Source: Atopobacter phocae ATCC BAA-285 | GTDB taxonomy: Bacteria; Bacillota; Bacilli; Lactobacillales; Aerococcaceae | Direction of reading: 5' to 3' | DNA: 57,332 nucleotides | Assembly: GCF_000526675.1 (NCBI RefSeq) | Contig: NZ_JAGN01000006.1 | Coordinates: 1 to 57,332, forward strand | In this document: in pieces, positions 1-57,332 of the stretch | Numbering within the stretch: the first letter of the stretch is position 1 | How the letters are laid out: every line of letters starts with the position of its first letter | Notes under the pieces: generated by a model | The model's database searches: none | What the model saw: the letters and a program-made list of their open reading frames with translations, nothing else | What the model was told of the DNA's origin: nothing | Translations under genes and position numbers: made by a program

Positions 1-279
1 ACTAACTATATCAATCAAAGGAACTATGCAAAAGCCTGTGAGACTTTAGATAATGGCTTCGAAGATGCCTTCCAATACACAGTAATGGATAAGAGTCACA
101 ATCGTTTAAAAAGTACTAATCTTCTTGAACGATTGAACCAAGAAGTACGCCGAAGAGAAAAGATTATTCGTATTTTCCCCAATCGTGTGTCAGCCAATCG
201 TTTAATTGGTGCTGTCCTGATGGACACGCATGACGAATGGATCAGTTCTAAAAGAAAGTATATCAAGTTTAACCAGTAA
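1..279 (+). CDS. IS256/Mutator-family transposase, C-terminal part
   Basis: The frame is open from base 1 to the stop at 277-279, giving 92 codons without the N-terminus, which lies beyond the window. The protein would cut and join DNA to move its own element. The stretch around NLLERLNQEVRRRE followed by VSANRLIGAVLMD is the conserved end of Mutator-type transposases, with the ERLN-E-RRR signature that contains the last catalytic Glu of the DDE set. An internal ATG at 85 is not a real start, since homologous sequence continues upstream of it. Confidence 0.85.
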   Translation, partial: TNYINQRNYAKACETLDNGFEDAFQYTVMDKSHNRLKSTNLLERLNQEVRRREKIIRIFPNRVSANRLIGAVLMDTHDEWISSKRKYIKFNQ

Positions 280-306
280 GAGAGTATAGAACATTGTACT
301 AGAAAC

Positions 307-331
307 TTTTACACAAGATTATGGACTTGAC
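307..331 (+). repeat. Probable right inverted repeat of the IS256-type element
   Basis: TTTTACACAAGATTATGGAC plus the next five bases resembles the terminal repeat of IS256 (TTTTACACAATTATACGGAC as I recall it). It lies just after the transposase stop, where the right repeat is expected. The partner repeat is outside the window. Confidence 0.6.
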
Positions 332-413
332 TTGATTAATTAAAAAATCAGATAAAAATTAATTCAATCATGAGTTTAATATGAATAAATCACATAAAAT
401 CTTGCAATATTAT

Positions 414-442
414 TTTACAAAATAAAATTAATGTAGTACTAT
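414..442 (+). promoter_or_regulatory. Candidate tig promoter
   Basis: A -35 TTTACA at 414-419, a 17-base spacer and a -10 TACTAT at 437-442, about 40 bases before the tig start codon. The match is moderate. It lies outside the neighbouring IS end. Confidence 0.45.
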
Positions 443-488
443 GAACTAGTATGCAATATTTAATTATTGAACATTTGGAGGTAAATAA

Positions 489-1772
489 ATGTCTGTTAAA
501 TTTGATAAAAAAGAGAAAAGCTATGGTGAATTAATTTTCACAATCACAGAAGAAGAAAAAAATCATGGACTTGACCATGCATTCAACAAAGTTAAGAAAA
601 ACATCAGCGTACCTGGATTCCGTAAAGGTAAAGTAAGCCGTACTGTATTCAACCGTATGTTTGGTGAAGAATCATTATATGAAGAAGCTTTAAATCATGC
701 ATTACCAACTGCATATATGCGTGCTTTATCTGAAGCGGATGTACATCCAGTTTCACAACCTGAAATTGACGTATTAACACTTGAAAAAGGTAAAGATTGG
801 GAAATTAAAGCTCGTTTTGCTATCAAACCTGAAGTTAAATTAGGTCAATTTGAAGGTTTAGAAGTTGCAAAACAAGACCGTGAAGTTTCTGAAGAAGAAG
901 TAGAAGAAGCAATTAAAGCTCTTCAACAAACTCGCGCAGAATTAGTATTAAAAGAAGATGCACCTGCAGAACTTGGTGATACAGTTGTTATCGACTACAA
1001 AGGATTCATCGATGAAGTTGCTTTTGAAGGTGGAGAAGATAAAAATCACTCTCTAGAATTAGGAAGTGGTCAATTTATTCCAGGTTTTGAAGATCAATTA
1101 GTTGGTACTAAAGAAGGGGACGAAACAAAAGTAACTGTTACATTCCCAGAAGAGTATCAAGCTGCTGATTTAGCTGGTAAAGAAGCAATCTTCGAAGTAA
1201 CTGTTCACGAAGTAAAAACAAAAGAATTACCAGAATTAGATGATGAATTTGCTAAAGATGTAAACGAAGATTACGAAACATTAGCTGATTTAAAACAAGC
1301 TAAAAAAGAAGAGTTAGAAAACCAAAAATCTGAATTAGCAAATGAAAAAGTTCAAGAAGAAGCGATTCGTGCAGCAATTGAAAATGCTGAAATCGTTGAC
1401 CTTCCAAAAGAAATGGTTGAAGAAGAAGTAAATCGTCAAGTAGAACATTACTTAAACAATATGCGTCGTCAAGGTATTGAACCAGATTTATACTTCCAAA
1501 TCACTAATACAACAGAACAAGATTTACGTGATAACATGGCTGTTGATGCAGATATCCGTGTAAAAACAAATCTTATTTTAGAACAAATTGTTAAAGATAA
1601 AGAAATTCAAGTTTCTGAAGAAGAAATTCAAGAAGAAATTGAAAACTTATCAAAAGAATATCAAATGGATCTAGAACAAGTAAAACAAGTTGTATCAAAT
1701 GAAATGTTAACAGAAGACATTAAAATGAAAAAAGCTTTAGCTTTAATTACAGATACAGCTGTTGAAAAATAA
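489..1772 (+). CDS. tig: Trigger factor, ribosome-associated chaperone and prolyl isomerase
   Basis: Trigger factor docks at the ribosomal exit tunnel and shields nascent chains. The 427 residues are the usual length. The N-terminal ribosome-binding loop GFRKGK (residues 44-49) is intact, followed by an FKBP-type domain (GDTVVIDYKGFIDEVAFEGG near 163-182) and a long helical C-terminal domain. The start follows the Shine-Dalgarno site GGAGG at 478-482. It sits upstream of clpX, a common arrangement in Firmicutes, with a hairpin between the two genes. Confidence 0.97.
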   Translation: MSVKFDKKEKSYGELIFTITEEEKNHGLDHAFNKVKKNISVPGFRKGKVSRTVFNRMFGEESLYEEALNHALPTAYMRALSEADVHPVSQPEIDVLTLEKGKDWEIKARFAIKPEVKLGQFEGLEVAKQDREVSEEEVEEAIKALQQTRAELVLKEDAPAELGDTVVIDYKGFIDEVAFEGGEDKNHSLELGSGQFIPGFEDQLVGTKEGDETKVTVTFPEEYQAADLAGKEAIFEVTVHEVKTKELPELDDEFAKDVNEDYETLADLKQAKKEELENQKSELANEKVQEEAIRAAIENAEIVDLPKEMVEEEVNRQVEHYLNNMRRQGIEPDLYFQITNTTEQDLRDNMAVDADIRVKTNLILEQIVKDKEIQVSEEEIQEEIENLSKEYQMDLEQVKQVVSNEMLTEDIKMKKALALITDTAVEK

Positions 1773-1806
1773 TATTAGATTCAGTTGAAAAATTACTTTA
1801 AAAACG

Positions 1807-1836
1807 AAACAGGCGAATCTTGTGTTCGCCTGTTTT
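1807..1836 (+). terminator. Hairpin after tig
   Basis: Arms AAACAGGCGAA and TTCGCCTGTTT form a perfect 11-bp stem with a 7-base loop. The T-run is only four bases, so termination may be partial, with some read-through to clpX. Confidence 0.65.
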
Positions 1837-1889
1837 AGCCATTTTAATACATGTCGAAATTTTCTTTAGTTTTGATGTGAAATGAAAGG

Positions 1890-3149
1890 ATGGGTTATTC
1901 GTTCATGATTGATGATAATGAATTAGAAATCCGGTGTTCTTTCTGTGGTAAAGAACAGGAAGACGTAAAAAAGATGATTGCCGGCTCAAATGCTTTCATC
2001 TGTAATGAATGTGCTGAAGTAGCTTACCAAATTATGACTGAAGAATTAAAAAGTTCAGTTGACTTTGGCGCAATTGAATTACTCAAACCAAAAGAAATTG
2101 AAAAAGAATTAAGCGAGTATTTAATTGGTCAATTTGACGCAAAAAAAGCACTAGCAGTAGCAGTTTACAATCACTTTAAACGCATTAATCATATGATGGA
2201 TTCAGAGGCAGATGAAGATGCAGTTGAATTACAAAAAAGTAATATTTGTTTAATCGGTCCTACTGGATCTGGAAAAACATTTTTAGCTCAAACATTAGCA
2301 CGTATTTTAAATGTTCCTTTTGCTATTGCTGATGCTACAACATTAACTGAAGCAGGATATGTTGGTGAAGACGTGGAGAATGTCTTAGTTAAACTATTAC
2401 AAGCCACTGATTTTGATGTTGCCGCTGCAGAACATGGTATCATATACATCGATGAAATTGATAAAATAGCACGTAAAAGTGAAAATGTTAGTATTACACG
2501 TGATGTAAGTGGTGAAGGAGTTCAACAGGCTCTACTAAAAATTCTAGAAGGTACTGTTGCATCCGTTCCTCCTCAAGGTGGAAGAAAGCATCCTCAGCAA
2601 GAATTAGTTCAAATTGATACAAGCAACATCTTATTCATTGTAGGTGGAGCTTTTGCTGGTATTGAAACAATTGTTAAAGAGCGTCTTGGGGCAAAAGTTA
2701 TCGGTTTTGGTTCAAATAGTGAAGGCTATGATGAGTCTAAAAGTATTATGCAACAAATTATCCCTGAAGATTTGTTAAGTTTTGGATTGATCCCTGAATT
2801 TATCGGTCGATTACCAGTTATATCGACTCTTGAACCATTAACAGAGGAAGATTTAGTAAAAATCTTAACAGAACCGAAGAACGCCTTAGTTAAACAATAT
2901 CAACAGTTATTAAAACTTGAAGGGGTCGAATTAGAGTTTCGAAAAGATGCTTTAGTTGAAATCGCCAAAAAAGCGTTAAGTAGAAATACTGGGGCACGTG
3001 GACTACGTTCAATTATTGAGTCTATAATGTTAGATGTAATGTACGAAATTCCTAGTCGTCCAGAAATTAAAAAAGTTGAAATTACTAAAGGTACCATTAA
3101 TGGGACTAGAAAACCAATATTATTTGATGAAGAAAATAATAAACTATAG
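1890..3149 (+). CDS. clpX: ATP-dependent Clp protease ATP-binding subunit ClpX
   Basis: AAA+ unfoldase that feeds tagged proteins to ClpP. The zinc-binding domain has CSFC (C16, C19) and CNEC (C38, C41). Walker A is GPTGSGKT (123-130), Walker B is IIYIDEID and sensor-2 GARGLR is near the C-terminus. Length 419 is typical. The start is uncertain: the ATG at 1890 directly abuts AAAGG, while an in-frame ATG at 1905 (MIDDNELEI) would give 414 residues and better spacing from the GGATGGG region. No lon gene follows, unlike Bacillus; engB is next. Confidence 0.97.
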
Positions 3150-3227
3150 TATTACAAGGAGGAGAGGTGAGGTCAAGCATTTATTTGATTTCATCTCTTT
3201 TCGTCAATTGAAAAGAGGTGGTAATGC

Positions 3228-3812
3228 ATGCTAATTAAAAATCCTACATTTACAACATCAGCAGTACTTCCTAGACAGTACCCTGATCTGATGGTACCAG
3301 AAGTCGCATTAGCAGGTAGAAGTAATGTTGGGAAATCATCATTCATTAATAAGTTAATTAACCGCAAAGCGTTAGCTCGTACTTCAAGTAAACCAGGAAA
3401 AACGCAAACATTAAACTTTTACAACATGGATGAGAAATTTTTCTTTGTTGATGTTCCAGGATATGGTTATGCAAAAGTGTCTAAAACAGATCGTGCAAAA
3501 TGGAAAACAATGGTAGAAACCTATTTTTCTAGTCGTAAGATGATTTGTTTAGTATTAATAATCGTTGATTTTAGACATGCACCTTCGGAAGATGATATTC
3601 AAATGGCTAACTTTTTAGCTGAATTGGATTTTCCGTTCCGAATTGTGCTAACAAAAACAGACAAAATCCCAAAAGGGCGTCATAATAAACATTATCAAAT
3701 GGCTAAAAAAGCATTTCAAATTCCAGAAGATGACGCCTATTATCTCTTTTCCTCTTATACAGGATATGGAAAAGAGGCAATATGGGAACTAATCGAAGAA
3801 GCTATAAAATAA
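3228..3812 (+). CDS. engB: Ribosome biogenesis GTP-binding protein EngB (YsxC/YihA)
   Basis: Small GTPase needed for assembly of the 50S subunit. It has G1 GRSNVGKSSF, the switch region GKTQTLNF, G3 DVPGYG and G4 TKTDK. Length 194 matches the family. The start ATG at 3228 follows AAGAGGTGG. The 78-base gap after clpX contains a strong extra Shine-Dalgarno (AAGGAGG, 3156-3162) with a 14-codon frame. Confidence 0.96.
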   Translation: MLIKNPTFTTSAVLPRQYPDLMVPEVALAGRSNVGKSSFINKLINRKALARTSSKPGKTQTLNFYNMDEKFFFVDVPGYGYAKVSKTDRAKWKTMVETYFSSRKMICLVLIIVDFRHAPSEDDIQMANFLAELDFPFRIVLTKTDKIPKGRHNKHYQMAKKAFQIPEDDAYYLFSSYTGYGKEAIWELIEEAIK

Positions 3813-3829
3813 CTTGGAGATGATGACAC

Positions 3830-5656
3830 ATGGTTAGATTATCTCCCGAAATAATTAAGGATGTCAGTGAAAATGTTGACATATTGCCTATTATTGAACA
3901 TTACGTTGAATTAAAAAAACGTGGTAAAAATTATTTTGGCTATTGCCCATTTCATGAAGAAAGAACGCCAAGTTTTTCAGTAGCTCCCGAAAAACAATTG
4001 TATCACTGTTTTAGTTGTGGACGTGGTGGCAATGTATTTGGTTTTATTCAAGAAATTGATCAAGTCTCTTTTCCCGAAGCGGTTAAAAAAGTAGCTGAAT
4101 TAGGTAATTTAGATATCGATTTAAAAATTGATAATCAGTCTTCAAGAAAAATTACACAGTATGAGTCAACTTATTCGTTACTTAATAAAGCCACTCGTTT
4201 TTTTCATCACACATTAAAGAATACAATTGCCGGTGAGGAAGCAAAAAAATATATAAAAAACCGGGGATTAACCGATGAAATTATCGAAACGTTTCAACTC
4301 GGATTTGCGCCAATTAATCGAACACTTCTTCATGAAATTTTTGAATCGAATGAATTAACCGAAGAATCCATTCAACAATCTGGATTATTTACAGAGGGAA
4401 ATAACGAACCTTCTAATACCTTAATCAGTCGATTTTATAACCGATTGATTATTCCATTAAGAAACGAAGATGGCAAGCCAGTTGGTCTATCGGGTCGAAC
4501 GGTAAGTGATACAGATGAGTTAGATGCTAGTTTTCAACAAGCTAAGTATATTAATTCCCCTGAAACAGCACTTTTTCATAAAAGTCAATTTTTATTTAAC
4601 TTTGATTTAGCAAAAAAAGCGATTCGACGTGAAAATGAAGTGCTGCTATTAGAAGGGTATATGGATGTCATTTCAGTTTATCAGGCGGGTATTTCACAAG
4701 CTGTTGCTTCAATGGGAACAAGTTTGACACAAGAGCAAATTTTAAAACTTCGACCATTAACTAATCATATCATTATTTCTTATGATGGAGACTCAGCTGG
4801 TTTAAAAGCTACTGATCGAGCAATTCAAATGATCCGAAGCACTAAACATTTTGATATTAGTATTTTAAATTTTTCGGACGGAATGGATCCAGATGACTAT
4901 ATACAAAAAAATGGCGCGGAAGCTTTTCGTAATCATTATTTACATAAGCGTGATACACCATTTGAATTTTACAAACGGTTTTATGCGTTAGACTATCAAT
5001 TAAGTAATCCTAATGAAGTGTCTAAATACATTGAAAAATTGTTACCTGAACTTCAATTTGAAAGTCGTTTAGTTCAAACAAGATATATTAAAGAGTTATC
5101 ATTAGAATTTAGTTTAGATGAACAAATTTTAATTGAGATGTTTGAAGGATTACCTACTAAAGAGAAATCGCTTAAACCAACTATTAAGAAAAGTGAACCA
5201 ATCACAGAGCTCCCAGAATTATCTAATCGATTGCAAAGGGCACAAAAGCAACTGATTTATCGTTTGTTAACTAATGATGAAACGTGGCACTTAATCGATT
5301 TTAATGAATTAAGTTTTCCTGATGAAAATTTCCAATTATTATTTTGGATTTTAGAAGTATTTCATCAACAATACGAAGCCCCATTCCATATTCAAGATGT
5401 TTTGCTCGAATTGAGTGGAAAGCCTCATTTGGAGAAGTTATTAGTAGATATTTCATATTTAAATTTGAACGAAGAACTTTCGCCACAAGAAATTAAGGAT
5501 TTAGTCGATATTATTACAGTTAATAAAAGTTACGAAGAACAAATTAAACAATTAAATCAAGAAATTAAGACACTTTACGCAAAAGGTGAAAATCATCTAG
5601 CAACAGAACTTGGTCAACAATTAATTGAGTTAATTAGAAATTATCAAATGAAGTAA
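3830..5656 (+). CDS. dnaG: DNA primase
   Basis: Synthesises RNA primers at the replication fork. The N-terminal CHC2 zinc finger is visible (CPFHEERTPSF then YHCFSCGRGGNVFGF), then the TOPRIM core with EGYMDV and YDGDSAG, and a C-terminal helicase-binding region. Length 608 is normal. It is followed 15 bases later by rpoD, the classical macromolecular-synthesis arrangement. Confidence 0.97.
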   Translation: MVRLSPEIIKDVSENVDILPIIEHYVELKKRGKNYFGYCPFHEERTPSFSVAPEKQLYHCFSCGRGGNVFGFIQEIDQVSFPEAVKKVAELGNLDIDLKIDNQSSRKITQYESTYSLLNKATRFFHHTLKNTIAGEEAKKYIKNRGLTDEIIETFQLGFAPINRTLLHEIFESNELTEESIQQSGLFTEGNNEPSNTLISRFYNRLIIPLRNEDGKPVGLSGRTVSDTDELDASFQQAKYINSPETALFHKSQFLFNFDLAKKAIRRENEVLLLEGYMDVISVYQAGISQAVASMGTSLTQEQILKLRPLTNHIIISYDGDSAGLKATDRAIQMIRSTKHFDISILNFSDGMDPDDYIQKNGAEAFRNHYLHKRDTPFEFYKRFYALDYQLSNPNEVSKYIEKLLPELQFESRLVQTRYIKELSLEFSLDEQILIEMFEGLPTKEKSLKPTIKKSEPITELPELSNRLQRAQKQLIYRLLTNDETWHLIDFNELSFPDENFQLLFWILEVFHQQYEAPFHIQDVLLELSGKPHLEKLLVDISYLNLNEELSPQEIKDLVDIITVNKSYEEQIKQLNQEIKTLYAKGENHLATELGQQLIELIRNYQMK

Positions 5657-5671
5657 AAAGGAGCTTGAAAC

Positions 5672-6838
5672 ATGTCAAAAAAAATGACAAATGAAGAATT
5701 TGACGTAAAAAAATACGAACAAGATACTAAAAAGTTGATTGCTAAGAAAAAATTATTCGGACAAATTCTGATTGATGAACTTACAGATGAGATTGTAACT
5801 CCTTACAAATTAAATGCACAACAAATGGAACGTTTAATGAATCGTTTTGAAGACGCAGGAATTTCTGTCGTTGATAAAGACGGTGGACCTTCAACGACAC
5901 AATTAAAACTTGAAAATGATAAACAAACAGCCGCTTTAAATGCAGAAGATGCTGATTTAACGCGTACCAAAGCAGAAGATGCTGGGGTTCCAACGGGTGT
6001 TAAAATTAATGATTCTGTTCGTATGTATTTAAAAGAAATTGGTCGTGTGCCATTATTAAATGCTGAAGAAGAAGTTGAACTTGCTAAACGTATTGAAGAA
6101 GGCGACCCTATTGCTAAACAAGAATTAGCTGAAGCTAACTTACGTTTAGTTGTATCCATTGCAAAACGTTATGTTGGACGTGGCATGCAATTTTTAGATT
6201 TGATTCAAGAAGGAAACATGGGGTTAATGAAAGCTGTAGAAAAATTTGACCATACTAAAGGCTTCAAATTTTCTACGTATGCTACATGGTGGATTCGACA
6301 AGCGATCACTCGTGCAATTGCTGATCAAGCACGTACTATTCGTATTCCGGTTCACATGGTTGAAACCATTAACAAGTTAGTACGTATCCAACGTCAATTA
6401 TTACAAGATTTAGGACGCGAACCAACCCCTGAAGAAATCGGTGCAGAAATGGATTTAGCGACAGAAAAAGTGCGAGAAATCTTAAAAATTGCTCAAGAAC
6501 CTGTCTCATTAGAAACGCCAATTGGTGAAGAAGATGATTCACATTTAGGTGATTTTATCGAAGATGAAGGCGCAACTAGTCCTGCAGAACATACTGCTGC
6601 AACATTATTAAGAGAACAACTTGATGAAGTATTAGAACAATTAACTGACCGTGAAGAGAATGTACTGAAATTACGTTTTGGTTTATCTGAAGAACATAAT
6701 AACGAAGTAAAAACACTAGAAGAAGTTGGAAAAGTTTTTGGTGTAACACGTGAACGTATTCGTCAAATAGAAGCTAAAGCTTTAAGAAAATTAAAACATC
6801 CAAGTCGTTCTAAACAATTAAAAGATTTTATGGAGTAA
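5672..6838 (+). CDS. rpoD: Primary sigma factor RpoD (sigma A)
   Basis: Housekeeping sigma factor that directs RNA polymerase to TATAAT/TTGACA promoters. Region 1.2 ([16 protein letters not shown]), region 2 ([40 protein letters not shown]), region 3 and the region 4 helix-turn-helix ([20 protein letters not shown]) are all present. The N-terminal acidic region is short, as in Gram-positive sigma A. Shine-Dalgarno AAGGAG precedes the ATG. It is the second gene of dnaG-rpoD-trmK-nif3. Confidence 0.98.
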
Positions 6839-6841
6839 ACT

Positions 6842-7552
6842 ATGAAATTAAGTCCAAGATTACAACAAGTTGCAGATTTAGTTGATTCTAATCAAATATT
6901 ACTAGATATTGGTAGCGATCATGCCTATTTACCCATTCATCTTGTACTCAATCAAAAAATTACCAAGGCGATTGCAGGTGAAGTAAGCGAAGGGCCACTA
7001 GCTAATGCGATTAAAGCTGTACGTGCAAATGATTTAGAGCAAGTAATTAGCTGTCGTTTAGGAAGTGGGTTTAACGTTTTCTCTGATGAACAGTCTGAAG
7101 AAGTTAATCAAATTGGTACTGTTACTATTTGTGGCATGGGTGGAGAATTAATTCGTTCTATTTTAGCTGATGGTTTTAATAAACAATTACTAAATGAACA
7201 AGCTGTTCTTATATTACAACCTAATATTGGCGAAAAAACATTGCGACAATGGTTAATGGATCATTCCTATGAAATTATTGATGAAAAAATGATTCAAGAA
7301 GTTAATCGTTTTTACCCAATTATAAAGGCCGTTAAACGCCAACAGCCAACTACTTATACAGATTTAGAACTAATGTATGGACCACTTCTATTAAAGGAAC
7401 CTAATCAAGCAGTGATTAACAAGTACCAAGAAGATAAAAAACATTTGCGTTCCATTTTAAGCCAATTAAATCACGATCATCCAAAATACCAAATGTTTGA
7501 ACAAAAAATAAATGAACTGAGTGAGGTGCTTAACCATTATGAAAGTCGCTGA
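6842..7552 (+). CDS. trmK: tRNA (adenine22-N1)-methyltransferase TrmK
   Basis: SAM-dependent enzyme methylating N1 of A22 in tRNA. The SAM-binding motif LLDIGSDHAYLPI lies at about residues 20-32 and a catalytic-type motif TVTICGMGGELI near 99-110. Length 236 fits B. subtilis YqfN/TrmK. It begins 3 bases after the rpoD stop and overlaps the next gene, so it is translated from the sigma factor operon. Confidence 0.93.
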   Translation: MKLSPRLQQVADLVDSNQILLDIGSDHAYLPIHLVLNQKITKAIAGEVSEGPLANAIKAVRANDLEQVISCRLGSGFNVFSDEQSEEVNQIGTVTICGMGGELIRSILADGFNKQLLNEQAVLILQPNIGEKTLRQWLMDHSYEIIDEKMIQEVNRFYPIIKAVKRQQPTTYTDLELMYGPLLLKEPNQAVINKYQEDKKHLRSILSQLNHDHPKYQMFEQKINELSEVLNHYESR

Positions 7553-8603
7553 TATCATTAACATATTTGAAACACACTGTCCACAACATTTTAAAATGGA
7601 TAGAGATACTATTGGATTACAAATTGGTGATGCTAATCAAGTTGTCAATAAAATGATGATTACATTGGACATAAGGCCAAGTGTTGTTCAAGAAGCCATT
7701 GAAAAAAAAGTTGATTTTATATTTGCACATCACCCAATTATCTATCGTCCACTGACTCAAATTGACTTTTCAAATCCTCAAGAAAAAATGATAGCAGATT
7801 TGATCAAGCATAATATTACAGTCTATGTTGCGCATACGAATTTAGATGTCGTACCAGGTGGAATGAATGATTGGTTTATGAATGCATTATCATTAAATGA
7901 TGTGAAAGTCGTTCATGAAACACAAAGATTATCTCGCTACAACATTTCAATTGAAATTAATCAAGATGATGAAGCGCTATTCCAAACTATTTTTGACACA
8001 ACAGAATGGACTGTTCGTGGCTCAATGCAACCGATTGAAATAGAATGGCAACGAGTTGTCGATTCCAAGAACTCTGCAGTTATTTATCAAACCAATTTAT
8101 CAGAATTATATCTAAATGATATGAAACATTTTATACATCATTTAGAACATCAATTGCCTGTATCTTCATCGATAGAAAAAGATGCATGGGATGACATGCG
8201 TATTGGATTAGGTCGTGTTGGATCATTAGAAGAACCAATTAAATATTCTGAATTTTTAGAGTTACTTTCATATCAATTTAATTGGAAAAACATGCGTGTT
8301 GTAAATCAACCGTCAATGGACCAAATGATTCAACATATAGCTGTAATTGGTGGAGATGGTGGAAAATACTATAATGATGCCATAAAAGCAGGTGCTGATA
8401 TATTAATCACCGGTGATTTATATTATCATACAAGTCACGATATTCAGGAAACCGATTTAATTGCACTTGATCCAGGTCATTTTATGGAATTTTTAATTAC
8501 CGATTACATGACACAGTGGTTTACTAGTCAATTAAATGAAAAAATTGAGATTATTCCAACTCAAATAATAACTGACCCATTTAGTTTTGTTCAACTATCA
8601 TAA
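7539..8603 (+). CDS. Nif3-like dinuclear metal centre protein (YqfO family)
   Basis: Member of the Nif3/YqfO (GTP cyclohydrolase I type 2-like) family; the biochemical role is not settled. Metal ligands are visible in FAHHPII, AHTNLDV and DLYYHTSHDI, with HFMEF near the C-terminus. A PII-like insert (about 120-230) separates the two halves, as in YqfO. I place the start at the ATG at 7539, 10 bases after GAGGTG, giving 354 residues and a 14-base overlap with trmK; an upstream GTG at 7521 overlaps that ribosome site. It ends the dnaG-rpoD operon before a strong terminator. Confidence 0.92.
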   Translation: MKVADIINIFETHCPQHFKMDRDTIGLQIGDANQVVNKMMITLDIRPSVVQEAIEKKVDFIFAHHPIIYRPLTQIDFSNPQEKMIADLIKHNITVYVAHTNLDVVPGGMNDWFMNALSLNDVKVVHETQRLSRYNISIEINQDDEALFQTIFDTTEWTVRGSMQPIEIEWQRVVDSKNSAVIYQTNLSELYLNDMKHFIHHLEHQLPVSSSIEKDAWDDMRIGLGRVGSLEEPIKYSEFLELLSYQFNWKNMRVVNQPSMDQMIQHIAVIGGDGGKYYNDAIKAGADILITGDLYYHTSHDIQETDLIALDPGHFMEFLITDYMTQWFTSQLNEKIEIIPTQIITDPFSFVQLS

Positions 8604-8610
8604 AAGTCAG

Positions 8611-8640
8611 AACCATCATTCGATTGAATGATGGTTTTTT
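8611..8640 (+). terminator. Rho-independent terminator of the dnaG-rpoD-trmK-nif3 block
   Basis: Arms AACCATCATTC and GAATGATGGTT are perfectly complementary with loop GATT, followed by a run of six T. Confidence 0.92.
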
Positions 8641-8677
8641 CTTATCTCTTAATAACATGTTATCTTTCTTGTTGATT

Positions 8678-8686
8678 TGATATAAT
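8678..8686 (+). promoter_or_regulatory. Extended -10 promoter for rexB-rexA
   Basis: TGATATAAT contains the TGnTATAAT extended -10 element, 28 bases before the rexB start codon. The -35 region (TGTTAT at 8658-8663) is weak. Confidence 0.6.
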
Positions 8687-8714
8687 AATAAAGACAATTG
8701 AAAGGAGTAAGTTT

Positions 8715-11700
8715 ATGCGTTTAATGATTAAAGCACATTCCATTTCATTCCAACCACAACTCGATTATTTACCTCATTTAATTCAAGGAGAAAATGAACA
8801 AAAGGAACAAATAGTACTTGTTCCAGAACATATTAAATTTAATGCTGAAAAAGAAATGATTCAGCAATTGAATGAGAATAAGCAGGTCAGTGCTTCGTTT
8901 CATACAAAAGTTTTTTCAATCTCTCGTTTTATTTGGTCTTTATTACAAGGAAACGATATTTTAAATCAACCGTTACCAACAAGTAGTGTCGAACATTTAA
9001 TAATGGCTCAATCGCTTTTAATTGTTGAATCTGATTTAACGGTGTTTAAAGGACAAGTGCATTTTCAAGAGTTTATTAAGTTATGCTTGGACTTGTATCA
9101 TGAATTTGAAGCGGGACAAATTGATTTTAATCAACTTTCATGGGCAGAAGATCGGCCCGAATTAATTTTTTTAAAAGATAAAATACATGATTTAAAGAAA
9201 ATATTTGAAACATTCAATCAATTAAAGCCTTCCCAATTAAATGAACAAGAGATTTTATTTGACGCCGCAAAAAAAGCAATCCAACAATTGGCTGAACAAA
9301 ATAAACTACCACAAACTGTTTATATTAGTCATTTCTTCCGTTTTTCAGCGCTTGAGCAAGATTTTATATTGTCATTAGCTCAATCAACTCAAGTGTTTGT
9401 ATATTTACCAGTTGGATTGAATGTTACGTCAACCAGTGAAGCACTCGATTATTTTAATGGATATTGGCCTGCTTTAAATACATTACATTTACTCCAAATG
9501 GACTGTCCAAAATATCATTTAACTTGTCAAATTGAAAACATTCAAGAAACTACAATTCATCATCCTCTCGCTGAACAGTGGCTTACACTCTTTTCTAGTA
9601 TAAATGATGAGCAGCAAACGTTAACCACTTCTCTTGAGGTGGAGTGGCTCGAAGGAGATACATATGAAAAAGAGTGGTTAGCTATTTTGCAATCAATCAA
9701 TGAGTTAGTCCATCATAAAAATTATCGATATAAAGATATTGTTGTGATGACTAGAGATCTATCTCGATATAAAGAATTAATTCAACAAACTGTTCAACAA
9801 CGTCAGATTCCAATATTTATAGATGAGCCTGAAGCAATGGATCAACATCCATTACATGAAATGATACAAAGTCTTGAGCGTATGCTTCAACCGTATTGGA
9901 CAGGACAAGATTTAATTCGACTATTAAGAAGTGAGCGATGGTTACCAACATATTTTAAAGATTGGTCACTTGAAAAGTGGCGCCAATTAGTCGACTCAGT
10001 TGAGACTATTGTTTTAGCGCTTGGAATTGATCAACGTTTTCCCTTAATAGTGGATCAATTTAAAAACGAGGAATTGATTCGAAATGTTTTTCGTGGGAAA
10101 ACAGATGATTGGTTTGATTTATTCGAGCAGCATTACAAAAAGTTAATTGAAGCAATTGAACAAATTCGCGAACATTTTTATTCCGCCCAATCGTTAGAAG
10201 AGATGACAGGATTATTTTATGAATGGATGCAAAAAGATAATGTACAATTATGTACTGATTTTTGGAGAGAAAATGCACTTAAAGAGGGACAACTCGAATT
10301 AGCCCAACATGAAGAGCAAGCTTGGCAGTTACTTATCAATATTTTAGATGAATTCATGACTTATCATACAACTAATCAGTTAGATGCAAACCGTTTCTTT
10401 GAGTTAATCAAAATTGCATTTGAAACTAATCATTATCAACTGGTTCCATCACGGGTGGATCAAGTAGTGGTTACATCAATTGATGCTGTTCAATTTAGTT
10501 CTTCACCAATTGTATTTATTATGGGTTTAGATCAACATTCGCTTCCACGAATGGGACAATCCATTTCTTTATTAGACAATCGTGAACGTGAAAATCTTAG
10601 TCAACAATTACGAAATGACACAGCTTCTACACCGAGATTTAAACCATTAAAGAAAGAAACGGTCGCTACGGAGCCTTTTATTTTTGCACGGGCATTAAGT
10701 ATTGCAACAGACTATTTATTTCTAAGTTATTCGTCGCATGATGTTAATCATCAACCAATTGACCGTTCACCATATGTCATGCAACTAATGGATTGTTTAA
10801 AAATTGAACGTAAGATAACTAATCGCACACATTTATTTCATGAAGAAGATATTTTCCGTCTATTCATTGACGAATTATCAATGATTAACTTAATTGATTG
10901 GAATGCATCTGAAAGTCAAGCTAAAAGTGAATTAATCGAATTAAATACGTGGCATAATTTACCCGAATCTATTGGTGTTGATTTAGCCACTGCTTTATAC
11001 GGAAAAGATTTATATTTGAGTGTTTCACGGTTAGAAAATTATTATAAAGACCCTTACAATTACTTTTTAAATTACGGTTTAAAATTAAAAGAACGTCAAT
11101 TATTTGAAATTACTCAATTAGAAAAAGGCCAAGTCTTCCATGATGTAATGGAAAGAGTATGGAATAAAGTTACGCAACATCCACAAGCAGATTGGTCTAT
11201 TATTACAATGGAACACTTAACACAATCTATTCATGAAGAACTTAATCAAGCTAATCATCCGATTTTAAAGATGTATGATAAAACCCCTTATTTAAAACAT
11301 GTCAAAGAACGTTTATCTCTTAATTTACATCATCTGTTCCAGTACATACTAAACACACAACAACAATTAGTCACACACGATAGTTTTACTGAGCAGTCTT
11401 TTGAACGACGTCATCAAACAGATCAAAATAAGTTGCTGATTCCTAGTTTGCAATATGAAGTTCCGATTCAAAATGAAAAACGATTAATTCAAGTAAGAGG
11501 ACGAATTGATCGTCTAGAATTATTCGAAGTTAATCAACAGCCATACGCACTCATTACTGATTATAAATCAGGTAATAAAACACTCAATATTCGGGATATT
11601 ATAAACGGAACAAACTTGCAAGTAATGACTTATTTAAATGCGATCAAGCAAGTAACTATAAATAATCGGTCGATTAAACCATTAGGTGCATTATATCAAT

Positions 11701-12239
11701 CACTTAAATTAAACTTATTAAAACAAAACGAAGCATTTAACGAAAATCAACTGATTGATTTTAGTAAAATTGCCAATGCAATGAAACCAAAAGGGTACGT
11801 ACTACAAAATATTGATGTTTTGACTGATTTACATCGAGATAAAACAGCCGCTAGTCAATCCGATCTGTTGCCATATAAATTTAAAAAGGAATGGGAACAA
11901 TTTACAGGAAGAGAAGAGGATGAGCAAGCTGCTGCGTTCAATAAACAAAGTAGTCATACGTTGACAACTGCAGAATTTGAATTATTAATGAAATATACCG
12001 AATGGTTAATTGAGCAAGCTGCTAAAGATATTTTAAGTGGTCACTTACAATTTGCACCTTTAGCAGATACAAAATATATCGATACGATAAAATCAGGTAA
12101 ATACCACAGTATAACGTGGTTTGATCCATTATTTGATAATAATCAATATCGCCCATTAGAAAAAAGAAGCGATTCACAAAAGCTCATACTTCTAAATGAA
12201 ATTCAAAATCAATTGAAAGGAGAAGGAAATGGCAAATAA
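8715..12239 (+). CDS. rexB: ATP-dependent nuclease subunit RexB (AddB type 2)
   Basis: Subunit of the RexAB helicase-nuclease that processes double-strand ends for recombination. Length 1174 fits the family. The C-terminal RecB-type nuclease motif is intact (GRIDRLEL then LITDYKSG). Unlike B. subtilis AddB, no N-terminal GxxGxGKT Walker A is visible, and the four cysteines of the AddB iron-sulfur cluster are absent: the first site reads ENYYKDPYNYFLNYGL and the C-terminus has no CxxC cluster. This fits RexB-type (AddB type 2) proteins. It overlaps rexA by 11 bases. Confidence 0.93.
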   Translation: MRLMIKAHSISFQPQLDYLPHLIQGENEQKEQIVLVPEHIKFNAEKEMIQQLNENKQVSASFHTKVFSISRFIWSLLQGNDILNQPLPTSSVEHLIMAQSLLIVESDLTVFKGQVHFQEFIKLCLDLYHEFEAGQIDFNQLSWAEDRPELIFLKDKIHDLKKIFETFNQLKPSQLNEQEILFDAAKKAIQQLAEQNKLPQTVYISHFFRFSALEQDFILSLAQSTQVFVYLPVGLNVTSTSEALDYFNGYWPALNTLHLLQMDCPKYHLTCQIENIQETTIHHPLAEQWLTLFSSINDEQQTLTTSLEVEWLEGDTYEKEWLAILQSINELVHHKNYRYKDIVVMTRDLSRYKELIQQTVQQRQIPIFIDEPEAMDQHPLHEMIQSLERMLQPYWTGQDLIRLLRSERWLPTYFKDWSLEKWRQLVDSVETIVLALGIDQRFPLIVDQFKNEELIRNVFRGKTDDWFDLFEQHYKKLIEAIEQIREHFYSAQSLEEMTGLFYEWMQKDNVQLCTDFWRENALKEGQLELAQHEEQAWQLLINILDEFMTYHTTNQLDANRFFELIKIAFETNHYQLVPSRVDQVVVTSIDAVQFSSSPIVFIMGLDQHSLPRMGQSISLLDNRERENLSQQLRNDTASTPRFKPLKKETVATEPFIFARALSIATDYLFLSYSSHDVNHQPIDRSPYVMQLMDCLKIERKITNRTHLFHEEDIFRLFIDELSMINLIDWNASESQAKSELIELNTWHNLPESIGVDLATALYGKDLYLSVSRLENYYKDPYNYFLNYGLKLKERQLFEITQLEKGQVFHDVMERVWNKVTQHPQADWSIITMEHLTQSIHEELNQANHPILKMYDKTPYLKHVKERLSLNLHHLFQYILNTQQQLVTHDSFTEQSFERRHQTDQNKLLIPSLQYEVPIQNEKRLIQVRGRIDRLELFEVNQQPYALITDYKSGNKTLNIRDIINGTNLQVMTYLNAIKQVTINNRSIKPLGALYQSLKLNLLKQNEAFNENQLIDFSKIANAMKPKGYVLQNIDVLTDLHRDKTAASQSDLLPYKFKKEWEQFTGREEDEQAAAFNKQSSHTLTTAEFELLMKYTEWLIEQAAKDILSGHLQFAPLADTKYIDTIKSGKYHSITWFDPLFDNNQYRPLEKRSDSQKLILLNEIQNQLKGEGNGK

Positions 12240-15200
12240 AACAACAAGTATTCAGTATACTCCTGAACAAAAACAAGCCATTTATTCGACCGGACATGAT
12301 ATTTTAGTCTCTGCAAGTGCGGGAAGTGGTAAAACATTCGTTCTTGTACAACGTGTATTAAATCATTTAAATTATCATCAAGACACTAATCATTCGAATA
12401 TTGCAATTGATGAACTATTAATTGTTACATTTACTGAAAAAGCAGCACATGAAATGAAAGAACGAATTGAAAAACAATTAAAAAATAAAATAACAACGGC
12501 CACTTCAGTTGATGAAAAGCGTTATTATTTAAATCAACGATTAAATTTATCAGATAGCTATATTTCAACCTTACATAGTTTTTGTAAACGTTTAGTCGAT
12601 AGTCACGGTTATTTAATTAATTTAACGCCGAATTTAAAATTAATATCTGGAGAAGTCGAATCAAAATTATTGAAAGAACGTGTATGGGATTCATTACGTT
12701 CAATTATCTATACTGATGATAAGTATCAACCTTTAATCGAACAATTTTTAAACGAAAATGATGATCAATACTTAAAAGATGTAATTATTCAACTCGACAA
12801 TTTTGCACAGGTCAATCCCAACGTTACAGAATGGTATCAACAAGCTTTACAATATTATCCAAAAGAAACGGATCAGACGTTAGAGGATACATATGTATAT
12901 AAAGAACTATTAAAACCAAATCTAATCGAGGCATGTGAACTGTTAAAAAAAGAAAGTGAATATTTATATCGTCAAGTACCGAATTCAAAAGATAAAGCTC
13001 AAGAAAAATGGTTGGAATTATTAGAAACTTACTCGATGCGATTAGATCAAATGATTATGGCAATTCGAGGAAATCGCTATACAGAAGCAGTCGATTTATT
13101 TGAAACACCATTTCCTAGAAAACCAGCTTTAAATAAAAAAATAAAAGAAGGCGAGTACAGCGAAGAATATTTATGGTTAGATGAATCATTTAAGACATTT
13201 AAAGATGATTTTAAAAACGGTAATAAGCCGAATTTTTTAGATCAAACTTTATATAGCGACAGTAACACTCAGCTATCTGTTTTTAAAAAAACGAAAGAAA
13301 TTGCGTCTTTATTAATTCAAGTCGCTCAATTATTTCGAGATACGTATCAGCAATTAAAACAAACTCGATATCTTATGGACTTTAATGATTTAGAACATTA
13401 TGCATTAGCCATTTTATCAATTGATGAAGTAGCAACTTATTATAAAAATCATTTTAAAGAAGTAATGATTGATGAGTATCAAGATACTAATCCATTGCAA
13501 GAGAAGATTTTATCGATTATCGGAGAAGGCAAACGTTTTATGGTAGGGGATGTGAAACAATCAATTTATCGCTTCCGTCTTGCTGATCCGACGTTATTTC
13601 TAGAAAAGTATGAAACTTATCACCCAATTGATCAATTTAATCATACGAAAGGAAGTAATGGGGAAAAAATTGTTTTAGCCGAAAATTTCCGATCTCGACC
13701 AGAAGTCATTGACAGTATTAATTTAATTTTTAACCAAATCATGTCAAAAGAATTTGGCGAAATTAATTACCAAGATCCTTCAGCGCAGCTTGTATCTGGT
13801 AAATATAGCTCAGATAATAATCCCCATTATGCAACCGAATTATTACTGACTTTAAAAGAAAAAGAAGAAAAACAATCTTCGATTCAAGCAATTGAAGAAT
13901 TAGAAAGCACCAACAAAGAAGAGGACACTACTAATGAACGTTTGAATGCAAATCAAATAATGTTAGAAATAAAGCGTTTAATGGATTCTAAATATATGGT
14001 TAAAGAAGAGGATAGCGAACGTGAATTAAAATACAGTGATATAGTTATTTTAGTTCCTACTCGAACAGGAAACGATACGATTGAAGCAGTAGCTAAAGAA
14101 CATCAAATCCCAATTAAAATTGATCAACCATCAAATTACTTTAAACGATCAGAAGTTTCACTCGTTTTATCTTTCTTAAAAATAATTGATAATCCGTTAC
14201 AAGATATTCCTTTAGTAGCGGTCTTACGTTCACCTGTATTTCAATTTAAGGAACCTGAATTAACTTTAATTCGTATTGCTAATACTTCAGGATTTTTCTA
14301 TGATGCACTTTATGACTTATACATGAAAAAGGGTGATCAACAAGCATTAAAAGAATTAGCGCAAAAAGGATCAGTTGATTTTGACCAATTAATGAATAAG
14401 GTTGACCGACTAATGAAGTTATTGGAGCAATGGCGCAATCAAAGTCGTCAAATCACATTACTTCAATTAATTCATTCCCTATACCACCAAACTCGTCTAC
14501 TTGAGCGCTTGAGTCAATTACCGAATGGTTTACAACGGGTAGCCAACTTAAATGCGTTACCTAATTATGCTAAAGAATTTGAAAATTATGGGTTTAAAGG
14601 CTTATATCAATTCATTCAATATATCGAACGAATGCAATCCATCGACATCGATTTAGAGAGTGCAGAATTACCAGAAGAACAAGAAGATGCGATTCATGTA
14701 ATGACGATTCACGCAAGTAAAGGGCTAGAATTTCCGGTTGTCTTTTTAACGGATACCCATCGTCAATTTAATTTGAAAGATGCTAATCAAAATGTATTAA
14801 TGACAGCGCAAAAGGGAATTGGTCTAGGTTACTCAGATTATCAGCAATTAATTAAATATGAATCTTTATACCGTGTCATTATTAAACAAGAAATTATAAA
14901 TCAACAAAAAGCTGAAGAAATGCGCAAGTTGTATGTTGCCATGACACGTGCAAAAGAAAAGTTGTATTTAGTCGGAACGATTGACCAAAAAACGTATGAA
15001 GAGTATCATGCAACGGATTGGTCACTTGATGTAGGATATTTACCTATGAGTGTTAGAAAAGGCGCTAATGCCTTCTTAAAATGGATATTACCAGCATTTT
15101 TAGCTCAAGGTTATTCTATTAGAATTACTCAACCAACTTCTGATGAATTACAAGAGATAAATCATCCAACCGTATTCAATTTAAAAGAAAATTTATCAGA

Positions 15201-15978
15201 TTCAGAAGTCGAGCGTTTATCTAAGATTCAAAATAGCCTTAATACCTTTAAACCAGTTAATTATTCCAATCCATTAGCTACTAAAACAACCGCTTTTCAA
15301 TCAGTATCTGAAATTAAGCAATTACAAATTGATCCAGATGAATATCAACTAACGCCTGCTTCATTTATTGAAGACCAACATATTAACTACTATAAAACAT
15401 CACTCGATTATAAACCTAAATTTATTCTCCAATCAAACGAGGATAAGAATGATTTAGATCCGATGCAATTAGGAACCTTATATCATGATTTCTTAAAACA
15501 ATTAATTTCATGTTATGTTTCCGAAAAGTTTCCAGAAGACTTTCATTCCTTCTTTGTTACTATTTATAATCAGCATGAATTGCATCATCACATTACAATA
15601 GCAGAACGTGATGAATTAGTGCAATACGTCCAAAAGTATTTATTACAATATTTGAAGCCCGACTATCAAATTGAAGTAGAGAAACAATTTTCAATGGTTT
15701 TACCTACTCACTATCTATTTAAATCATCAGAACATTCTCAGGATGATCGGATTATGGTTCATGGAATCATTGATTTATTCGTCATGACACCTGATGGCAT
15801 TATTCTGATTGATTATAAAACAGATGGGGTACCTAAGACATTACTCGCACAACGTATTGAAAAATACCGTGTTCAAATTAATACATATGCGTTAGCATTA
15901 GAGCATGCATATAAACAACCTGTTATTAAAAAATATTTAGCTTTTATTCGGATGAATCATTTACAATCTATGCATTAA
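12229..15978 (+). CDS. rexA: ATP-dependent helicase/nuclease subunit RexA (AddA)
   Basis: UvrD-type helicase and nuclease partner of RexB. Walker A SAGSGKT lies at residues 30-36, Walker B is MIDEYQDTN, and motif VI is VAMTRAKEKLYLVG. The C-terminal nuclease domain has HGIIDLFVM and ILIDYKTDGV. Length 1249 is typical. The Shine-Dalgarno AAAGGAGAAGG lies inside the end of rexB, so the two subunits are translationally coupled. Confidence 0.96.
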   Translation: MANKTTSIQYTPEQKQAIYSTGHDILVSASAGSGKTFVLVQRVLNHLNYHQDTNHSNIAIDELLIVTFTEKAAHEMKERIEKQLKNKITTATSVDEKRYYLNQRLNLSDSYISTLHSFCKRLVDSHGYLINLTPNLKLISGEVESKLLKERVWDSLRSIIYTDDKYQPLIEQFLNENDDQYLKDVIIQLDNFAQVNPNVTEWYQQALQYYPKETDQTLEDTYVYKELLKPNLIEACELLKKESEYLYRQVPNSKDKAQEKWLELLETYSMRLDQMIMAIRGNRYTEAVDLFETPFPRKPALNKKIKEGEYSEEYLWLDESFKTFKDDFKNGNKPNFLDQTLYSDSNTQLSVFKKTKEIASLLIQVAQLFRDTYQQLKQTRYLMDFNDLEHYALAILSIDEVATYYKNHFKEVMIDEYQDTNPLQEKILSIIGEGKRFMVGDVKQSIYRFRLADPTLFLEKYETYHPIDQFNHTKGSNGEKIVLAENFRSRPEVIDSINLIFNQIMSKEFGEINYQDPSAQLVSGKYSSDNNPHYATELLLTLKEKEEKQSSIQAIEELESTNKEEDTTNERLNANQIMLEIKRLMDSKYMVKEEDSERELKYSDIVILVPTRTGNDTIEAVAKEHQIPIKIDQPSNYFKRSEVSLVLSFLKIIDNPLQDIPLVAVLRSPVFQFKEPELTLIRIANTSGFFYDALYDLYMKKGDQQALKELAQKGSVDFDQLMNKVDRLMKLLEQWRNQSRQITLLQLIHSLYHQTRLLERLSQLPNGLQRVANLNALPNYAKEFENYGFKGLYQFIQYIERMQSIDIDLESAELPEEQEDAIHVMTIHASKGLEFPVVFLTDTHRQFNLKDANQNVLMTAQKGIGLGYSDYQQLIKYESLYRVIIKQEIINQQKAEEMRKLYVAMTRAKEKLYLVGTIDQKTYEEYHATDWSLDVGYLPMSVRKGANAFLKWILPAFLAQGYSIRITQPTSDELQEINHPTVFNLKENLSDSEVERLSKIQNSLNTFKPVNYSNPLATKTTAFQSVSEIKQLQIDPDEYQLTPASFIEDQHINYYKTSLDYKPKFILQSNEDKNDLDPMQLGTLYHDFLKQLISCYVSEKFPEDFHSFFVTIYNQHELHHHITIAERDELVQYVQKYLLQYLKPDYQIEVEKQFSMVLPTHYLFKSSEHSQDDRIMVHGIIDLFVMTPDGIILIDYKTDGVPKTLLAQRIEKYRVQINTYALALEHAYKQPVIKKYLAFIRMNHLQSMH

Positions 15979-15980
15979 AA

Positions 15981-16012
15981 AAAGACCTTCTCTTAATCAA
16001 GAGAAGGTCTTT
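15981..16012. terminator. Bidirectional terminator between rexA and the minus-strand envelope operon
   Basis: Arms AAAGACCTTCTCTT and AAGAGAAGGTCTTT are perfectly complementary around the loop AATC. On the minus strand the stem is followed by seven T, on the plus strand by TTTCTAG, so it is strongest for the minus-strand operon. Confidence 0.9.
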
Positions 16013-16023
16013 CTAGTTAAAAT

Positions 16024-17244
16024 TTAATAATCTGCTTCAGTGGAATAGCTATTTTGAACATTCCATAGTAAATATTCATTAACACCTGCTTCTCGTAAAG
16101 CTTGAATTTGTAAACTAACTTCTTCTGGTCCATATTCTAAATATCGGCCAGGTCCTAAATAACTTGCGGTAAAATCTTGTAGCCAGGGACGACTTATTGG
16201 TGGGTTATCCAATGCGCTTAAAACTTGATTTTCAACTACCATATAAGATTGAACTAATTCGTATGGATGCAAGTCAGGATTTTCAATTCCAAAGTATGAC
16301 AAGCCCCAATGACTTGGATAAATCATTGATGAAATAACATCGACATTGTTTGAAATTTTACTAAAATTTTGACCAATACCTGGTGCTTCTGGAATAGTAG
16401 CTGCGTATCCAAAAATATCAACACCAACTTTAACGCCATAAGGTTGCAATTTCTTATGAGCATAGGCAACGAAGTCTGTAACGGCTTCAACACGTTGTTG
16501 TATACCATCTGTTTCTTCAGAATAACCCTCTGTGTCATAATACAAACGATTTGAGAAAGTTTCAAAGCCTTCTGGGAAACGAACATAGTCAAATTGTATT
16601 TCTTTAAATCCAGCTTTAGCTGCAGCAATAGCAACATCTACATTATAATCCCAAATTTCCTTTTTAAAAGGACTGACAAAAGAATCGCCTCCACCAGACG
16701 TCCATAATGAGCCGTCTGCATTTTTAAATGATAAATCAGGGCGTTCATTAGCTAAAATGGTGTCTTTAAACACAACAATTCGCGCGATTGGATACACTTG
16801 ATGCTTTTCTAAAGTTTTCATCATTTTTTTAGTATCTGGGATAAAATCACGTGTATTTTGTTTCGCGTATTTTGACTGCAATCCTTTCAGTGGAAGAGTG
16901 ATAAAACCAGAATCATCTTTCACATCGAGTACAAGCGCATTTAATTTCGTTTGGTCTAAAATTTTTAATACATGCTTTCTTTCTTTACCGACAAAATTAT
17001 GAGCTGCAGTATATATTCCTTTTACACCTTCTTTGGGGTAAGGGATGTCTACACCACTATCGTAAAAGAAACGTTGGGGTAAATTTTTTGGTATGCCTAA
17101 TAAAGCATTATCTTTATATAATTCATTAATTTCGTCTGTTTTTTCATCAGCTGTAATTCGATTGTTAAAAGGTAAGAATAAACTGATTATAAAAATAGAG
17201 AAGAGCAATGGTACAAACCATCGCTTATTTTTGTCTAATTTCAT
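16024..17244 (-). CDS. Putative glycoside hydrolase, DUF4015 family
   Basis: A 406-residue protein with one N-terminal membrane or signal segment (about 10-28) and an extracellular TIM-barrel-type domain. Motifs GVKGIYTAAHNF, LVLDVKDDSGF, EIQFDYVRFPEG and GVDIFGYA match the DUF4015/COG1306 family of predicted glycosidases. The acidic residues in FDYVRFPE and LDVKDD are likely active-site residues. The substrate is unknown. The start codon overlaps the stop of the upstream deacetylase gene (ATGA), so the two are coupled. Confidence 0.85.
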   Translation of the reverse strand: MKLDKNKRWFVPLLFSIFIISLFLPFNNRITADEKTDEINELYKDNALLGIPKNLPQRFFYDSGVDIPYPKEGVKGIYTAAHNFVGKERKHVLKILDQTKLNALVLDVKDDSGFITLPLKGLQSKYAKQNTRDFIPDTKKMMKTLEKHQVYPIARIVVFKDTILANERPDLSFKNADGSLWTSGGGDSFVSPFKKEIWDYNVDVAIAAAKAGFKEIQFDYVRFPEGFETFSNRLYYDTEGYSEETDGIQQRVEAVTDFVAYAHKKLQPYGVKVGVDIFGYAATIPEAPGIGQNFSKISNNVDVISSMIYPSHWGLSYFGIENPDLHPYELVQSYMVVENQVLSALDNPPISRPWLQDFTASYLGPGRYLEYGPEEVSLQIQALREAGVNEYLLWNVQNSYSTEADY

Positions 17245-18047
17245 TGAGAACCTCCATTCTGATAGGGTTCAATTGAGTAAGGATCAACGATTTGAAATCC
17301 TTTCTCTTTTAACCCATCAACAATTGCTCCTATTGCTTCAGCCGTCCAAGAACGATCGTGCATTAAAATATTGGAACCATTGCCAAGATACGGTGTATTT
17401 AAAGTAATCTCTGTTAATTTTTCAGGTGATTGATAATCTGCTTGCCAATCATATCCAAATGACCACATCATTAAGTGCATACCTTCTTGATGAACAATTT
17501 CATTAGTTATCTCATCGTATACTCCAAATGGTGGTCGGAAGAAAGTCGGACGTTCTCCCGTTATATCTTCCACAATATCATTTAATGGGACAATTTCTTC
17601 TCTTTGTTGTTCTTTATTTAATTGATTCAAATAAGGATGATGATATGTATGATTACCAATCATAAAACCCATGTTATAAATATCTTTTATGATTTGTTTT
17701 TGTTCCTCAGTTTCAAGAAAATGACCATTCACTAGAAACATGGCGGATACATTGCGTTCTTTTAAGGCTTTAGCAATTTCCATTGCATGTCCATCAGGTG
17801 TATCATCAAAAGTCAGTAATACTACTTTTTCTGAAACACTGTTATCTTTAGGAACAATTAAAGATGTTTGTGGATCAAATCGATAAGTTGTTTGACTTAA
17901 TTTTTCTTTATTGATTGCTGTTTGACTAGGCGATTGTGTAGTTTCTATTATTTGCTCATTAGTTATTTTATTCGTTTCTTTATTGAAAGAACATCCCATG
18001 AGAGTCAAGGAAATTATAATAAACGTTAATAATTGCTTGTATGGCAT
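17241..18047 (-). CDS. Polysaccharide deacetylase lipoprotein (NodB domain)
   Basis: The signal peptide ends with a lipobox LMGC (lipid-anchored Cys19). The NodB domain has TFDDTPDG (metal Asp), GNHTYHHPYL (HxxxH ligands), RPPFGVYD, and a late MHD motif, so the metal-binding and catalytic set looks complete. Such enzymes remove acetyl groups from peptidoglycan or related glycans; the exact substrate is unknown. Length 268. It is the middle gene of a three-gene envelope operon read from the promoter near 18748. Confidence 0.87.
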   Translation of the reverse strand: MPYKQLLTFIIISLTLMGCSFNKETNKITNEQIIETTQSPSQTAINKEKLSQTTYRFDPQTSLIVPKDNSVSEKVVLLTFDDTPDGHAMEIAKALKERNVSAMFLVNGHFLETEEQKQIIKDIYNMGFMIGNHTYHHPYLNQLNKEQQREEIVPLNDIVEDITGERPTFFRPPFGVYDEITNEIVHQEGMHLMMWSFGYDWQADYQSPEKLTEITLNTPYLGNGSNILMHDRSWTAEAIGAIVDGLKEKGFQIVDPYSIEPYQNGGSQ

Positions 18048-18076
18048 TTGAACCCTCCTTAGGTTGATTTCAATGA

Positions 18077-18712
18077 TTAGGGATTGACTAGCCCATCATG
18101 CAATTGACGAATCGGATTTTGTAAGTCACGCAGAGATGATTCAATCGCTAATAATTGCTCCTTTGTTTGATGCGCTTCTTTGTTTAATTGATTAAGCTCT
18201 TTGTTGAACTCTTTAAATTTTATATCTTGATTAGCAAGATGTGCAAAGAAATGTTGCTCTTTAACTAATTGCTTTTCGTACGCTTCATCAAACGTAGCAA
18301 TTTTTTCTTCTAAATCCTTTAACTGAAAGATTAACGCGCTTACGTCTGCTTTTGATGCTCCTTTTGTCTGGTCGCTCTCAATTGCTTTTAATTTTTTGAT
18401 TGCTTTGAGTAATAGCTTATGAGGAACATGAATATTTTTTAATTGGTCTGAACGATCTTTAATATTTTCAAAAACAGGACCTTCTTGTTTTTCAAATAAA
18501 TTCATTTCTTCATCACTATCAGCTATAGTTTGTTCCCAATCACTTTGTAAATTAACTTCTTTTGCCTTAATTTGATTGAAAGAATATTCCATATCATGAG
18601 TTGTTTGTTCAAACTTTTCGAGTGAAGAGATTGCTTGACTTTCACGAGAGCCACAGCCACTCAAAAAACATATGAACGAAATACATATGAAAACTTTTGT
18701 AATATGTTTCAT
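18077..18712 (-). CDS. YkyA-like cell-wall-binding lipoprotein
   Basis: Signal peptide with lipobox LSGC (Cys20) followed by a roughly 190-residue, highly charged, helical region rich in Glu, Lys and Gln. Length (211) and pattern fit the YkyA family of putative cell-wall-binding lipoproteins. No enzyme motif is visible. It is the first gene of the operon with the deacetylase and DUF4015 genes and has Shine-Dalgarno AAGGAG. Confidence 0.75.
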   Translation of the reverse strand: MKHITKVFICISFICFLSGCGSRESQAISSLEKFEQTTHDMEYSFNQIKAKEVNLQSDWEQTIADSDEEMNLFEKQEGPVFENIKDRSDQLKNIHVPHKLLLKAIKKLKAIESDQTKGASKADVSALIFQLKDLEEKIATFDEAYEKQLVKEQHFFAHLANQDIKFKEFNKELNQLNKEAHQTKEQLLAIESSLRDLQNPIRQLHDGLVNP

Positions 18713-18747
18713 AAAAAACTCCTTTTAAAAATTATTAATCCCTTGAT

Positions 18748-18776
18748 ATTATAGTGTTTTCGTAATCAATCTACAA
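18748..18776 (-). promoter_or_regulatory. Promoter of the minus-strand envelope operon
   Basis: On the minus strand TTGTAG, a 17-base spacer and TATAAT lie about 36 bases upstream of the first start codon. The -10 is perfect, the -35 is poor. Confidence 0.55.
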
Positions 18777-18812
18777 TGAAAGTGGTTAAATATCATATAA
18801 AAGAACCGAAAT

Positions 18813-18831
18813 GTGATACATTAGTGATACA
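18813..18831. repeat. Direct repeat GTGATACA with 11-bp period
   Basis: GTGATACA occurs at 18813-18820 and 18824-18831, one helical turn apart. It sits between the divergent promoters of the envelope operon and lspA, a plausible binding site for a regulator that reads tandem half-sites. Confidence 0.35.
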
Positions 18832-18919
18832 ACTGTAATATTCGTTATAATTTTTTTACATAGATGTTAAAAAGATAACAGACGAAAAAGTAAAGTTCTT
18901 ACTAATTAATGAAAAATAA

Positions 18920-18928
18920 TGGTATAAT
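18920..18928 (+). promoter_or_regulatory. Extended -10 promoter for lspA-rluD-pyrR
   Basis: TGGTATAAT matches the extended -10 consensus and lies 32 bases before the lspA start. The -35 hexamer (TTACTA at 18899-18904) is weak. Confidence 0.65.
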
Positions 18929-18960
18929 ACAGGTTAAATAAAGAAAAGGATGACAATCAC

Positions 18961-19407
18961 ATGACAATATATTTGCTAATTATTGGATTAGGTATTATTT
19001 TAGACCAATTATTTAAATGGTGGGTAGTCAGTAATATTCCATTAGGTAGCGAGCAAGATTTTTTAGGATCATTTATGTCTCTACTTCATATTAATAATTA
19101 TGGTGCCGCATGGGGGATTTTTCATGGTCGTCAAACATTACTTACACTTGTTACTTTTTTTGCACTAATTTTATTAGGTGTATTCCTTTATTCACACTAT
19201 AAAAGTAATCGATTGGAAGCATACGCTTATTCATTTATTATAACAGGGGCACTTGGAAATTTTATTGATCGCGTGCGCCAAGGCTATGTTACAGATATGT
19301 TCCATTTTAAATGGATTGACTTTCCTATTTTTAATATAGCTGATATTTTTATTACAGTGGGTGTTTTACTACTCATCTTGCAATTATTTAACAAAAAATC
19401 AAATTAA
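18961..19407 (+). CDS. lspA: Lipoprotein signal peptidase (signal peptidase II)
   Basis: Membrane aspartyl protease that cleaves prolipoproteins after lipidation; substrates in this window include the lipobox proteins at 17241, 18077 and 32820. Four membrane segments are visible in 148 residues. Conserved blocks are NNYGAAWGIF, GNFIDRVRQGYVTDMF and FNIADIFI, which carry the two catalytic Asp residues. First gene of lspA-rluD-pyrR. Confidence 0.96.
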   Translation: MTIYLLIIGLGIILDQLFKWWVVSNIPLGSEQDFLGSFMSLLHINNYGAAWGIFHGRQTLLTLVTFFALILLGVFLYSHYKSNRLEAYAYSFIITGALGNFIDRVRQGYVTDMFHFKWIDFPIFNIADIFITVGVLLLILQLFNKKSN

Positions 19408-19422
19408 ATAGGTGGTCAACAA

Positions 19423-20355
19423 ATGACAAATACACAATTAACTAAAACATGGACAATTGATAAAGATACCATTCGTATTGATAAATGGTTAACTATAGAA
19501 CTACCTGAAATCTCACGTAGTCATATTCAAAAACTAATTGATTTACACCTTATTCGGGTGAATGGTGAAGCTACAAATAATCGATACAAATTAAAACAAG
19601 GCGATATTATTGAAATGTATGAAATGGCAGAGGAAGAACCTTTATTAGTTGAACCAGAAAATATTCCTTTAGACATTGTATATGAAGATGATTCACTACT
19701 AGTGATTTACAAAGAACCTGGTATGGTTGTTCATCCGTCTAAAGGACATAACACGGGTACTTTAGTTCATGCACTTATGTATCATAGTAAAGAATTATCG
19801 TCTGTCGGAGAAGCTTATCGTCCGGGAATTGTGCATCGAATTGATAAAGATACGTCCGGTTTATTAGTTGTCGCTAAAAATAACCAAGTGCACCGTCAAC
19901 TACAAGAACAAATTCAACAAAAAGTAGCAAAACGAAAATATATTGCTTTAGTCGATGGCGTAGTTCGACCACAAGCAGGTAAAATTGATGCACCATTGGG
20001 TCGTGATCCTAAAAATCGTTTGCGTCGTAAAGTAATTAAAACGGGTAAAGAGGCAATCACTAATTTTATTGTGAAAGAACGTTACGAAAAATACACTCTT
20101 TTAGAGTTAGAACTTGAAACAGGGCGGACACATCAAATTCGTGCACATATGTATTATATTGGTCATCCAATTATCAATGATCCAATGTACTATAATTTAC
20201 ACCATAAAGTAGCTGTGCCTGGACAAATGCTCCATGCCTATTCTTTATCCTTTATACATCCTGTAACAAAAGAACCATTACATTTTGAACGTGATTTATC
20301 ACCTGCATTTAAAGAATCTCTCGAATATTTAACACGAAAGGGGAGAAAAGGATGA
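19423..20355 (+). CDS. rluD: RluD-type 23S rRNA pseudouridine synthase
   Basis: The N-terminal S4 RNA-binding domain (about 17-80) is followed by the catalytic domain with GIVHRIDKDTSGLLVVAK, which contains the catalytic Asp, and a late GRTHQIRAHM motif. Length 310 is typical. The product would isomerise uridines in 23S rRNA; RluD-like specificity is inferred. The stop overlaps pyrR by four bases (ATGA). Confidence 0.92.
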   Translation: MTNTQLTKTWTIDKDTIRIDKWLTIELPEISRSHIQKLIDLHLIRVNGEATNNRYKLKQGDIIEMYEMAEEEPLLVEPENIPLDIVYEDDSLLVIYKEPGMVVHPSKGHNTGTLVHALMYHSKELSSVGEAYRPGIVHRIDKDTSGLLVVAKNNQVHRQLQEQIQQKVAKRKYIALVDGVVRPQAGKIDAPLGRDPKNRLRRKVIKTGKEAITNFIVKERYEKYTLLELELETGRTHQIRAHMYYIGHPIINDPMYYNLHHKVAVPGQMLHAYSLSFIHPVTKEPLHFERDLSPAFKESLEYLTRKGRKG

Positions 20356-20876
20356 TTCAGTTGTTAGATGAATCCACAATTAATCGAACATTAACACGAA
20401 TTGCATATGAAATCTTAGAAAAAAATAACGGAGCAGAATCAATTACTTTAGTGGGGATTAAAACTCGCGGTGAATTTATTGCTCGACGTATTCAAGAGCG
20501 TATAAAAAAAATTGAAGGTAAAGACGTGCCATTAATCGTTTTAGACCCTTCGTTTTATCGTGATGATCGAATTGATCAATCAATTGAGCCACCTGTTATT
20601 TCGGCTGAAGCTTCTCGCTTAGTTAATAACCATCGTGTAATTTTAGTAGACGATGTCTTGTTCACTGGCCGCACAATTCGAGCAGCAATGGATGCTTTAA
20701 TTGATTACGGTCGTCCAGAAAAAATTTGGTTAGCTACCTTAATTGACCGTGGCCATCGTGAATTACCAATTCGACCAGACTTTATAGGTAAAAATATTCC
20801 AACGGCTAAAAATGAGCATGTTCAAGTCGAATTAATTGAAACAGACACGACGGATCAAGTGACTCTAATAAAATAA
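20352..20876 (+). CDS. pyrR: PyrR, pyrimidine regulator and uracil phosphoribosyltransferase
   Basis: Binds pyr mRNA leaders in response to UMP and has uracil phosphoribosyltransferase activity. The PRPP-binding motif VILVDDVLFTGRTIRAA is complete. Length 174 is typical. No other pyr gene follows: a terminator closes the operon directly after pyrR, so regulated pyr genes would be elsewhere. Confidence 0.95.
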   Translation: MIQLLDESTINRTLTRIAYEILEKNNGAESITLVGIKTRGEFIARRIQERIKKIEGKDVPLIVLDPSFYRDDRIDQSIEPPVISAEASRLVNNHRVILVDDVLFTGRTIRAAMDALIDYGRPEKIWLATLIDRGHRELPIRPDFIGKNIPTAKNEHVQVELIETDTTDQVTLIK

Positions 20877-20917
20877 AAAATGACCGATTAAAGCAAAGAG
20901 CTCTAATCGGTAATTTT
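20875..20917. terminator. Bidirectional terminator between pyrR and rqcH
   Basis: ACCGATTA (20883-20890) pairs with TAATCGGT (20904-20911), with extra pairing inside. T-rich flanks exist on both strands, which suits the convergent gene pair. Confidence 0.8.
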
Positions 20918-22605
20918 TAGTCTTTTAACAATTCATTAAATGTTAAGCTAGGAGTGACATATAGCGTTTTTTGATGGGTATAAATAACAAATCCTGGTTT
21001 CGATCCATTAGGTTTATTGATATATTTTATTTGTGTATAATCGACCGGAACATTTCCTGAATCTCGATATTTTGAATAGTATGCCGCTAACATTGCACCA
21101 GCATGTAAATCCGCTTCAGAAGGTTGATCTGTTTGTAAAACAACATGACTTCCTGGAATGTCTTTAGTATGGAACCAATAAGCCTGTTTATTAGATTTTT
21201 TCATAGTTAACCAATCATTTTCTTGATTATTACGTCCAACAAGAATGATATGACCATTAGGACTTGTAAATGATAAAGGATTAAATTTTGTCGCTCTAAC
21301 TTTTTTTGCTGTTTGTTTTACTTTTAAATAACCTTGCTGTTGAAGTTCTTGCTTAATCGATTCAATCACTTCTAAATCGGCATCAATTAATTGCGTAGCT
21401 AAAGTCTCAAAATATTCTATTTCTAATTGCGAACGCTTCATTTCTTGATTGATAAATTGAATGGAGCGCTTTAATTTTTGATAAGTTTTAAAATATTTTT
21501 GCGCATTGTCATTAGCAGATAAATGAGGGGCTAAAGTAATTTTTAACGGTTTCTCGTTATCATAAAAATTTGGAAGCGTGATTAACTGATCTCCAGGTTT
21601 AATTTGATATAAATAGGCAGTTAATAATTCCCCTTTAATTCGATATTCATCAGCTGCATCTGTATCAATTAATTGTTGTTTCAATCGTTTCAATTTTTTT
21701 TGATGGCGATTGATTTCTTTTTGGATGAGTTGTTTAATATCACCAGCACTTTGCTTAATGAAATTTTTTTGAATTTGTTTTTCAACTGAAAAATCAACTG
21801 CTTTAGATAATGTATCATAAGACAGTGATGGAATATTACGCATCGTTAAATAGGGAAAAGGCGTTACAATATAGCGATCATTTTTAATGTAGACAGTTGG
21901 TTGAATTGATTGATCTAAATAGTCATTTAATCCATAAAAGAGTGGATGCTGATGATTTTGAGCTAATTCTACTAATTCTAAAGCCGTATGTTTAGAAATC
22001 CCTTCAAACATATTAGTGTAAAAGCGCCATGGTTCATCCATATGATCTGCTTGTTGACTGCCCCACAAATCTAACATTGCTGTTGGATAGATTGTTGCTT
22101 CATGTTTATTTGAACTAGGTGGATTTATATATATATCATTCGGTAATACCGTTCGGAAACGATTGACATCCTCATCAACATATTTTATAGCACTAATAAT
22201 TTTGTTTGTAGCATTTAATAAAACTATGTTGCTATGACGATTCATAATTTCTACAACAAGACGCAACTGTTCTAAATCGCCCACCTCATTACGATGAGAA
22301 ATAACTAAATGAATTTGACGATCAGTTCCTACTTGTTTAATTGCTAAAAGTCGTCCACCTTCTAAATATTTTCGACATAATTGACAAAATGGGGGAGGGG
22401 TCATTGGATTATCAACATTTTTTTCAGTTAAATGAATACGTCCAAAACTTGGATCACTCGATAAAACTAATCGATAATTCTTTCGATTATTGCGTATGAC
22501 TAAATGGAGTTCATTAGCAAGTGGTTGGTGAATTTTACCAATACGTCCGCCTACTAAAAGAGGTTTAATTTCATTTAAAATAAAATGAATGAATAAGCCG
22601 TCCAA
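20917..22605 (-). CDS. rqcH: RqcH, ribosome-associated quality control factor (NFACT family)
   Basis: Recruits alanyl-tRNA to stalled 50S subunits and adds C-terminal Ala tails. The older name is FbpA/fibronectin-binding protein. The N-terminal NFACT-N domain has GTDRQI, containing the Asp-Arg pair needed for tailing, then a coiled coil (about 285-430) and an NFACT-R domain with WFHTKDIPGSHVVL. I choose a TTG start at 22605, giving MDGLFIHFIL like family N-termini; the ATG at 22623 lies over the Shine-Dalgarno AAAGGAAGTG. This gives 562 residues. Confidence 0.92.
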   Translation of the reverse strand: MDGLFIHFILNEIKPLLVGGRIGKIHQPLANELHLVIRNNRKNYRLVLSSDPSFGRIHLTEKNVDNPMTPPPFCQLCRKYLEGGRLLAIKQVGTDRQIHLVISHRNEVGDLEQLRLVVEIMNRHSNIVLLNATNKIISAIKYVDEDVNRFRTVLPNDIYINPPSSNKHEATIYPTAMLDLWGSQQADHMDEPWRFYTNMFEGISKHTALELVELAQNHQHPLFYGLNDYLDQSIQPTVYIKNDRYIVTPFPYLTMRNIPSLSYDTLSKAVDFSVEKQIQKNFIKQSAGDIKQLIQKEINRHQKKLKRLKQQLIDTDAADEYRIKGELLTAYLYQIKPGDQLITLPNFYDNEKPLKITLAPHLSANDNAQKYFKTYQKLKRSIQFINQEMKRSQLEIEYFETLATQLIDADLEVIESIKQELQQQGYLKVKQTAKKVRATKFNPLSFTSPNGHIILVGRNNQENDWLTMKKSNKQAYWFHTKDIPGSHVVLQTDQPSEADLHAGAMLAAYYSKYRDSGNVPVDYTQIKYINKPNGSKPGFVIYTHQKTLYVTPSLTFNELLKD

Positions 22606-22670
22606 TAAATCACTTCCTTTCATAATTTATTCATCTTTACTATTATACAAGAAAATTTTAACAGTTGCAT

Positions 22671-22699
22671 GTGACAGTCACCGATTTTTAAGGTACAAT
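22671..22699 (+). promoter_or_regulatory. Promoter of the thioredoxin-like/nuclease pair
   Basis: GTGACA (22671-22676), a 17-base spacer and TACAAT (22694-22699), each one mismatch from consensus. It lies 36 bases before the start at 22735. Confidence 0.7.
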
Positions 22700-22734
22700 A
22701 TGACTATCAATTTAAATAGATTTTGGAGGATTTT

Positions 22735-23358
22735 ATGAAAAAACAAACATGGAAATATATATTTAGTTTTATTTTACTTATTGCCGTTACCGCTTCAATT
22801 TTTTATTTTTCAAAACCCGTAAAACATAACGATTCAAATACTCGTCCATCTGAACAAGTAGAAGAAAAAGGAAATCAAATTATTCCTAAAGAAGATCCAA
22901 AAGCAGAGGAAGAAGAAACATCACAACAAATTGAAACATTCCATATTCCTAAAGACATTTATGAATTAGCAACCCCAACAGGTGAAAAAGAGTCAGTTAA
23001 TTTCAAAGTACCTGAACGTCGTGTTGTATTGTACTGGGCAAGTTGGTGTGAACCTTGTCATACGGTAGTTCAAGAATTAAATAAATTAGAAGCCGATTAT
23101 CCTAATGTAAAATTCTATACTATTGTTGGAATTGATGGTGAACAAGAAACAATCGAAACAGCAACAAAAGCTGTTAAAGATTTAAAAGTAACTATACCAA
23201 CATACTTTGACGAAAATCTTATCGTTCATAACGATTCACAAATTCGTCGTTATTCAGCAATTGCGATTCAAGATCAAAAGGGTAAAACATTATATAGTTA
23301 TCAAGGTGGATTTGATTTATTAGCAGTTAAACAACATTTAGAAACTGCTAATAAATAA
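22735..23358 (+). CDS. Membrane-anchored TlpA-like thioredoxin-fold protein
   Basis: One N-terminal membrane segment (about 8-25), then an acidic low-complexity linker and a thioredoxin fold with active site WCEPC in VLYWASWCEPCHTV. It probably reduces or exchanges disulfides outside the membrane. The start ATG at 22735 follows GGAGGA (22725-22730); an upstream in-frame TTG overlaps that ribosome site and is rejected. Length 207. The nuclease gene follows after 19 bases. Confidence 0.85.
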   Translation: MKKQTWKYIFSFILLIAVTASIFYFSKPVKHNDSNTRPSEQVEEKGNQIIPKEDPKAEEEETSQQIETFHIPKDIYELATPTGEKESVNFKVPERRVVLYWASWCEPCHTVVQELNKLEADYPNVKFYTIVGIDGEQETIETATKAVKDLKVTIPTYFDENLIVHNDSQIRRYSAIAIQDQKGKTLYSYQGGFDLLAVKQHLETANK

Positions 23359-23377
23359 TGAAACGAGGTTATTCAGC

Positions 23378-24016
23378 TTGTCAAAACGACATAAATTAAA
23401 GTTTAACAAAAAAGCTCAGCGAGTATTATATCTCTTAATTGCACTAATTGGTGTACTGTTTTTTGATTTATCTTCGGATGAGATAAATGTATTTTTACCT
23501 TCGTCAAAAGAAAGTGTCCAACAAAAACAATTACCCCAAAATAGTCAATTAGATACATTTCAGCCGAATGAAACATATGAAGTGAAGGTAAACAAAGTGA
23601 TTGATGGCGATACTTTTCATTTCGAATACAATAACAGTGACTATAAGGCTCGCTTATTGCTGATTGATACACCTGAAATAAAGAAAAAAAATGGGCAACC
23701 ATTTCCTTATGCAAAAGAAGCAAAACAATTTGCAGAACAGGCATTGCATCGTGCAAAAACAGTCAAAATTACTTTTGATAAAGGGCCGACTACTGACCGC
23801 TATAACCGGCTGTTAGTTTATGTAACTACTGATGATAAAAATTTACAGGAGCAATTGCTAGAGGAAGGCTTAGCAATCGTTCGCTATATATATCCACCAA
23901 ATAATTCAAGAGAGAATGCTTTTAGACAAATTGAAAAACAAGCAAAACGTCAAAAAGTTGGTGTGTGGAGCCTGTCAAACTATGCGAGTGATAAAGGCTA
24001 TACCATACCTAAGTAA
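23378..24016 (+). CDS. Thermonuclease-family (SNase-like) membrane-anchored nuclease
   Basis: An N-terminal membrane segment (about 14-32) is followed by an OB-fold nuclease domain. Staphylococcal nuclease catalytic positions are preserved: Arg and Glu in KARLLLIDTPE and Arg in TDRYNRLLVY; EGLAIVRYIYPPNN follows the family pattern. The start is TTG at 23378 after ACGAGG. It would degrade extracellular nucleic acids at the cell surface. Length 212. Confidence 0.9.
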   Translation: MSKRHKLKFNKKAQRVLYLLIALIGVLFFDLSSDEINVFLPSSKESVQQKQLPQNSQLDTFQPNETYEVKVNKVIDGDTFHFEYNNSDYKARLLLIDTPEIKKKNGQPFPYAKEAKQFAEQALHRAKTVKITFDKGPTTDRYNRLLVYVTTDDKNLQEQLLEEGLAIVRYIYPPNNSRENAFRQIEKQAKRQKVGVWSLSNYASDKGYTIPK

Positions 24017-24115
24017 ATGATTTAATACTTATCTGTTTATCAAATTAATTTACCTTTTTAAGTGATTTAGTTAAGATAAGACAATAAGTAAAATAAAGAA
24101 TAAAGGAAGAGTATA

Positions 24116-24349
24116 TTGAAAAACATTATAATTTATACTAAACATAACTGTATGCCTTGTCAGTTTACTAAATCATTTCTAAATGATCATGAAATTGACT
24201 TTATTGAAAAAAATATCGAAGAAGATGAATCAGCTTTAGAAGAAGTAAAATCATTAGGATTTCAAGCTGTTCCTGTTGTATCGATTGAAGGTCATCCACC
24301 ATTTCAAGGATTTAATCCTGATCGTTTAACACAATTGATTGAACAATAA
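24116..24349 (+). CDS. nrdH: NrdH-like glutaredoxin
   Basis: A 77-residue glutaredoxin-fold protein with active site CMPC and the following QFTKSFL, plus the conserved VPVVSIEG and FQGFNPDRL. NrdH supplies electrons to class Ib ribonucleotide reductase. No nrdI, nrdE or nrdF gene lies nearby, so it is a solitary gene here. The start is TTG at 24116, preceded by AGGAAGAG. A terminator follows. Confidence 0.85.
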   Translation: MKNIIIYTKHNCMPCQFTKSFLNDHEIDFIEKNIEEDESALEEVKSLGFQAVPVVSIEGHPPFQGFNPDRLTQLIEQ

Positions 24350-24357
24350 AATATTTA

Positions 24358-24383
24358 AAAGTTGGGCCTGTCCCAGCTTTTTT
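24358..24383 (+). terminator. Terminator after nrdH
   Basis: AAAGTTGGG pairs with CCCAGCTTT (one G-T pair) around a five-base loop, followed by T residues. Confidence 0.85.
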
Positions 24384-24478
24384 CGTGTACTTGAACAAAT
24401 AATAAATAGCATCTTGATTAAATTAAAGTAATCAATAAAAATGTCTGCGAAATAATTGTCATTAAAGGAGGATAACTG

Positions 24479-25705
24479 ATGTTAAATGGAAAGCACATCA
24501 TTGTAGGTGTAACTGGAGGAATTGCGGCATACAAGATTCCTGAGTTAGTTCGTCAATTGATTAAGAAAGGCGCTACAGTTCGTGTCATTATGACAAAAGA
24601 AGCAACTCGTTTTATTACACCATTTACCTTTGAAGTATTAACTAAAAATCATGTATTAGTCGATGGAGAAATAAACGATAATCCAATTGCACACATTGAA
24701 TTAGCAGATTGGGCAGATTTATTTGTTGTCACACCACTTACTGCAAATACATTAGCTAAATTTGCAAATGGGATAGCGGATAATGAGTTAACAAGCACTT
24801 GGCTTGCATTTGATGGAACAAAAGTTATCGTTCCGGCAATGAATGTTAAAATGTGGAATAACCCCAGAACGCAATCCAACTTACAAATGGTCCAAGCAGA
24901 TGGTGTCTTTATATTAGAACCTGAAGAAGGATTTTTAGCTGAAGGATATGCAGGCAAAGGTCGTATGATGGCATTGGATATTCAAGTTCAAAGTATTCAA
25001 GCGATTGATACTCTAAATGAATTGGGTCTTTCAAGAACAAAAATGAATGCACTAAAAGATAAACGTATTTTAATCACTGCGGGTGGCACAATAGAAGCAA
25101 TCGATCCAGTGCGTTATATTGGTAATCACAGTTCTGGAAAGATGGGGGTAGCGATTAGTAATATGGCAGCGTTATTTGGTGCAAAAGTGACATTGATTGG
25201 AAGTCAGAATGCACTACATTTACCGCGTCATCAATCGATTCAAACTTATCCAATGAATAATACAAAAGAATTGCAACAATTGATTCACCAACTAGTGCCG
25301 CAACACGATGTACTTATTATGGCTGCAGCTGTTAGTGATTATCACATTGAACAACCTGCTACAACAAAAATTAAGAAAACGAATGATCAAAAGAATTTAA
25401 CACTAAACTTAGTTGAAAACCCAGATATTTTACGTTCAATAAAAGATCAAGCTATAATAAAAATCGGTTTTGCCGCTGAAACGGATCATGTTATAGAGTA
25501 TGCACGTGCGAAACGCTTGAAAAAAGGATTAGACGTTATTGTGGCTAATGACGTCTCACAAACGACCATTGGATTTAATAGTGATGAAAATCAAGTGACC
25601 ATCATTGATCAAAAGGGAGAACGAAACATTAAACGTCAACATAAGGACGGCGTGGCATTAAATATTTTGAACGTTTTAACAAACCACTTAAAGGAGCGAA
25701 ACTAA
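24479..25705 (+). CDS. coaBC: Bifunctional CoaBC (phosphopantothenoylcysteine synthetase/decarboxylase)
   Basis: Two steps of coenzyme A synthesis. The N-terminal flavoprotein CoaC half has GGIAAYK, the active-site His in IAHIELADWADL (H72) and PAMN (119-122). The C-terminal CoaB half starts with ITAGGTIEAIDPVRYIGN and SSGKMG. Length 408 is typical. Oddly, the CoaC loop reads FLAEGYAGKGRM, with Glu155 where the decarboxylase normally has a catalytic Cys (ACGxxGxGRM). First gene of a run reaching 28546. Confidence 0.95.
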   Translation: MLNGKHIIVGVTGGIAAYKIPELVRQLIKKGATVRVIMTKEATRFITPFTFEVLTKNHVLVDGEINDNPIAHIELADWADLFVVTPLTANTLAKFANGIADNELTSTWLAFDGTKVIVPAMNVKMWNNPRTQSNLQMVQADGVFILEPEEGFLAEGYAGKGRMMALDIQVQSIQAIDTLNELGLSRTKMNALKDKRILITAGGTIEAIDPVRYIGNHSSGKMGVAISNMAALFGAKVTLIGSQNALHLPRHQSIQTYPMNNTKELQQLIHQLVPQHDVLIMAAAVSDYHIEQPATTKIKKTNDQKNLTLNLVENPDILRSIKDQAIIKIGFAAETDHVIEYARAKRLKKGLDVIVANDVSQTTIGFNSDENQVTIIDQKGERNIKRQHKDGVALNILNVLTNHLKERN

Positions 25706-25708
25706 ACG

Positions 25709-26338
25709 ATGAAGCAACTTGCCAAACGAGTTCAATTGCTTTTAAAATCATATCAACCACTTAACTATATTTATCTCAGTAGTTTAGTAGTCATTATCAT
25801 TTTGTTTGCACTTCCATTAATTTGGCAACCTAAAACATTTGCTAGATGGATAAGCCCTGATCATACGGAAGTCATTCAACAGCCAAGTAAAAAAGAAATT
25901 GCAGAAAAAGAAGCAGAAAAACAAGCTGCTTTAAAGCAAAAGAAAAAAGAACGTGAACAACAAGAAAAAGATAAAGAAGCTGAAGAAAAAAATAAAATAA
26001 AAGAAGTAGCGAGTGATGATCCAAACGTAATCAAAGCCTATGAGGGAACCTTTAAACTATTCCCAACAAACCAAAAAGGGGAGCATCGTTTAACATTTGA
26101 AGATGGTTCAATAGATCGTATGGAGATTCATAATGCGGCTAGTCATGTTTTAAACATGAACCCAGAAGATTTATTAGATTATTGGGTGAATACAGCGCCT
26201 GGAGAAGATCATTTATATATTGTTTTAACTGATACAGGTTATACTCAATTTTATCGTGTTTATATGCATTTCATCGAAGGAAAAGGTTGGCAAGTAACGC
26301 GTTATGAACAATTACACGAGTTAACAGGAGAAGGGTAG
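25709..26338 (+). CDS. Single-pass membrane protein with charged coiled coil, unknown function
   Basis: One membrane segment at about 20-38, then a Lys/Glu-rich coiled-coil linker (about 58-100) and a C-terminal soluble domain of about 100 residues with GEHRLTFEDG, LLDYWVN and HLYIVLTDTGYTQFYRVY. The layout recalls YrrS/DUF1510 proteins but the C-terminal similarity is too weak to assign. It starts three bases after the coaBC stop and is probably cotranscribed. Length 209. Confidence 0.6.
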   Translation: MKQLAKRVQLLLKSYQPLNYIYLSSLVVIIILFALPLIWQPKTFARWISPDHTEVIQQPSKKEIAEKEAEKQAALKQKKKEREQQEKDKEAEEKNKIKEVASDDPNVIKAYEGTFKLFPTNQKGEHRLTFEDGSIDRMEIHNAASHVLNMNPEDLLDYWVNTAPGEDHLYIVLTDTGYTQFYRVYMHFIEGKGWQVTRYEQLHELTGEG

Positions 26339-26344
26339 AGAAAA

Positions 26345-27220
26345 TTGGACACACATGCGCATTCAAATAAAAACAAAAAATTACGATTATTAACTTCCAT
26401 TTTATTTATTGCTCTTTCATCTTTTTTACAAACACTTGTATTAAAAATGTTTTTAACGCCTTCAAATACACTTGCTAGTGGATTTTTAGGTGTATCTGTT
26501 TTAGTCAATTTATTAGGCCAACAAATTGGGATTAATATTCCCGTTTCTTTTATGATTGTTGCCTTAAACTTACCGGTGGCGATATTATGTGCAAAAGGGA
26601 TTAGTGTGCGATTTACTTTACTATCCTTGCTTCAAATTAGTTTAACTAGTTTTTTTATCCGTTTCTTAACATTTGAACCTATTTTTGATGATTTAATTTT
26701 GAATATTATATTTGGTGGTGTTTTAAACGGCGTATATATCTTATTAGCTTTAAAAGGTAACGCATCAACAGGTGGGACAGATTTTATTGCCTTATATGTT
26801 TCAAATAAGAGTGGACGAACGATTTGGGAATATGTCTTTTTATTTAACAGTATGATATTAATGATTTACGGTTACTTATTTGATTGGCGTTATGCAGGCT
26901 ATTCGATTATTTTGCAATACATTGCAACACATACTGTTTCCACTTTCCATACACGTTATCAGTTACATAAATTGCAAATTACAACAACTCGTGGCGCAGA
27001 AATTCGTCAAGCATATATTGATAATTTTCGTCATGGTATTACGTGTATTCATGTAGAAGGTGGTTATACAAAACAGGAGCGAATGATGCTCATTACCGTA
27101 GTATCATCGTATGAGGTTGATAATGTCATCCGATTATTACAATCAATTGATCCTTATGTTATTATTTCAATTAGTGAGACACAACGATTTATTGGACGAT
27201 TTCATCGTGACCCGGAATAA
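26345..27220 (+). CDS. YitT-family membrane protein (first of two)
   Basis: Five or six N-terminal membrane segments with the family signature GNASTGGTDFIA and a C-terminal cytosolic DUF2179 domain (QLHKLQITTTRGAEI, HGITCIHVEGGYTKQ). The function of YitT proteins is not settled. The start is TTG at 26345, chosen because the first membrane segment begins shortly after. Length 291. A paralogue follows 12 bases later. Confidence 0.87.
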   Translation: MDTHAHSNKNKKLRLLTSILFIALSSFLQTLVLKMFLTPSNTLASGFLGVSVLVNLLGQQIGINIPVSFMIVALNLPVAILCAKGISVRFTLLSLLQISLTSFFIRFLTFEPIFDDLILNIIFGGVLNGVYILLALKGNASTGGTDFIALYVSNKSGRTIWEYVFLFNSMILMIYGYLFDWRYAGYSIILQYIATHTVSTFHTRYQLHKLQITTTRGAEIRQAYIDNFRHGITCIHVEGGYTKQERMMLITVVSSYEVDNVIRLLQSIDPYVIISISETQRFIGRFHRDPE

Positions 27221-27232
27221 AAGGAGGAAGTA

Positions 27233-28150
27233 ATGTTAAAAAAGTTAAAAAATATATCTATCATGTCTTTATTTTTCATTGTTATCGGAAGTGTACTATT
27301 AGCGATATCCACACAAATTTTCATGATTCCTTTTAATCTAGGTGGTGGTGGTGCAACTGGATTAACGTTAATTTTATATTATTTAGCCGATATTCCAATT
27401 TATTTATCCAACTTTGTTATTAATGGCATTTTATTAGTAGTTGGTGTTCGATATTTAGATAAGCGAACTATGTTTTATACCGTTATCTTTGTTGGAATGT
27501 ACTCACTTGCTTTAAAGGTGATGCCAACTATTCCGGTGACTTTATCACAACCTGTTTTACTACCTTTAATTGTCGGCGTCATTACAGGAACTGCAGTGGG
27601 TATTGTTATTTTAGGTGGAGGAACAACAGCTGGAAGTGACATTGTAGCTCGTTTATTAAATAAATATTTAGGCTGGAATACTGGAACTGCTTTACTAGTC
27701 GTTGATACAATCATTGTTATTCCATTTTTCTTCATTCACGGGTTTGAGACGGGCATAATTACTGTTATTACGGTATACTTAGTAGGGAGAGTTGTCGATT
27801 TTATAATGTATGGATTAAATCCAAAAAAACAAGTTGTTATTATTAGCGATAAACATCATCAAATAGCAACGGAATTACAACAAACTTTAGACCGTGGAAT
27901 AACTGTATTACATGGCCATGGTTTTTATACGAACCGTCAAAAACAAGTGCTATATATGATTATTAGTCGTCAACAATTAATACTTGTAAATAAAATCGTA
28001 AATTATGTTGATCCCAACGCTTTCTTTATTGTTAGTGATGTCCAATCCGTAAACGGAGAAGGATTTACATTCTTTATCAACGAAGAGCTGAAAAAAGAAT
28101 CTCATATGACATTAGAGGAAACAAAAAATGAAACACATTCGATTTTATAA
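27233..28150 (+). CDS. YitT-family membrane protein (second of two)
   Basis: Same architecture as its upstream neighbour: membrane domain with the GGGTTAGSDIVA signature, then a DUF2179 domain (QVVIISDKHHQIA, RGITVLHGHGFYTN). Length 305. Shine-Dalgarno AAGGAGG before ATG. The tandem pair differs enough in sequence to be an old duplication. Confidence 0.87.
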   Translation: MLKKLKNISIMSLFFIVIGSVLLAISTQIFMIPFNLGGGGATGLTLILYYLADIPIYLSNFVINGILLVVGVRYLDKRTMFYTVIFVGMYSLALKVMPTIPVTLSQPVLLPLIVGVITGTAVGIVILGGGTTAGSDIVARLLNKYLGWNTGTALLVVDTIIVIPFFFIHGFETGIITVITVYLVGRVVDFIMYGLNPKKQVVIISDKHHQIATELQQTLDRGITVLHGHGFYTNRQKQVLYMIISRQQLILVNKIVNYVDPNAFFIVSDVQSVNGEGFTFFINEELKKESHMTLEETKNETHSIL

Positions 28151-28177
28151 CGTCAATCATCACAGGAGGAATAACTT

Positions 28178-28546
28178 ATGATAACTGAAACAACTATGGA
28201 ACAATTTGATGAATATGCTGCATCTTTTCAAACAATAACAGCCGAAACTGCTCAAAAAAAGCTCGATCAAGAGGAATATGTAGCTCTTTTTGTAGGTAGA
28301 AGAACCTGTCCATATTGTCGTCGATTTGTATCGAAATTAGAAACAGCTGCTAAAGAAACAAACACTTCTATTTACTTTTTAAATAGTGAACAAACAGACG
28401 ATATAGAACAAATTGAAGTTTTTCGTTCACGTCACGAAATCAAAACGGTTCCGACGTTATTAGTCAAGTCTGGTGAACAATTAATTATGACTTCTGATTC
28501 TAGTATGACTGTTGAAGCAATCAAAGAACAATTGACTGCTAAATAA
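28178..28546 (+). CDS. Thioredoxin-like protein, PedC/BrcD type
   Basis: A 122-residue thioredoxin-fold protein without signal peptide. The active site is CPYC in RRTCPYCRRFVSKL, and a cis-Pro loop is visible in KTVPTLLV. This resembles the small thiol-disulfide proteins annotated as bacteriocin accessory (PedC/BrcD) proteins, but no bacteriocin gene lies nearby, so a general redox role is as likely. Shine-Dalgarno AGGAGG. Last gene before a strong terminator. Confidence 0.75.
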   Translation: MITETTMEQFDEYAASFQTITAETAQKKLDQEEYVALFVGRRTCPYCRRFVSKLETAAKETNTSIYFLNSEQTDDIEQIEVFRSRHEIKTVPTLLVKSGEQLIMTSDSSMTVEAIKEQLTAK

Positions 28547-28607
28547 TTTTATCTAGAAAGGTAAGGTAATGATAACGTTACCCTTATCTAATTTATAAAT
28601 AAATACA

Positions 28608-28646
28608 AAAACAAGCATCTCGCTAATAGCGGATGCTTGTTTTTTA
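28608..28646. terminator. Bidirectional terminator between the coaBC-yitT run and pepF
   Basis: AAAACAAGCATC pairs with GATGCTTGTTTT, with CGC/GCG pairing inside the loop. Six or more T follow on the plus strand and a T-rich run on the minus strand. Confidence 0.92.
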
Positions 28647-28677
28647 TCTTTAAAATTATTACTAACGTTCGGAAATA

Positions 28678-30417
28678 TTATTTATCAGTTAGTTTAATCC
28701 ATTCGTCAATTGATGTTTCCACTTGACTCAATGCTTCTAACCAGAAATTCTTATCTTTCACATCAATATTAGCAACTTGAACAGCTTCTTCAACTGTTTT
28801 AACCGTTGTTTGATTTAAGAACTCTTGGTATTTAGGAATAAATGCTTCTTTATCTTGTAAATACTTCGCATATAAACCTTTAGCTAATAAACCGCCGAAT
28901 GCGTATGGGAAATTATAAAAGCTTAAACTACCTGAGTAATAATGTCCTTTATTAACCCACATGTAAGGATGACGAATGTTTTGGTCTAATCCTTCACCAT
29001 ATGAACGGTCTTGTGCATTTAACATTAATTCTTCCAATTGCTCTGGGAACAAGAATGAAGACTGAGCGTGCTCAAATACTGATGTTTCAAAATAATAACG
29101 TGATAAAATATCTACAATAATTTGTGTTAAATCTTGCAATTGACTTTCAAGTAAATAACTTTTTTCTTCATCTGATTTTGCTTCACGAATCAATTTGTTC
29201 ATGACGATATTTTCGTTAAAAGTAGAAGCCGTTTCTGCAACTGGCATGGAATAATCCCAATTTAACGGTGCATGAGATTCAATGTGTAATCCATGATACG
29301 CATGACCTAATTCATGAGCTAAAGTCACAACAGAACTCATTGATCCATCAAAGTTAGTTAAAATACGAGATTGTTTCAAGAAAGGCAAGTTAGCACAATA
29401 AGCTCCACCAACTTTTCCTTTTTTAGGCATAAAGTCGATATAATTCTTTTCATAAAATGTATCTGTCATTTCAGCTAAATCTTCAGAAAAATCTCTAAAT
29501 GTCTCCACTAAAAACTCACGAGATTCTTCAACTGTAAATTGACGACTTGCTTTACCCATTGGAGCAAACAAATCATAAAATGGTAGGCCATCTGGGTGAC
29601 CAAGTAATTTAGCTTTATGTTTTAAGTAACGACGAAACGCTGGTAATTTTTCTTCCATTGCTGAAATTAAAGCTTTTAGTGTTGCAGCTTCCATATGAGA
29701 TTTTTCAAGAGTAGCAGCTAATGGACTAGAGTAACCACGTAATTTTGAGATATCATTTACTTGAGATTTGATATGATTCAAACTAAATGCAATTGGTCCC
29801 TTAATATGATCATACATCGCCAATTCAGCCTCGTATGCTGCTTTACGAACAGATGGATCCGCATCGTACGCATAATTTCTTACTTCACTTAACGTAACGG
29901 ATTGACCATTAAGTGTTCCTTCAACTGTTGACGTTAAATAATTATGCATATTTTCCCAAGCTGAGCTAGCATTTTTATTCATCATAGCAATTAAAGCTTC
30001 TGTTTCTTCTGATAACGTATGACTTAAATTTAACTGTAACTGTTTCATTCTAAATTGGTAATGACTAAGTGAATCATCTGTCGATACATCCATTTTAGAC
30101 TCACCTAAAAAACGATCCATACGTGTTAAAATATCTGTTAATTCAGCTACCATATTATTTAATTGTTTTGAATATTTTGAAGCTTCTTGATCTGTTGTAT
30201 TCGTAGATAATCTAAAATTAATGAAAGAAAACATTTGGTAGAGTAGTACTTCTAATTCTTCTTGAAGTACAATAACTTGTTTAACTGTCTCCATTGTATC
30301 CACTAATTCAATATGAGCGAAATCCTCTTTGATTGCTTCAAAGCGTTTTAAATCATTTTGAAATTCAACTGATTCAAAGCCTGTATATAAGTCTTCTAAT
30401 GACCATTCTAAATTCAT
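28678..30417 (-). CDS. pepF: Oligoendopeptidase F-family M3B metallopeptidase
   Basis: Cytosolic zinc peptidase that degrades short peptides. The zinc site HELGHAYHG is complete and followed by the third-ligand region MPVAETASTFNE. Length 579 fits the M3B PepF group. Shine-Dalgarno AAAGGAAG precedes the ATG. It is transcribed divergently from guaC. Confidence 0.93.
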   Translation of the reverse strand: MNLEWSLEDLYTGFESVEFQNDLKRFEAIKEDFAHIELVDTMETVKQVIVLQEELEVLLYQMFSFINFRLSTNTTDQEASKYSKQLNNMVAELTDILTRMDRFLGESKMDVSTDDSLSHYQFRMKQLQLNLSHTLSEETEALIAMMNKNASSAWENMHNYLTSTVEGTLNGQSVTLSEVRNYAYDADPSVRKAAYEAELAMYDHIKGPIAFSLNHIKSQVNDISKLRGYSSPLAATLEKSHMEAATLKALISAMEEKLPAFRRYLKHKAKLLGHPDGLPFYDLFAPMGKASRQFTVEESREFLVETFRDFSEDLAEMTDTFYEKNYIDFMPKKGKVGGAYCANLPFLKQSRILTNFDGSMSSVVTLAHELGHAYHGLHIESHAPLNWDYSMPVAETASTFNENIVMNKLIREAKSDEEKSYLLESQLQDLTQIIVDILSRYYFETSVFEHAQSSFLFPEQLEELMLNAQDRSYGEGLDQNIRHPYMWVNKGHYYSGSLSFYNFPYAFGGLLAKGLYAKYLQDKEAFIPKYQEFLNQTTVKTVEEAVQVANIDVKDKNFWLEALSQVETSIDEWIKLTDK

Positions 30418-30543
30418 TTAATCTTCCTTTCTTGTTAAGCATATTTAATTATTTATTCATATTCTATCATGTTATGAGCAACTTGTAATCAATCTTTATT
30501 GATTATTAATCTTTAAGATAATATTTAAAAAAATGTAACTTCT

Positions 30544-30575
30544 AAAAACGAACAATAAATAGAATGTTCATTTAA
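30544..30575 (+). promoter_or_regulatory. Candidate PurBox pair upstream of guaC
   Basis: AAAAACGAACAAT (30544-30556) matches the lactococcal PurBox AWWWCCGAACWWT at 12 of 13 positions. A weaker inverted copy (AATGTTCATTTAA, 30563-30575, 10 of 13) follows. The first box is centred about 77 bases upstream of the presumed start of transcription, near the position known for PurR activation in Lactococcus. Confidence 0.5.
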
Positions 30576-30591
30576 AATGTAAGTCTTTTAC

Positions 30592-30620
30592 TTGAAAAAA
30601 GAGGAAGTTATTCGTATAAT
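30592..30620 (+). promoter_or_regulatory. guaC promoter
   Basis: TTGAAA (30592-30597), a 17-base spacer and a perfect TATAAT (30615-30620). Confidence 0.8.
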
Positions 30621-30671
30621 ATAGAAGTTGTTTAAAATATTACATTGATTAAACAGATAGGAGAGGGAAAA

Positions 30672-31652
30672 ATGATCAGCCCAGTGTTTGATTACGAAGA
30701 TATCCAGTTAATTCCAAATAAATGTATTGTACAAAGTAGAAGTGAGTGCGACACAAGTATTCAATTCGGTAAATTCTGTTTTAAATTACCAGTTGTACCT
30801 GCCAATATGCAAACAGTTATTAATGAGGAGCTAGCTGAACAATTTGCTTCGAATGGTTATTTTTACATTATGCATCGATTTGATGAAGCAGGACGTATCC
30901 CATTCATTAAACGTATGAACGAAAAAGGATTATACACGTCAATTAGTGTCGGTGTTAAACCTTCAGAATATGAATTTGTAGATGAATTAGTTAAAGAAAA
31001 TTTAGTGCCTGATTATATTACAATTGACATTGCTCATGGCCATGCAGAAAGTGTTATTCATATGATTAAATACTTAAAAAAACATGTGCCAGACTCTTTT
31101 GTTATCGCCGGTAATGTTGGTACGCCAGAAGGTGTGCGTGAACTTGAACGAGCAGGTGCAGATGCAACTAAAGTTGGAATTGGTCCCGGAAAAGTATGTA
31201 TCACCAAATTAAAAACAGGATTTGGAACAGGGGGGTGGCAACTTGCAGCTTTAAACTGGTGTAAAAAAGCCGCAAGAAAACCTATTATTGCTGACGGCGG
31301 AATTCGTCATAACGGCGACATTGCTAAATCTATTCGCTTTGGCGCTTCAATGGTTATGATTGGCTCATTATTCGCTGGACATGAAGAATCTCCTGGACAT
31401 GTTTATAAAAAGAATGATCAACTGTATCGTGAGTATTTCGGAAGTGCTTCAGAATTCCAAAAAGGCGAACATAAAAATGTTGAAGGCAAAAAAATTATGA
31501 TTCCAGAACGTGGAAAAATCAAAGATACATTAATTGAAATGCAACAAGACTTACAGTCATCGATTTCTTATGCCGGTGGAAAAGAATTAGATGCCATTCG
31601 TACAGTAGATTACGTTGTCGTAAAAAATTCGATTTTTAATGGCGACCGTTAA
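30672..31652 (+). CDS. guaC: GMP reductase
   Basis: Converts GMP to IMP with NADPH, linking guanine and adenine nucleotide pools. [19 protein letters not shown] and [18 protein letters not shown], with the catalytic Cys, identify the family. I take the ATG at 30672, after GGAGAGGG, giving 326 residues, the same length as B. subtilis GuaC; an upstream ATG at 30645 would add nine residues. Its own promoter and a PurBox-like site lie upstream. Confidence 0.97.
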
Positions 31653-31657
31653 TCACT

Positions 31658-31686
31658 TGGACAATTAAAAATTTCTCAGGTATAAT
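31658..31686 (+). promoter_or_regulatory. Promoter of the small membrane protein-folD operon
   Basis: TGGACA (31658-31663), a 17-base spacer and TATAAT (31681-31686). It is placed directly after the guaC stop and upstream of a terminator-like hairpin, so its transcript meets the hairpin before the first gene. Confidence 0.7.
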
Positions 31687-31701
31687 TTATAGTACTAAAT
31701 T

Positions 31702-31731
31702 AAACGTCAGTCCAAATGGATTGACGTTTTT
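31702..31731 (+). terminator. Terminator or attenuator between the folD promoter and its operon
   Basis: AAACGTCAGTCC pairs with GGATTGACGTTT (one G-T pair) around AAAT, followed by further T. It ends the guaC transcript, but also lies about 10-40 bases downstream of the only visible promoter for the next operon, which suggests conditional read-through. Confidence 0.8.
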
Positions 31732-31753
31732 ATAAACGAATGGAGTGTATGTT

Positions 31754-31951
31754 GTGAGTGTTGAACGTTTTTTCATCCTATTAAATTTAATCTCGGTGTT
31801 TATTTTAATTTTCATTTTTTATCCCTATATTATTACAGGTCAGTGGACTGCTATTGGCGTACTCTTTATATTTATTTTAGGTTTAGGCTTAAATACTTAT
31901 GTCATTTATCGTTACCTAAAACAGCGTAAGGGGGAACATATCAATGACTAA
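31754..31951 (+). CDS. Small two-segment membrane protein, unknown function
   Basis: About 65 residues with two hydrophobic segments (about 7-26 and 32-52) and a basic C-terminus. I choose the GTG at 31754, eight bases after GGAG (31742-31745); an earlier in-frame GTG at 31745 overlaps that site. It overlaps the folD-like gene by eight bases and is therefore cotranscribed and probably coupled. No family recognised. Confidence 0.6.
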   Translation: MSVERFFILLNLISVFILIFIFYPYIITGQWTAIGVLFIFILGLGLNTYVIYRYLKQRKGEHIND

Positions 31952-32780
31952 ACAACTAGATGGGCGAGAAGCACAGGCTTATTATATTGAACAGTTGAAA
32001 CAAAAAACAGAAGAATTAAAAAGTCGAATGATTTATCCAACCGTCATTATTTTGAACGCTTCTGAAAAGAAAGAAGCAGATTTTTTCAGTAAGCAAGTCA
32101 TTAAAACAGGTAAGAAGATGAATATTGATGTATCCATGGATTATATTCACGACTTAACACAAGAAGAAGTTCTCAAAAAAATAGAAGCTCTTAATGACGA
32201 TCCGCGTATACACGGAATATTATTACCTAAACCTTTACCTCAACATCTTAATGCGAGTCAGTTAAATGAACGAATTGATCCGCGCAAAGATATTGATGGA
32301 ACAAACCCTTATAACTTAGGTAAATTGTTACAACGCCAAGAAAGTTTTATTCCAGCAACCGTTCGAGGTGTAATGCTTTTATGTGAATATTATCAAATTG
32401 ATTTTCAGGGAAAAAATACGCTAATTATTGGTCAAAGTGAGATTGTTGGTCGTCCAATGGCTATTGTCGCATTAAATAAACGAGCAACCATCAGTATTGC
32501 TCATACAGCAACCAAAAACTTGAGTGAATTAACTAGTCAAGCGGATCTCATTATTTCAGCAGCAGGCGCACCTAACTTGATTACTGAATCAATGATTCAA
32601 CCACAAGCAATTTTAATCGATGTAGGGACAACCTTTTTATCAGATGGTAAATTGCATGGAGATATTTCAAAAAAAGCCAAGGCGATTGCTCAACAAGCTA
32701 GCCCTGTCCCAGGAGGAGTAGGGCCTTTAACCACATTAGCTTTGTTTGAACAGCTCATAAATTATTTGCATCATCAATAA
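31944..32780 (+). CDS. folD: FolD-like methylenetetrahydrofolate dehydrogenase/cyclohydrolase, divergent
   Basis: FolD interconverts methylene-, methenyl- and formyl-tetrahydrofolate. The NADP domain has IGQSEIVGRP, ADLIISAAGAP and the C-terminal PVPGGVGPLT, and KDIDG is kept, so the family is clear. However, a gap-free N-terminal alignment to canonical FolD puts Phe48 at the usual Tyr, Val52 at the catalytic Lys, and Pro95 at the Gln of QLPLP (here LLPKPLP). The usual cyclohydrolase residues therefore seem lost. It may be a dehydrogenase-only form or have another role. Length 278. Confidence 0.85.
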   Translation: MTKQLDGREAQAYYIEQLKQKTEELKSRMIYPTVIILNASEKKEADFFSKQVIKTGKKMNIDVSMDYIHDLTQEEVLKKIEALNDDPRIHGILLPKPLPQHLNASQLNERIDPRKDIDGTNPYNLGKLLQRQESFIPATVRGVMLLCEYYQIDFQGKNTLIIGQSEIVGRPMAIVALNKRATISIAHTATKNLSELTSQADLIISAAGAPNLITESMIQPQAILIDVGTTFLSDGKLHGDISKKAKAIAQQASPVPGGVGPLTTLALFEQLINYLHHQ

Positions 32781-32819
32781 GAACGACCTATAATATAAGC
32801 AAAGAGGAGGAGAGTTATA

Positions 32820-33314
32820 ATGGGACATAAAAGAAAAATGTTACTTTTAACGTTAGCAACTTCTTTATTTTTATGTGGATGTGACGTAAATAGCACATCT
32901 AACGCTCAAACTGAAATGAACAACCAAACAAGTGAAACAGTGAGCAAAGATGATACAAATAGTCAATCATCTATAACTAACGAAAATATTACAACTAAAG
33001 ATACTAAACATTTAAGCGCTGACGAAAAAATTGAGTGGATTATGATGGATATCAAACAACAGTATAATGATGAAAAGATTCCAGCAACCGCTTTTTATTT
33101 TAATATCAGTGACGATGAACAAGGTCAATCAGTTATTGAAGTCCGTGAGAATCATGAAGATACTTATCATCAGTCAGATGACCAAACTAGTCCATTAGTA
33201 GGTATTTACAAAATAACAGCTAATGGTGAACTAACTAAATTAAATGATACAACAGGTTCTGATGAAATAATCGGAACAACTTATTTAACTATTGATTCTT
33301 CTAAAACAAACTAA
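32820..33314 (+). CDS. Lipoprotein of unknown function
   Basis: Signal peptide with lipobox-like LCGC (Cys21), then a Ser/Thr/Asn-rich spacer (about 24-65) and a folded domain with EKIEWIMMDIKQQYNDEKIPATAFY and a late VGIYKITANGELTKL. No known family recognised. It starts 39 bases after the folD-like gene, with Shine-Dalgarno GAGGAGGAG, and a terminator follows. It may be cotranscribed with folD. Confidence 0.7.
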   Translation: MGHKRKMLLLTLATSLFLCGCDVNSTSNAQTEMNNQTSETVSKDDTNSQSSITNENITTKDTKHLSADEKIEWIMMDIKQQYNDEKIPATAFYFNISDDEQGQSVIEVRENHEDTYHQSDDQTSPLVGIYKITANGELTKLNDTTGSDEIIGTTYLTIDSSKTN

Positions 33315-33340
33315 CTACATTAATACATACAAATACAATT

Positions 33341-33369
33341 AACGATAGATCATTAAATCTATCGTTTTT
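33341..33369 (+). terminator. Terminator after the lipoprotein gene
   Basis: AACGATAGAT pairs perfectly with ATCTATCGTT around a six-base loop, followed by TTTTTATTTTT. Confidence 0.9.
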
Positions 33370-33544
33370 ATTTTTCTTTAAAAGAGGCGAGTATTTTGCT
33401 AGTATATTATTTAATGCGTTTAACTTCGTATAATTTACATTATGTAAACTCTTTTTATTTAAGAAGATAAAACATCAATTTTTACCCCTCGTCTTGGAAT
33501 CTTTCTATAAATTGATGGTTCTCTTAATTCATCGTCTTAAATGA
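33370..33544. other. Intergenic stretch with a hairpin and a possible gene remnant
   Basis: CATCAATTT and AAATTGATG form a 9-bp inverted repeat about 30 bases apart that could terminate the minus-strand deacylase gene. On the minus strand a 25-codon frame ending in REPSIYRKIPRRGVKID-VLSS and a stop crosses it, without a start codon. Nothing else is recognised here. Confidence 0.35.
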
Positions 33545-34030
33545 CTAAATCGTTATAATCTTGACCGGAAACGATAAATATTCAATGTATTTAATAGCAT
33601 CAGTAGTTTTTAGAAAGATGGTCTTCGTATTATCATTGGGATGAAAACTTAAACGCTCTTCATTCATTATTTCCTCATCAAATAATACTTGAATATCTTT
33701 AAGTTCATTGTGGATTAAACCAAATATCGATACGACGCCTGGTTCAATATTCATTTTTTCTAGCAGTAATTCTTCGGAAGCGAATTTTAAGCGTTTTTCG
33801 CCGATTAACTCTGCTAAATAATCCATACCTAATCGTTTGCTATCATCCATTATAAGTAAATAGAAATTTTTCTTTTTCTTATTTGTTAAAAATAGTGATT
33901 TTGTTCTTACTCCCTCAATTCCAATAATGAACTGATCAGCCTCTTCTGTTGTCCATGCTGGTGGATGCTCTATTAATTCATAAGGAATTGAAAGTTCATC
34001 TAACTGCTTAATAATCGTCTTAGCTGTCAT
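33545..34030 (-). CDS. YbaK/PrdX-family aminoacyl-tRNA deacylase
   Basis: Trans-editing protein that hydrolyses mischarged tRNA; the PrdX/ProXp-ala group removes Ala from tRNA-Pro. Features are YELIEHPPAWTTEEAD, a Lys-rich strand KSLFLTNKKKKNFYLLI and SIFGLIHN. I choose the ATG at 34030, nine bases from AAGGAG; the GTG at 34036 is too close to it. Length 161. Confidence 0.87.
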   Translation of the reverse strand: MTAKTIIKQLDELSIPYELIEHPPAWTTEEADQFIIGIEGVRTKSLFLTNKKKKNFYLLIMDDSKRLGMDYLAELIGEKRLKFASEELLLEKMNIEPGVVSIFGLIHNELKDIQVLFDEEIMNEERLSFHPNDNTKTIFLKTTDAIKYIEYLSFPVKIITI

Positions 34031-34116
34031 TGCCACATGCTCCTTTAATGGATTTTTATTACTAATTGTAACACTAATCTATCCGTAATTAAACGCTTAC
34101 AATTGAATATAAATAA

Positions 34117-34146
34117 AAAACTCTATCAAATGCTAATAGAGTTTTT
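34117..34146 (-). terminator. Terminator of the BCCT transporter gene
   Basis: On the minus strand AAAACTCTAT and ATAGAGTTTT pair perfectly around a nine-base loop, followed by T. Confidence 0.88.
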
Positions 34147-34162
34147 GTTGATAATTTTTAAT

Positions 34163-35749
34163 TTAATCTTCTTCGTATGAACGGAATGGTTCATTTTTCT
34201 TAGGATAAGTATCTGGCTTAATGAATAATCCCATTTCTTGTCGCTCATAGTTCAATTCAATCAGTAATGAGACGACTAACAGAATTAAGATCATTGAAAA
34301 AGGAAATGCCACAATAATTAGAACGTTTTGTAAGGCATCTAATCCACCAGCAACTAATAAGATTGAAGCAATTAATGAAACTGAAATTCCCCAAATTAAC
34401 TTAACTGAATTATGCGGTGTTAAACTTCCATTTTCTGATTGCATCGCCAATACGTATGTAGCTGAATCTGCTGATGTAATGAAGAATGAAAAGACTAAGA
34501 ATATAACTAAAATCGACATGCCCCACCCTAAAGGATAGGAAGACAATGTACCGAATAAGATATTTTCCATTGTTAATTCAACAAGTGACGGATCAGAATT
34601 CAGTGCATTAATGGACATCACACCAAACACTGAGAACCACATGAATGAAAAGGCTGATGGAATAAGTAATACGTGTACAAGAAATTCTCTGATCGTACGA
34701 CCTTTAGAAATACTTGAAATAAATATTCCAACGAATGGTGACCAAGAAATCCACCATGACCAGTATAAAATGGTCCATTCTTGAATCCATTTTTGTTCTT
34801 CTGGACTACTTGCTGCTGTCCGGAAACTCATTCTTAAAAAGTCTTGACCATAATTTCCAAGTGATTCAACAAAATGATTTAAAATTTGTGTTTTTGGCCC
34901 AATAATCATCGCAACAATCATTAAAATAACTGCTAAAACGATATTTAAATTAGATAAGTACTTTACACCTTTTCCAATCCCAGATACAGCTGAAATTAAA
35001 AAGAGCACAGTAGCTACTGTAATAATCATTAATTGAACCGTCACGCCTTCTTTAATATCAAATAAATAATGAAGTCCACCGTTAATTTGTAGTGCACCAT
35101 AGCCTAATGTCGTTGCTACACCAACGACGGTTGCGAATATCGTAACTGCATCAATCATTTGTCCTGAAATGCCATCCATTCGCTCGCCGAATAATGGTTT
35201 TAATGTCGCGGATATTAACGTGCGTTCTTTTTTACGGAACTTAAAGTACGCTAATGCTAAAGCAATTAAGGCGTAAATTGACCATGCATGAATACCATAA
35301 TGGAAGAATGAATATTTTAACGCATCGCTTAACGCTTCTCGACTATACGTCTGTGCTTCAGGCGAAGATATAGCAAAATGAGATAAAGGCTCTGCTGCCC
35401 CGTAAAACACTAAACCAATTCCCATTCCGGCAGAGAACAACATCGCAAGCCAAGAAATTTTGGAGTGTTCTGGCTTAGAAGATGGATCTCCTAATGTAAT
35501 CTTGCCTATCGGTGTGACGACTAAGTAAATGGATATAAAAACCATCACCGTAACTATTAATAAATAATACCATCCGAAATAATGACCTAAGAAATATCGA
35601 ATGTCAGTGGTTTGACTTAAAAACTTGATTGGATATACTAGTGCTAACATGATGACAATTGCAGTAAGTAATATAGCCATCCAAAAAACACGTGTTAAAT
35701 GTTTACTACTTTTCTTAAAAATAATGACTCCCCCTATAAATCTATACAA
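34163..35749 (-). CDS. BCCT-family betaine/carnitine/choline transporter
   Basis: About 12 membrane segments and the family hallmark FSAGMGIGLVFYGAAEPLSHF, with WSWWISWSPFVGIFI forming part of the aromatic substrate site. It probably imports glycine betaine or a related osmolyte by sodium symport. The start is unclear: the listed TTG (35749) has a poor ribosome site, while AGGGGGAG at 35728-35735 is followed by ATT codons (35725 and 35722) and no ATG until residue 24 inside the first membrane segment. Length up to 528. Confidence 0.92.
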   Translation of the reverse strand: MYRFIGGVIIFKKSSKHLTRVFWMAILLTAIVIMLALVYPIKFLSQTTDIRYFLGHYFGWYYLLIVTVMVFISIYLVVTPIGKITLGDPSSKPEHSKISWLAMLFSAGMGIGLVFYGAAEPLSHFAISSPEAQTYSREALSDALKYSFFHYGIHAWSIYALIALALAYFKFRKKERTLISATLKPLFGERMDGISGQMIDAVTIFATVVGVATTLGYGALQINGGLHYLFDIKEGVTVQLMIITVATVLFLISAVSGIGKGVKYLSNLNIVLAVILMIVAMIIGPKTQILNHFVESLGNYGQDFLRMSFRTAASSPEEQKWIQEWTILYWSWWISWSPFVGIFISSISKGRTIREFLVHVLLIPSAFSFMWFSVFGVMSINALNSDPSLVELTMENILFGTLSSYPLGWGMSILVIFLVFSFFITSADSATYVLAMQSENGSLTPHNSVKLIWGISVSLIASILLVAGGLDALQNVLIIVAFPFSMILILLVVSLLIELNYERQEMGLFIKPDTYPKKNEPFRSYEED

Positions 35750-35816
35750 TCTTTATAAAATATTACAAAATACATTATAAAATTTTAACACATCGAACCA
35801 TGTAAGTAAAATACAA

Positions 35817-35865
35817 AGAGGTCATCATACTTGAAGAGAAAATCTTCTAAAGTATGATAACCTCT
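35817..35865 (-). terminator. Hairpin downstream of the tetR gene
   Basis: A 16-bp stem (AGAGGTCATCATACTT with AAGTATGATAACCTCT, one mismatch) capped by an inner GAAGA/TCTTC stem. The minus-strand tail TTTGTATTTT is moderately T-rich. Confidence 0.75.
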
Positions 35866-35871
35866 GATGAA

Positions 35872-36468
35872 CTATTTGGATTGAACCCCATGGACTAACC
35901 AATTAATTTTGTATTTAAACTCTTTAAGGACCATTTCTTTTGAATAATCCTCGTTAAGTGCTAAAATCATGGATTGCATGACTAAGTCCATTAAAAAATA
36001 AAGGAAAATTACTGCCTCATCCACATCATTCAAATGAAAATGATTCAGTTCCAATAGTTTTTGCCATTGATTCAACATGGCTTGAGGCACTTGATGCCTT
36101 TTATGAGTAAAGGTTGGATTCGTTTGTTTTAAAATATGCAATGATTGAAAACTTAAATCATCTGGAGATTCGGGTATCCATTGATTAAGAAAATGAGATA
36201 ATCCATCAATTAATTGATAGTTAGTCAATTCAATTGATTTGATAATCTCTCGATGAAAAAATGTTTTATCGACATCCACAATATATTCAAATGCATCATT
36301 TAAATCTTCAAAATATTTATAGAACGCTCCTCGAGATACTTGTAATTGTTTAACGATTTCGCTCACATGCACTTGAGCAAGTGGTTTATTAAAAAATACT
36401 GATCTTAACACGCGTTCAATCTCTTTTTTACGCTCATCATCTAAATTGTGAAATGTTTGTAATGGCAT
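35872..36468 (-). CDS. TetR-family regulator, probable haem-responsive HrtR/FhtR type
   Basis: N-terminal helix-turn-helix (VSEIVKQLQVSRGAFYKYFED, about residues 35-55) and an all-helical ligand domain. It is the third gene after hrtB-hrtA homologues. The operator at the promoter, TGACA-N3-TGTCA, is the same arrangement I recall for the lactococcal HrtR site. HrtR binds haem through two histidines, reported as His72 and His149; this protein has His72 in KTFFHREI and His143/His145 in LNHFHLN. No alignment could be run. Length 198. Confidence 0.8.
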   Translation of the reverse strand: MPLQTFHNLDDERKKEIERVLRSVFFNKPLAQVHVSEIVKQLQVSRGAFYKYFEDLNDAFEYIVDVDKTFFHREIIKSIELTNYQLIDGLSHFLNQWIPESPDDLSFQSLHILKQTNPTFTHKRHQVPQAMLNQWQKLLELNHFHLNDVDEAVIFLYFLMDLVMQSMILALNEDYSKEMVLKEFKYKINWLVHGVQSK

Positions 36469-36531
36469 TTAACTCACCGTATCCTTTTTTACTTTCGTTC
36501 ATTATCTCATTGAAAAGACGTAAATAGCAAG

Positions 36532-37212
36532 TTATTTTGACGGTCTTTCTTTCATTAAACCATCTTCCATTTCAAATACTCGATCAGAATAAGGAATTAA
36601 ACGTTTATCATGAGTCACCATAATAATCGCTGCTTTTGTCTGATGTGCTTGCTCTTTTAACAATTCAACCACTTCAAAAGCTCGTTCTGAATCTAAACTT
36701 GCTGTTGGTTCATCAGCTAATATGACACTTGGATGGTGGTATAATGCTTTGGCTATTGCTACACGCTGTCTTTCTCCACCTGATAAATCATTAGGATATT
36801 GATTTGCTAATTCCTCTATTCCAAGAGAAGTTAACAAATTATTTATTTTTTCTTTGTTTGTTTTTTCTTTGATATATCGATCTAATAATTGAAATTGCTC
36901 TTTTACTGTTAAAAATGGAATTAAATTTGAACTTTGCAAAATAAATCCAATTTTCCCAAAGCGTAATTCACTCTTTTGTTTATCTGACAATTGGCTAACA
37001 TCTTGACCATCAACCAACAAAGTCCCATTAGATGGCTCTTGAAGAATACCGGCAATTGTTAAAAACGTACTCTTACCTGATCCACTTGGTCCAATAATAC
37101 TAACAAATTCTCCCGGTTGTACGTGGAAATCAAGTGATTTCAACGCTTGTATTTCAGTTCGTCCTTGCTTAAAGGTTTTTGATATCTGTTTCATTTCTAA
37201 TGGATAATTCAT
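36532..37212 (-). CDS. hrtA: ABC transporter ATPase, HrtA-like
   Basis: Walker A GPSGSGKS, signature LSGGERQRVAIAKAL, Walker B VILADEPTASLD and the H-loop VTHD are all present in 226 residues, matching the MacB/LolD-like ATPase of haem exporter HrtBA. It would power the permease encoded 12 bases upstream. The haem assignment rests on the pairing with an HrtB-like permease and on the operator. Confidence 0.82.
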   Translation of the reverse strand: MNYPLEMKQISKTFKQGRTEIQALKSLDFHVQPGEFVSIIGPSGSGKSTFLTIAGILQEPSNGTLLVDGQDVSQLSDKQKSELRFGKIGFILQSSNLIPFLTVKEQFQLLDRYIKEKTNKEKINNLLTSLGIEELANQYPNDLSGGERQRVAIAKALYHHPSVILADEPTASLDSERAFEVVELLKEQAHQTKAAIIMVTHDKRLIPYSDRVFEMEDGLMKERPSK

Positions 37213-37224
37213 TAAAATCCCCTC

Positions 37225-38307
37225 CTATATCGCACTAATTGGGTCAACTTTCGTCACTGTTTTGAGTGAGAAAATACCGCCTAAAACTGCTACGATGATT
37301 AAAACACCACTATATAACGCCCAACGTTGATACTCAATCGCAAATGGCATGCCACTAGGTAAAATTTGAGCCGTTAAAACTGCCAGTAAAAAAGCTATAG
37401 CTACACCAAATACACCAATTAATAAACTTTGGTACAACATACTTGTAGCAATAAAACTTGTTCGAACACCTTCGACTTTCATGACGGCGAATAGTGATTG
37501 TTTTTGTAAAGTCATGACATACATAAAAATACCAATAATCGCTACAACAATAACAAATAGGAAATAAACCATACCAGTTAATGTTAAATCTTGTTCGGTA
37601 TATCCAGGCAATTCATTAATAAACATTTGTTTTGATAATTTTTCTAGAGAATTGCCATTTTCCACTTCATCTTTATTAATCGTCCCTTTATTTTCCAATA
37701 CAATCGCACTAATCGGTGCCATCTCATTAGCTTGTGTATTTTGATTTGGGAATTTCAACGCACGCCAATTCGATAAACTCGTATATACGACCGGTAAAGC
37801 GGAATATGACGTTTTTTCGAATACCCCTACAATTTTAAAAGAATCGTCCGATTGACCAAACTTAATATCTTGATTTAATTTAAATCCTTTTTCCAATAAG
37901 TCTTCAGAGATAATCACTTCTTTTTTATCATCATCTGTATACATCTCCCCTTCAATTAATGAAGGTAAAATAAAGGCATCTGTTGTTGTTGAAAAAATGG
38001 CGACATTCTCTTGTGCATCTCCTCGTTCAGCAACAGCGTTCACAAATCCAAGAGGTGCTGTTTCTGTGCCCTCTATTTGTTTTAAGTCCTTTTCGTCTAG
38101 CATTGAACCTAGAATAGAGCGGTTAGCATTTTCATTCACGACAATTTCTTGTCCGTTCCAGTCGTCAACCACTTGTCGAAATTCTATTTTCAATCCATCA
38201 GCTAACCCACTTAACATAAATACTACATAGGCAATAAGTACCATAATACCAATGACTAAACTATATTTTAATTTATCATATTTCATTTCTTTAATTGCTA
38301 AAAGCAT
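37225..38307 (-). CDS. hrtB: FtsX-type ABC permease, HrtB-like (haem efflux)
   Basis: Four membrane segments with a large extracellular domain between the first and second (about 35-240), as in HrtB/MacB-type permeases. The N-terminus MLLAIKEMKYDKLKYSL resembles HrtB proteins of lactic acid bacteria. The start is the ATG at 38307 after GGAGG; an upstream in-frame start would lie over the operator region. Length 360. First gene of hrtB-hrtA-tetR. It would extrude excess haem from the membrane. Confidence 0.8.
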   Translation of the reverse strand: MLLAIKEMKYDKLKYSLVIGIMVLIAYVVFMLSGLADGLKIEFRQVVDDWNGQEIVVNENANRSILGSMLDEKDLKQIEGTETAPLGFVNAVAERGDAQENVAIFSTTTDAFILPSLIEGEMYTDDDKKEVIISEDLLEKGFKLNQDIKFGQSDDSFKIVGVFEKTSYSALPVVYTSLSNWRALKFPNQNTQANEMAPISAIVLENKGTINKDEVENGNSLEKLSKQMFINELPGYTEQDLTLTGMVYFLFVIVVAIIGIFMYVMTLQKQSLFAVMKVEGVRTSFIATSMLYQSLLIGVFGVAIAFLLAVLTAQILPSGMPFAIEYQRWALYSGVLIIVAVLGGIFSLKTVTKVDPISAI

Positions 38308-38330
38308 ATAATAGCCTCCTCGTTTTAATA

Positions 38331-38347
38331 AGTAACAAAGTGTCACT
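38331..38347. promoter_or_regulatory. Operator copy 2 for the hrtBA-type operon
   Basis: AGTAACAAAGTGTCACT is a 7-3-7 inverted repeat with one mismatch, repeating the perfect palindrome at 38367-38383. It covers roughly +1 to +17 of the presumed transcript. Confidence 0.6.
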
Positions 38348-38353
38348 ATTGAT

Positions 38354-38382
38354 ACTTTAACTTAAAAGTGACATTTTGTCAC
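38354..38382 (-). promoter_or_regulatory. Promoter of hrtB-hrtA-tetR
   Basis: On the minus strand GTGACA, a 17-base spacer and TAAAGT. The -35 and part of the spacer lie inside the perfect palindrome, so repressor binding would block polymerase. Confidence 0.6.
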
Positions 38383-38383
38383 T
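38367..38383. promoter_or_regulatory. Operator copy 1 for the hrtBA-type operon
   Basis: AGTGACATTTTGTCACT is a perfect 7-3-7 palindrome centred 36 bp from a second copy. It contains TGACA-N3-TGTCA, as recalled for the HrtR operator ATGACACAGTGTCAT. Confidence 0.7.
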
Positions 38384-38443
38384 AGAAACGACTTGACATT
38401 TTACATAATAATTATCACACAAAATTAATCTATAAGAGCATTC

Positions 38444-38478
38444 AAAAAAGAAACAGCTACTATTAGTAACTGTTTCTT
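38444..38478 (-). terminator. Terminator of the rpiR-nanK unit
   Basis: On the minus strand GAAACAG...CTGTTTC with inner TACTA/TAGTA pairing is followed by TTTTTT (38449-38444). Confidence 0.88.
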
Positions 38479-38518
38479 CTTAAAATAATTTTATTTTCTT
38501 AAAAATGCGATTTAATTA

Positions 38519-39415
38519 TTATTGTTGTGACAAGAAGTAATAATATGCACCTAAACGACCTGCTTCATTGCCAAATTGCGCGGGCATAATTTCTTTAGGT
38601 AAAAAGCTTTCATTTTCAATAACTGATTGTAGCTGTTTTTCAATCATTGGTAATAGAATAACATGTTGATGCATAATGCCTCCACCTAAAATAATACTAT
38701 CAGGATTTAATAAATAGATGATTGGTAATAATCCTTCAGCAAAGTTTTTCGTAAACCATTCTATCGTTTCAATTGCCGCATGATCATTTGCTTGATACGC
38801 TTCAAAAATTATTTTACCATTAACTTCTTCTTTGCCAGTTAACGATTCATAATATTTACACATGGCAGTAGTTGAAGCAATATCTTGAAAACGTTGACCA
38901 TTAATTGGTAAATAGCCCACCTCTCCTGCCGAAAAATGATGACCATGATGTAATGCGCCGTTCACAATAACTGCCCCACCAATTCCTGTTCCAATGGTTA
39001 AACATGCAACAGTTGAATCTGCTGAGAAATCTCCCTTTTGAAATTCACCATAAGCTGCTGCATTAACATCATTGAGAATAGTACAAGGCAGGTGATAAGC
39101 TGCTTCAATTGCTGCTTTGAAATCTGTCCCAATATACCCTGGAATCGTGTAACCCGCATAAATAATTTTTCCCTGAATCGGATCAACTACTCCAGCAGAC
39201 GAAATCGCTATACCAGTCAAAGTTTTATTTTGATTACTTAAAAACGCTATCGAATCTCCAACTAATTCAAGAACTGTTTCAAGAATTTGATTGCTTCCTT
39301 CATCCATATTAATTGGCGTTGGAATTTCTCCAAAGCAATCCATTGAATGTCCGTCTTGATTGTATATATCTGTTTTTATCGTTGTACCACCAATATCTAT
39401 AGCTAAAATATGCAT
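38519..39415 (-). CDS. nanK: ROK-family sugar kinase, probable N-acetylmannosamine kinase
   Basis: Would phosphorylate ManNAc released by NanA to ManNAc-6-P. The ATP-binding motif AIDIGGTTIKTDIY lies at the N-terminus and ILNDVNAAAYGE holds the catalytic Asp; CLTIGTGIGGAV follows. The zinc-binding CxCGxxGCxE motif of classic ROK kinases is missing (the region reads HFSAGEVGYLPINGQRFQDI), so this is a zinc-free subtype. The specificity is inferred from the nan neighbours. Length 298. Confidence 0.82.
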   Translation of the reverse strand: MHILAIDIGGTTIKTDIYNQDGHSMDCFGEIPTPINMDEGSNQILETVLELVGDSIAFLSNQNKTLTGIAISSAGVVDPIQGKIIYAGYTIPGYIGTDFKAAIEAAYHLPCTILNDVNAAAYGEFQKGDFSADSTVACLTIGTGIGGAVIVNGALHHGHHFSAGEVGYLPINGQRFQDIASTTAMCKYYESLTGKEEVNGKIIFEAYQANDHAAIETIEWFTKNFAEGLLPIIYLLNPDSIILGGGIMHQHVILLPMIEKQLQSVIENESFLPKEIMPAQFGNEAGRLGAYYYFLSQQ

Positions 39416-39427
39416 GATTTCACATCC

Positions 39428-40252
39428 TTAATGTTCATTTTTTAAATCTAAAGCAGCCAGCGTTGAGCTGAATATTCGTTCTTTTTCAGTTCGATTATCT
39501 TCTAGAAAATACGCATAAAAAATATCAATCATAATAAGTAACGGAAACTGTGGTGAAATAATTTTACCTTGAGATAAAGTCGACTTGATTGCAACTAATA
39601 TTATTTCATCGCAATATTCTTTGAAACTTTTATCATTATTAGCAGTGAGTAAAATGGTATGCGCATGGTTCATTTTAGCTAATTTTAAGGATTTCAAAAT
39701 GGTTTCTGTTTGGCCAGAGACACTAATGCCGATTAATAGCGTCGATTCATCAATTAACGCATGATTCATCCGCATCATATGATCATCAGTTATCGCTTCA
39801 CAAATCAAACCTAAGCGCATAAAACGTAATTTCATTTCTTGCGCTACTAATCCTGAACTACCTTGTCCATAAATATAAACTCTTTTTGAACGAATCAATA
39901 AATCTGCTACGCGAAATAAAAGTTCTTCATTTACTAATTGATATGTTTTTTGCAGCAATTCTTCATAATCGTTTAATACACGTTGCGTCAACTCTCGACT
40001 AATTCTTGTTTTTTGTTTAGACGATTCTTTATAATCAAAAATAAATTGTCGATAGCCCGAATAACCGCATTTTTGAGCGAAACGTGTTAGCGATGGCTCA
40101 GAGACATGAAGCTGCTTTGCAATATTTTTTGACGAAAAATCAATCGAATAATCACGATTATGAATAAAAAAATCAGCTACCTCACGTTCAACAGGGGTGA
40201 AATGAGGATACACAGATTCAAGCAAAGGAATCATATTCACTTCTTTTCTCAT
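39428..40252 (-). CDS. RpiR-family transcriptional regulator of sialic acid genes
   Basis: N-terminal RpiR helix-turn-helix (VADFFIHN, SKNIAKQLHVSEPSLTRFAQ) and a C-terminal SIS sugar-phosphate-binding domain (VYIYGQGSSGLVAQEM, GISVSGQTETI). In Firmicutes such regulators commonly control nan genes and sense an amino-sugar phosphate. It lies between nanK and the transporter operon. An alternative start is Met7. Length 274. Confidence 0.85.
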   Translation of the reverse strand: MRKEVNMIPLLESVYPHFTPVEREVADFFIHNRDYSIDFSSKNIAKQLHVSEPSLTRFAQKCGYSGYRQFIFDYKESSKQKTRISRELTQRVLNDYEELLQKTYQLVNEELLFRVADLLIRSKRVYIYGQGSSGLVAQEMKLRFMRLGLICEAITDDHMMRMNHALIDESTLLIGISVSGQTETILKSLKLAKMNHAHTILLTANNDKSFKEYCDEIILVAIKSTLSQGKIISPQFPLLIMIDIFYAYFLEDNRTEKERIFSSTLAALDLKNEH

Positions 40253-40284
40253 TTTTATATCACTTCCCTATTATATTATCATTT

Positions 40285-40316
40285 AAAAAGAGGGAAAAGA
40301 CAACTGTCTTTCCCCT
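40285..40316 (-). terminator. Terminator between yhcH and rpiR
   Basis: On the minus strand GGGGAAAGACA pairs with TGTCTTTTCCC (one bulge), followed by TCTTTTT. It separates nanE-nanA-transporter-yhcH from rpiR-nanK. Confidence 0.8.
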
Positions 40317-40331
40317 TTTATTGAAAATGTT

Positions 40332-40772
40332 TTAATACTTCACTTTAAAGACAGCTTTTTTTATCGATTCACTTTCTTTAGCTACTAATCCCGTTTTATG
40401 TACATCTTCACGATCAAATACTAATATTTGACCAGGTTCAATGACCAATTCTGACATCGGTGTAGCTTCTGATTGTTGCCAGTCATCACCTTCAACATAG
40501 TCTCCTAATTGTACAGCGTCGATGAAGTTATGCCAGATTCTTTCTTGTCCTTTAATTGGAACGTGAATATCTAAATAAGCGCGATGACTTTCCCAAACTC
40601 GCTGATCTGGAGTTGTTGTTTGATATTCTAACACATTAAAATAGAAATCATTTGTCACATGATGCGGTCCTTTTTCTAAATCAGTTAAGTTATGATCTTT
40701 TAAATAATCAATAACTCGCATAACAGCTTCTCTTTTAACTTGAGTGACATGTCTCAAATCATACAATTCCAT
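40332..40772 (-). CDS. YhcH/YjgK/YiaL-family protein (NanQ-like sialic acid anomerase)
   Basis: Cupin-like protein; E. coli NanQ (YhcH) of this family speeds mutarotation of N-acetylneuraminate. Motifs include HRAYLDIHVPIKGQERI and the late VIEPGQILVFDREDVHKTG. I choose the ATG at 40772, which overlaps the transporter stop as TAATG, giving 146 residues; an ATG at 40790 lies upstream of the GGTGAG site. The context in the nan operon supports the role. Confidence 0.85.
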   Translation of the reverse strand: MELYDLRHVTQVKREAVMRVIDYLKDHNLTDLEKGPHHVTNDFYFNVLEYQTTTPDQRVWESHRAYLDIHVPIKGQERIWHNFIDAVQLGDYVEGDDWQQSEATPMSELVIEPGQILVFDREDVHKTGLVAKESESIKKAVFKVKY

Positions 40773-42316
40773 TATTTTCTCACCGACCATTCATTACTTG
40801 CTTTAATTTCAGGAATATCGTAAATTGTTGTGAATTTTGGAGCACGTGATGAATCATCTTTTACGATAAGTGAAACAATATATCCAACAATTAATGACAC
40901 ACCAATTGAAATTAATGAATATACCCAAATACTTACTTTATCAGCTGGAACACCATATTTAATGTAAATCATTACTAAACTAGATACGATTAAAGCAGCA
41001 TAAGCACCAGCTTTGTTTGCTTTTTTAGTAAATACACCTAACATGAATACTCCACCAAGAACTCCAAGAACTAATCCCATGAAACCATTAAACCATTGGT
41101 ACGCTGATTGAATATTAGAATGAGCCAGTACAATTGAAATAACAATTGAGAAAACGCCCACTCCCAACGAAATCCAACGAGCGATTTGAGTGCGTTTTGC
41201 ATCGTCTAAATCTTTTGAAATAACATCTTGAATATCTAATGTCCATGAAGTTGCCACAGAGTTCAATCCAGTTGAAAGAGTCGATTGACTAGCTGCATAA
41301 ATAGCCGCTAATAAAATCCCTGTAATTCCTACTGGTAAACGATATGCAATAAAGTATGTAAAGATTTGATCTTGAGCAATTTGTGCGCCTGGATCAGAAG
41401 GGTTTTGAATTTGATAATAAGCATATAAACCTGTTCCAATTAAATAAAATACTGTCGCAATAAAAATGGAAAGAAGTCCATTAGTAAACATCATTTTGTT
41501 TAACTTTTTAATATCTTGTGTTGTCGTAAAACGTTGAACAATATCTTGACTAGAAATATATGAAGATAACGTATTAAATCCAGCACCAACAACTAGTAAA
41601 AAAATTGAAGAATTTAATAAGTTAGCATCAAAGATTGGCTCACTTGGAGAGATAAACTTATCTTGACCCAAAAGATCCAGAATCGGTTGGAAACCACCAT
41701 CTAGGTCTTTAACTAAGAAACCAAGGGCAACTGTTACACCTACAAGTAAAACAGCACCTTGAATGAAGTCTGTCCATAAAACAGATTTAATACCACCTGT
41801 ATAAGAATAAATAATAGCAATAACACCCATAACAATAATTAAAATATTAACTGAAATTCCTGTTAAAGAAGCTAAAGCTGCTGATGGTAAATACATAATA
41901 ATCGACATACGACCTACTTGATAAATAATGAATAGAATAGCCCCAATCGCACGTAAAACACGTGAATTAAAACGTTGTTCTAAATAGTCGTACGCTGTGT
42001 CAATATCCATTCGAGCATAAATTGGTAGGAAAAATTTAATCGCAAATGGAATCGCAATAATCATACCTAATTGAGCAAACCATAATAACCATGTGCCATT
42101 ATAAGAGTTACCTGCTAATGTCATGAATGAAATTGGACTAAGTAACGTCGCAAAAATTGAAACAGAAGTTACATACCAAGGAATGGACCCATCCCCTTTA
42201 AAGAATTCTTTCCCTTCCATATCCTTCTTAGAAAAAAGTAAACCGGCAAATAAAACAGCCGCTAAGTAAACAACTAAAATACTAAAATCTATTGTTGTAA
42301 AGCCTTGTTGTCCCAC
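40772..42316 (-). CDS. Sodium:solute symporter, probable sialic acid transporter
   Basis: A 514-residue SSS-family protein with about 13 membrane segments. Typical blocks are SIFATLLSPISFMTLAG near the N-terminus, GGIKSVLWTDFIQG, and AIYAASQSTLSTGLNSVATS. The position between nanA and yhcH makes N-acetylneuraminate the likely substrate, as for SiaT-type symporters. Gene stop and next start overlap (TAATG). Confidence 0.88.
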   Translation of the reverse strand: MGQQGFTTIDFSILVVYLAAVLFAGLLFSKKDMEGKEFFKGDGSIPWYVTSVSIFATLLSPISFMTLAGNSYNGTWLLWFAQLGMIIAIPFAIKFFLPIYARMDIDTAYDYLEQRFNSRVLRAIGAILFIIYQVGRMSIIMYLPSAALASLTGISVNILIIVMGVIAIIYSYTGGIKSVLWTDFIQGAVLLVGVTVALGFLVKDLDGGFQPILDLLGQDKFISPSEPIFDANLLNSSIFLLVVGAGFNTLSSYISSQDIVQRFTTTQDIKKLNKMMFTNGLLSIFIATVFYLIGTGLYAYYQIQNPSDPGAQIAQDQIFTYFIAYRLPVGITGILLAAIYAASQSTLSTGLNSVATSWTLDIQDVISKDLDDAKRTQIARWISLGVGVFSIVISIVLAHSNIQSAYQWFNGFMGLVLGVLGGVFMLGVFTKKANKAGAYAALIVSSLVMIYIKYGVPADKVSIWVYSLISIGVSLIVGYIVSLIVKDDSSRAPKFTTIYDIPEIKASNEWSVRK

Positions 42317-42351
42317 AGTTAATCTCCTTTGTAAAAAGTATTTTTAAGCCC

Positions 42352-42381
42352 GTCTTCAAGGCGACATTACACCTTGAAGAC
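42352..42381. other. Hairpin between nanA and the transporter gene
   Basis: GTCTTCAAGG and CCTTGAAGAC form a perfect 10-bp stem with a 10-base loop. No immediate T-run follows on the minus strand, so it looks like a processing or stability element rather than a full terminator. Confidence 0.6.
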
Positions 42382-42402
42382 ACGGTTTAATTCATTAAAT
42401 AT

Positions 42403-43299
42403 TTATAAATATGCTTTAAAAATTCGGTCAGCTTCTTCTTTTTGAATAGCAGTCATGGAAGCCATTGGTTTGCGACTCAAGAATTCTCCTTGATCTGCTC
42501 CTTGTAATTGAAGAATACGTTTTAATGTTGGATATAATCCATTTGCTAAAATAGCTTCAATTAAATCATTACTTTCATTTTGTAAACGAAGTGCTTCTTC
42601 ATGATTACCTGATTTGACAGCTTCTAAAATACCTTTTGCACGAATACCATTTACGTTATATGTTGATCCGATTGCTCCATCAACTTTGTAGATAGCTGCT
42701 GGATAAAGCATTTCGTCAAAGCCAGAGTAAATTAAAACGTTAGGGAATGCTTTACGTAAACGTTCTAATAAGAAGAAGTCTGCTGCAGTAAATTTAACAC
42801 CAATAATATTATTTAATTCAAACAACTCTTTGAACTCAGCCATTCCCATATTGATGCCTGTTAAAACAGGGATAGAATAAATAATTAAATCATTGTCGAC
42901 TGCTTCAGTGATATCTTTATAATATTGTTTCACTTCAGCGAATGAGAATTTATAATAAAACGGTGTTACAGCTGAAATCGCATCATAATCTATATCGGTA
43001 GCAAATTGACCTAATTCAATTGCTTCATAAACATTTGGTCCACCAACTTGAGCAATTAATTTGATGGCATCTTTTGCTTCATCTTTAACAATTTCAAAAA
43101 TTTGTTTTTTAATGGCTTTATCCAATAAGAAGTTTTCACCTGTTGATCCACCTACATATAATCCATCGACTTTCATTGTATCAATGTTATGGCGCACAAC
43201 TTGACGTAACCCTGCTTCGTTAACATTTCCTTCTGAATCAAATGGTACTAGTAAAGCTGAAATAATTCCTTTTATATCGCGTCCTGTTTTCTTTGTCAT
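42403..43299 (-). CDS. nanA: N-acetylneuraminate lyase
   Basis: Cleaves sialic acid to ManNAc and pyruvate. It has the DapA-superfamily barrel with GGSTGENFLL, Tyr141 in IIYSIPVLTG and the Schiff-base Lys169 in IIGVKFTAAD. Length 298 is typical. Shine-Dalgarno GGGGGAA. It follows nanE by 11 bases in the operon read from 44033. Confidence 0.95.
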   Translation of the reverse strand: MTKKTGRDIKGIISALLVPFDSEGNVNEAGLRQVVRHNIDTMKVDGLYVGGSTGENFLLDKAIKKQIFEIVKDEAKDAIKLIAQVGGPNVYEAIELGQFATDIDYDAISAVTPFYYKFSFAEVKQYYKDITEAVDNDLIIYSIPVLTGINMGMAEFKELFELNNIIGVKFTAADFFLLERLRKAFPNVLIYSGFDEMLYPAAIYKVDGAIGSTYNVNGIRAKGILEAVKSGNHEEALRLQNESNDLIEAILANGLYPTLKRILQLQGADQGEFLSRKPMASMTAIQKEEADRIFKAYL

Positions 43300-43310
43300 T
43301 ATAATTCCCC

Positions 43311-44000
43311 CTAATTGTCTTTTGAATGAATTGCATCAACGAATTTTTTTGTAATAAGTTGTGGTCTTGTAATAGCTGATCCTACAACCACACTATAAAC
43401 GCCAATTTCAAGTACACGTTTTACTTTTTCTGGCGTATCAATATTACCTTCAGCAATGATTGGACGATTAATCTCTTGTACTGCTTCCTTAATTAATTCA
43501 AAGTCGTTCGTTTCAATTTTAACGCCTTGACTTTGTTTCGTATAACCTACTAATGTCGTTCCAATAAAATCAAAGCCTAAAGCTTCAGCTTTTTTCATTT
43601 CCTCTAGCGTTGAGCAGTCGGCCATAAGTAGCTGTTTGGGATATTTCGATTTAATAGTTGTTACTAAATCACTAAGTGTTTCTCCGTTTGGACGTGAAGA
43701 CGTCGTGGCATCAATTGCAATAATATCTGGATGAGCTTCCATTAATTCATCGACTTCTTTAATTGTGGGTGTAATAAAGGCATCTGCGCCCTCATAGTCA
43801 CGCTTTATAATGCCGATGACTGGAAGATCAACCACCTCTTTAATCGCTTGAATATCACTGACTGAATTCGATCGAATGCCTTTAGCGCCTCCCTCTTTAG
43901 CTGCCACTGCCATGCGAGACATAATATAAGAACTATGCAACGGCTCGTGCTCTAAAGCTTGACAAGAGACAATTAATTCGCCTTTTACGTTTTCGATCAT
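43311..44000 (-). CDS. nanE: N-acetylmannosamine-6-phosphate 2-epimerase
   Basis: Converts ManNAc-6-P to GlcNAc-6-P. TIM-barrel features are SCQALEHEPLHSSYIMSRMA, PVIGIIKRDY with the catalytic Lys, and PIIAEGNIDTPE. The start is the ATG at 44000 after GAGGTGGG, giving 229 residues, the usual size; longer frames upstream run through the promoter. First gene of the nan operon. nagA and nagB, needed next, are not in the window. Confidence 0.95.
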   Translation of the reverse strand: MIENVKGELIVSCQALEHEPLHSSYIMSRMAVAAKEGGAKGIRSNSVSDIQAIKEVVDLPVIGIIKRDYEGADAFITPTIKEVDELMEAHPDIIAIDATTSSRPNGETLSDLVTTIKSKYPKQLLMADCSTLEEMKKAEALGFDFIGTTLVGYTKQSQGVKIETNDFELIKEAVQEINRPIIAEGNIDTPEKVKRVLEIGVYSVVVGSAITRPQLITKKFVDAIHSKDN

Positions 44001-44039
44001 TTTCCCACCTCTTTCTTTGTAAACTCTTTCATTACCGTA

Positions 44040-44068
44040 AATATACACTCTTCTGAAATAAATTTCAA
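44040..44068 (-). promoter_or_regulatory. Promoter of the nan operon
   Basis: On the minus strand TTGAAA (44068-44063), a 17-base spacer and TATATT (44045-44040), 33-40 bases upstream of nanE. Confidence 0.75.
44054..44067. promoter_or_regulatory. Candidate RpiR-type operator in the nan promoter
   Basis: TGAAATAAATTTCA has perfect TGAAAT/ATTTCA arms and overlaps the -35 and spacer. RpiR-family operators commonly have TGAAA-N-TTTCA-like arms, so the regulator encoded at 39428 is the likely ligand. No second copy was seen upstream of rpiR. Confidence 0.55.
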
Positions 44069-44085
44069 GAATACAACAAAATAAA

Positions 44086-44157
44086 GAAACCACTTTCAGT
44101 ATAAAGCTATCTTCAATTGATAATGAAGAAAAATTAACTTTATTAGAAAGTGGTTTC
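44086..44157 (-). terminator. Long rod-like hairpin after the HAD gene
   Basis: GAAACCACTTTC (44086-44097) and GAAAGTGGTTTC (44146-44157) pair perfectly. Inside, ATAAAG/CTTTAT and TCTTCA/TGAAGA add two further stems. The minus-strand tail TTTATTTTG suggests a terminator for the HAD gene, directly ahead of the nan promoter. Confidence 0.65.
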
Positions 44158-44176
44158 ATCCAACTTGATTGATATT

Positions 44177-44965
44177 TTATTTTTTTAAAATGATATTAAA
44201 ATGCTTTAATCCATCTAATATTCCTGTCTGATTATGATGAGTTGTTACGAATGTTGCGATGTCTTTTAGTGCATCAATGGCATTTTCCATGGCAATTGTG
44301 TTTGGGATAAGTTCGAACATTTCTATGTCATTTCTGCCATCACCAAACGCGTAAGTGTGTTCTAAAGGCATATTCAAATAGTTCAACATCTTTTGAATTC
44401 CTTTAGCTTTATTCATATCTTTAGCAACGATATCAATCGCATAAGGAATGTTACGATAAAAAGATAATTCGGGTACTTGCTTTTCATACCATTCATCATC
44501 AGAATCTGTCATCAATAAGATCATTTGTTTATTCATTTTCTGCAATAATTCTTCATTTGCTTCAGGCAATGATTCATTAATAAGTTGATAACACTTTTTC
44601 ATCATCTCACTATGTCCGTTACAGTAGCGATATTCATGATTATAAGCTGTCCATTTATGTCCTAATTTTTCGGCGGCTGCTATCAGTTTTTCTTCACCCA
44701 CTTGTGGAAGATCTTCGTGAAAAATTAATTCATCGTTTAAGATACCAATTGCACCATTTAGCCCGACTAATGTATCAATCCCAACAGCATTAATTTTATC
44801 TTTAACTTCAAAATAACTTCTACCTGTTGCAATGACTGGTAAATAGTTGGCAGCTTTCAAGGCTTTTATTGCCTCTTGTGCTGATTGATTAATCTGAGAT
44901 TTAGCATCCAATAATGTTCCGTCTAGATCAAAGAAAATAACACCTTTATATTGATTTGAATTCAA
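44177..44965 (-). CDS. Cof-type HAD-IIB sugar phosphatase
   Basis: HAD hydrolase with motif I DLDGTLLDAKSQI, motif II ATGRS, motif III Lys in KAKGIQ and motif IV GDGRNDIEMFE. The C2B cap domain between motifs II and III is typical of Cof-like phosphatases acting on sugar phosphates or flavin phosphates. The substrate is unknown. The start is TTG at 44965, 10 bases after AAGGATG. Length 262. It lies just upstream of the nan operon but has its own terminator. Confidence 0.88.
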   Translation of the reverse strand: MNSNQYKGVIFFDLDGTLLDAKSQINQSAQEAIKALKAANYLPVIATGRSYFEVKDKINAVGIDTLVGLNGAIGILNDELIFHEDLPQVGEEKLIAAAEKLGHKWTAYNHEYRYCNGHSEMMKKCYQLINESLPEANEELLQKMNKQMILLMTDSDDEWYEKQVPELSFYRNIPYAIDIVAKDMNKAKGIQKMLNYLNMPLEHTYAFGDGRNDIEMFELIPNTIAMENAIDALKDIATFVTTHHNQTGILDGLKHFNIILKK

Positions 44966-45023
44966 AAACTGTTCATCCTTTCATAGTTTTATCACATTAA
45001 AAAAACTTTTTCTTATTTATTTC

Positions 45024-45040
45024 GTCTATATAAGTTAGAC
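45024..45040. promoter_or_regulatory. Palindrome in the LPxTG gene promoter region
   Basis: GTCTA-N7-TAGAC surrounds a TATAAG sequence that could be the -10 of the surface protein gene. It may be an operator; no regulator is assigned. Confidence 0.35.
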
Positions 45041-45062
45041 AAAATATGAAGGAGTGTTTAAT

Positions 45063-46256
45063 ATGTTAAACAATCAATCGTTCATCTCGCGTTTTTTTAA
45101 AGTTTTGATGTGTAGTTTTATTTTTATGAATTGGGGACAATTATCCTCTATCCCTATCATACATGCAGAGACGAATAAAACAAAATTAGAACGTTCAGTT
45201 GAACAAACTACGTTAGAAATTAATTTAGTATTATATGATGAACAATTCAAAGTATTACCTAAACAAAAAGTTCAGCTGATACAACTAGCAGATGATGGTC
45301 ATTTCGAAATAATAAGTGAACAATTCAGTGACTTTAAAGGGCAAGTCAAATTTAATCATAAAGAGGAGCTAAAATTTCAAGTAACGTATGGCTTATTAAT
45401 TAATGATGAATTACAACCTTTGTCTTTTTATACGGACACACCAACTAGTTGGATGGAACCGATTCAGTTATCAGAAGAAGAAATTGTGTCCAACCAACTT
45501 AATCGAAATAACTTAGACGAGGTAAAACTCCCTAGCAAAAATATAAGCATTCAGTTAATTGATACAAAACTTCAACCGATAAGTGAACAGCTCATCACCA
45601 TAAGCAATAACGACGATGTATTGGAAGAAATGACAGATAAAGATGGGATTGTCACATTTGATTTAGATCACCTAGAACAATTAACTGATGACATTTTTAA
45701 TATACAATTAAATCATACAGACATTCCGTATCAAATCATTCCATCCACTCATATGCGATTAATTGCTCACGAAACTTGGCCAATAACGCGCACACCATTT
45801 AAAGAAGATGAAACGACACAAAAAAAACCAATCAAAACGATTGGTAGGAAAATAGAAACAACTCGTTCTCAATCTGAAGCAGCTCATTCAAATTCTTCGT
45901 CAAATGATAAACAAATGAATGAAGAAGACAGTCAAATCAATTCACTTAGAAAAGATTCTAAACAATTGAAATCAAGCGAAAATGAAACTAATCAATCTTC
46001 TCTTTCAAACGAACAATCGATTCGAGATTCAAAAGAATCATTAACCATTAATGAAGAATTGCAGCAATCTAACTCAGAAAAACCATCCATTAAGCCTATC
46101 AAAAAAAGCGGTTCGACTGTCAAACGAGAACTACCACAAACTGGTGAAAAAATTTTATACTCGACAATTATAGGTTTATTAATCATTAGTGTTGGCTTAT
46201 CGATTTATTATCACCTATTAAAAAAAGAAAAAATGAGAACTAATCGTGAAGATTAG
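45063..46256 (+). CDS. LPxTG cell-wall-anchored surface protein
   Basis: Signal peptide (about 1-37, ending IHAE), two weakly similar beta-rich modules (about 45-130 and 155-225) that resemble Cna-B/prealbumin-like domains, a Ser/Asn/Glu/Lys-rich spacer, then the sortase motif LPQTGE, a membrane segment and a charged tail. The start is the ATG at 45063 after GAAGGAG. Length 397. The ligand is unknown and no sortase gene is in the window. Its 3' end overlaps the convergent VOC gene by 17 bases. Confidence 0.87.
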   Translation: MLNNQSFISRFFKVLMCSFIFMNWGQLSSIPIIHAETNKTKLERSVEQTTLEINLVLYDEQFKVLPKQKVQLIQLADDGHFEIISEQFSDFKGQVKFNHKEELKFQVTYGLLINDELQPLSFYTDTPTSWMEPIQLSEEEIVSNQLNRNNLDEVKLPSKNISIQLIDTKLQPISEQLITISNNDDVLEEMTDKDGIVTFDLDHLEQLTDDIFNIQLNHTDIPYQIIPSTHMRLIAHETWPITRTPFKEDETTQKKPIKTIGRKIETTRSQSEAAHSNSSSNDKQMNEEDSQINSLRKDSKQLKSSENETNQSSLSNEQSIRDSKESLTINEELQQSNSEKPSIKPIKKSGSTVKRELPQTGEKILYSTIIGLLIISVGLSIYYHLLKKEKMRTNRED

Positions 46257-47175
46257 CCTTTTTTAAATAATGCAAATCGGCACTTTTAATGTCATATTCG
46301 AAACCAAAAGCGTCTTTACATGTAATAATCCCAATATCACTTGTATGTTCAATTTCGAGCTCAGAAAATTTCTCATTAACAACACGAAGACAATCTAATG
46401 TGTTATAAAGTAAGACTGGTTTAATTGCATGAAATGATTGACCTTGTCCACTATGGTCAAAATTCGCAGTCACTTGTACAAACAAGTTATGATTAATAAA
46501 TAATTGACTACGTACATGAAAGCTTTCGTGTTCTTTAACTGAGAGGCTTTGATCCCAGAAAAAATTGGATCGATTTTCATCTAATTCCGGAACAGAATAA
46601 TGTAAATGATTAATTTGGTAATATTGTGCATCTTTTAAATTAAAATGCCCTAAAACTAAATGTTGTAACCAATTTTGTAATGAAAATTCAAACCATTCAC
46701 CCTCTCTAAAAATGCGAGGAGGTACCACTTGAACAGAAGCTTTTGTTTTAAAGTAAAAAATAAATATAAGTTGTTCATCTCTATCACGAACATAAATACC
46801 TTTAACACGCTCATCGTCTTGTGTTCCATGAATAATTACTTTATTTTCAATTAAATGTTTAGTAATTAATTGTAATGATTGCTCATCCGTTACACTTAAA
46901 CCAAAATGATGTAAAAACGTATTAACATTCTTTTCTTTTGAATGATTCGATTTATTTAGCTGGATTAAAGGCGCTTGATCAAAGTGATTACCCAAAATTG
47001 TATGCATACTATTTTCCTGTAAAATAACTAAACCGAGATATTGCTCATAAAACTTAATTTGTTGTACGTAATTGGATGTATTAATAATCAAACGTTCAAC
47101 TTTTAAAGTTGGGAGTTCATCTTTTTGTTGGTTAGGTTTTAAATAGCGTTTGATGGTTTTTATCCAATCTTTCAA
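46240..47175 (-). CDS. VOC-superfamily (glyoxalase/dioxygenase-like) protein
   Basis: Two VOC modules in 311 residues: the first begins ERLIINTSNYVQQIKFYEQYLGLV, the second NHLHYSVPELDENRSNFFWD. The layout resembles CatE-like proteins, but the first-module metal ligand His is absent (IINT), so activity is uncertain. The TTG start follows AGGAGG. It lies between ppaC and the convergent surface protein gene. Confidence 0.7.
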   Translation of the reverse strand: MKDWIKTIKRYLKPNQQKDELPTLKVERLIINTSNYVQQIKFYEQYLGLVILQENSMHTILGNHFDQAPLIQLNKSNHSKEKNVNTFLHHFGLSVTDEQSLQLITKHLIENKVIIHGTQDDERVKGIYVRDRDEQLIFIFYFKTKASVQVVPPRIFREGEWFEFSLQNWLQHLVLGHFNLKDAQYYQINHLHYSVPELDENRSNFFWDQSLSVKEHESFHVRSQLFINHNLFVQVTANFDHSGQGQSFHAIKPVLLYNTLDCLRVVNEKFSELEIEHTSDIGIITCKDAFGFEYDIKSADLHYLKKANLHD

Positions 47176-47191
47176 TAAAATACCTCCTCAT

Positions 47192-47259
47192 AAAAAAAAG
47201 ACTGATTAGGTCACTATTGGCTTGGTAAACCCGTCAAATAAACCGATTCAGTCTTTTTA
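47192..47259 (-). terminator. Terminator after ppaC
   Basis: AAAAAGACTGA and TCAGTCTTTTT pair across a long, partly paired loop. The minus-strand tail has eight T. Confidence 0.8.
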
Positions 47260-47280
47260 TTTTATATTTTATTTAAATGT

Positions 47281-48210
47281 CTATTTTTCAATTGCATCTG
47301 TCAATTGAGGGACAATTTGTTTTTTACGTGAAACGACACCTGGTAATTTAATGATTTGGTTAACAATTGTACCGTTGTATGCTTTTTCAACTTCGGCGTT
47401 CAATTCACCAACGATTAATAAATCTGTATCACTTGCTAGAATATCTGTCATCATTAATAAGAAAGCGTCATATCCATTTGTTACGTTCGCTTGTTTCATT
47501 GTATCAACAAGTTCTACTTGACGTTCTAATAATTCAGGTAATGAAACTGTATTAACTTGCGCTATACGTACTTTCTTTTCACCCATTTCGAATGTTTTTG
47601 CATCTAAATCGATTAATTCTGCTGCTGTTTTTGTTGATAAATTAGTTCCTGCTTTAAGCATTTCTAAACCATAAACAGGTAAATCTACTTGAGCAATCTC
47701 AGTTAAAGCTTTAGCTGCTGCTTCATCATAAGGTGTCGTTGTAGGTGACTTGAATAATAACGTATCACTAATAATTGCTGATAACATTAGTCCAGCAATA
47801 TGTTGCGGAATTTCAACGTTATTTTCTACAAACATGTGATATAAGATAGAACATGTACAACCAACTGGATGTGCGCGGTAATAAACAGGTTCTGAAGTTT
47901 CAAAGTTTGCAATACGATGATGATCAATAACATATTTTACTGACAATTTTGAAATATCACTAACCGATTGTTGTGGTTCATTGTGATCCACTAAAGCGAC
48001 TAAATCTGTTTCACTTTTTAATGTATCTACAACACGTGGAGCTTCCACGTTAAAATATTTTAAAGCATATGCTGTTTCTTCGTTTGGCTCGCCTAAAGCA
48101 ACTGCCTCAGCTTCTGTTCCTAATTGATTTTGTAAATAACTAAAAGCAATAGCTGAACTAATTGCATCTGTATCTGGATTTTGGTGACCAAAAACGATTA
48201 ATTTTGACAT
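47281..48210 (-). CDS. ppaC: Manganese-dependent inorganic pyrophosphatase
   Basis: Family II pyrophosphatase that removes PPi from biosynthesis. DHH-family metal motifs are FGHQNPDTDAISSA, LVDHNEPQQS and VIDHHRIANF, and the C-terminal SRKKQIVPQL motif is present. Length 309 is typical. Single gene with its own terminator. Confidence 0.97.
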   Translation of the reverse strand: MSKLIVFGHQNPDTDAISSAIAFSYLQNQLGTEAEAVALGEPNEETAYALKYFNVEAPRVVDTLKSETDLVALVDHNEPQQSVSDISKLSVKYVIDHHRIANFETSEPVYYRAHPVGCTCSILYHMFVENNVEIPQHIAGLMLSAIISDTLLFKSPTTTPYDEAAAKALTEIAQVDLPVYGLEMLKAGTNLSTKTAAELIDLDAKTFEMGEKKVRIAQVNTVSLPELLERQVELVDTMKQANVTNGYDAFLLMMTDILASDTDLLIVGELNAEVEKAYNGTIVNQIIKLPGVVSRKKQIVPQLTDAIEK

Positions 48211-48365
48211 TTATAATCAACCTTCCTTAATAACATATTAATAAATACATTCATATCTTAACACAAAAATATTGATGATTCTATAAATGATAGCGAACCA
48301 ATTAACTTGAATTTTAAATCTTAAATCTCACTCATATCAATAGTTTAATATGCCTTTACTAATCT

Positions 48366-48449
48366 AAAAAGCTCCCACTAATAACAGCCTTTCTTTTAAA
48401 GGTAAATTTCTTCCTTTTTTAAGTACTGTTAAATTAATAGGAGCTTTTA
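48366..48449 (-). terminator. Terminator of the glycyl radical enzyme-aldolase operon
   Basis: AAAAGCTCC and GGAGCTTTT, then AACAG/CTGTT inside, form a long interrupted stem with an inner CCTTT/AAAGG hairpin. On the minus strand the stem ends in TTTTTAG. Confidence 0.75.
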
Positions 48450-48486
48450 TTATGGTCAATCGTTAAAGATATATTAGACGATTGAT

Positions 48487-49167
48487 TTATAAGTTATGAA
48501 TATTAATATTTTCCCCATAAATAGATTCCCAATCTTTTTTAAAGTCATGGGTTGCTTTATCAATTGAAGGCATATTAAATGCTTGAACAAAAATATCACT
48601 AGAAACTGTCACCGCATGTGCACCTTGTTTAATTGATTCGTTCACTTGATTAACATTTTTAAAGCTTGCGGCTAAAATTTTGGATCTGTAATTATTTTTA
48701 TCGATTTCTGTAGCCATAGCTAAAATCGCTTCTTTAGGATCAATATTTAAATTTTCCATTCGGTTGTAATATGGTGCAATATAATCAGCTTGTGCAGCCA
48801 TTGCTAAATAAGCTTGCATTTTAGTGTAAACTGCTGTCGCTGTAATATTTACGCCTTCTTGTTTTAACGCTTTAATAACTTTTAAACCTTCTATCGTTGT
48901 TGGTACTTTAATAAACACTTTTGAATCAATTTTTTCTAAAATTGAATGAGCATCTTTCATCATGCCATCATAGGTGTCAGCGACCACTTGAACATGCAAT
49001 GATTTATCTGGGCCGATAATTTGTCTAATTTCATTCATATGCTCATAAAAGTTTTTAACTTGATTAACTTTTACGATTGACGGATTGGAAGTAACACCCG
49101 CTATTGGTAATCTTTCGTTAAAGTAAGTGATGTCTTTAATATTAATTGTATCTAATAGAAATTCCAT
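48487..49167 (-). CDS. TalC/FSA-type class I aldolase (transaldolase-like)
   Basis: A 226-residue transaldolase-fold aldolase with Schiff-base Lys87 in KVFIKVPTT and the active-site region DYIAPYYNRMENLN. Length and motifs match fructose-6-phosphate aldolases FsaA/FsaB rather than true transaldolase. It lies 46 bases downstream of the glycyl radical enzyme gene. The E. coli homologues pair with YbiW and PflD and were reported to cleave 1-deoxyfructose 6-phosphate; the same job is inferred here. Confidence 0.87.
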   Translation of the reverse strand: MEFLLDTINIKDITYFNERLPIAGVTSNPSIVKVNQVKNFYEHMNEIRQIIGPDKSLHVQVVADTYDGMMKDAHSILEKIDSKVFIKVPTTIEGLKVIKALKQEGVNITATAVYTKMQAYLAMAAQADYIAPYYNRMENLNIDPKEAILAMATEIDKNNYRSKILAASFKNVNQVNESIKQGAHAVTVSSDIFVQAFNMPSIDKATHDFKKDWESIYGENINIHNL

Positions 49168-49213
49168 TGGTTTTCCCCATTCCGTATTTAATGTGTAGTT
49201 TTTTTGTAATTGA

Positions 49214-51652
49214 TTAGATTACATGTTCTGTTCTTTCAATAATATCATCTTGTGTTACTTTAGATAAAGCATTAAAGAATGCGGAGTACCCAGCAACTCG
49301 CACAATTAAATCTCTATATTTTTCTGGATGTTTTTGTGCGTCAATTAGCGTTTCTCTTGAAACTACATTATATTGAATGTGATATCCTTTTAATCGGTTA
49401 AAGAAAGCTTGTAGTAGCATAATTAATTTTTCTTTATCTTCTTGTTTCGCTAAAGTTTGAGGGTTTACTTTTTGGTTTAATAATACCCCACCTAAAATGT
49501 CTTCAGTAGGTAATTTACTTACTGATTTCAAAACAGCTGTTGGTCCATTTTGATCCATATTGTGTGATGGTGAACATCCTTCTGCTAACGGAGTCCATGC
49601 TTCCCTACCATCAGGAGTAGCCATCGTTCCACGACCTTGTCCAACATTGGCTGAAATTGATGAAGTTCCTGAATAGCGAATTCCTCCAATTGGTCCTCTA
49701 CCGTAGCGAGTATTCGGATATTTTTTAATTTCATCAATATAAATATCGTAAGCTTCTGTCACAAGTGAATCTACATAATCATCATCGTTTCCGTATTTAG
49801 GTACGTCATTTAAAATGATGGATTGAATTTCTTTACTCCGATCACTTTCCCAATTAGTAGTTAAAGCTTCCCACAATTCGTTTGTCGTAACGGTTTGTTC
49901 TTCAAACACAAGTTTTTTAATAGCTGCTAACGAATCAGCTAGGTTGGCTATCCCTACTTGGAGTGCTGAAATATAATCGTAAACTGCTCCACCTTCTTTT
50001 AGCGTTTTACCTCTTCCGATACAGTCATCTGTTAAAGCTGAACATAAAATGTCAGGTACTTCTTGCTCAATTCCTAAATCGATAGAATTTTCAACTATTA
50101 CACTCATTCGCGTTAACTCACGCAACGTTTTATCCCATGATTTCTCTAAGTCTTCAAACGATTTCATATCTTTGAAATGACCATATGGTTTGGTGAAACG
50201 TTTTCCTGATACTGGATCAATACCATCATTCATTGCAATCATTAAAATTTTAGGGAAGTTAATGTAACTCATCCCGGTACAACGATAGCCCCACTTGCCT
50301 GGAACAGCTGTTTCAACACAACCAATCGCACTATAGTTATAGGCATCTTCTTCCGAAACACCATATTTAATAAACGATGGAATAATAACTTCATCATTAT
50401 TAAATGCTGGCATACCAAATCCAAGTTTCATTACTTCGATTGCCATATCCATAAATTCTTTATTGAGATTCGCATGATATCTAACCGATAAGTTCGGCTG
50501 TGGTAATTTGGTTAGAGCAACACTTCTTAAAACAAGGAAAGATAGCTCATTAACGGCATCTTTTTTATCTTTTGTTTGACCACCAATTGTAACGTTTTGG
50601 TATAGCGGACTACCAGCACTACTATAAGTGTGTGCTTGACTCCGTACTTTATTAATCGTTAACGTTTTAATCCATAAGTTAGTTAATAACTCTAATGCTT
50701 GTTCTTCTGTAATGATTCCTTTTTTAATGTCGTTCATATAATATGGATAAATATATTGATCAAACCTTCCATATGATAATGAATGACCGTTAGACTCAAT
50801 TTGTAAAATCAACTGAATAAACCAAGTAGACTGAATGGCTTCTGCAAATGTTTCTGCTGGTTCAAATGGTACTTTCTTACAAATTCGACTAATCTCTAAT
50901 AATTCTTCTTTCCGCGAACCTGTAACATCTTTAGCTTGCTCTTCAGCAAGTTTTGAGAATCTTTCAGCATAAGATTTAACCGCATCAATAACAATTAGAA
51001 CTGCATTGTAAAAATGATACTTTTTAATACTGTCTGGATCAGTTAAATCAAGATTTGCTTTTGCTTGTAATGTGCGTTCTTGATAATCTTTCAATCCATA
51101 TTTTAATACTTTTTCATAATTCACTGCTAAATGGGCATCTCCGGAATTCATCTTACCTTCCATTCCAAAGAATCCTTCTTGCATGTATACATCAACTTCT
51201 TCAGGTAATAAGGCACCTGCTTTTGCTCTTAAGTTATTTTTCTTCCAAAATGATTCAATCGACCGTAAATCACTTTTAGTTTGTTCTGAAATATAAAATA
51301 CGTCCCCATCTCTTTTTTCGAATTTATCAAGTTCGTTAATAACGAATTCCAGAGTATATTCAGGGAATATTGGTGCATCTTTATTAGATGCTGCTTGATT
51401 TCCGACGATTAACGTGTCATCTTCAATATAAATCGACATATTTTCCAAAATATTTTTAAGTGCTAATGCACGTTTCATGACATTAGGCTGTTCTTGATGT
51501 TTTTGATACGTTTCAGTAACTAAGAGTGCGCGTTCTGCACAAATATATGGTTTCTTATCAAGTACTTCATCTCTATAATGATTCATGCGCTCTGTTAATT
51601 GACCAAAATCATAAGTCGATCCATTATTTAAATTATATACAGACGTTTTCAT
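49214..51652 (-). CDS. Glycyl radical enzyme, YbiW/PflD-like C-O lyase (annotated elsewhere as formate acetyltransferase 2)
   Basis: Glycyl radical enzyme of 812 residues. The radical loop is RVAGYSAFF with Gly788, and the active-site loop is IGCVETA with Cys445 and Glu447. A single Cys followed by V-E, rather than the Cys-Cys of pyruvate formate-lyase, shows it is a dehydratase/lyase-type enzyme. Length is close to E. coli YbiW (810, from memory). YbiW was reported to open the ring of 1,5-anhydroglucitol 6-phosphate; the neighbouring aldolase and PTS support that role. Oxygen-sensitive by family. Confidence 0.9.
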   Translation of the reverse strand: MKTSVYNLNNGSTYDFGQLTERMNHYRDEVLDKKPYICAERALLVTETYQKHQEQPNVMKRALALKNILENMSIYIEDDTLIVGNQAASNKDAPIFPEYTLEFVINELDKFEKRDGDVFYISEQTKSDLRSIESFWKKNNLRAKAGALLPEEVDVYMQEGFFGMEGKMNSGDAHLAVNYEKVLKYGLKDYQERTLQAKANLDLTDPDSIKKYHFYNAVLIVIDAVKSYAERFSKLAEEQAKDVTGSRKEELLEISRICKKVPFEPAETFAEAIQSTWFIQLILQIESNGHSLSYGRFDQYIYPYYMNDIKKGIITEEQALELLTNLWIKTLTINKVRSQAHTYSSAGSPLYQNVTIGGQTKDKKDAVNELSFLVLRSVALTKLPQPNLSVRYHANLNKEFMDMAIEVMKLGFGMPAFNNDEVIIPSFIKYGVSEEDAYNYSAIGCVETAVPGKWGYRCTGMSYINFPKILMIAMNDGIDPVSGKRFTKPYGHFKDMKSFEDLEKSWDKTLRELTRMSVIVENSIDLGIEQEVPDILCSALTDDCIGRGKTLKEGGAVYDYISALQVGIANLADSLAAIKKLVFEEQTVTTNELWEALTTNWESDRSKEIQSIILNDVPKYGNDDDYVDSLVTEAYDIYIDEIKKYPNTRYGRGPIGGIRYSGTSSISANVGQGRGTMATPDGREAWTPLAEGCSPSHNMDQNGPTAVLKSVSKLPTEDILGGVLLNQKVNPQTLAKQEDKEKLIMLLQAFFNRLKGYHIQYNVVSRETLIDAQKHPEKYRDLIVRVAGYSAFFNALSKVTQDDIIERTEHVI

Positions 51653-51686
51653 GCATATATCCTCCTTTTGTTTGAAACAAAATAAC

Positions 51687-51697
51687 TTACTTTCGAA
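51687..51697 (-). promoter_or_regulatory. TTCGAANGWAA element at the glycyl radical enzyme transcription start
   Basis: Minus-strand TTCGAAAGTAA lies just after the -10, covering the presumed start site. The same element occurs as an inverted pair between deoR and the activase gene and at the PTS start site. Probable DeoR repressor site. Confidence 0.55.
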
Positions 51698-51702
51698 ACA
51701 AA

Positions 51703-51730
51703 TTTATCACATTAAAAGAGGAATTGTCAA
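51703..51730 (-). promoter_or_regulatory. Promoter of the glycyl radical enzyme-aldolase operon
   Basis: On the minus strand a perfect TTGACA (51730-51725), a 16-base spacer and GATAAA (51708-51703). Confidence 0.7.
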
Positions 51731-51756
51731 TGTTATACAGTGAATCATTTAAGATG

Positions 51757-51770
51757 CGCACAAATGTGCA
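51757..51770. promoter_or_regulatory. Palindromic site shared with the PTS promoter (copy 1)
   Basis: CGCACAAATGTGCA matches the reverse of the PTS-side palindrome TGCACATTTGTGCA at 13 of 14 positions. Its centre is about 67 bases upstream of the presumed start site, a position suited to an activator. Likely the SorC-type regulator site. Confidence 0.6.
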
Positions 51771-51805
51771 AAAAAAAAGAGAATGATCGACAAGGTCATT
51801 CTCTT
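51771..51805 (-). terminator. Terminator of deoR
   Basis: On the minus strand AAGAGAATGA pairs with TCATTCTCTT around a nine-base loop, followed by a run of nine T. It abuts the operator at 51757. Confidence 0.9.
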
Positions 51806-51828
51806 AAAAGATGAATAGAACGTATTAA

Positions 51829-52572
51829 TTATACAATTGAAACTTTTATTTGTTTGTTTCCTAAAAATTGAATTTTTTCTTCGCTAATGCCTTTATCTGT
51901 AAACACCATTGAAATATCTGAAAATGAAAACTCGGATACAACGCCAATTTGATTGAACTTGCTTGAATCGGTTAATACAATCGTATGATTAGCGGAATTC
52001 ATCATCGTTTTAGCTGTATCGCTTCGCGTTAAATCACTTCCTGTAAACCCACGCGCTTGATCAAATCCATCGATTCCGACAAATAATTTATCGACATGAA
52101 AATTTTCTGCGAGCTTCTTTACAAGTGGGCCAACATTCACTTGTGAATCTTTTTGATATTCTCCACCTAGTAAAATAATTTTAATGGAGTCATACTTCCG
52201 TATATATGAAGCAATAAAACAAGAATTAGTGATTATAGTTACATCATTCTTAGCAACAGCGAGTTCTTCTGCTAACAATGTGCAAGTTGATCCTGATTCA
52301 ATCATCACCGTTTCACCATCATTTACAATACTAGCTGCTTCTTTCGCAATTTTTTTCTTTAAATCATAATTAAAAGCTAAACGATAGTTAATGTCATTTT
52401 GACTATTGAGCACAGCGTATCCATGTTCGCGATGTAATAACCCTTTATTTTCAAGTCGATCCAAATCTTTTCTAATCGTTACTTTCGAAACATTTAGTAA
52501 ATCAGATAGTTCATTAACTTCAATTTTCTTTCTTTCGCTAACTAGCGTAATAATCATTTCTTCTCTCTTCAT
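51829..52572 (-). CDS. DeoR-family transcriptional repressor
   Basis: N-terminal DeoR helix-turn-helix (VNELSDLLNVSKVTIRKDLD) and a C-terminal sugar-phosphate-binding domain with MIESGSTCTLLAEEL and KLFVGIDGFD. Length 247 is typical. It is divergent from the activase gene and lies beside the glycyl radical enzyme gene, so it probably represses the pathway until a sugar phosphate releases it. Its promoter region carries three palindromes. Confidence 0.9.
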   Translation of the reverse strand: MKREEMIITLVSERKKIEVNELSDLLNVSKVTIRKDLDRLENKGLLHREHGYAVLNSQNDINYRLAFNYDLKKKIAKEAASIVNDGETVMIESGSTCTLLAEELAVAKNDVTIITNSCFIASYIRKYDSIKIILLGGEYQKDSQVNVGPLVKKLAENFHVDKLFVGIDGFDQARGFTGSDLTRSDTAKTMMNSANHTIVLTDSSKFNQIGVVSEFSFSDISMVFTDKGISEEKIQFLGNKQIKVSIV

Positions 52573-52596
52573 AATTACCTCTTCTTTCTTAATTTG

Positions 52597-52611
52597 AGAA
52601 TATCATATTCT
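52597..52611. promoter_or_regulatory. Perfect palindrome over the deoR promoter
   Basis: AGAATATCATATTCT is a 7-1-7 palindrome that overlaps a possible deoR -10 (TATTCT on the minus strand). Candidate autoregulatory site. Confidence 0.4.
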
Positions 52612-52637
52612 ATTTTTAATAACAACTTTTAAATTAG

Positions 52638-52668
52638 TTCGAACGTAAGTATATCGTTTACGTTCGAA
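52638..52668. promoter_or_regulatory. Inverted TTCGAACGTAA pair between deoR and the activase gene
   Basis: TTCGAACGTAA (52638-52648) and TTACGTTCGAA (52658-52668) form a perfect 11-9-11 inverted repeat in the divergent promoter region. Single copies occur at two other promoters of the locus. Probable DeoR operator. Confidence 0.65.
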
Positions 52669-52673
52669 TACAT

Positions 52674-52687
52674 TTATGTTAACATAA
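52674..52687. promoter_or_regulatory. Palindrome TTATGTTAACATAA before the activase gene
   Basis: A perfect 14-bp palindrome between the inverted TTCGAA pair and the ribosome site of the activase gene. Function unknown; may be an operator or a chance AT-rich palindrome. Confidence 0.3.
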
Positions 52688-52706
52688 TGAAGAAGGAGTG
52701 ATAACA

Positions 52707-53495
52707 TTGAACGCAACAAAAGAAGCTACTGCATGTATATTTAATATTCAAAAATTTAGTATTCACGATGGACCTGGAATTCGAACGGTTGTGTTTTTTA
52801 AGGGTTGCCCTTTACGTTGCTATTGGTGTGCTAATCCAGAATCACAAAACCGGAAACCGGAAAAAATATGGAGTCCAACTAAAAATAGCTATACAACAGT
52901 TGGAGAATATAAGACAGTTGATGAAATTGTTGATGTAGTAATGAAAGATTTACCATTTTATGAAGAATCTGGCGGAGGAGTTACGTTATCTGGTGGCGAA
53001 GTATTACTACAAGGTGAGTTTGCTATCGAGTTATTAAAAAAATTAAAAACACTTGGGATTAATACGGCAGCAGAAACAACAGGCTTTGCTAAAAGTGATT
53101 TATTCCAAACATTTATTTCTTATATCGATCATTTATATTTTGACTTTAAGCATCATGATTCGCTGATTCATAAAAAAGGAATTGGTACAGGAAATGAACA
53201 AATTATCAAAAATTTAGCTTATGCAGTTGAACATCACCCCGACTTAACTGTTAGAATACCAATCATACCAAATTATAATAATTCTTTAGAAGATGCCAAT
53301 TCTTTTGCTAGTATACTAAGTGAAATTGGCGTCAAATATGTTGAATTACTTCCGTTTCATCAATTTGGCGAAAAAAAATACGATAATTTAAATCGTGATT
53401 ATTCATTAAAAGATGTGCCTCAACTTCATTCAGAAGATTTAGTTGAAATAGGCAATATATTTAAGGAGAACCAAATTGACTGTCTGATTAGATAA
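52707..53495 (+). CDS. Glycyl radical enzyme activating enzyme (radical SAM)
   Basis: Uses SAM and a [4Fe-4S] cluster to place the radical on Gly788 of the enzyme at 49214. The cluster motif is CxxxCxxC in GCPLRCYWCANPE, with DGPGIRTVVFF before it and GGGVTLSGGE after it. The ferredoxin-like insert that most lyase-type activases carry after NPE is missing: the text reads NPESQNRKPEKIWSPTKNSY without cysteines. I choose the TTG at 52707, eight bases after GAAGGAG, giving 262 residues. Own promoter, divergent from deoR. Confidence 0.92.
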   Translation: MNATKEATACIFNIQKFSIHDGPGIRTVVFFKGCPLRCYWCANPESQNRKPEKIWSPTKNSYTTVGEYKTVDEIVDVVMKDLPFYEESGGGVTLSGGEVLLQGEFAIELLKKLKTLGINTAAETTGFAKSDLFQTFISYIDHLYFDFKHHDSLIHKKGIGTGNEQIIKNLAYAVEHHPDLTVRIPIIPNYNNSLEDANSFASILSEIGVKYVELLPFHQFGEKKYDNLNRDYSLKDVPQLHSEDLVEIGNIFKENQIDCLIR

Positions 53496-53532
53496 TATTA
53501 TACATTATAATCAGAATGTGTAAACTTTCTAT

Positions 53533-53568
53533 AAAACCCAATTTCATTTATTTGAAATTGGGTTTTTC
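53533..53568 (+). terminator. Terminator of the activase gene
   Basis: AAAACCCAATTTCA pairs with TGAAATTGGGTTTT, followed by further T. Confidence 0.92.
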
Positions 53569-53764
53569 TTATTTAAATTTATCAATTAATCATCGAATGA
53601 TACCTATATCTCCATCATTTTATGCTGATTAATAAATCATCTTCTAGCAACTATACGTATAATCATGAGGAATGTTTTGAAAAATTGATTGATATCAATG
53701 TTAATTAAAATTTAAAGGCAAAGAAATAACTAATCAAGACCATACTATTATAGTTTTTCCTAAC
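53569..53764. other. Intergenic stretch with no recognised content
   Basis: About 200 AT-rich bases between two convergent terminators. No coding frame with a credible start, RNA gene or repeat was recognised. Confidence 0.6.
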
Positions 53765-53800
53765 AAAAAATCGACAAGCTGTTTAAACAACTCATCGATT
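53765..53800 (-). terminator. Terminator of the PTS operon
   Basis: On the minus strand AATCGA...TCGATT with an inner TGTTTAAACA palindrome, followed by TTTTTTG. Confidence 0.85.
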
Positions 53801-53814
53801 CCTTACTAAATATA

Positions 53815-55110
53815 TTAGTTATTTGTTTCGTTTTTCAATGCAATATTATCTTGTATTCTAAAGAATGGATAATATAATACAGTAGATAATGTTAGAATAA
53901 TAATTTGAATAAAAGCACCCTTCCATCCTGCTACCATCAATCCTGAAATAATAGCTGGTGTACTCCAAGGTAGTGTTACTCCGGCAAATGGTGTCATAAA
54001 TCCCGTCGCAATTGACACATAAACAATTACGGCAGATAGCACAGGTACCAATACAAATGGTAGAAACATTAATGGATTCATAACTACTAGGAATCCAAAA
54101 ATGACAGGCTCATTTACATTAAAGATTGCTGGGAATAAAGCAACTTTACCGAGCGCTTTATATTGTTGTGATTTTGCTGCTAATAACATAGCAACTACTA
54201 AACCAAATGTAATTCCTGATCCAGAAATTAATAAGAAGCTATCAAGGAATTGTTGTGTAACAATGTGAGCACCGTTGTCAAGTGATAATTTACCTGCAGC
54301 TAGTAAGGCTTTATTAGCATCTAAATTTGAAAGTAATAAAGCTGTCACTATGCCATTAACTACTGACTGGCCATGAACACCAAACCACCATAAGAATGAG
54401 ATAAAGAAAGCAATCCCAATGGCTCCTGGCAATGAACCAGTCAAACCTTGTAATGGTACTTGTATAATTTTATAAATTAATTCAATAAATGTACCACCAT
54501 TAGTAATCATTTTTGAAACAATATATACGACCATTGATAATAAGAAGATAATAAATGCTGGTGTCATTGCTTCAAATTGTTTTGCAATTGCTTGTGGAAC
54601 TTGACTTGGCATTTTTATGACAATTTTTCTTTGAATAAATGTAGTATAAATTGCCCCTACAACTAATCCGATAATGATTGCACCAATGATTCCTTGTCCA
54701 CCAAACCACACTTTTGTCATTGCATCATTAATCGGTTCGCCTGATTCTGGAATGTAAGACGATCTTAACGTAATAAAAAATGCTGAAAGTGATAAAACAC
54801 CCGCTGGTAAAGGTTCTACATTACTATTTTTAGCATAGGAATAACCAATTGAAAAACAAGAGATTAGTCCCATTATTGCGAATGTTCCTGCATATACTTG
54901 CATAAATGGTTCTGTCCAATTATCACCGAATATACTAGCCACAAATGAATTGAAGCCTTCAAAAGGAATTTGTCCTAAGATTAAAAAGATGGATCCGACA
55001 ACAGTCAATGGTAAAATTGCTAACATACCATCTTTTAAAGCAATAATCCCACGCATATTAACAAATTTCATAATTGGATTTATTATCTTTTGTGTATCAA
55101 TTTTACCCAT
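53815..55110 (-). CDS. PTS EIIC, lactose/cellobiose family
   Basis: Membrane permease of 431 residues with about 10 segments. Typical family blocks are MLAILPLTVVGSIFLILGQI, WFGVHGQSVVNGI and NEPVIFGFLVVMNPLMFLPF. It binds and moves the sugar while EIIB phosphorylates it. The position in the glycyl radical locus suggests 1,5-anhydroglucitol or 1,5-anhydromannitol as substrate (inference). Last gene of EIIA-EIIB-EIIC. Confidence 0.92.
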   Translation of the reverse strand: MGKIDTQKIINPIMKFVNMRGIIALKDGMLAILPLTVVGSIFLILGQIPFEGFNSFVASIFGDNWTEPFMQVYAGTFAIMGLISCFSIGYSYAKNSNVEPLPAGVLSLSAFFITLRSSYIPESGEPINDAMTKVWFGGQGIIGAIIIGLVVGAIYTTFIQRKIVIKMPSQVPQAIAKQFEAMTPAFIIFLLSMVVYIVSKMITNGGTFIELIYKIIQVPLQGLTGSLPGAIGIAFFISFLWWFGVHGQSVVNGIVTALLLSNLDANKALLAAGKLSLDNGAHIVTQQFLDSFLLISGSGITFGLVVAMLLAAKSQQYKALGKVALFPAIFNVNEPVIFGFLVVMNPLMFLPFVLVPVLSAVIVYVSIATGFMTPFAGVTLPWSTPAIISGLMVAGWKGAFIQIIILTLSTVLYYPFFRIQDNIALKNETNN

Positions 55111-55122
55111 GTGTTTCCCCTC

Positions 55123-55443
55123 CTATTGAGTAACTTCTACTTTAGCAAGACTTAAAGCAAGATTTAAAACTTTTTCACCGTCAAGCATTCCATAATCTGC
55201 CATAGGAATAACTGCAATTGGTACATTATGCTCTTTACAAATCGCTTCTGATTGATTCAATGTGTAACTAACTTGTGGTCCTAATAAAGCAACATCTAAA
55301 TCTGCTACACAATTTTGTAAACTAGATTGTGGATGTGCATTGACATCAATAGCAATTTGTCTTTTTTCAGCAGCCAGTTTAATATTATTCACTAACATCC
55401 CCGTTGAAAATCCTGCTGCACAAAATAAACCAATTTTTAACAT
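55123..55443 (-). CDS. PTS EIIB, lactose/cellobiose family
   Basis: Carries phosphate on Cys8 in the loop LFCAAGFSTGMLV. About 106 residues from the ATG at 55443, which has proper spacing from AAAGGA; the ATG at 55452 sits almost on top of that site. It starts one base after the EIIA stop codon. Confidence 0.93.
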   Translation of the reverse strand: MLKIGLFCAAGFSTGMLVNNIKLAAEKRQIAIDVNAHPQSSLQNCVADLDVALLGPQVSYTLNQSEAICKEHNVPIAVIPMADYGMLDGEKVLNLALSLAKVEVTQ

Positions 55444-55444
55444 A

Positions 55445-55774
55445 TTAATCATTTCCTTTCATTTTCAATTCTTTTCTTAAATCAATAATTTCTTTAATTA
55501 AATTCATTTCTGTAATAGTTGTCATCAAGTGATCTTGTGCATGAACAAATAATGCTTTGATTTCTGATTTATGCCCACCTGCTTCTTCAGCTAAAAATTG
55601 AGTTTGAAGATTATGGGCCTCTAACATGGCTTTATTTGCTAACTCAATTTCGTTATCAGATTCTTCGTATTTACTCTGTTTCGATAAATTAAGTGCGTTA
55701 TAAATGTGTTGTTTGGCATCTCCTGAATTAAGAATAAGTCCCATAATTATTTGATCTGGTATAATTTGTTCCAT
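55445..55774 (-). CDS. PTS EIIA, lactose/cellobiose family
   Basis: A 109-residue helical protein that receives phosphate from HPr on His78 in FVHAQDHLMT, and keeps the metal-binding Asp81 of LacF-type proteins. First gene of the PTS operon. Shine-Dalgarno GGAGGGG at about 55783-55789; a similar second site lies further upstream. Confidence 0.94.
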   Translation of the reverse strand: MEQIIPDQIIMGLILNSGDAKQHIYNALNLSKQSKYEESDNEIELANKAMLEAHNLQTQFLAEEAGGHKSEIKALFVHAQDHLMTTITEMNLIKEIIDLRKELKMKGND

Positions 55775-55835
55775 CGTTAACCCCTCCGATTTTTACTATT
55801 TTTTAAATAAATTTTTCTTAGTTAAGCCTCCTCTT

Positions 55836-55846
55836 TTTCATTCGAA
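55836..55846 (-). promoter_or_regulatory. TTCGAANGWAA element at the PTS transcription start
   Basis: Minus-strand TTCGAATGAAA directly follows the TATAAT -10, as at the glycyl radical enzyme promoter. Probable DeoR site. Confidence 0.5.
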
Positions 55847-55873
55847 ATTATATTTTGTTCATTCACAAGACAA
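55847..55873 (-). promoter_or_regulatory. PTS operon promoter
   Basis: Perfect TATAAT (55852-55847) on the minus strand. The -35 is weak: TTGTCT with a 15-base spacer, or TTTGTC with 16. Confidence 0.6.
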
Positions 55874-55883
55874 ATGTTAGCAC

Positions 55884-55899
55884 TTGAAAGCGTTTTTAT
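55884..55899. promoter_or_regulatory. Candidate cre site (CcpA) of the PTS operon
   Basis: TTGAAAGCGTTTTTAT fits the cre consensus WTGNAANCGNWNNCAW with one clear mismatch. It lies just upstream of the -35, suggesting catabolite control by CcpA. Confidence 0.55.
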
Positions 55900-55928
55900 C
55901 AATAGAATCTGTATCCTCTGTTATTTTA

Positions 55929-55942
55929 TGCACATTTGTGCA
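55929..55942. promoter_or_regulatory. Palindromic site shared with the glycyl radical enzyme promoter (copy 2)
   Basis: TGCACATTTGTGCA has perfect 6-bp arms. It lies between the divergent PTS operon and sorC-type gene, about 95 bases upstream of the PTS start site. Confidence 0.65.
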
Positions 55943-56080
55943 ATATTAAAAAAAGTAAATTATTCAAATTATTGAGCAAATTTCTAATATTATTCTGTTA
56001 TGATAGAATTATTAGGACAATTGAATATACGTCATATAGTATATGAAATGATTGATTTTTATTTCAAGGAGGTTCTATCA

Positions 56081-57055
56081 GTGAATGAAAGTAGAGAGAG
56101 ATTACTCGCAAAGGTAGCTTTTTTATACTATGTTAAAGGATATAGCCAATCAAAAATTTCATCTGATTTAAATATTTATCGAACGACTATAAGTCGAATG
56201 ATTAAAGAAGCTCGTGATTGTGGTTTAGTGGAAATAAATATTAGAAATCATGCAATCGAACTCTTCGAATTAGAAGAATACTTCAAAAAGAAGTATCATT
56301 TAAAAAAGATTGTTATTGTAGACAATCAAAAATTTACTTCTAAGCAGAAGCTCGAAAAAAGAATATCTCAATTAGCTGCTTTTATCATACGTGAATTGTT
56401 AACAGACGACTGCCATATTGGGATATCATGGGGAGCTGCTCTCAGTAATATCGTCAATCAAATTACACCTAAAAAACTAGTCAATACATCGATTGTCCCG
56501 CTAGCTGGAGGACCGAGTAATATTAAAATACAATATCACGTTAATACTTTAGTTTATGAATTGAGTAAAATTTACCAATCCGAAAAAAGATATATTAATG
56601 CGAAAGTCGTTCAAAATAATACAAAAGACGCTCAAACGATTTTTAAACAATCAAGTTTTATAGAACTTCAAAATGAATGGGATAAATTAGATCTTGCCAT
56701 TATGGGAGTTGGTGGTGATGTAGATTACCAGTTCAGTCAATGGCGCGATTTACTTCAGAAGAAAGACTACGCAGTATTAAAAGAAGAAGATGCAATTGGA
56801 GAGATTTGTTGTCGTTTTTTTAATGCAGATGGTGAATTAGTTCATAAAAATTTACAAGAACGAATCATTGGTATTTCATTTGATCAACTTTTACAAATAA
56901 AAGATCGAGTTGCTGTAGCACATGGAAAAAGTAAAGAAAAAGCATTATTAGCTATATTAAAGAAACAGATGATTAATCATTTAGTAACAGATTTAAATAC
57001 AGCTATTGGTATTTTAGCGTTAGATCATGATAATGAATATAAGAAATTTTGTTAA
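56081..57055 (+). CDS. SorC/DeoR-type sugar-binding transcriptional regulator
   Basis: N-terminal helix-turn-helix (YSQSKISSDLNIYRTTISRMIK) and a C-terminal SorC sugar-binding domain (HIGISWGAALSNIV, LAIMGVGGDVD, GEICCRFFNADGE). The start is GTG at 56081, eight bases after AAGGAGG, giving 324 residues, the family length; a frame from 56000 lacks a good ribosome site. Divergent from the PTS operon and probably its activator, binding the shared TGCACA palindrome. Confidence 0.88.
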   Translation: MNESRERLLAKVAFLYYVKGYSQSKISSDLNIYRTTISRMIKEARDCGLVEINIRNHAIELFELEEYFKKKYHLKKIVIVDNQKFTSKQKLEKRISQLAAFIIRELLTDDCHIGISWGAALSNIVNQITPKKLVNTSIVPLAGGPSNIKIQYHVNTLVYELSKIYQSEKRYINAKVVQNNTKDAQTIFKQSSFIELQNEWDKLDLAIMGVGGDVDYQFSQWRDLLQKKDYAVLKEEDAIGEICCRFFNADGELVHKNLQERIIGISFDQLLQIKDRVAVAHGKSKEKALLAILKKQMINHLVTDLNTAIGILALDHDNEYKKFC

Positions 57056-57101
57056 CTTTTTTAGTCATTCCCTCTTAAAGCAATGATAATAAGCATTTAA
57101 T

Positions 57102-57127
57102 GGCTCTTTGTCAAATAGGGTTGATGA
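57102..57127. repeat. Probable ISL3 terminal inverted repeat
   Basis: GGCTCTTTGTCAAATAGGGT and the next bases resemble termini of streptococcal and enterococcal ISL3 elements. The partner lies outside the window. Confidence 0.6.
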
Positions 57128-57128
57128 C

Positions 57129-57167
57129 GAGGTGAGGTAACCGTACGGTTACTTCGCCTCTTTTTTT
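57129..57167 (+). terminator. Terminator at the ISL3 end
   Basis: GAGGTGAGGTAACC pairs with GGTTACTTCGCCTC (two G-T pairs) around GTAC, followed by seven T on the plus strand. It would stop transcripts entering the element from the sorC-type gene. Confidence 0.85.
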
Positions 57168-57221
57168 AGATCAAAAGATAAAATAAGCTAATGATTGGAT
57201 CAATTGTATTCAAAATTAGTG

Positions 57222-57332
57222 TTACGAAACAGCGATTTTGGGCGGATGATTTGGCGCGTATAAACGCATCATCAATAAAATTCTATTTTTAAAGTGTGAA
57301 TAATTACGGTACCCATAAGCAGTTCGCTTAAG
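57222..57332 (-). CDS. ISL3-family transposase, C-terminal part
   Basis: Reading the minus strand from the window edge gives 36 codons and a TAA stop at 57224-57222. The peptide includes LKRTAYGYRNYSHFKNRI and ends PKIAVS. The KRTAYGYRNYxxFKxRI signature is the end of ISL3-family transposases. The N-terminal part lies outside the window. Confidence 0.85.
   Translation of the reverse strand, partial: LKRTAYGYRNYSHFKNRILLMMRLYAPNHPPKIAVS

Follow-up and report, generated by a model that had tools for sequence, protein, structure and literature searches.

The only FolD homologue found in the Atopobacter phocae genome lacks the Tyr-Lys-Gln set of bifunctional FolD, and we consider it likely that the protein is a dehydrogenase-only enzyme without effective cyclohydrolase activity, that step having passed to a separate FchA-family protein. 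The gene lies at 31944..32780 on the forward strand of the window (the whole 57,332-nucleotide stretch of DNA analysed), as an intact ORF of 278 aa. MAFFT alignment and a profile of canonical FolDs both place Phe48 (32085..32087), Val52 (32097..32099) and Pro95 (32226..32228) at the positions of E. coli Tyr50, the catalytic Lys54 and Gln98, respectively. The substrate and cofactor features of bifunctional FolD are kept: Asp118 (32295..32297) aligns with the pterin-binding Asp121 of E. coli, and the glycine-rich PVPGGVGP motif (32703..32726) is present in the translation and the alignment. All of these features are on the forward strand, as is the NAD(P)-binding domain PF02882 (32304..32768).

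Residue loss centres on the catalytic helix, with fold and NADP domain preserved

The A. phocae FolD exceeded both Pfam cut-offs (PF00763: 78.0 versus 32.8 bits; PF02882: 176.2 versus 27 bits). Structure prediction and alignment with FolD, which the earlier note had proposed as a check, confirmed the fold. The AlphaFold2 model, built from 14 sequences and read for backbone fold and not for side-chain geometry, had a mean pLDDT of 93.7 (80 for residues 41-50) and matched FolD structures at Z 36-39 (E. coli 1b0a: Z 36.4, rmsd 1.6, 278 residues). With both Pfam domains and the FolD fold, the protein belongs to the FolD/MTHFD family. Its closest relatives reached 38% identity at best among nine contig loci and 42% among whole genomes. 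The best NCBIfam FolD equivalog match was NF010787 (237.2 bits versus a cut-off of 423), a test that does not discriminate, because the canonical FolD of the related genome G011 also fell below all NCBIfam cut-offs shown (best 303.1 versus 355 bits). FolDs are as a rule annotated as bifunctional enzymes, a name borne by most NCBIfam models to which the A. phocae protein matched.

Conservation was scored over columns at least 90% conserved among 55 Tyr-Lys-Gln FolDs. The A. phocae FolD kept none of the seven conserved columns at E. coli positions 41-62, a region that includes the catalytic helix (modelled as residues 43-58; 32070..32117, forward strand), together with 14/25 over the whole N-domain and 32/40 in the C-domain. 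Its nearest relative, the canonical G011 FolD, kept 6/7, 22/26 and 33/41, respectively. Residue loss in the A. phocae protein is thus focused on the catalytic helix, and the claim of the earlier note that the NADP domain and the C-terminal PVPGGVGP are retained is borne out by the PF02882 match and the C-domain columns. Phe at position 50, Val at 54 and Pro at 98 were each unique to A. phocae among 188 aligned FolD rows, three of which were unreadable or cut at one or more of the four scored sites.

The cyclohydrolase residues appear to have been lost in place

Upstream of folD lie guaC, encoding an IMPDH/GMP reductase domain (30672..31652, forward strand), and a gene for a 68-aa hydrophobic protein (31745..31951, forward strand), the last 8 bases of which coincide with the start of folD. 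Among the loci compared, guaC directly neighbours folD in A. phocae and G011 only, and in each of the two a small hydrophobic protein is encoded between these genes. The small proteins of G011 and of the genus mate G001, where one stands at the same place downstream of guaC, resemble that of A. phocae by eye. The A. phocae FolD was sister to the canonical G011 FolD in two trees (96/95; SH-aLRT 99) and, on its long branch, fell outside the main dehydrogenase-only clade (Ala54; Met/Leu/Phe98) in both. Because a canonical FolD occupies the same locus in G011 and is the sister sequence, we infer that the ancestor of the A. phocae FolD was a canonical enzyme encoded beside guaC and that the cyclohydrolase residues were lost in place in this lineage, separately from the main clade. 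The canonical G011 protein at the same locus makes A. phocae useful for comparison.

In the genus mate G001, the same state was arrived at by another route. Both of its FolDs belong to the Ala54 clade and no folD is found beside its guaC and small protein, suggesting that the FolD of the old locus was replaced by members of the dehydrogenase-only clade. One G001 folD, encoding a protein of dehydrogenase-only type, is followed downstream by gcvT, gcvH and genes that by eye are gcvPA-gcvPB (L110, 9140-14907), as if tied to glycine cleavage.

The length of the A. phocae branch, among the longest at 2.52 and 2.19 in the two trees, bears on another reading, in which FolD is decaying or has no folate catalysis at all, Fhs gives 10-formyl-THF, and methylene-THF comes from elsewhere, for example glycine cleavage. 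The emptied 41-62 region would fit such decay, as would the existence of a long-branch FolD without FchA in the genome G016. We nevertheless regard this reading as unlikely: the ORF is intact, Asp118 is kept, the whole fold is modelled confidently, and the C-domain is conserved to the same degree as that of canonical G011. In addition, thymidylate synthase (ThyA) is present and serine hydroxymethyltransferase (SHMT) was not found in the A. phocae genome, so that a source of methylene-THF is needed.

Independent alignments give a single residue register

The earlier note had derived the three replacements from a gap-free alignment running from PTVIIL to the helix ending MNI, and this register held. 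With E. coli K-12 FolD (L072) as reference, MAFFT gave the same placement as phmmer and as the profile built from the 55 Tyr-Lys-Gln FolDs, which aligned gap-free over that stretch and carried the highest posterior mark at the columns of Phe48, Val52 and Pro95. Other registers that would rescue a catalytic Lys were considered and rejected, since MAFFT, phmmer and the canonical-only profile all agreed on one. BLASTP with E. coli FolD covered residues 64-272 only and is therefore silent on the catalytic helix.

These alignments also weigh on the idea that FolD is still bifunctional through other residues, such as Lys50, Lys54 or Lys96. All three lie near, the first two in the helix and the third beside Pro95, but the gap-free helix alignment puts Lys50 at the place of E. 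coli Ala52 and Lys54 at that of Lys56, each two residues off the catalytic place, and Gln98 and Tyr50 are likewise replaced. Retained bifunctionality is accordingly very unlikely.

Mutants of other FolDs are consistent with a dehydrogenase-only enzyme

In the excerpts of PMC5688156, cyclohydrolase activity of the E. coli FolD K54N mutant was undetectable and dehydrogenase activity was about 19%, which agrees with a dehydrogenase-only reading of the A. phocae protein; Q98H kept about 8% dehydrogenase, with cyclohydrolase estimated at 1%. For P. aeruginosa FolD, passages of PMC3338484 describe a Lys that serves the cyclohydrolase as general acid/base and is positioned by the Gln, while the Tyr makes van der Waals contact with the substrate and the Asp contacts the pterin. 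The earlier note names all three residues as needed for cyclohydrolase activity; Tyr50 is not a purely cyclohydrolase residue, as Tyr mutants of the E. coli and silkworm enzymes, in the part of PMC6443876 consulted, had activity nearly abolished or lost substrate affinity, dehydrogenase function included. It follows that dehydrogenase activity of the A. phocae FolD is not assured; Phe48 retains the aromatic ring of the replaced Tyr.

The same positions matter for antifolates. Carolacton, a natural inhibitor, needs and binds Lys54 and Tyr50, and K54N was insensitive to it (PMC5688156, in excerpt).

The A. phocae genome carries fchA beside fhs and no detectable SHMT

The A. phocae genome (1.67 Mb in 82 contigs) is 97.5% complete, which leaves room for an SHMT gene or a second folD in a gap. 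A genome search for a second, canonical folD, another check named in the earlier note, returned one match, the gene at 31944-32780. The only FchA-family gene found (PF04961; C19:11381-11917) lies on another contig, directly beside fhs (C19:9615-11276), in the order pheS-pheT-fchA-fhs-folT-folC, with pheS and pheT named by eye, the FolT-type ECF component by TIGR04518 (96.1 bits versus a cut-off of 60) and FolC by TIGR01499. The suggestion of the earlier note that FolD may be dehydrogenase-only, or may be partnered by a separate cyclohydrolase, is thereby supported.

The FchA protein matched PF04961 at 216 bits (cut-off 24.5) over model positions 1-179 of 182 and was below the cut-off of the NCBIfam methenyl-THF cyclohydrolase model NF045657 (184.8 versus 275 bits). 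Nine FchAs from genomes with histidine degradation formed a group with it (89/96; highest identity 56%), on an unstarred branch of a tree with weak inner support, in which 8/20 inner branches were starred. Histidine degradation was rejected as its role in A. phocae, the formiminotransferase domain FTCD_N giving no match in the genome and the cluster neighbours being pheS-pheT, fhs, folT and folC. The protein would thus be kin to FchAs of histidine-degradation clusters, now placed in a folate cluster of a genome without a formiminotransferase gene.

SHMT (PF00464) gave no match in the A. phocae genome, whereas the same model matched 14/14 controls and 52/60 genomes of the relatives sample. The single PF00551 protein is Fmt and not PurN. 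Because SHMT was not found while ThyA, Fmt and Fhs were, one-carbon units probably flow from formate, and may reach methylene-THF, needed for thymidylate, by way of Fhs, FchA and FolD. Fhs would make 10-formyl-THF from formate, FchA would interconvert 10-formyl-THF and methenyl-THF, and FolD would exchange 5,10-methenyl-THF and 5,10-methylene-THF with NAD(P), the products being used by Fmt (10-formyl-THF) and ThyA (methylene-THF). With FchA covering the methenyl-THF/10-formyl-THF step, FolD would be free to lose its cyclohydrolase site.

A stronger form of this scheme can be offered only tentatively and is perhaps not the correct one. The network would be a one-way formate line, comprising Fhs, an FchA drawn from a histidine-degradation set, and a FolD acting solely as a methenyl-THF reductase that feeds thymidylate synthase; in a cell without SHMT or any further demand for the oxidative cyclohydrolase step, the site in FolD would have decayed in place. 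If so, the A. phocae FolD would be naturally insensitive to carolacton.

Two further observations concern SHMT and formate. SHMT was absent from 8/60 genomes of the relatives sample (A. phocae, or G000, with G006, G008, G015, G016, G029, G039 and G047), and FchA was present in 6/8 of these versus 14/52 of the others. Within the window, a glycyl-radical enzyme of the PFL2-3 family (49214-51652, reverse strand), scoring 934 bits but below the threshold of each specific model shown, is accompanied by an activase (52698-53495, forward strand); the PFL2-3 family is broad, and the match does not establish a formate source.

Loss of the Tyr-Lys-Gln set coincides with FchA across genomes

We compared FolD residues with FchA content in 157 genomes with readable FolD, comprising 60 relatives and 97 further genomes of the phylum sample. 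That sample held 99 genomes including A. phocae, which was counted once, with the relatives; G141, without a FolD match, was left out. Two genomes were set by hand: G074, counted as canonical through its second FolD, and G128, the two FolD pieces of which are cut by contig ends and both lack Tyr-Lys-Gln. G061, which also has a 53-residue, stop-ridden match, was counted as canonical by another FolD.

The results showed that 50/157 genomes had no full-length Tyr-Lys-Gln FolD, and that FchA was present in 49 of these 50. Conversely, 78 of the 79 genomes without FchA kept the set. Canonical FolD was retained in 29 of the 78 genomes with FchA, and 26 of these 29 also carry FTCD_N, the histidine-degradation formiminotransferase, which is another use for FchA beside canonical FolD; the three with canonical FolD and FchA and without FTCD_N were G083, G137 and G150.

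Among the relatives, FchA occurred in 11/12 genomes without the set versus 9/48 with it (Fisher p = 4.9e-6, a value that ignores kinship). FTCD_N lay within about 1 kb of FchA in all nine relatives with canonical FolD and FchA, and the wider neighbourhood, inspected in three of them, held a histidine-degradation set by eye. Ten of the 11 FchA genomes without the set had no FTCD_N, and in the remaining one, G002, it is far away. In the phylum sample, FchA was present in 38/38 genomes without the set versus 20/59 with it, and 39/39 genomes without FchA kept the set; these figures count G129 as lacking a full-length canonical FolD, the alternative count giving 37/37 and 21/60. FTCD_N was found in 17/20 phylum genomes with both canonical FolD and FchA and also in 16/38 genomes without the set, and thus fails to tell the groups apart in this sample. 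The single genome without either the set or FchA, G016 among the relatives, also lacks ThyA and SHMT. Its FolD (L071 / L108) is very divergent, with Ile at Lys54 and Glu at Asp121, and the genome has Fhs.

The pattern is strong in counts and weak in independent events. The fewest changes on the tree for the link between residues and FchA numbered 7, or about seven independent events. In the four independent pairs on well-supported branches, FchA differed in the same way in 2.2, in the opposite way in 0.1 and not at all in 1.7 (sign test, median p 0.5); the independent pairs are too few for the tree-corrected test to reach significance.

That FolD is dehydrogenase-only and FchA is not its partner, acting elsewhere as a cyclodeaminase while methenyl-THF opens spontaneously, is hardly plausible: the step can indeed be spontaneous and E. 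coli mutants without cyclohydrolase survive (PMC5688156, in excerpt), and the A. phocae FchA groups with histidine-degradation FchAs below the NCBIfam cyclohydrolase cut-off, but the absence of an FTCD_N match means that A. phocae would lack this route to the usual cyclodeaminase substrate, fchA sits beside fhs, folT and folC, and FchA accompanies nearly every loss of the Tyr-Lys-Gln set.

The A. phocae FolD appears to be an independent and more extreme case of a known division of labour

The division of labour between FolD and FchA is already known. According to the passages available of PMC7219735, which cites work on Clostridium perfringens, some organisms pair FolD with a separate FchA, and fhs-fchA-folD clusters have been described in acetate oxidisers (PMC3584212, in part). 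A. phocae shows the gene content of this pairing: its FolD has lost the cyclohydrolase residues, and its genome encodes FchA. In C. perfringens, FolD reportedly acts together with Fhs and with FchA as a distinct cyclohydrolase. The A. phocae arrangement resembles this in having FolD beside a separate FchA and Fhs, and differs in that its FolD belongs to another clade, the Tyr is also lost, and the gene is far from fchA-fhs. With bifunctional FolD, as in E. coli (1b0a; MTHFD, PF00763 and PF02882), it shares fold, length, the Asp121 equivalent, the NADP domain and PVPGGVGP; unlike that enzyme, it has Phe, Val and Pro for Tyr50, Lys54 and Gln98 and an entirely unconserved 41-62 region.

Lys54 and Gln98 are likewise missing from the clade with Ala54 and Met/Leu/Phe98 (G001, G012, G018, G030, G040, G047, G054 and the Erysipelotrichia locus L009). 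FchA occurs in these genomes or at these loci, and in several its gene is the direct neighbour of folD. However, this clade keeps Tyr50 and forms a separate group (100/95), whereas the A. phocae FolD is sister to the canonical G011 protein. Yeast MTD1 (1edz), a monofunctional NAD-dependent dehydrogenase, has the same fold and the dehydrogenase-only character proposed here; at Z 29.4 and 21% identity to the A. phocae model it lies far below the bacterial FolDs and represents an independent lineage. As to FchA, the A. phocae protein matches the FchA/formiminotransferase-cyclodeaminase C-terminal family (PF04961) and groups with FchAs beside FTCD_N, but, unlike these, it occurs in a genome without FTCD_N and is under the NF045657 cut-off. 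The A. phocae FolD appears to be an independent, more extreme case.

No published link between residues 50/54/98 and FchA was found in the open-access literature, subscription papers being mostly outside that search. Together, these residues and FchA predict from sequence which FolDs have lost the second reaction.

Other FolD arrangements

A FolD type with Tyr and Lys and with Glu at Gln98 made up 21/188 rows (for example L174, L203 and L162), and every genome with such a protein, in both samples, has FchA. G129 carries, on contig 75 (L235, 837-1373), a 178-aa FolD piece with the Tyr-Lys-Gln domain and the PVPGGVGP helix in which the NADP domain is missing. The piece adjoins an xseA-like gene, and the genome also has a Gln98Glu FolD and FchA; a possible interpretation is the reverse case, a cyclohydrolase-only FolD, or else a remnant.

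Paired arrangements were observed as well. In the Chloroflexota loci L002, L004, L005, L006 and L008, two folD genes are adjacent: the first has DGTNP, with Ile replacing the catalytic Lys, and the second has DGFHP and the Tyr-Lys-Gln set. In Rhodococcus koreensis (L003, 5384-6888) and Mycolicibacterium wolinskyi (L007), the end of an fchA-family ORF overlaps, by 4 bases, a folD in which Ile occupies the catalytic Lys position, and the two genes are preceded by a large ORF resembling, by eye, an oxidase of the dimethylglycine-dehydrogenase type.
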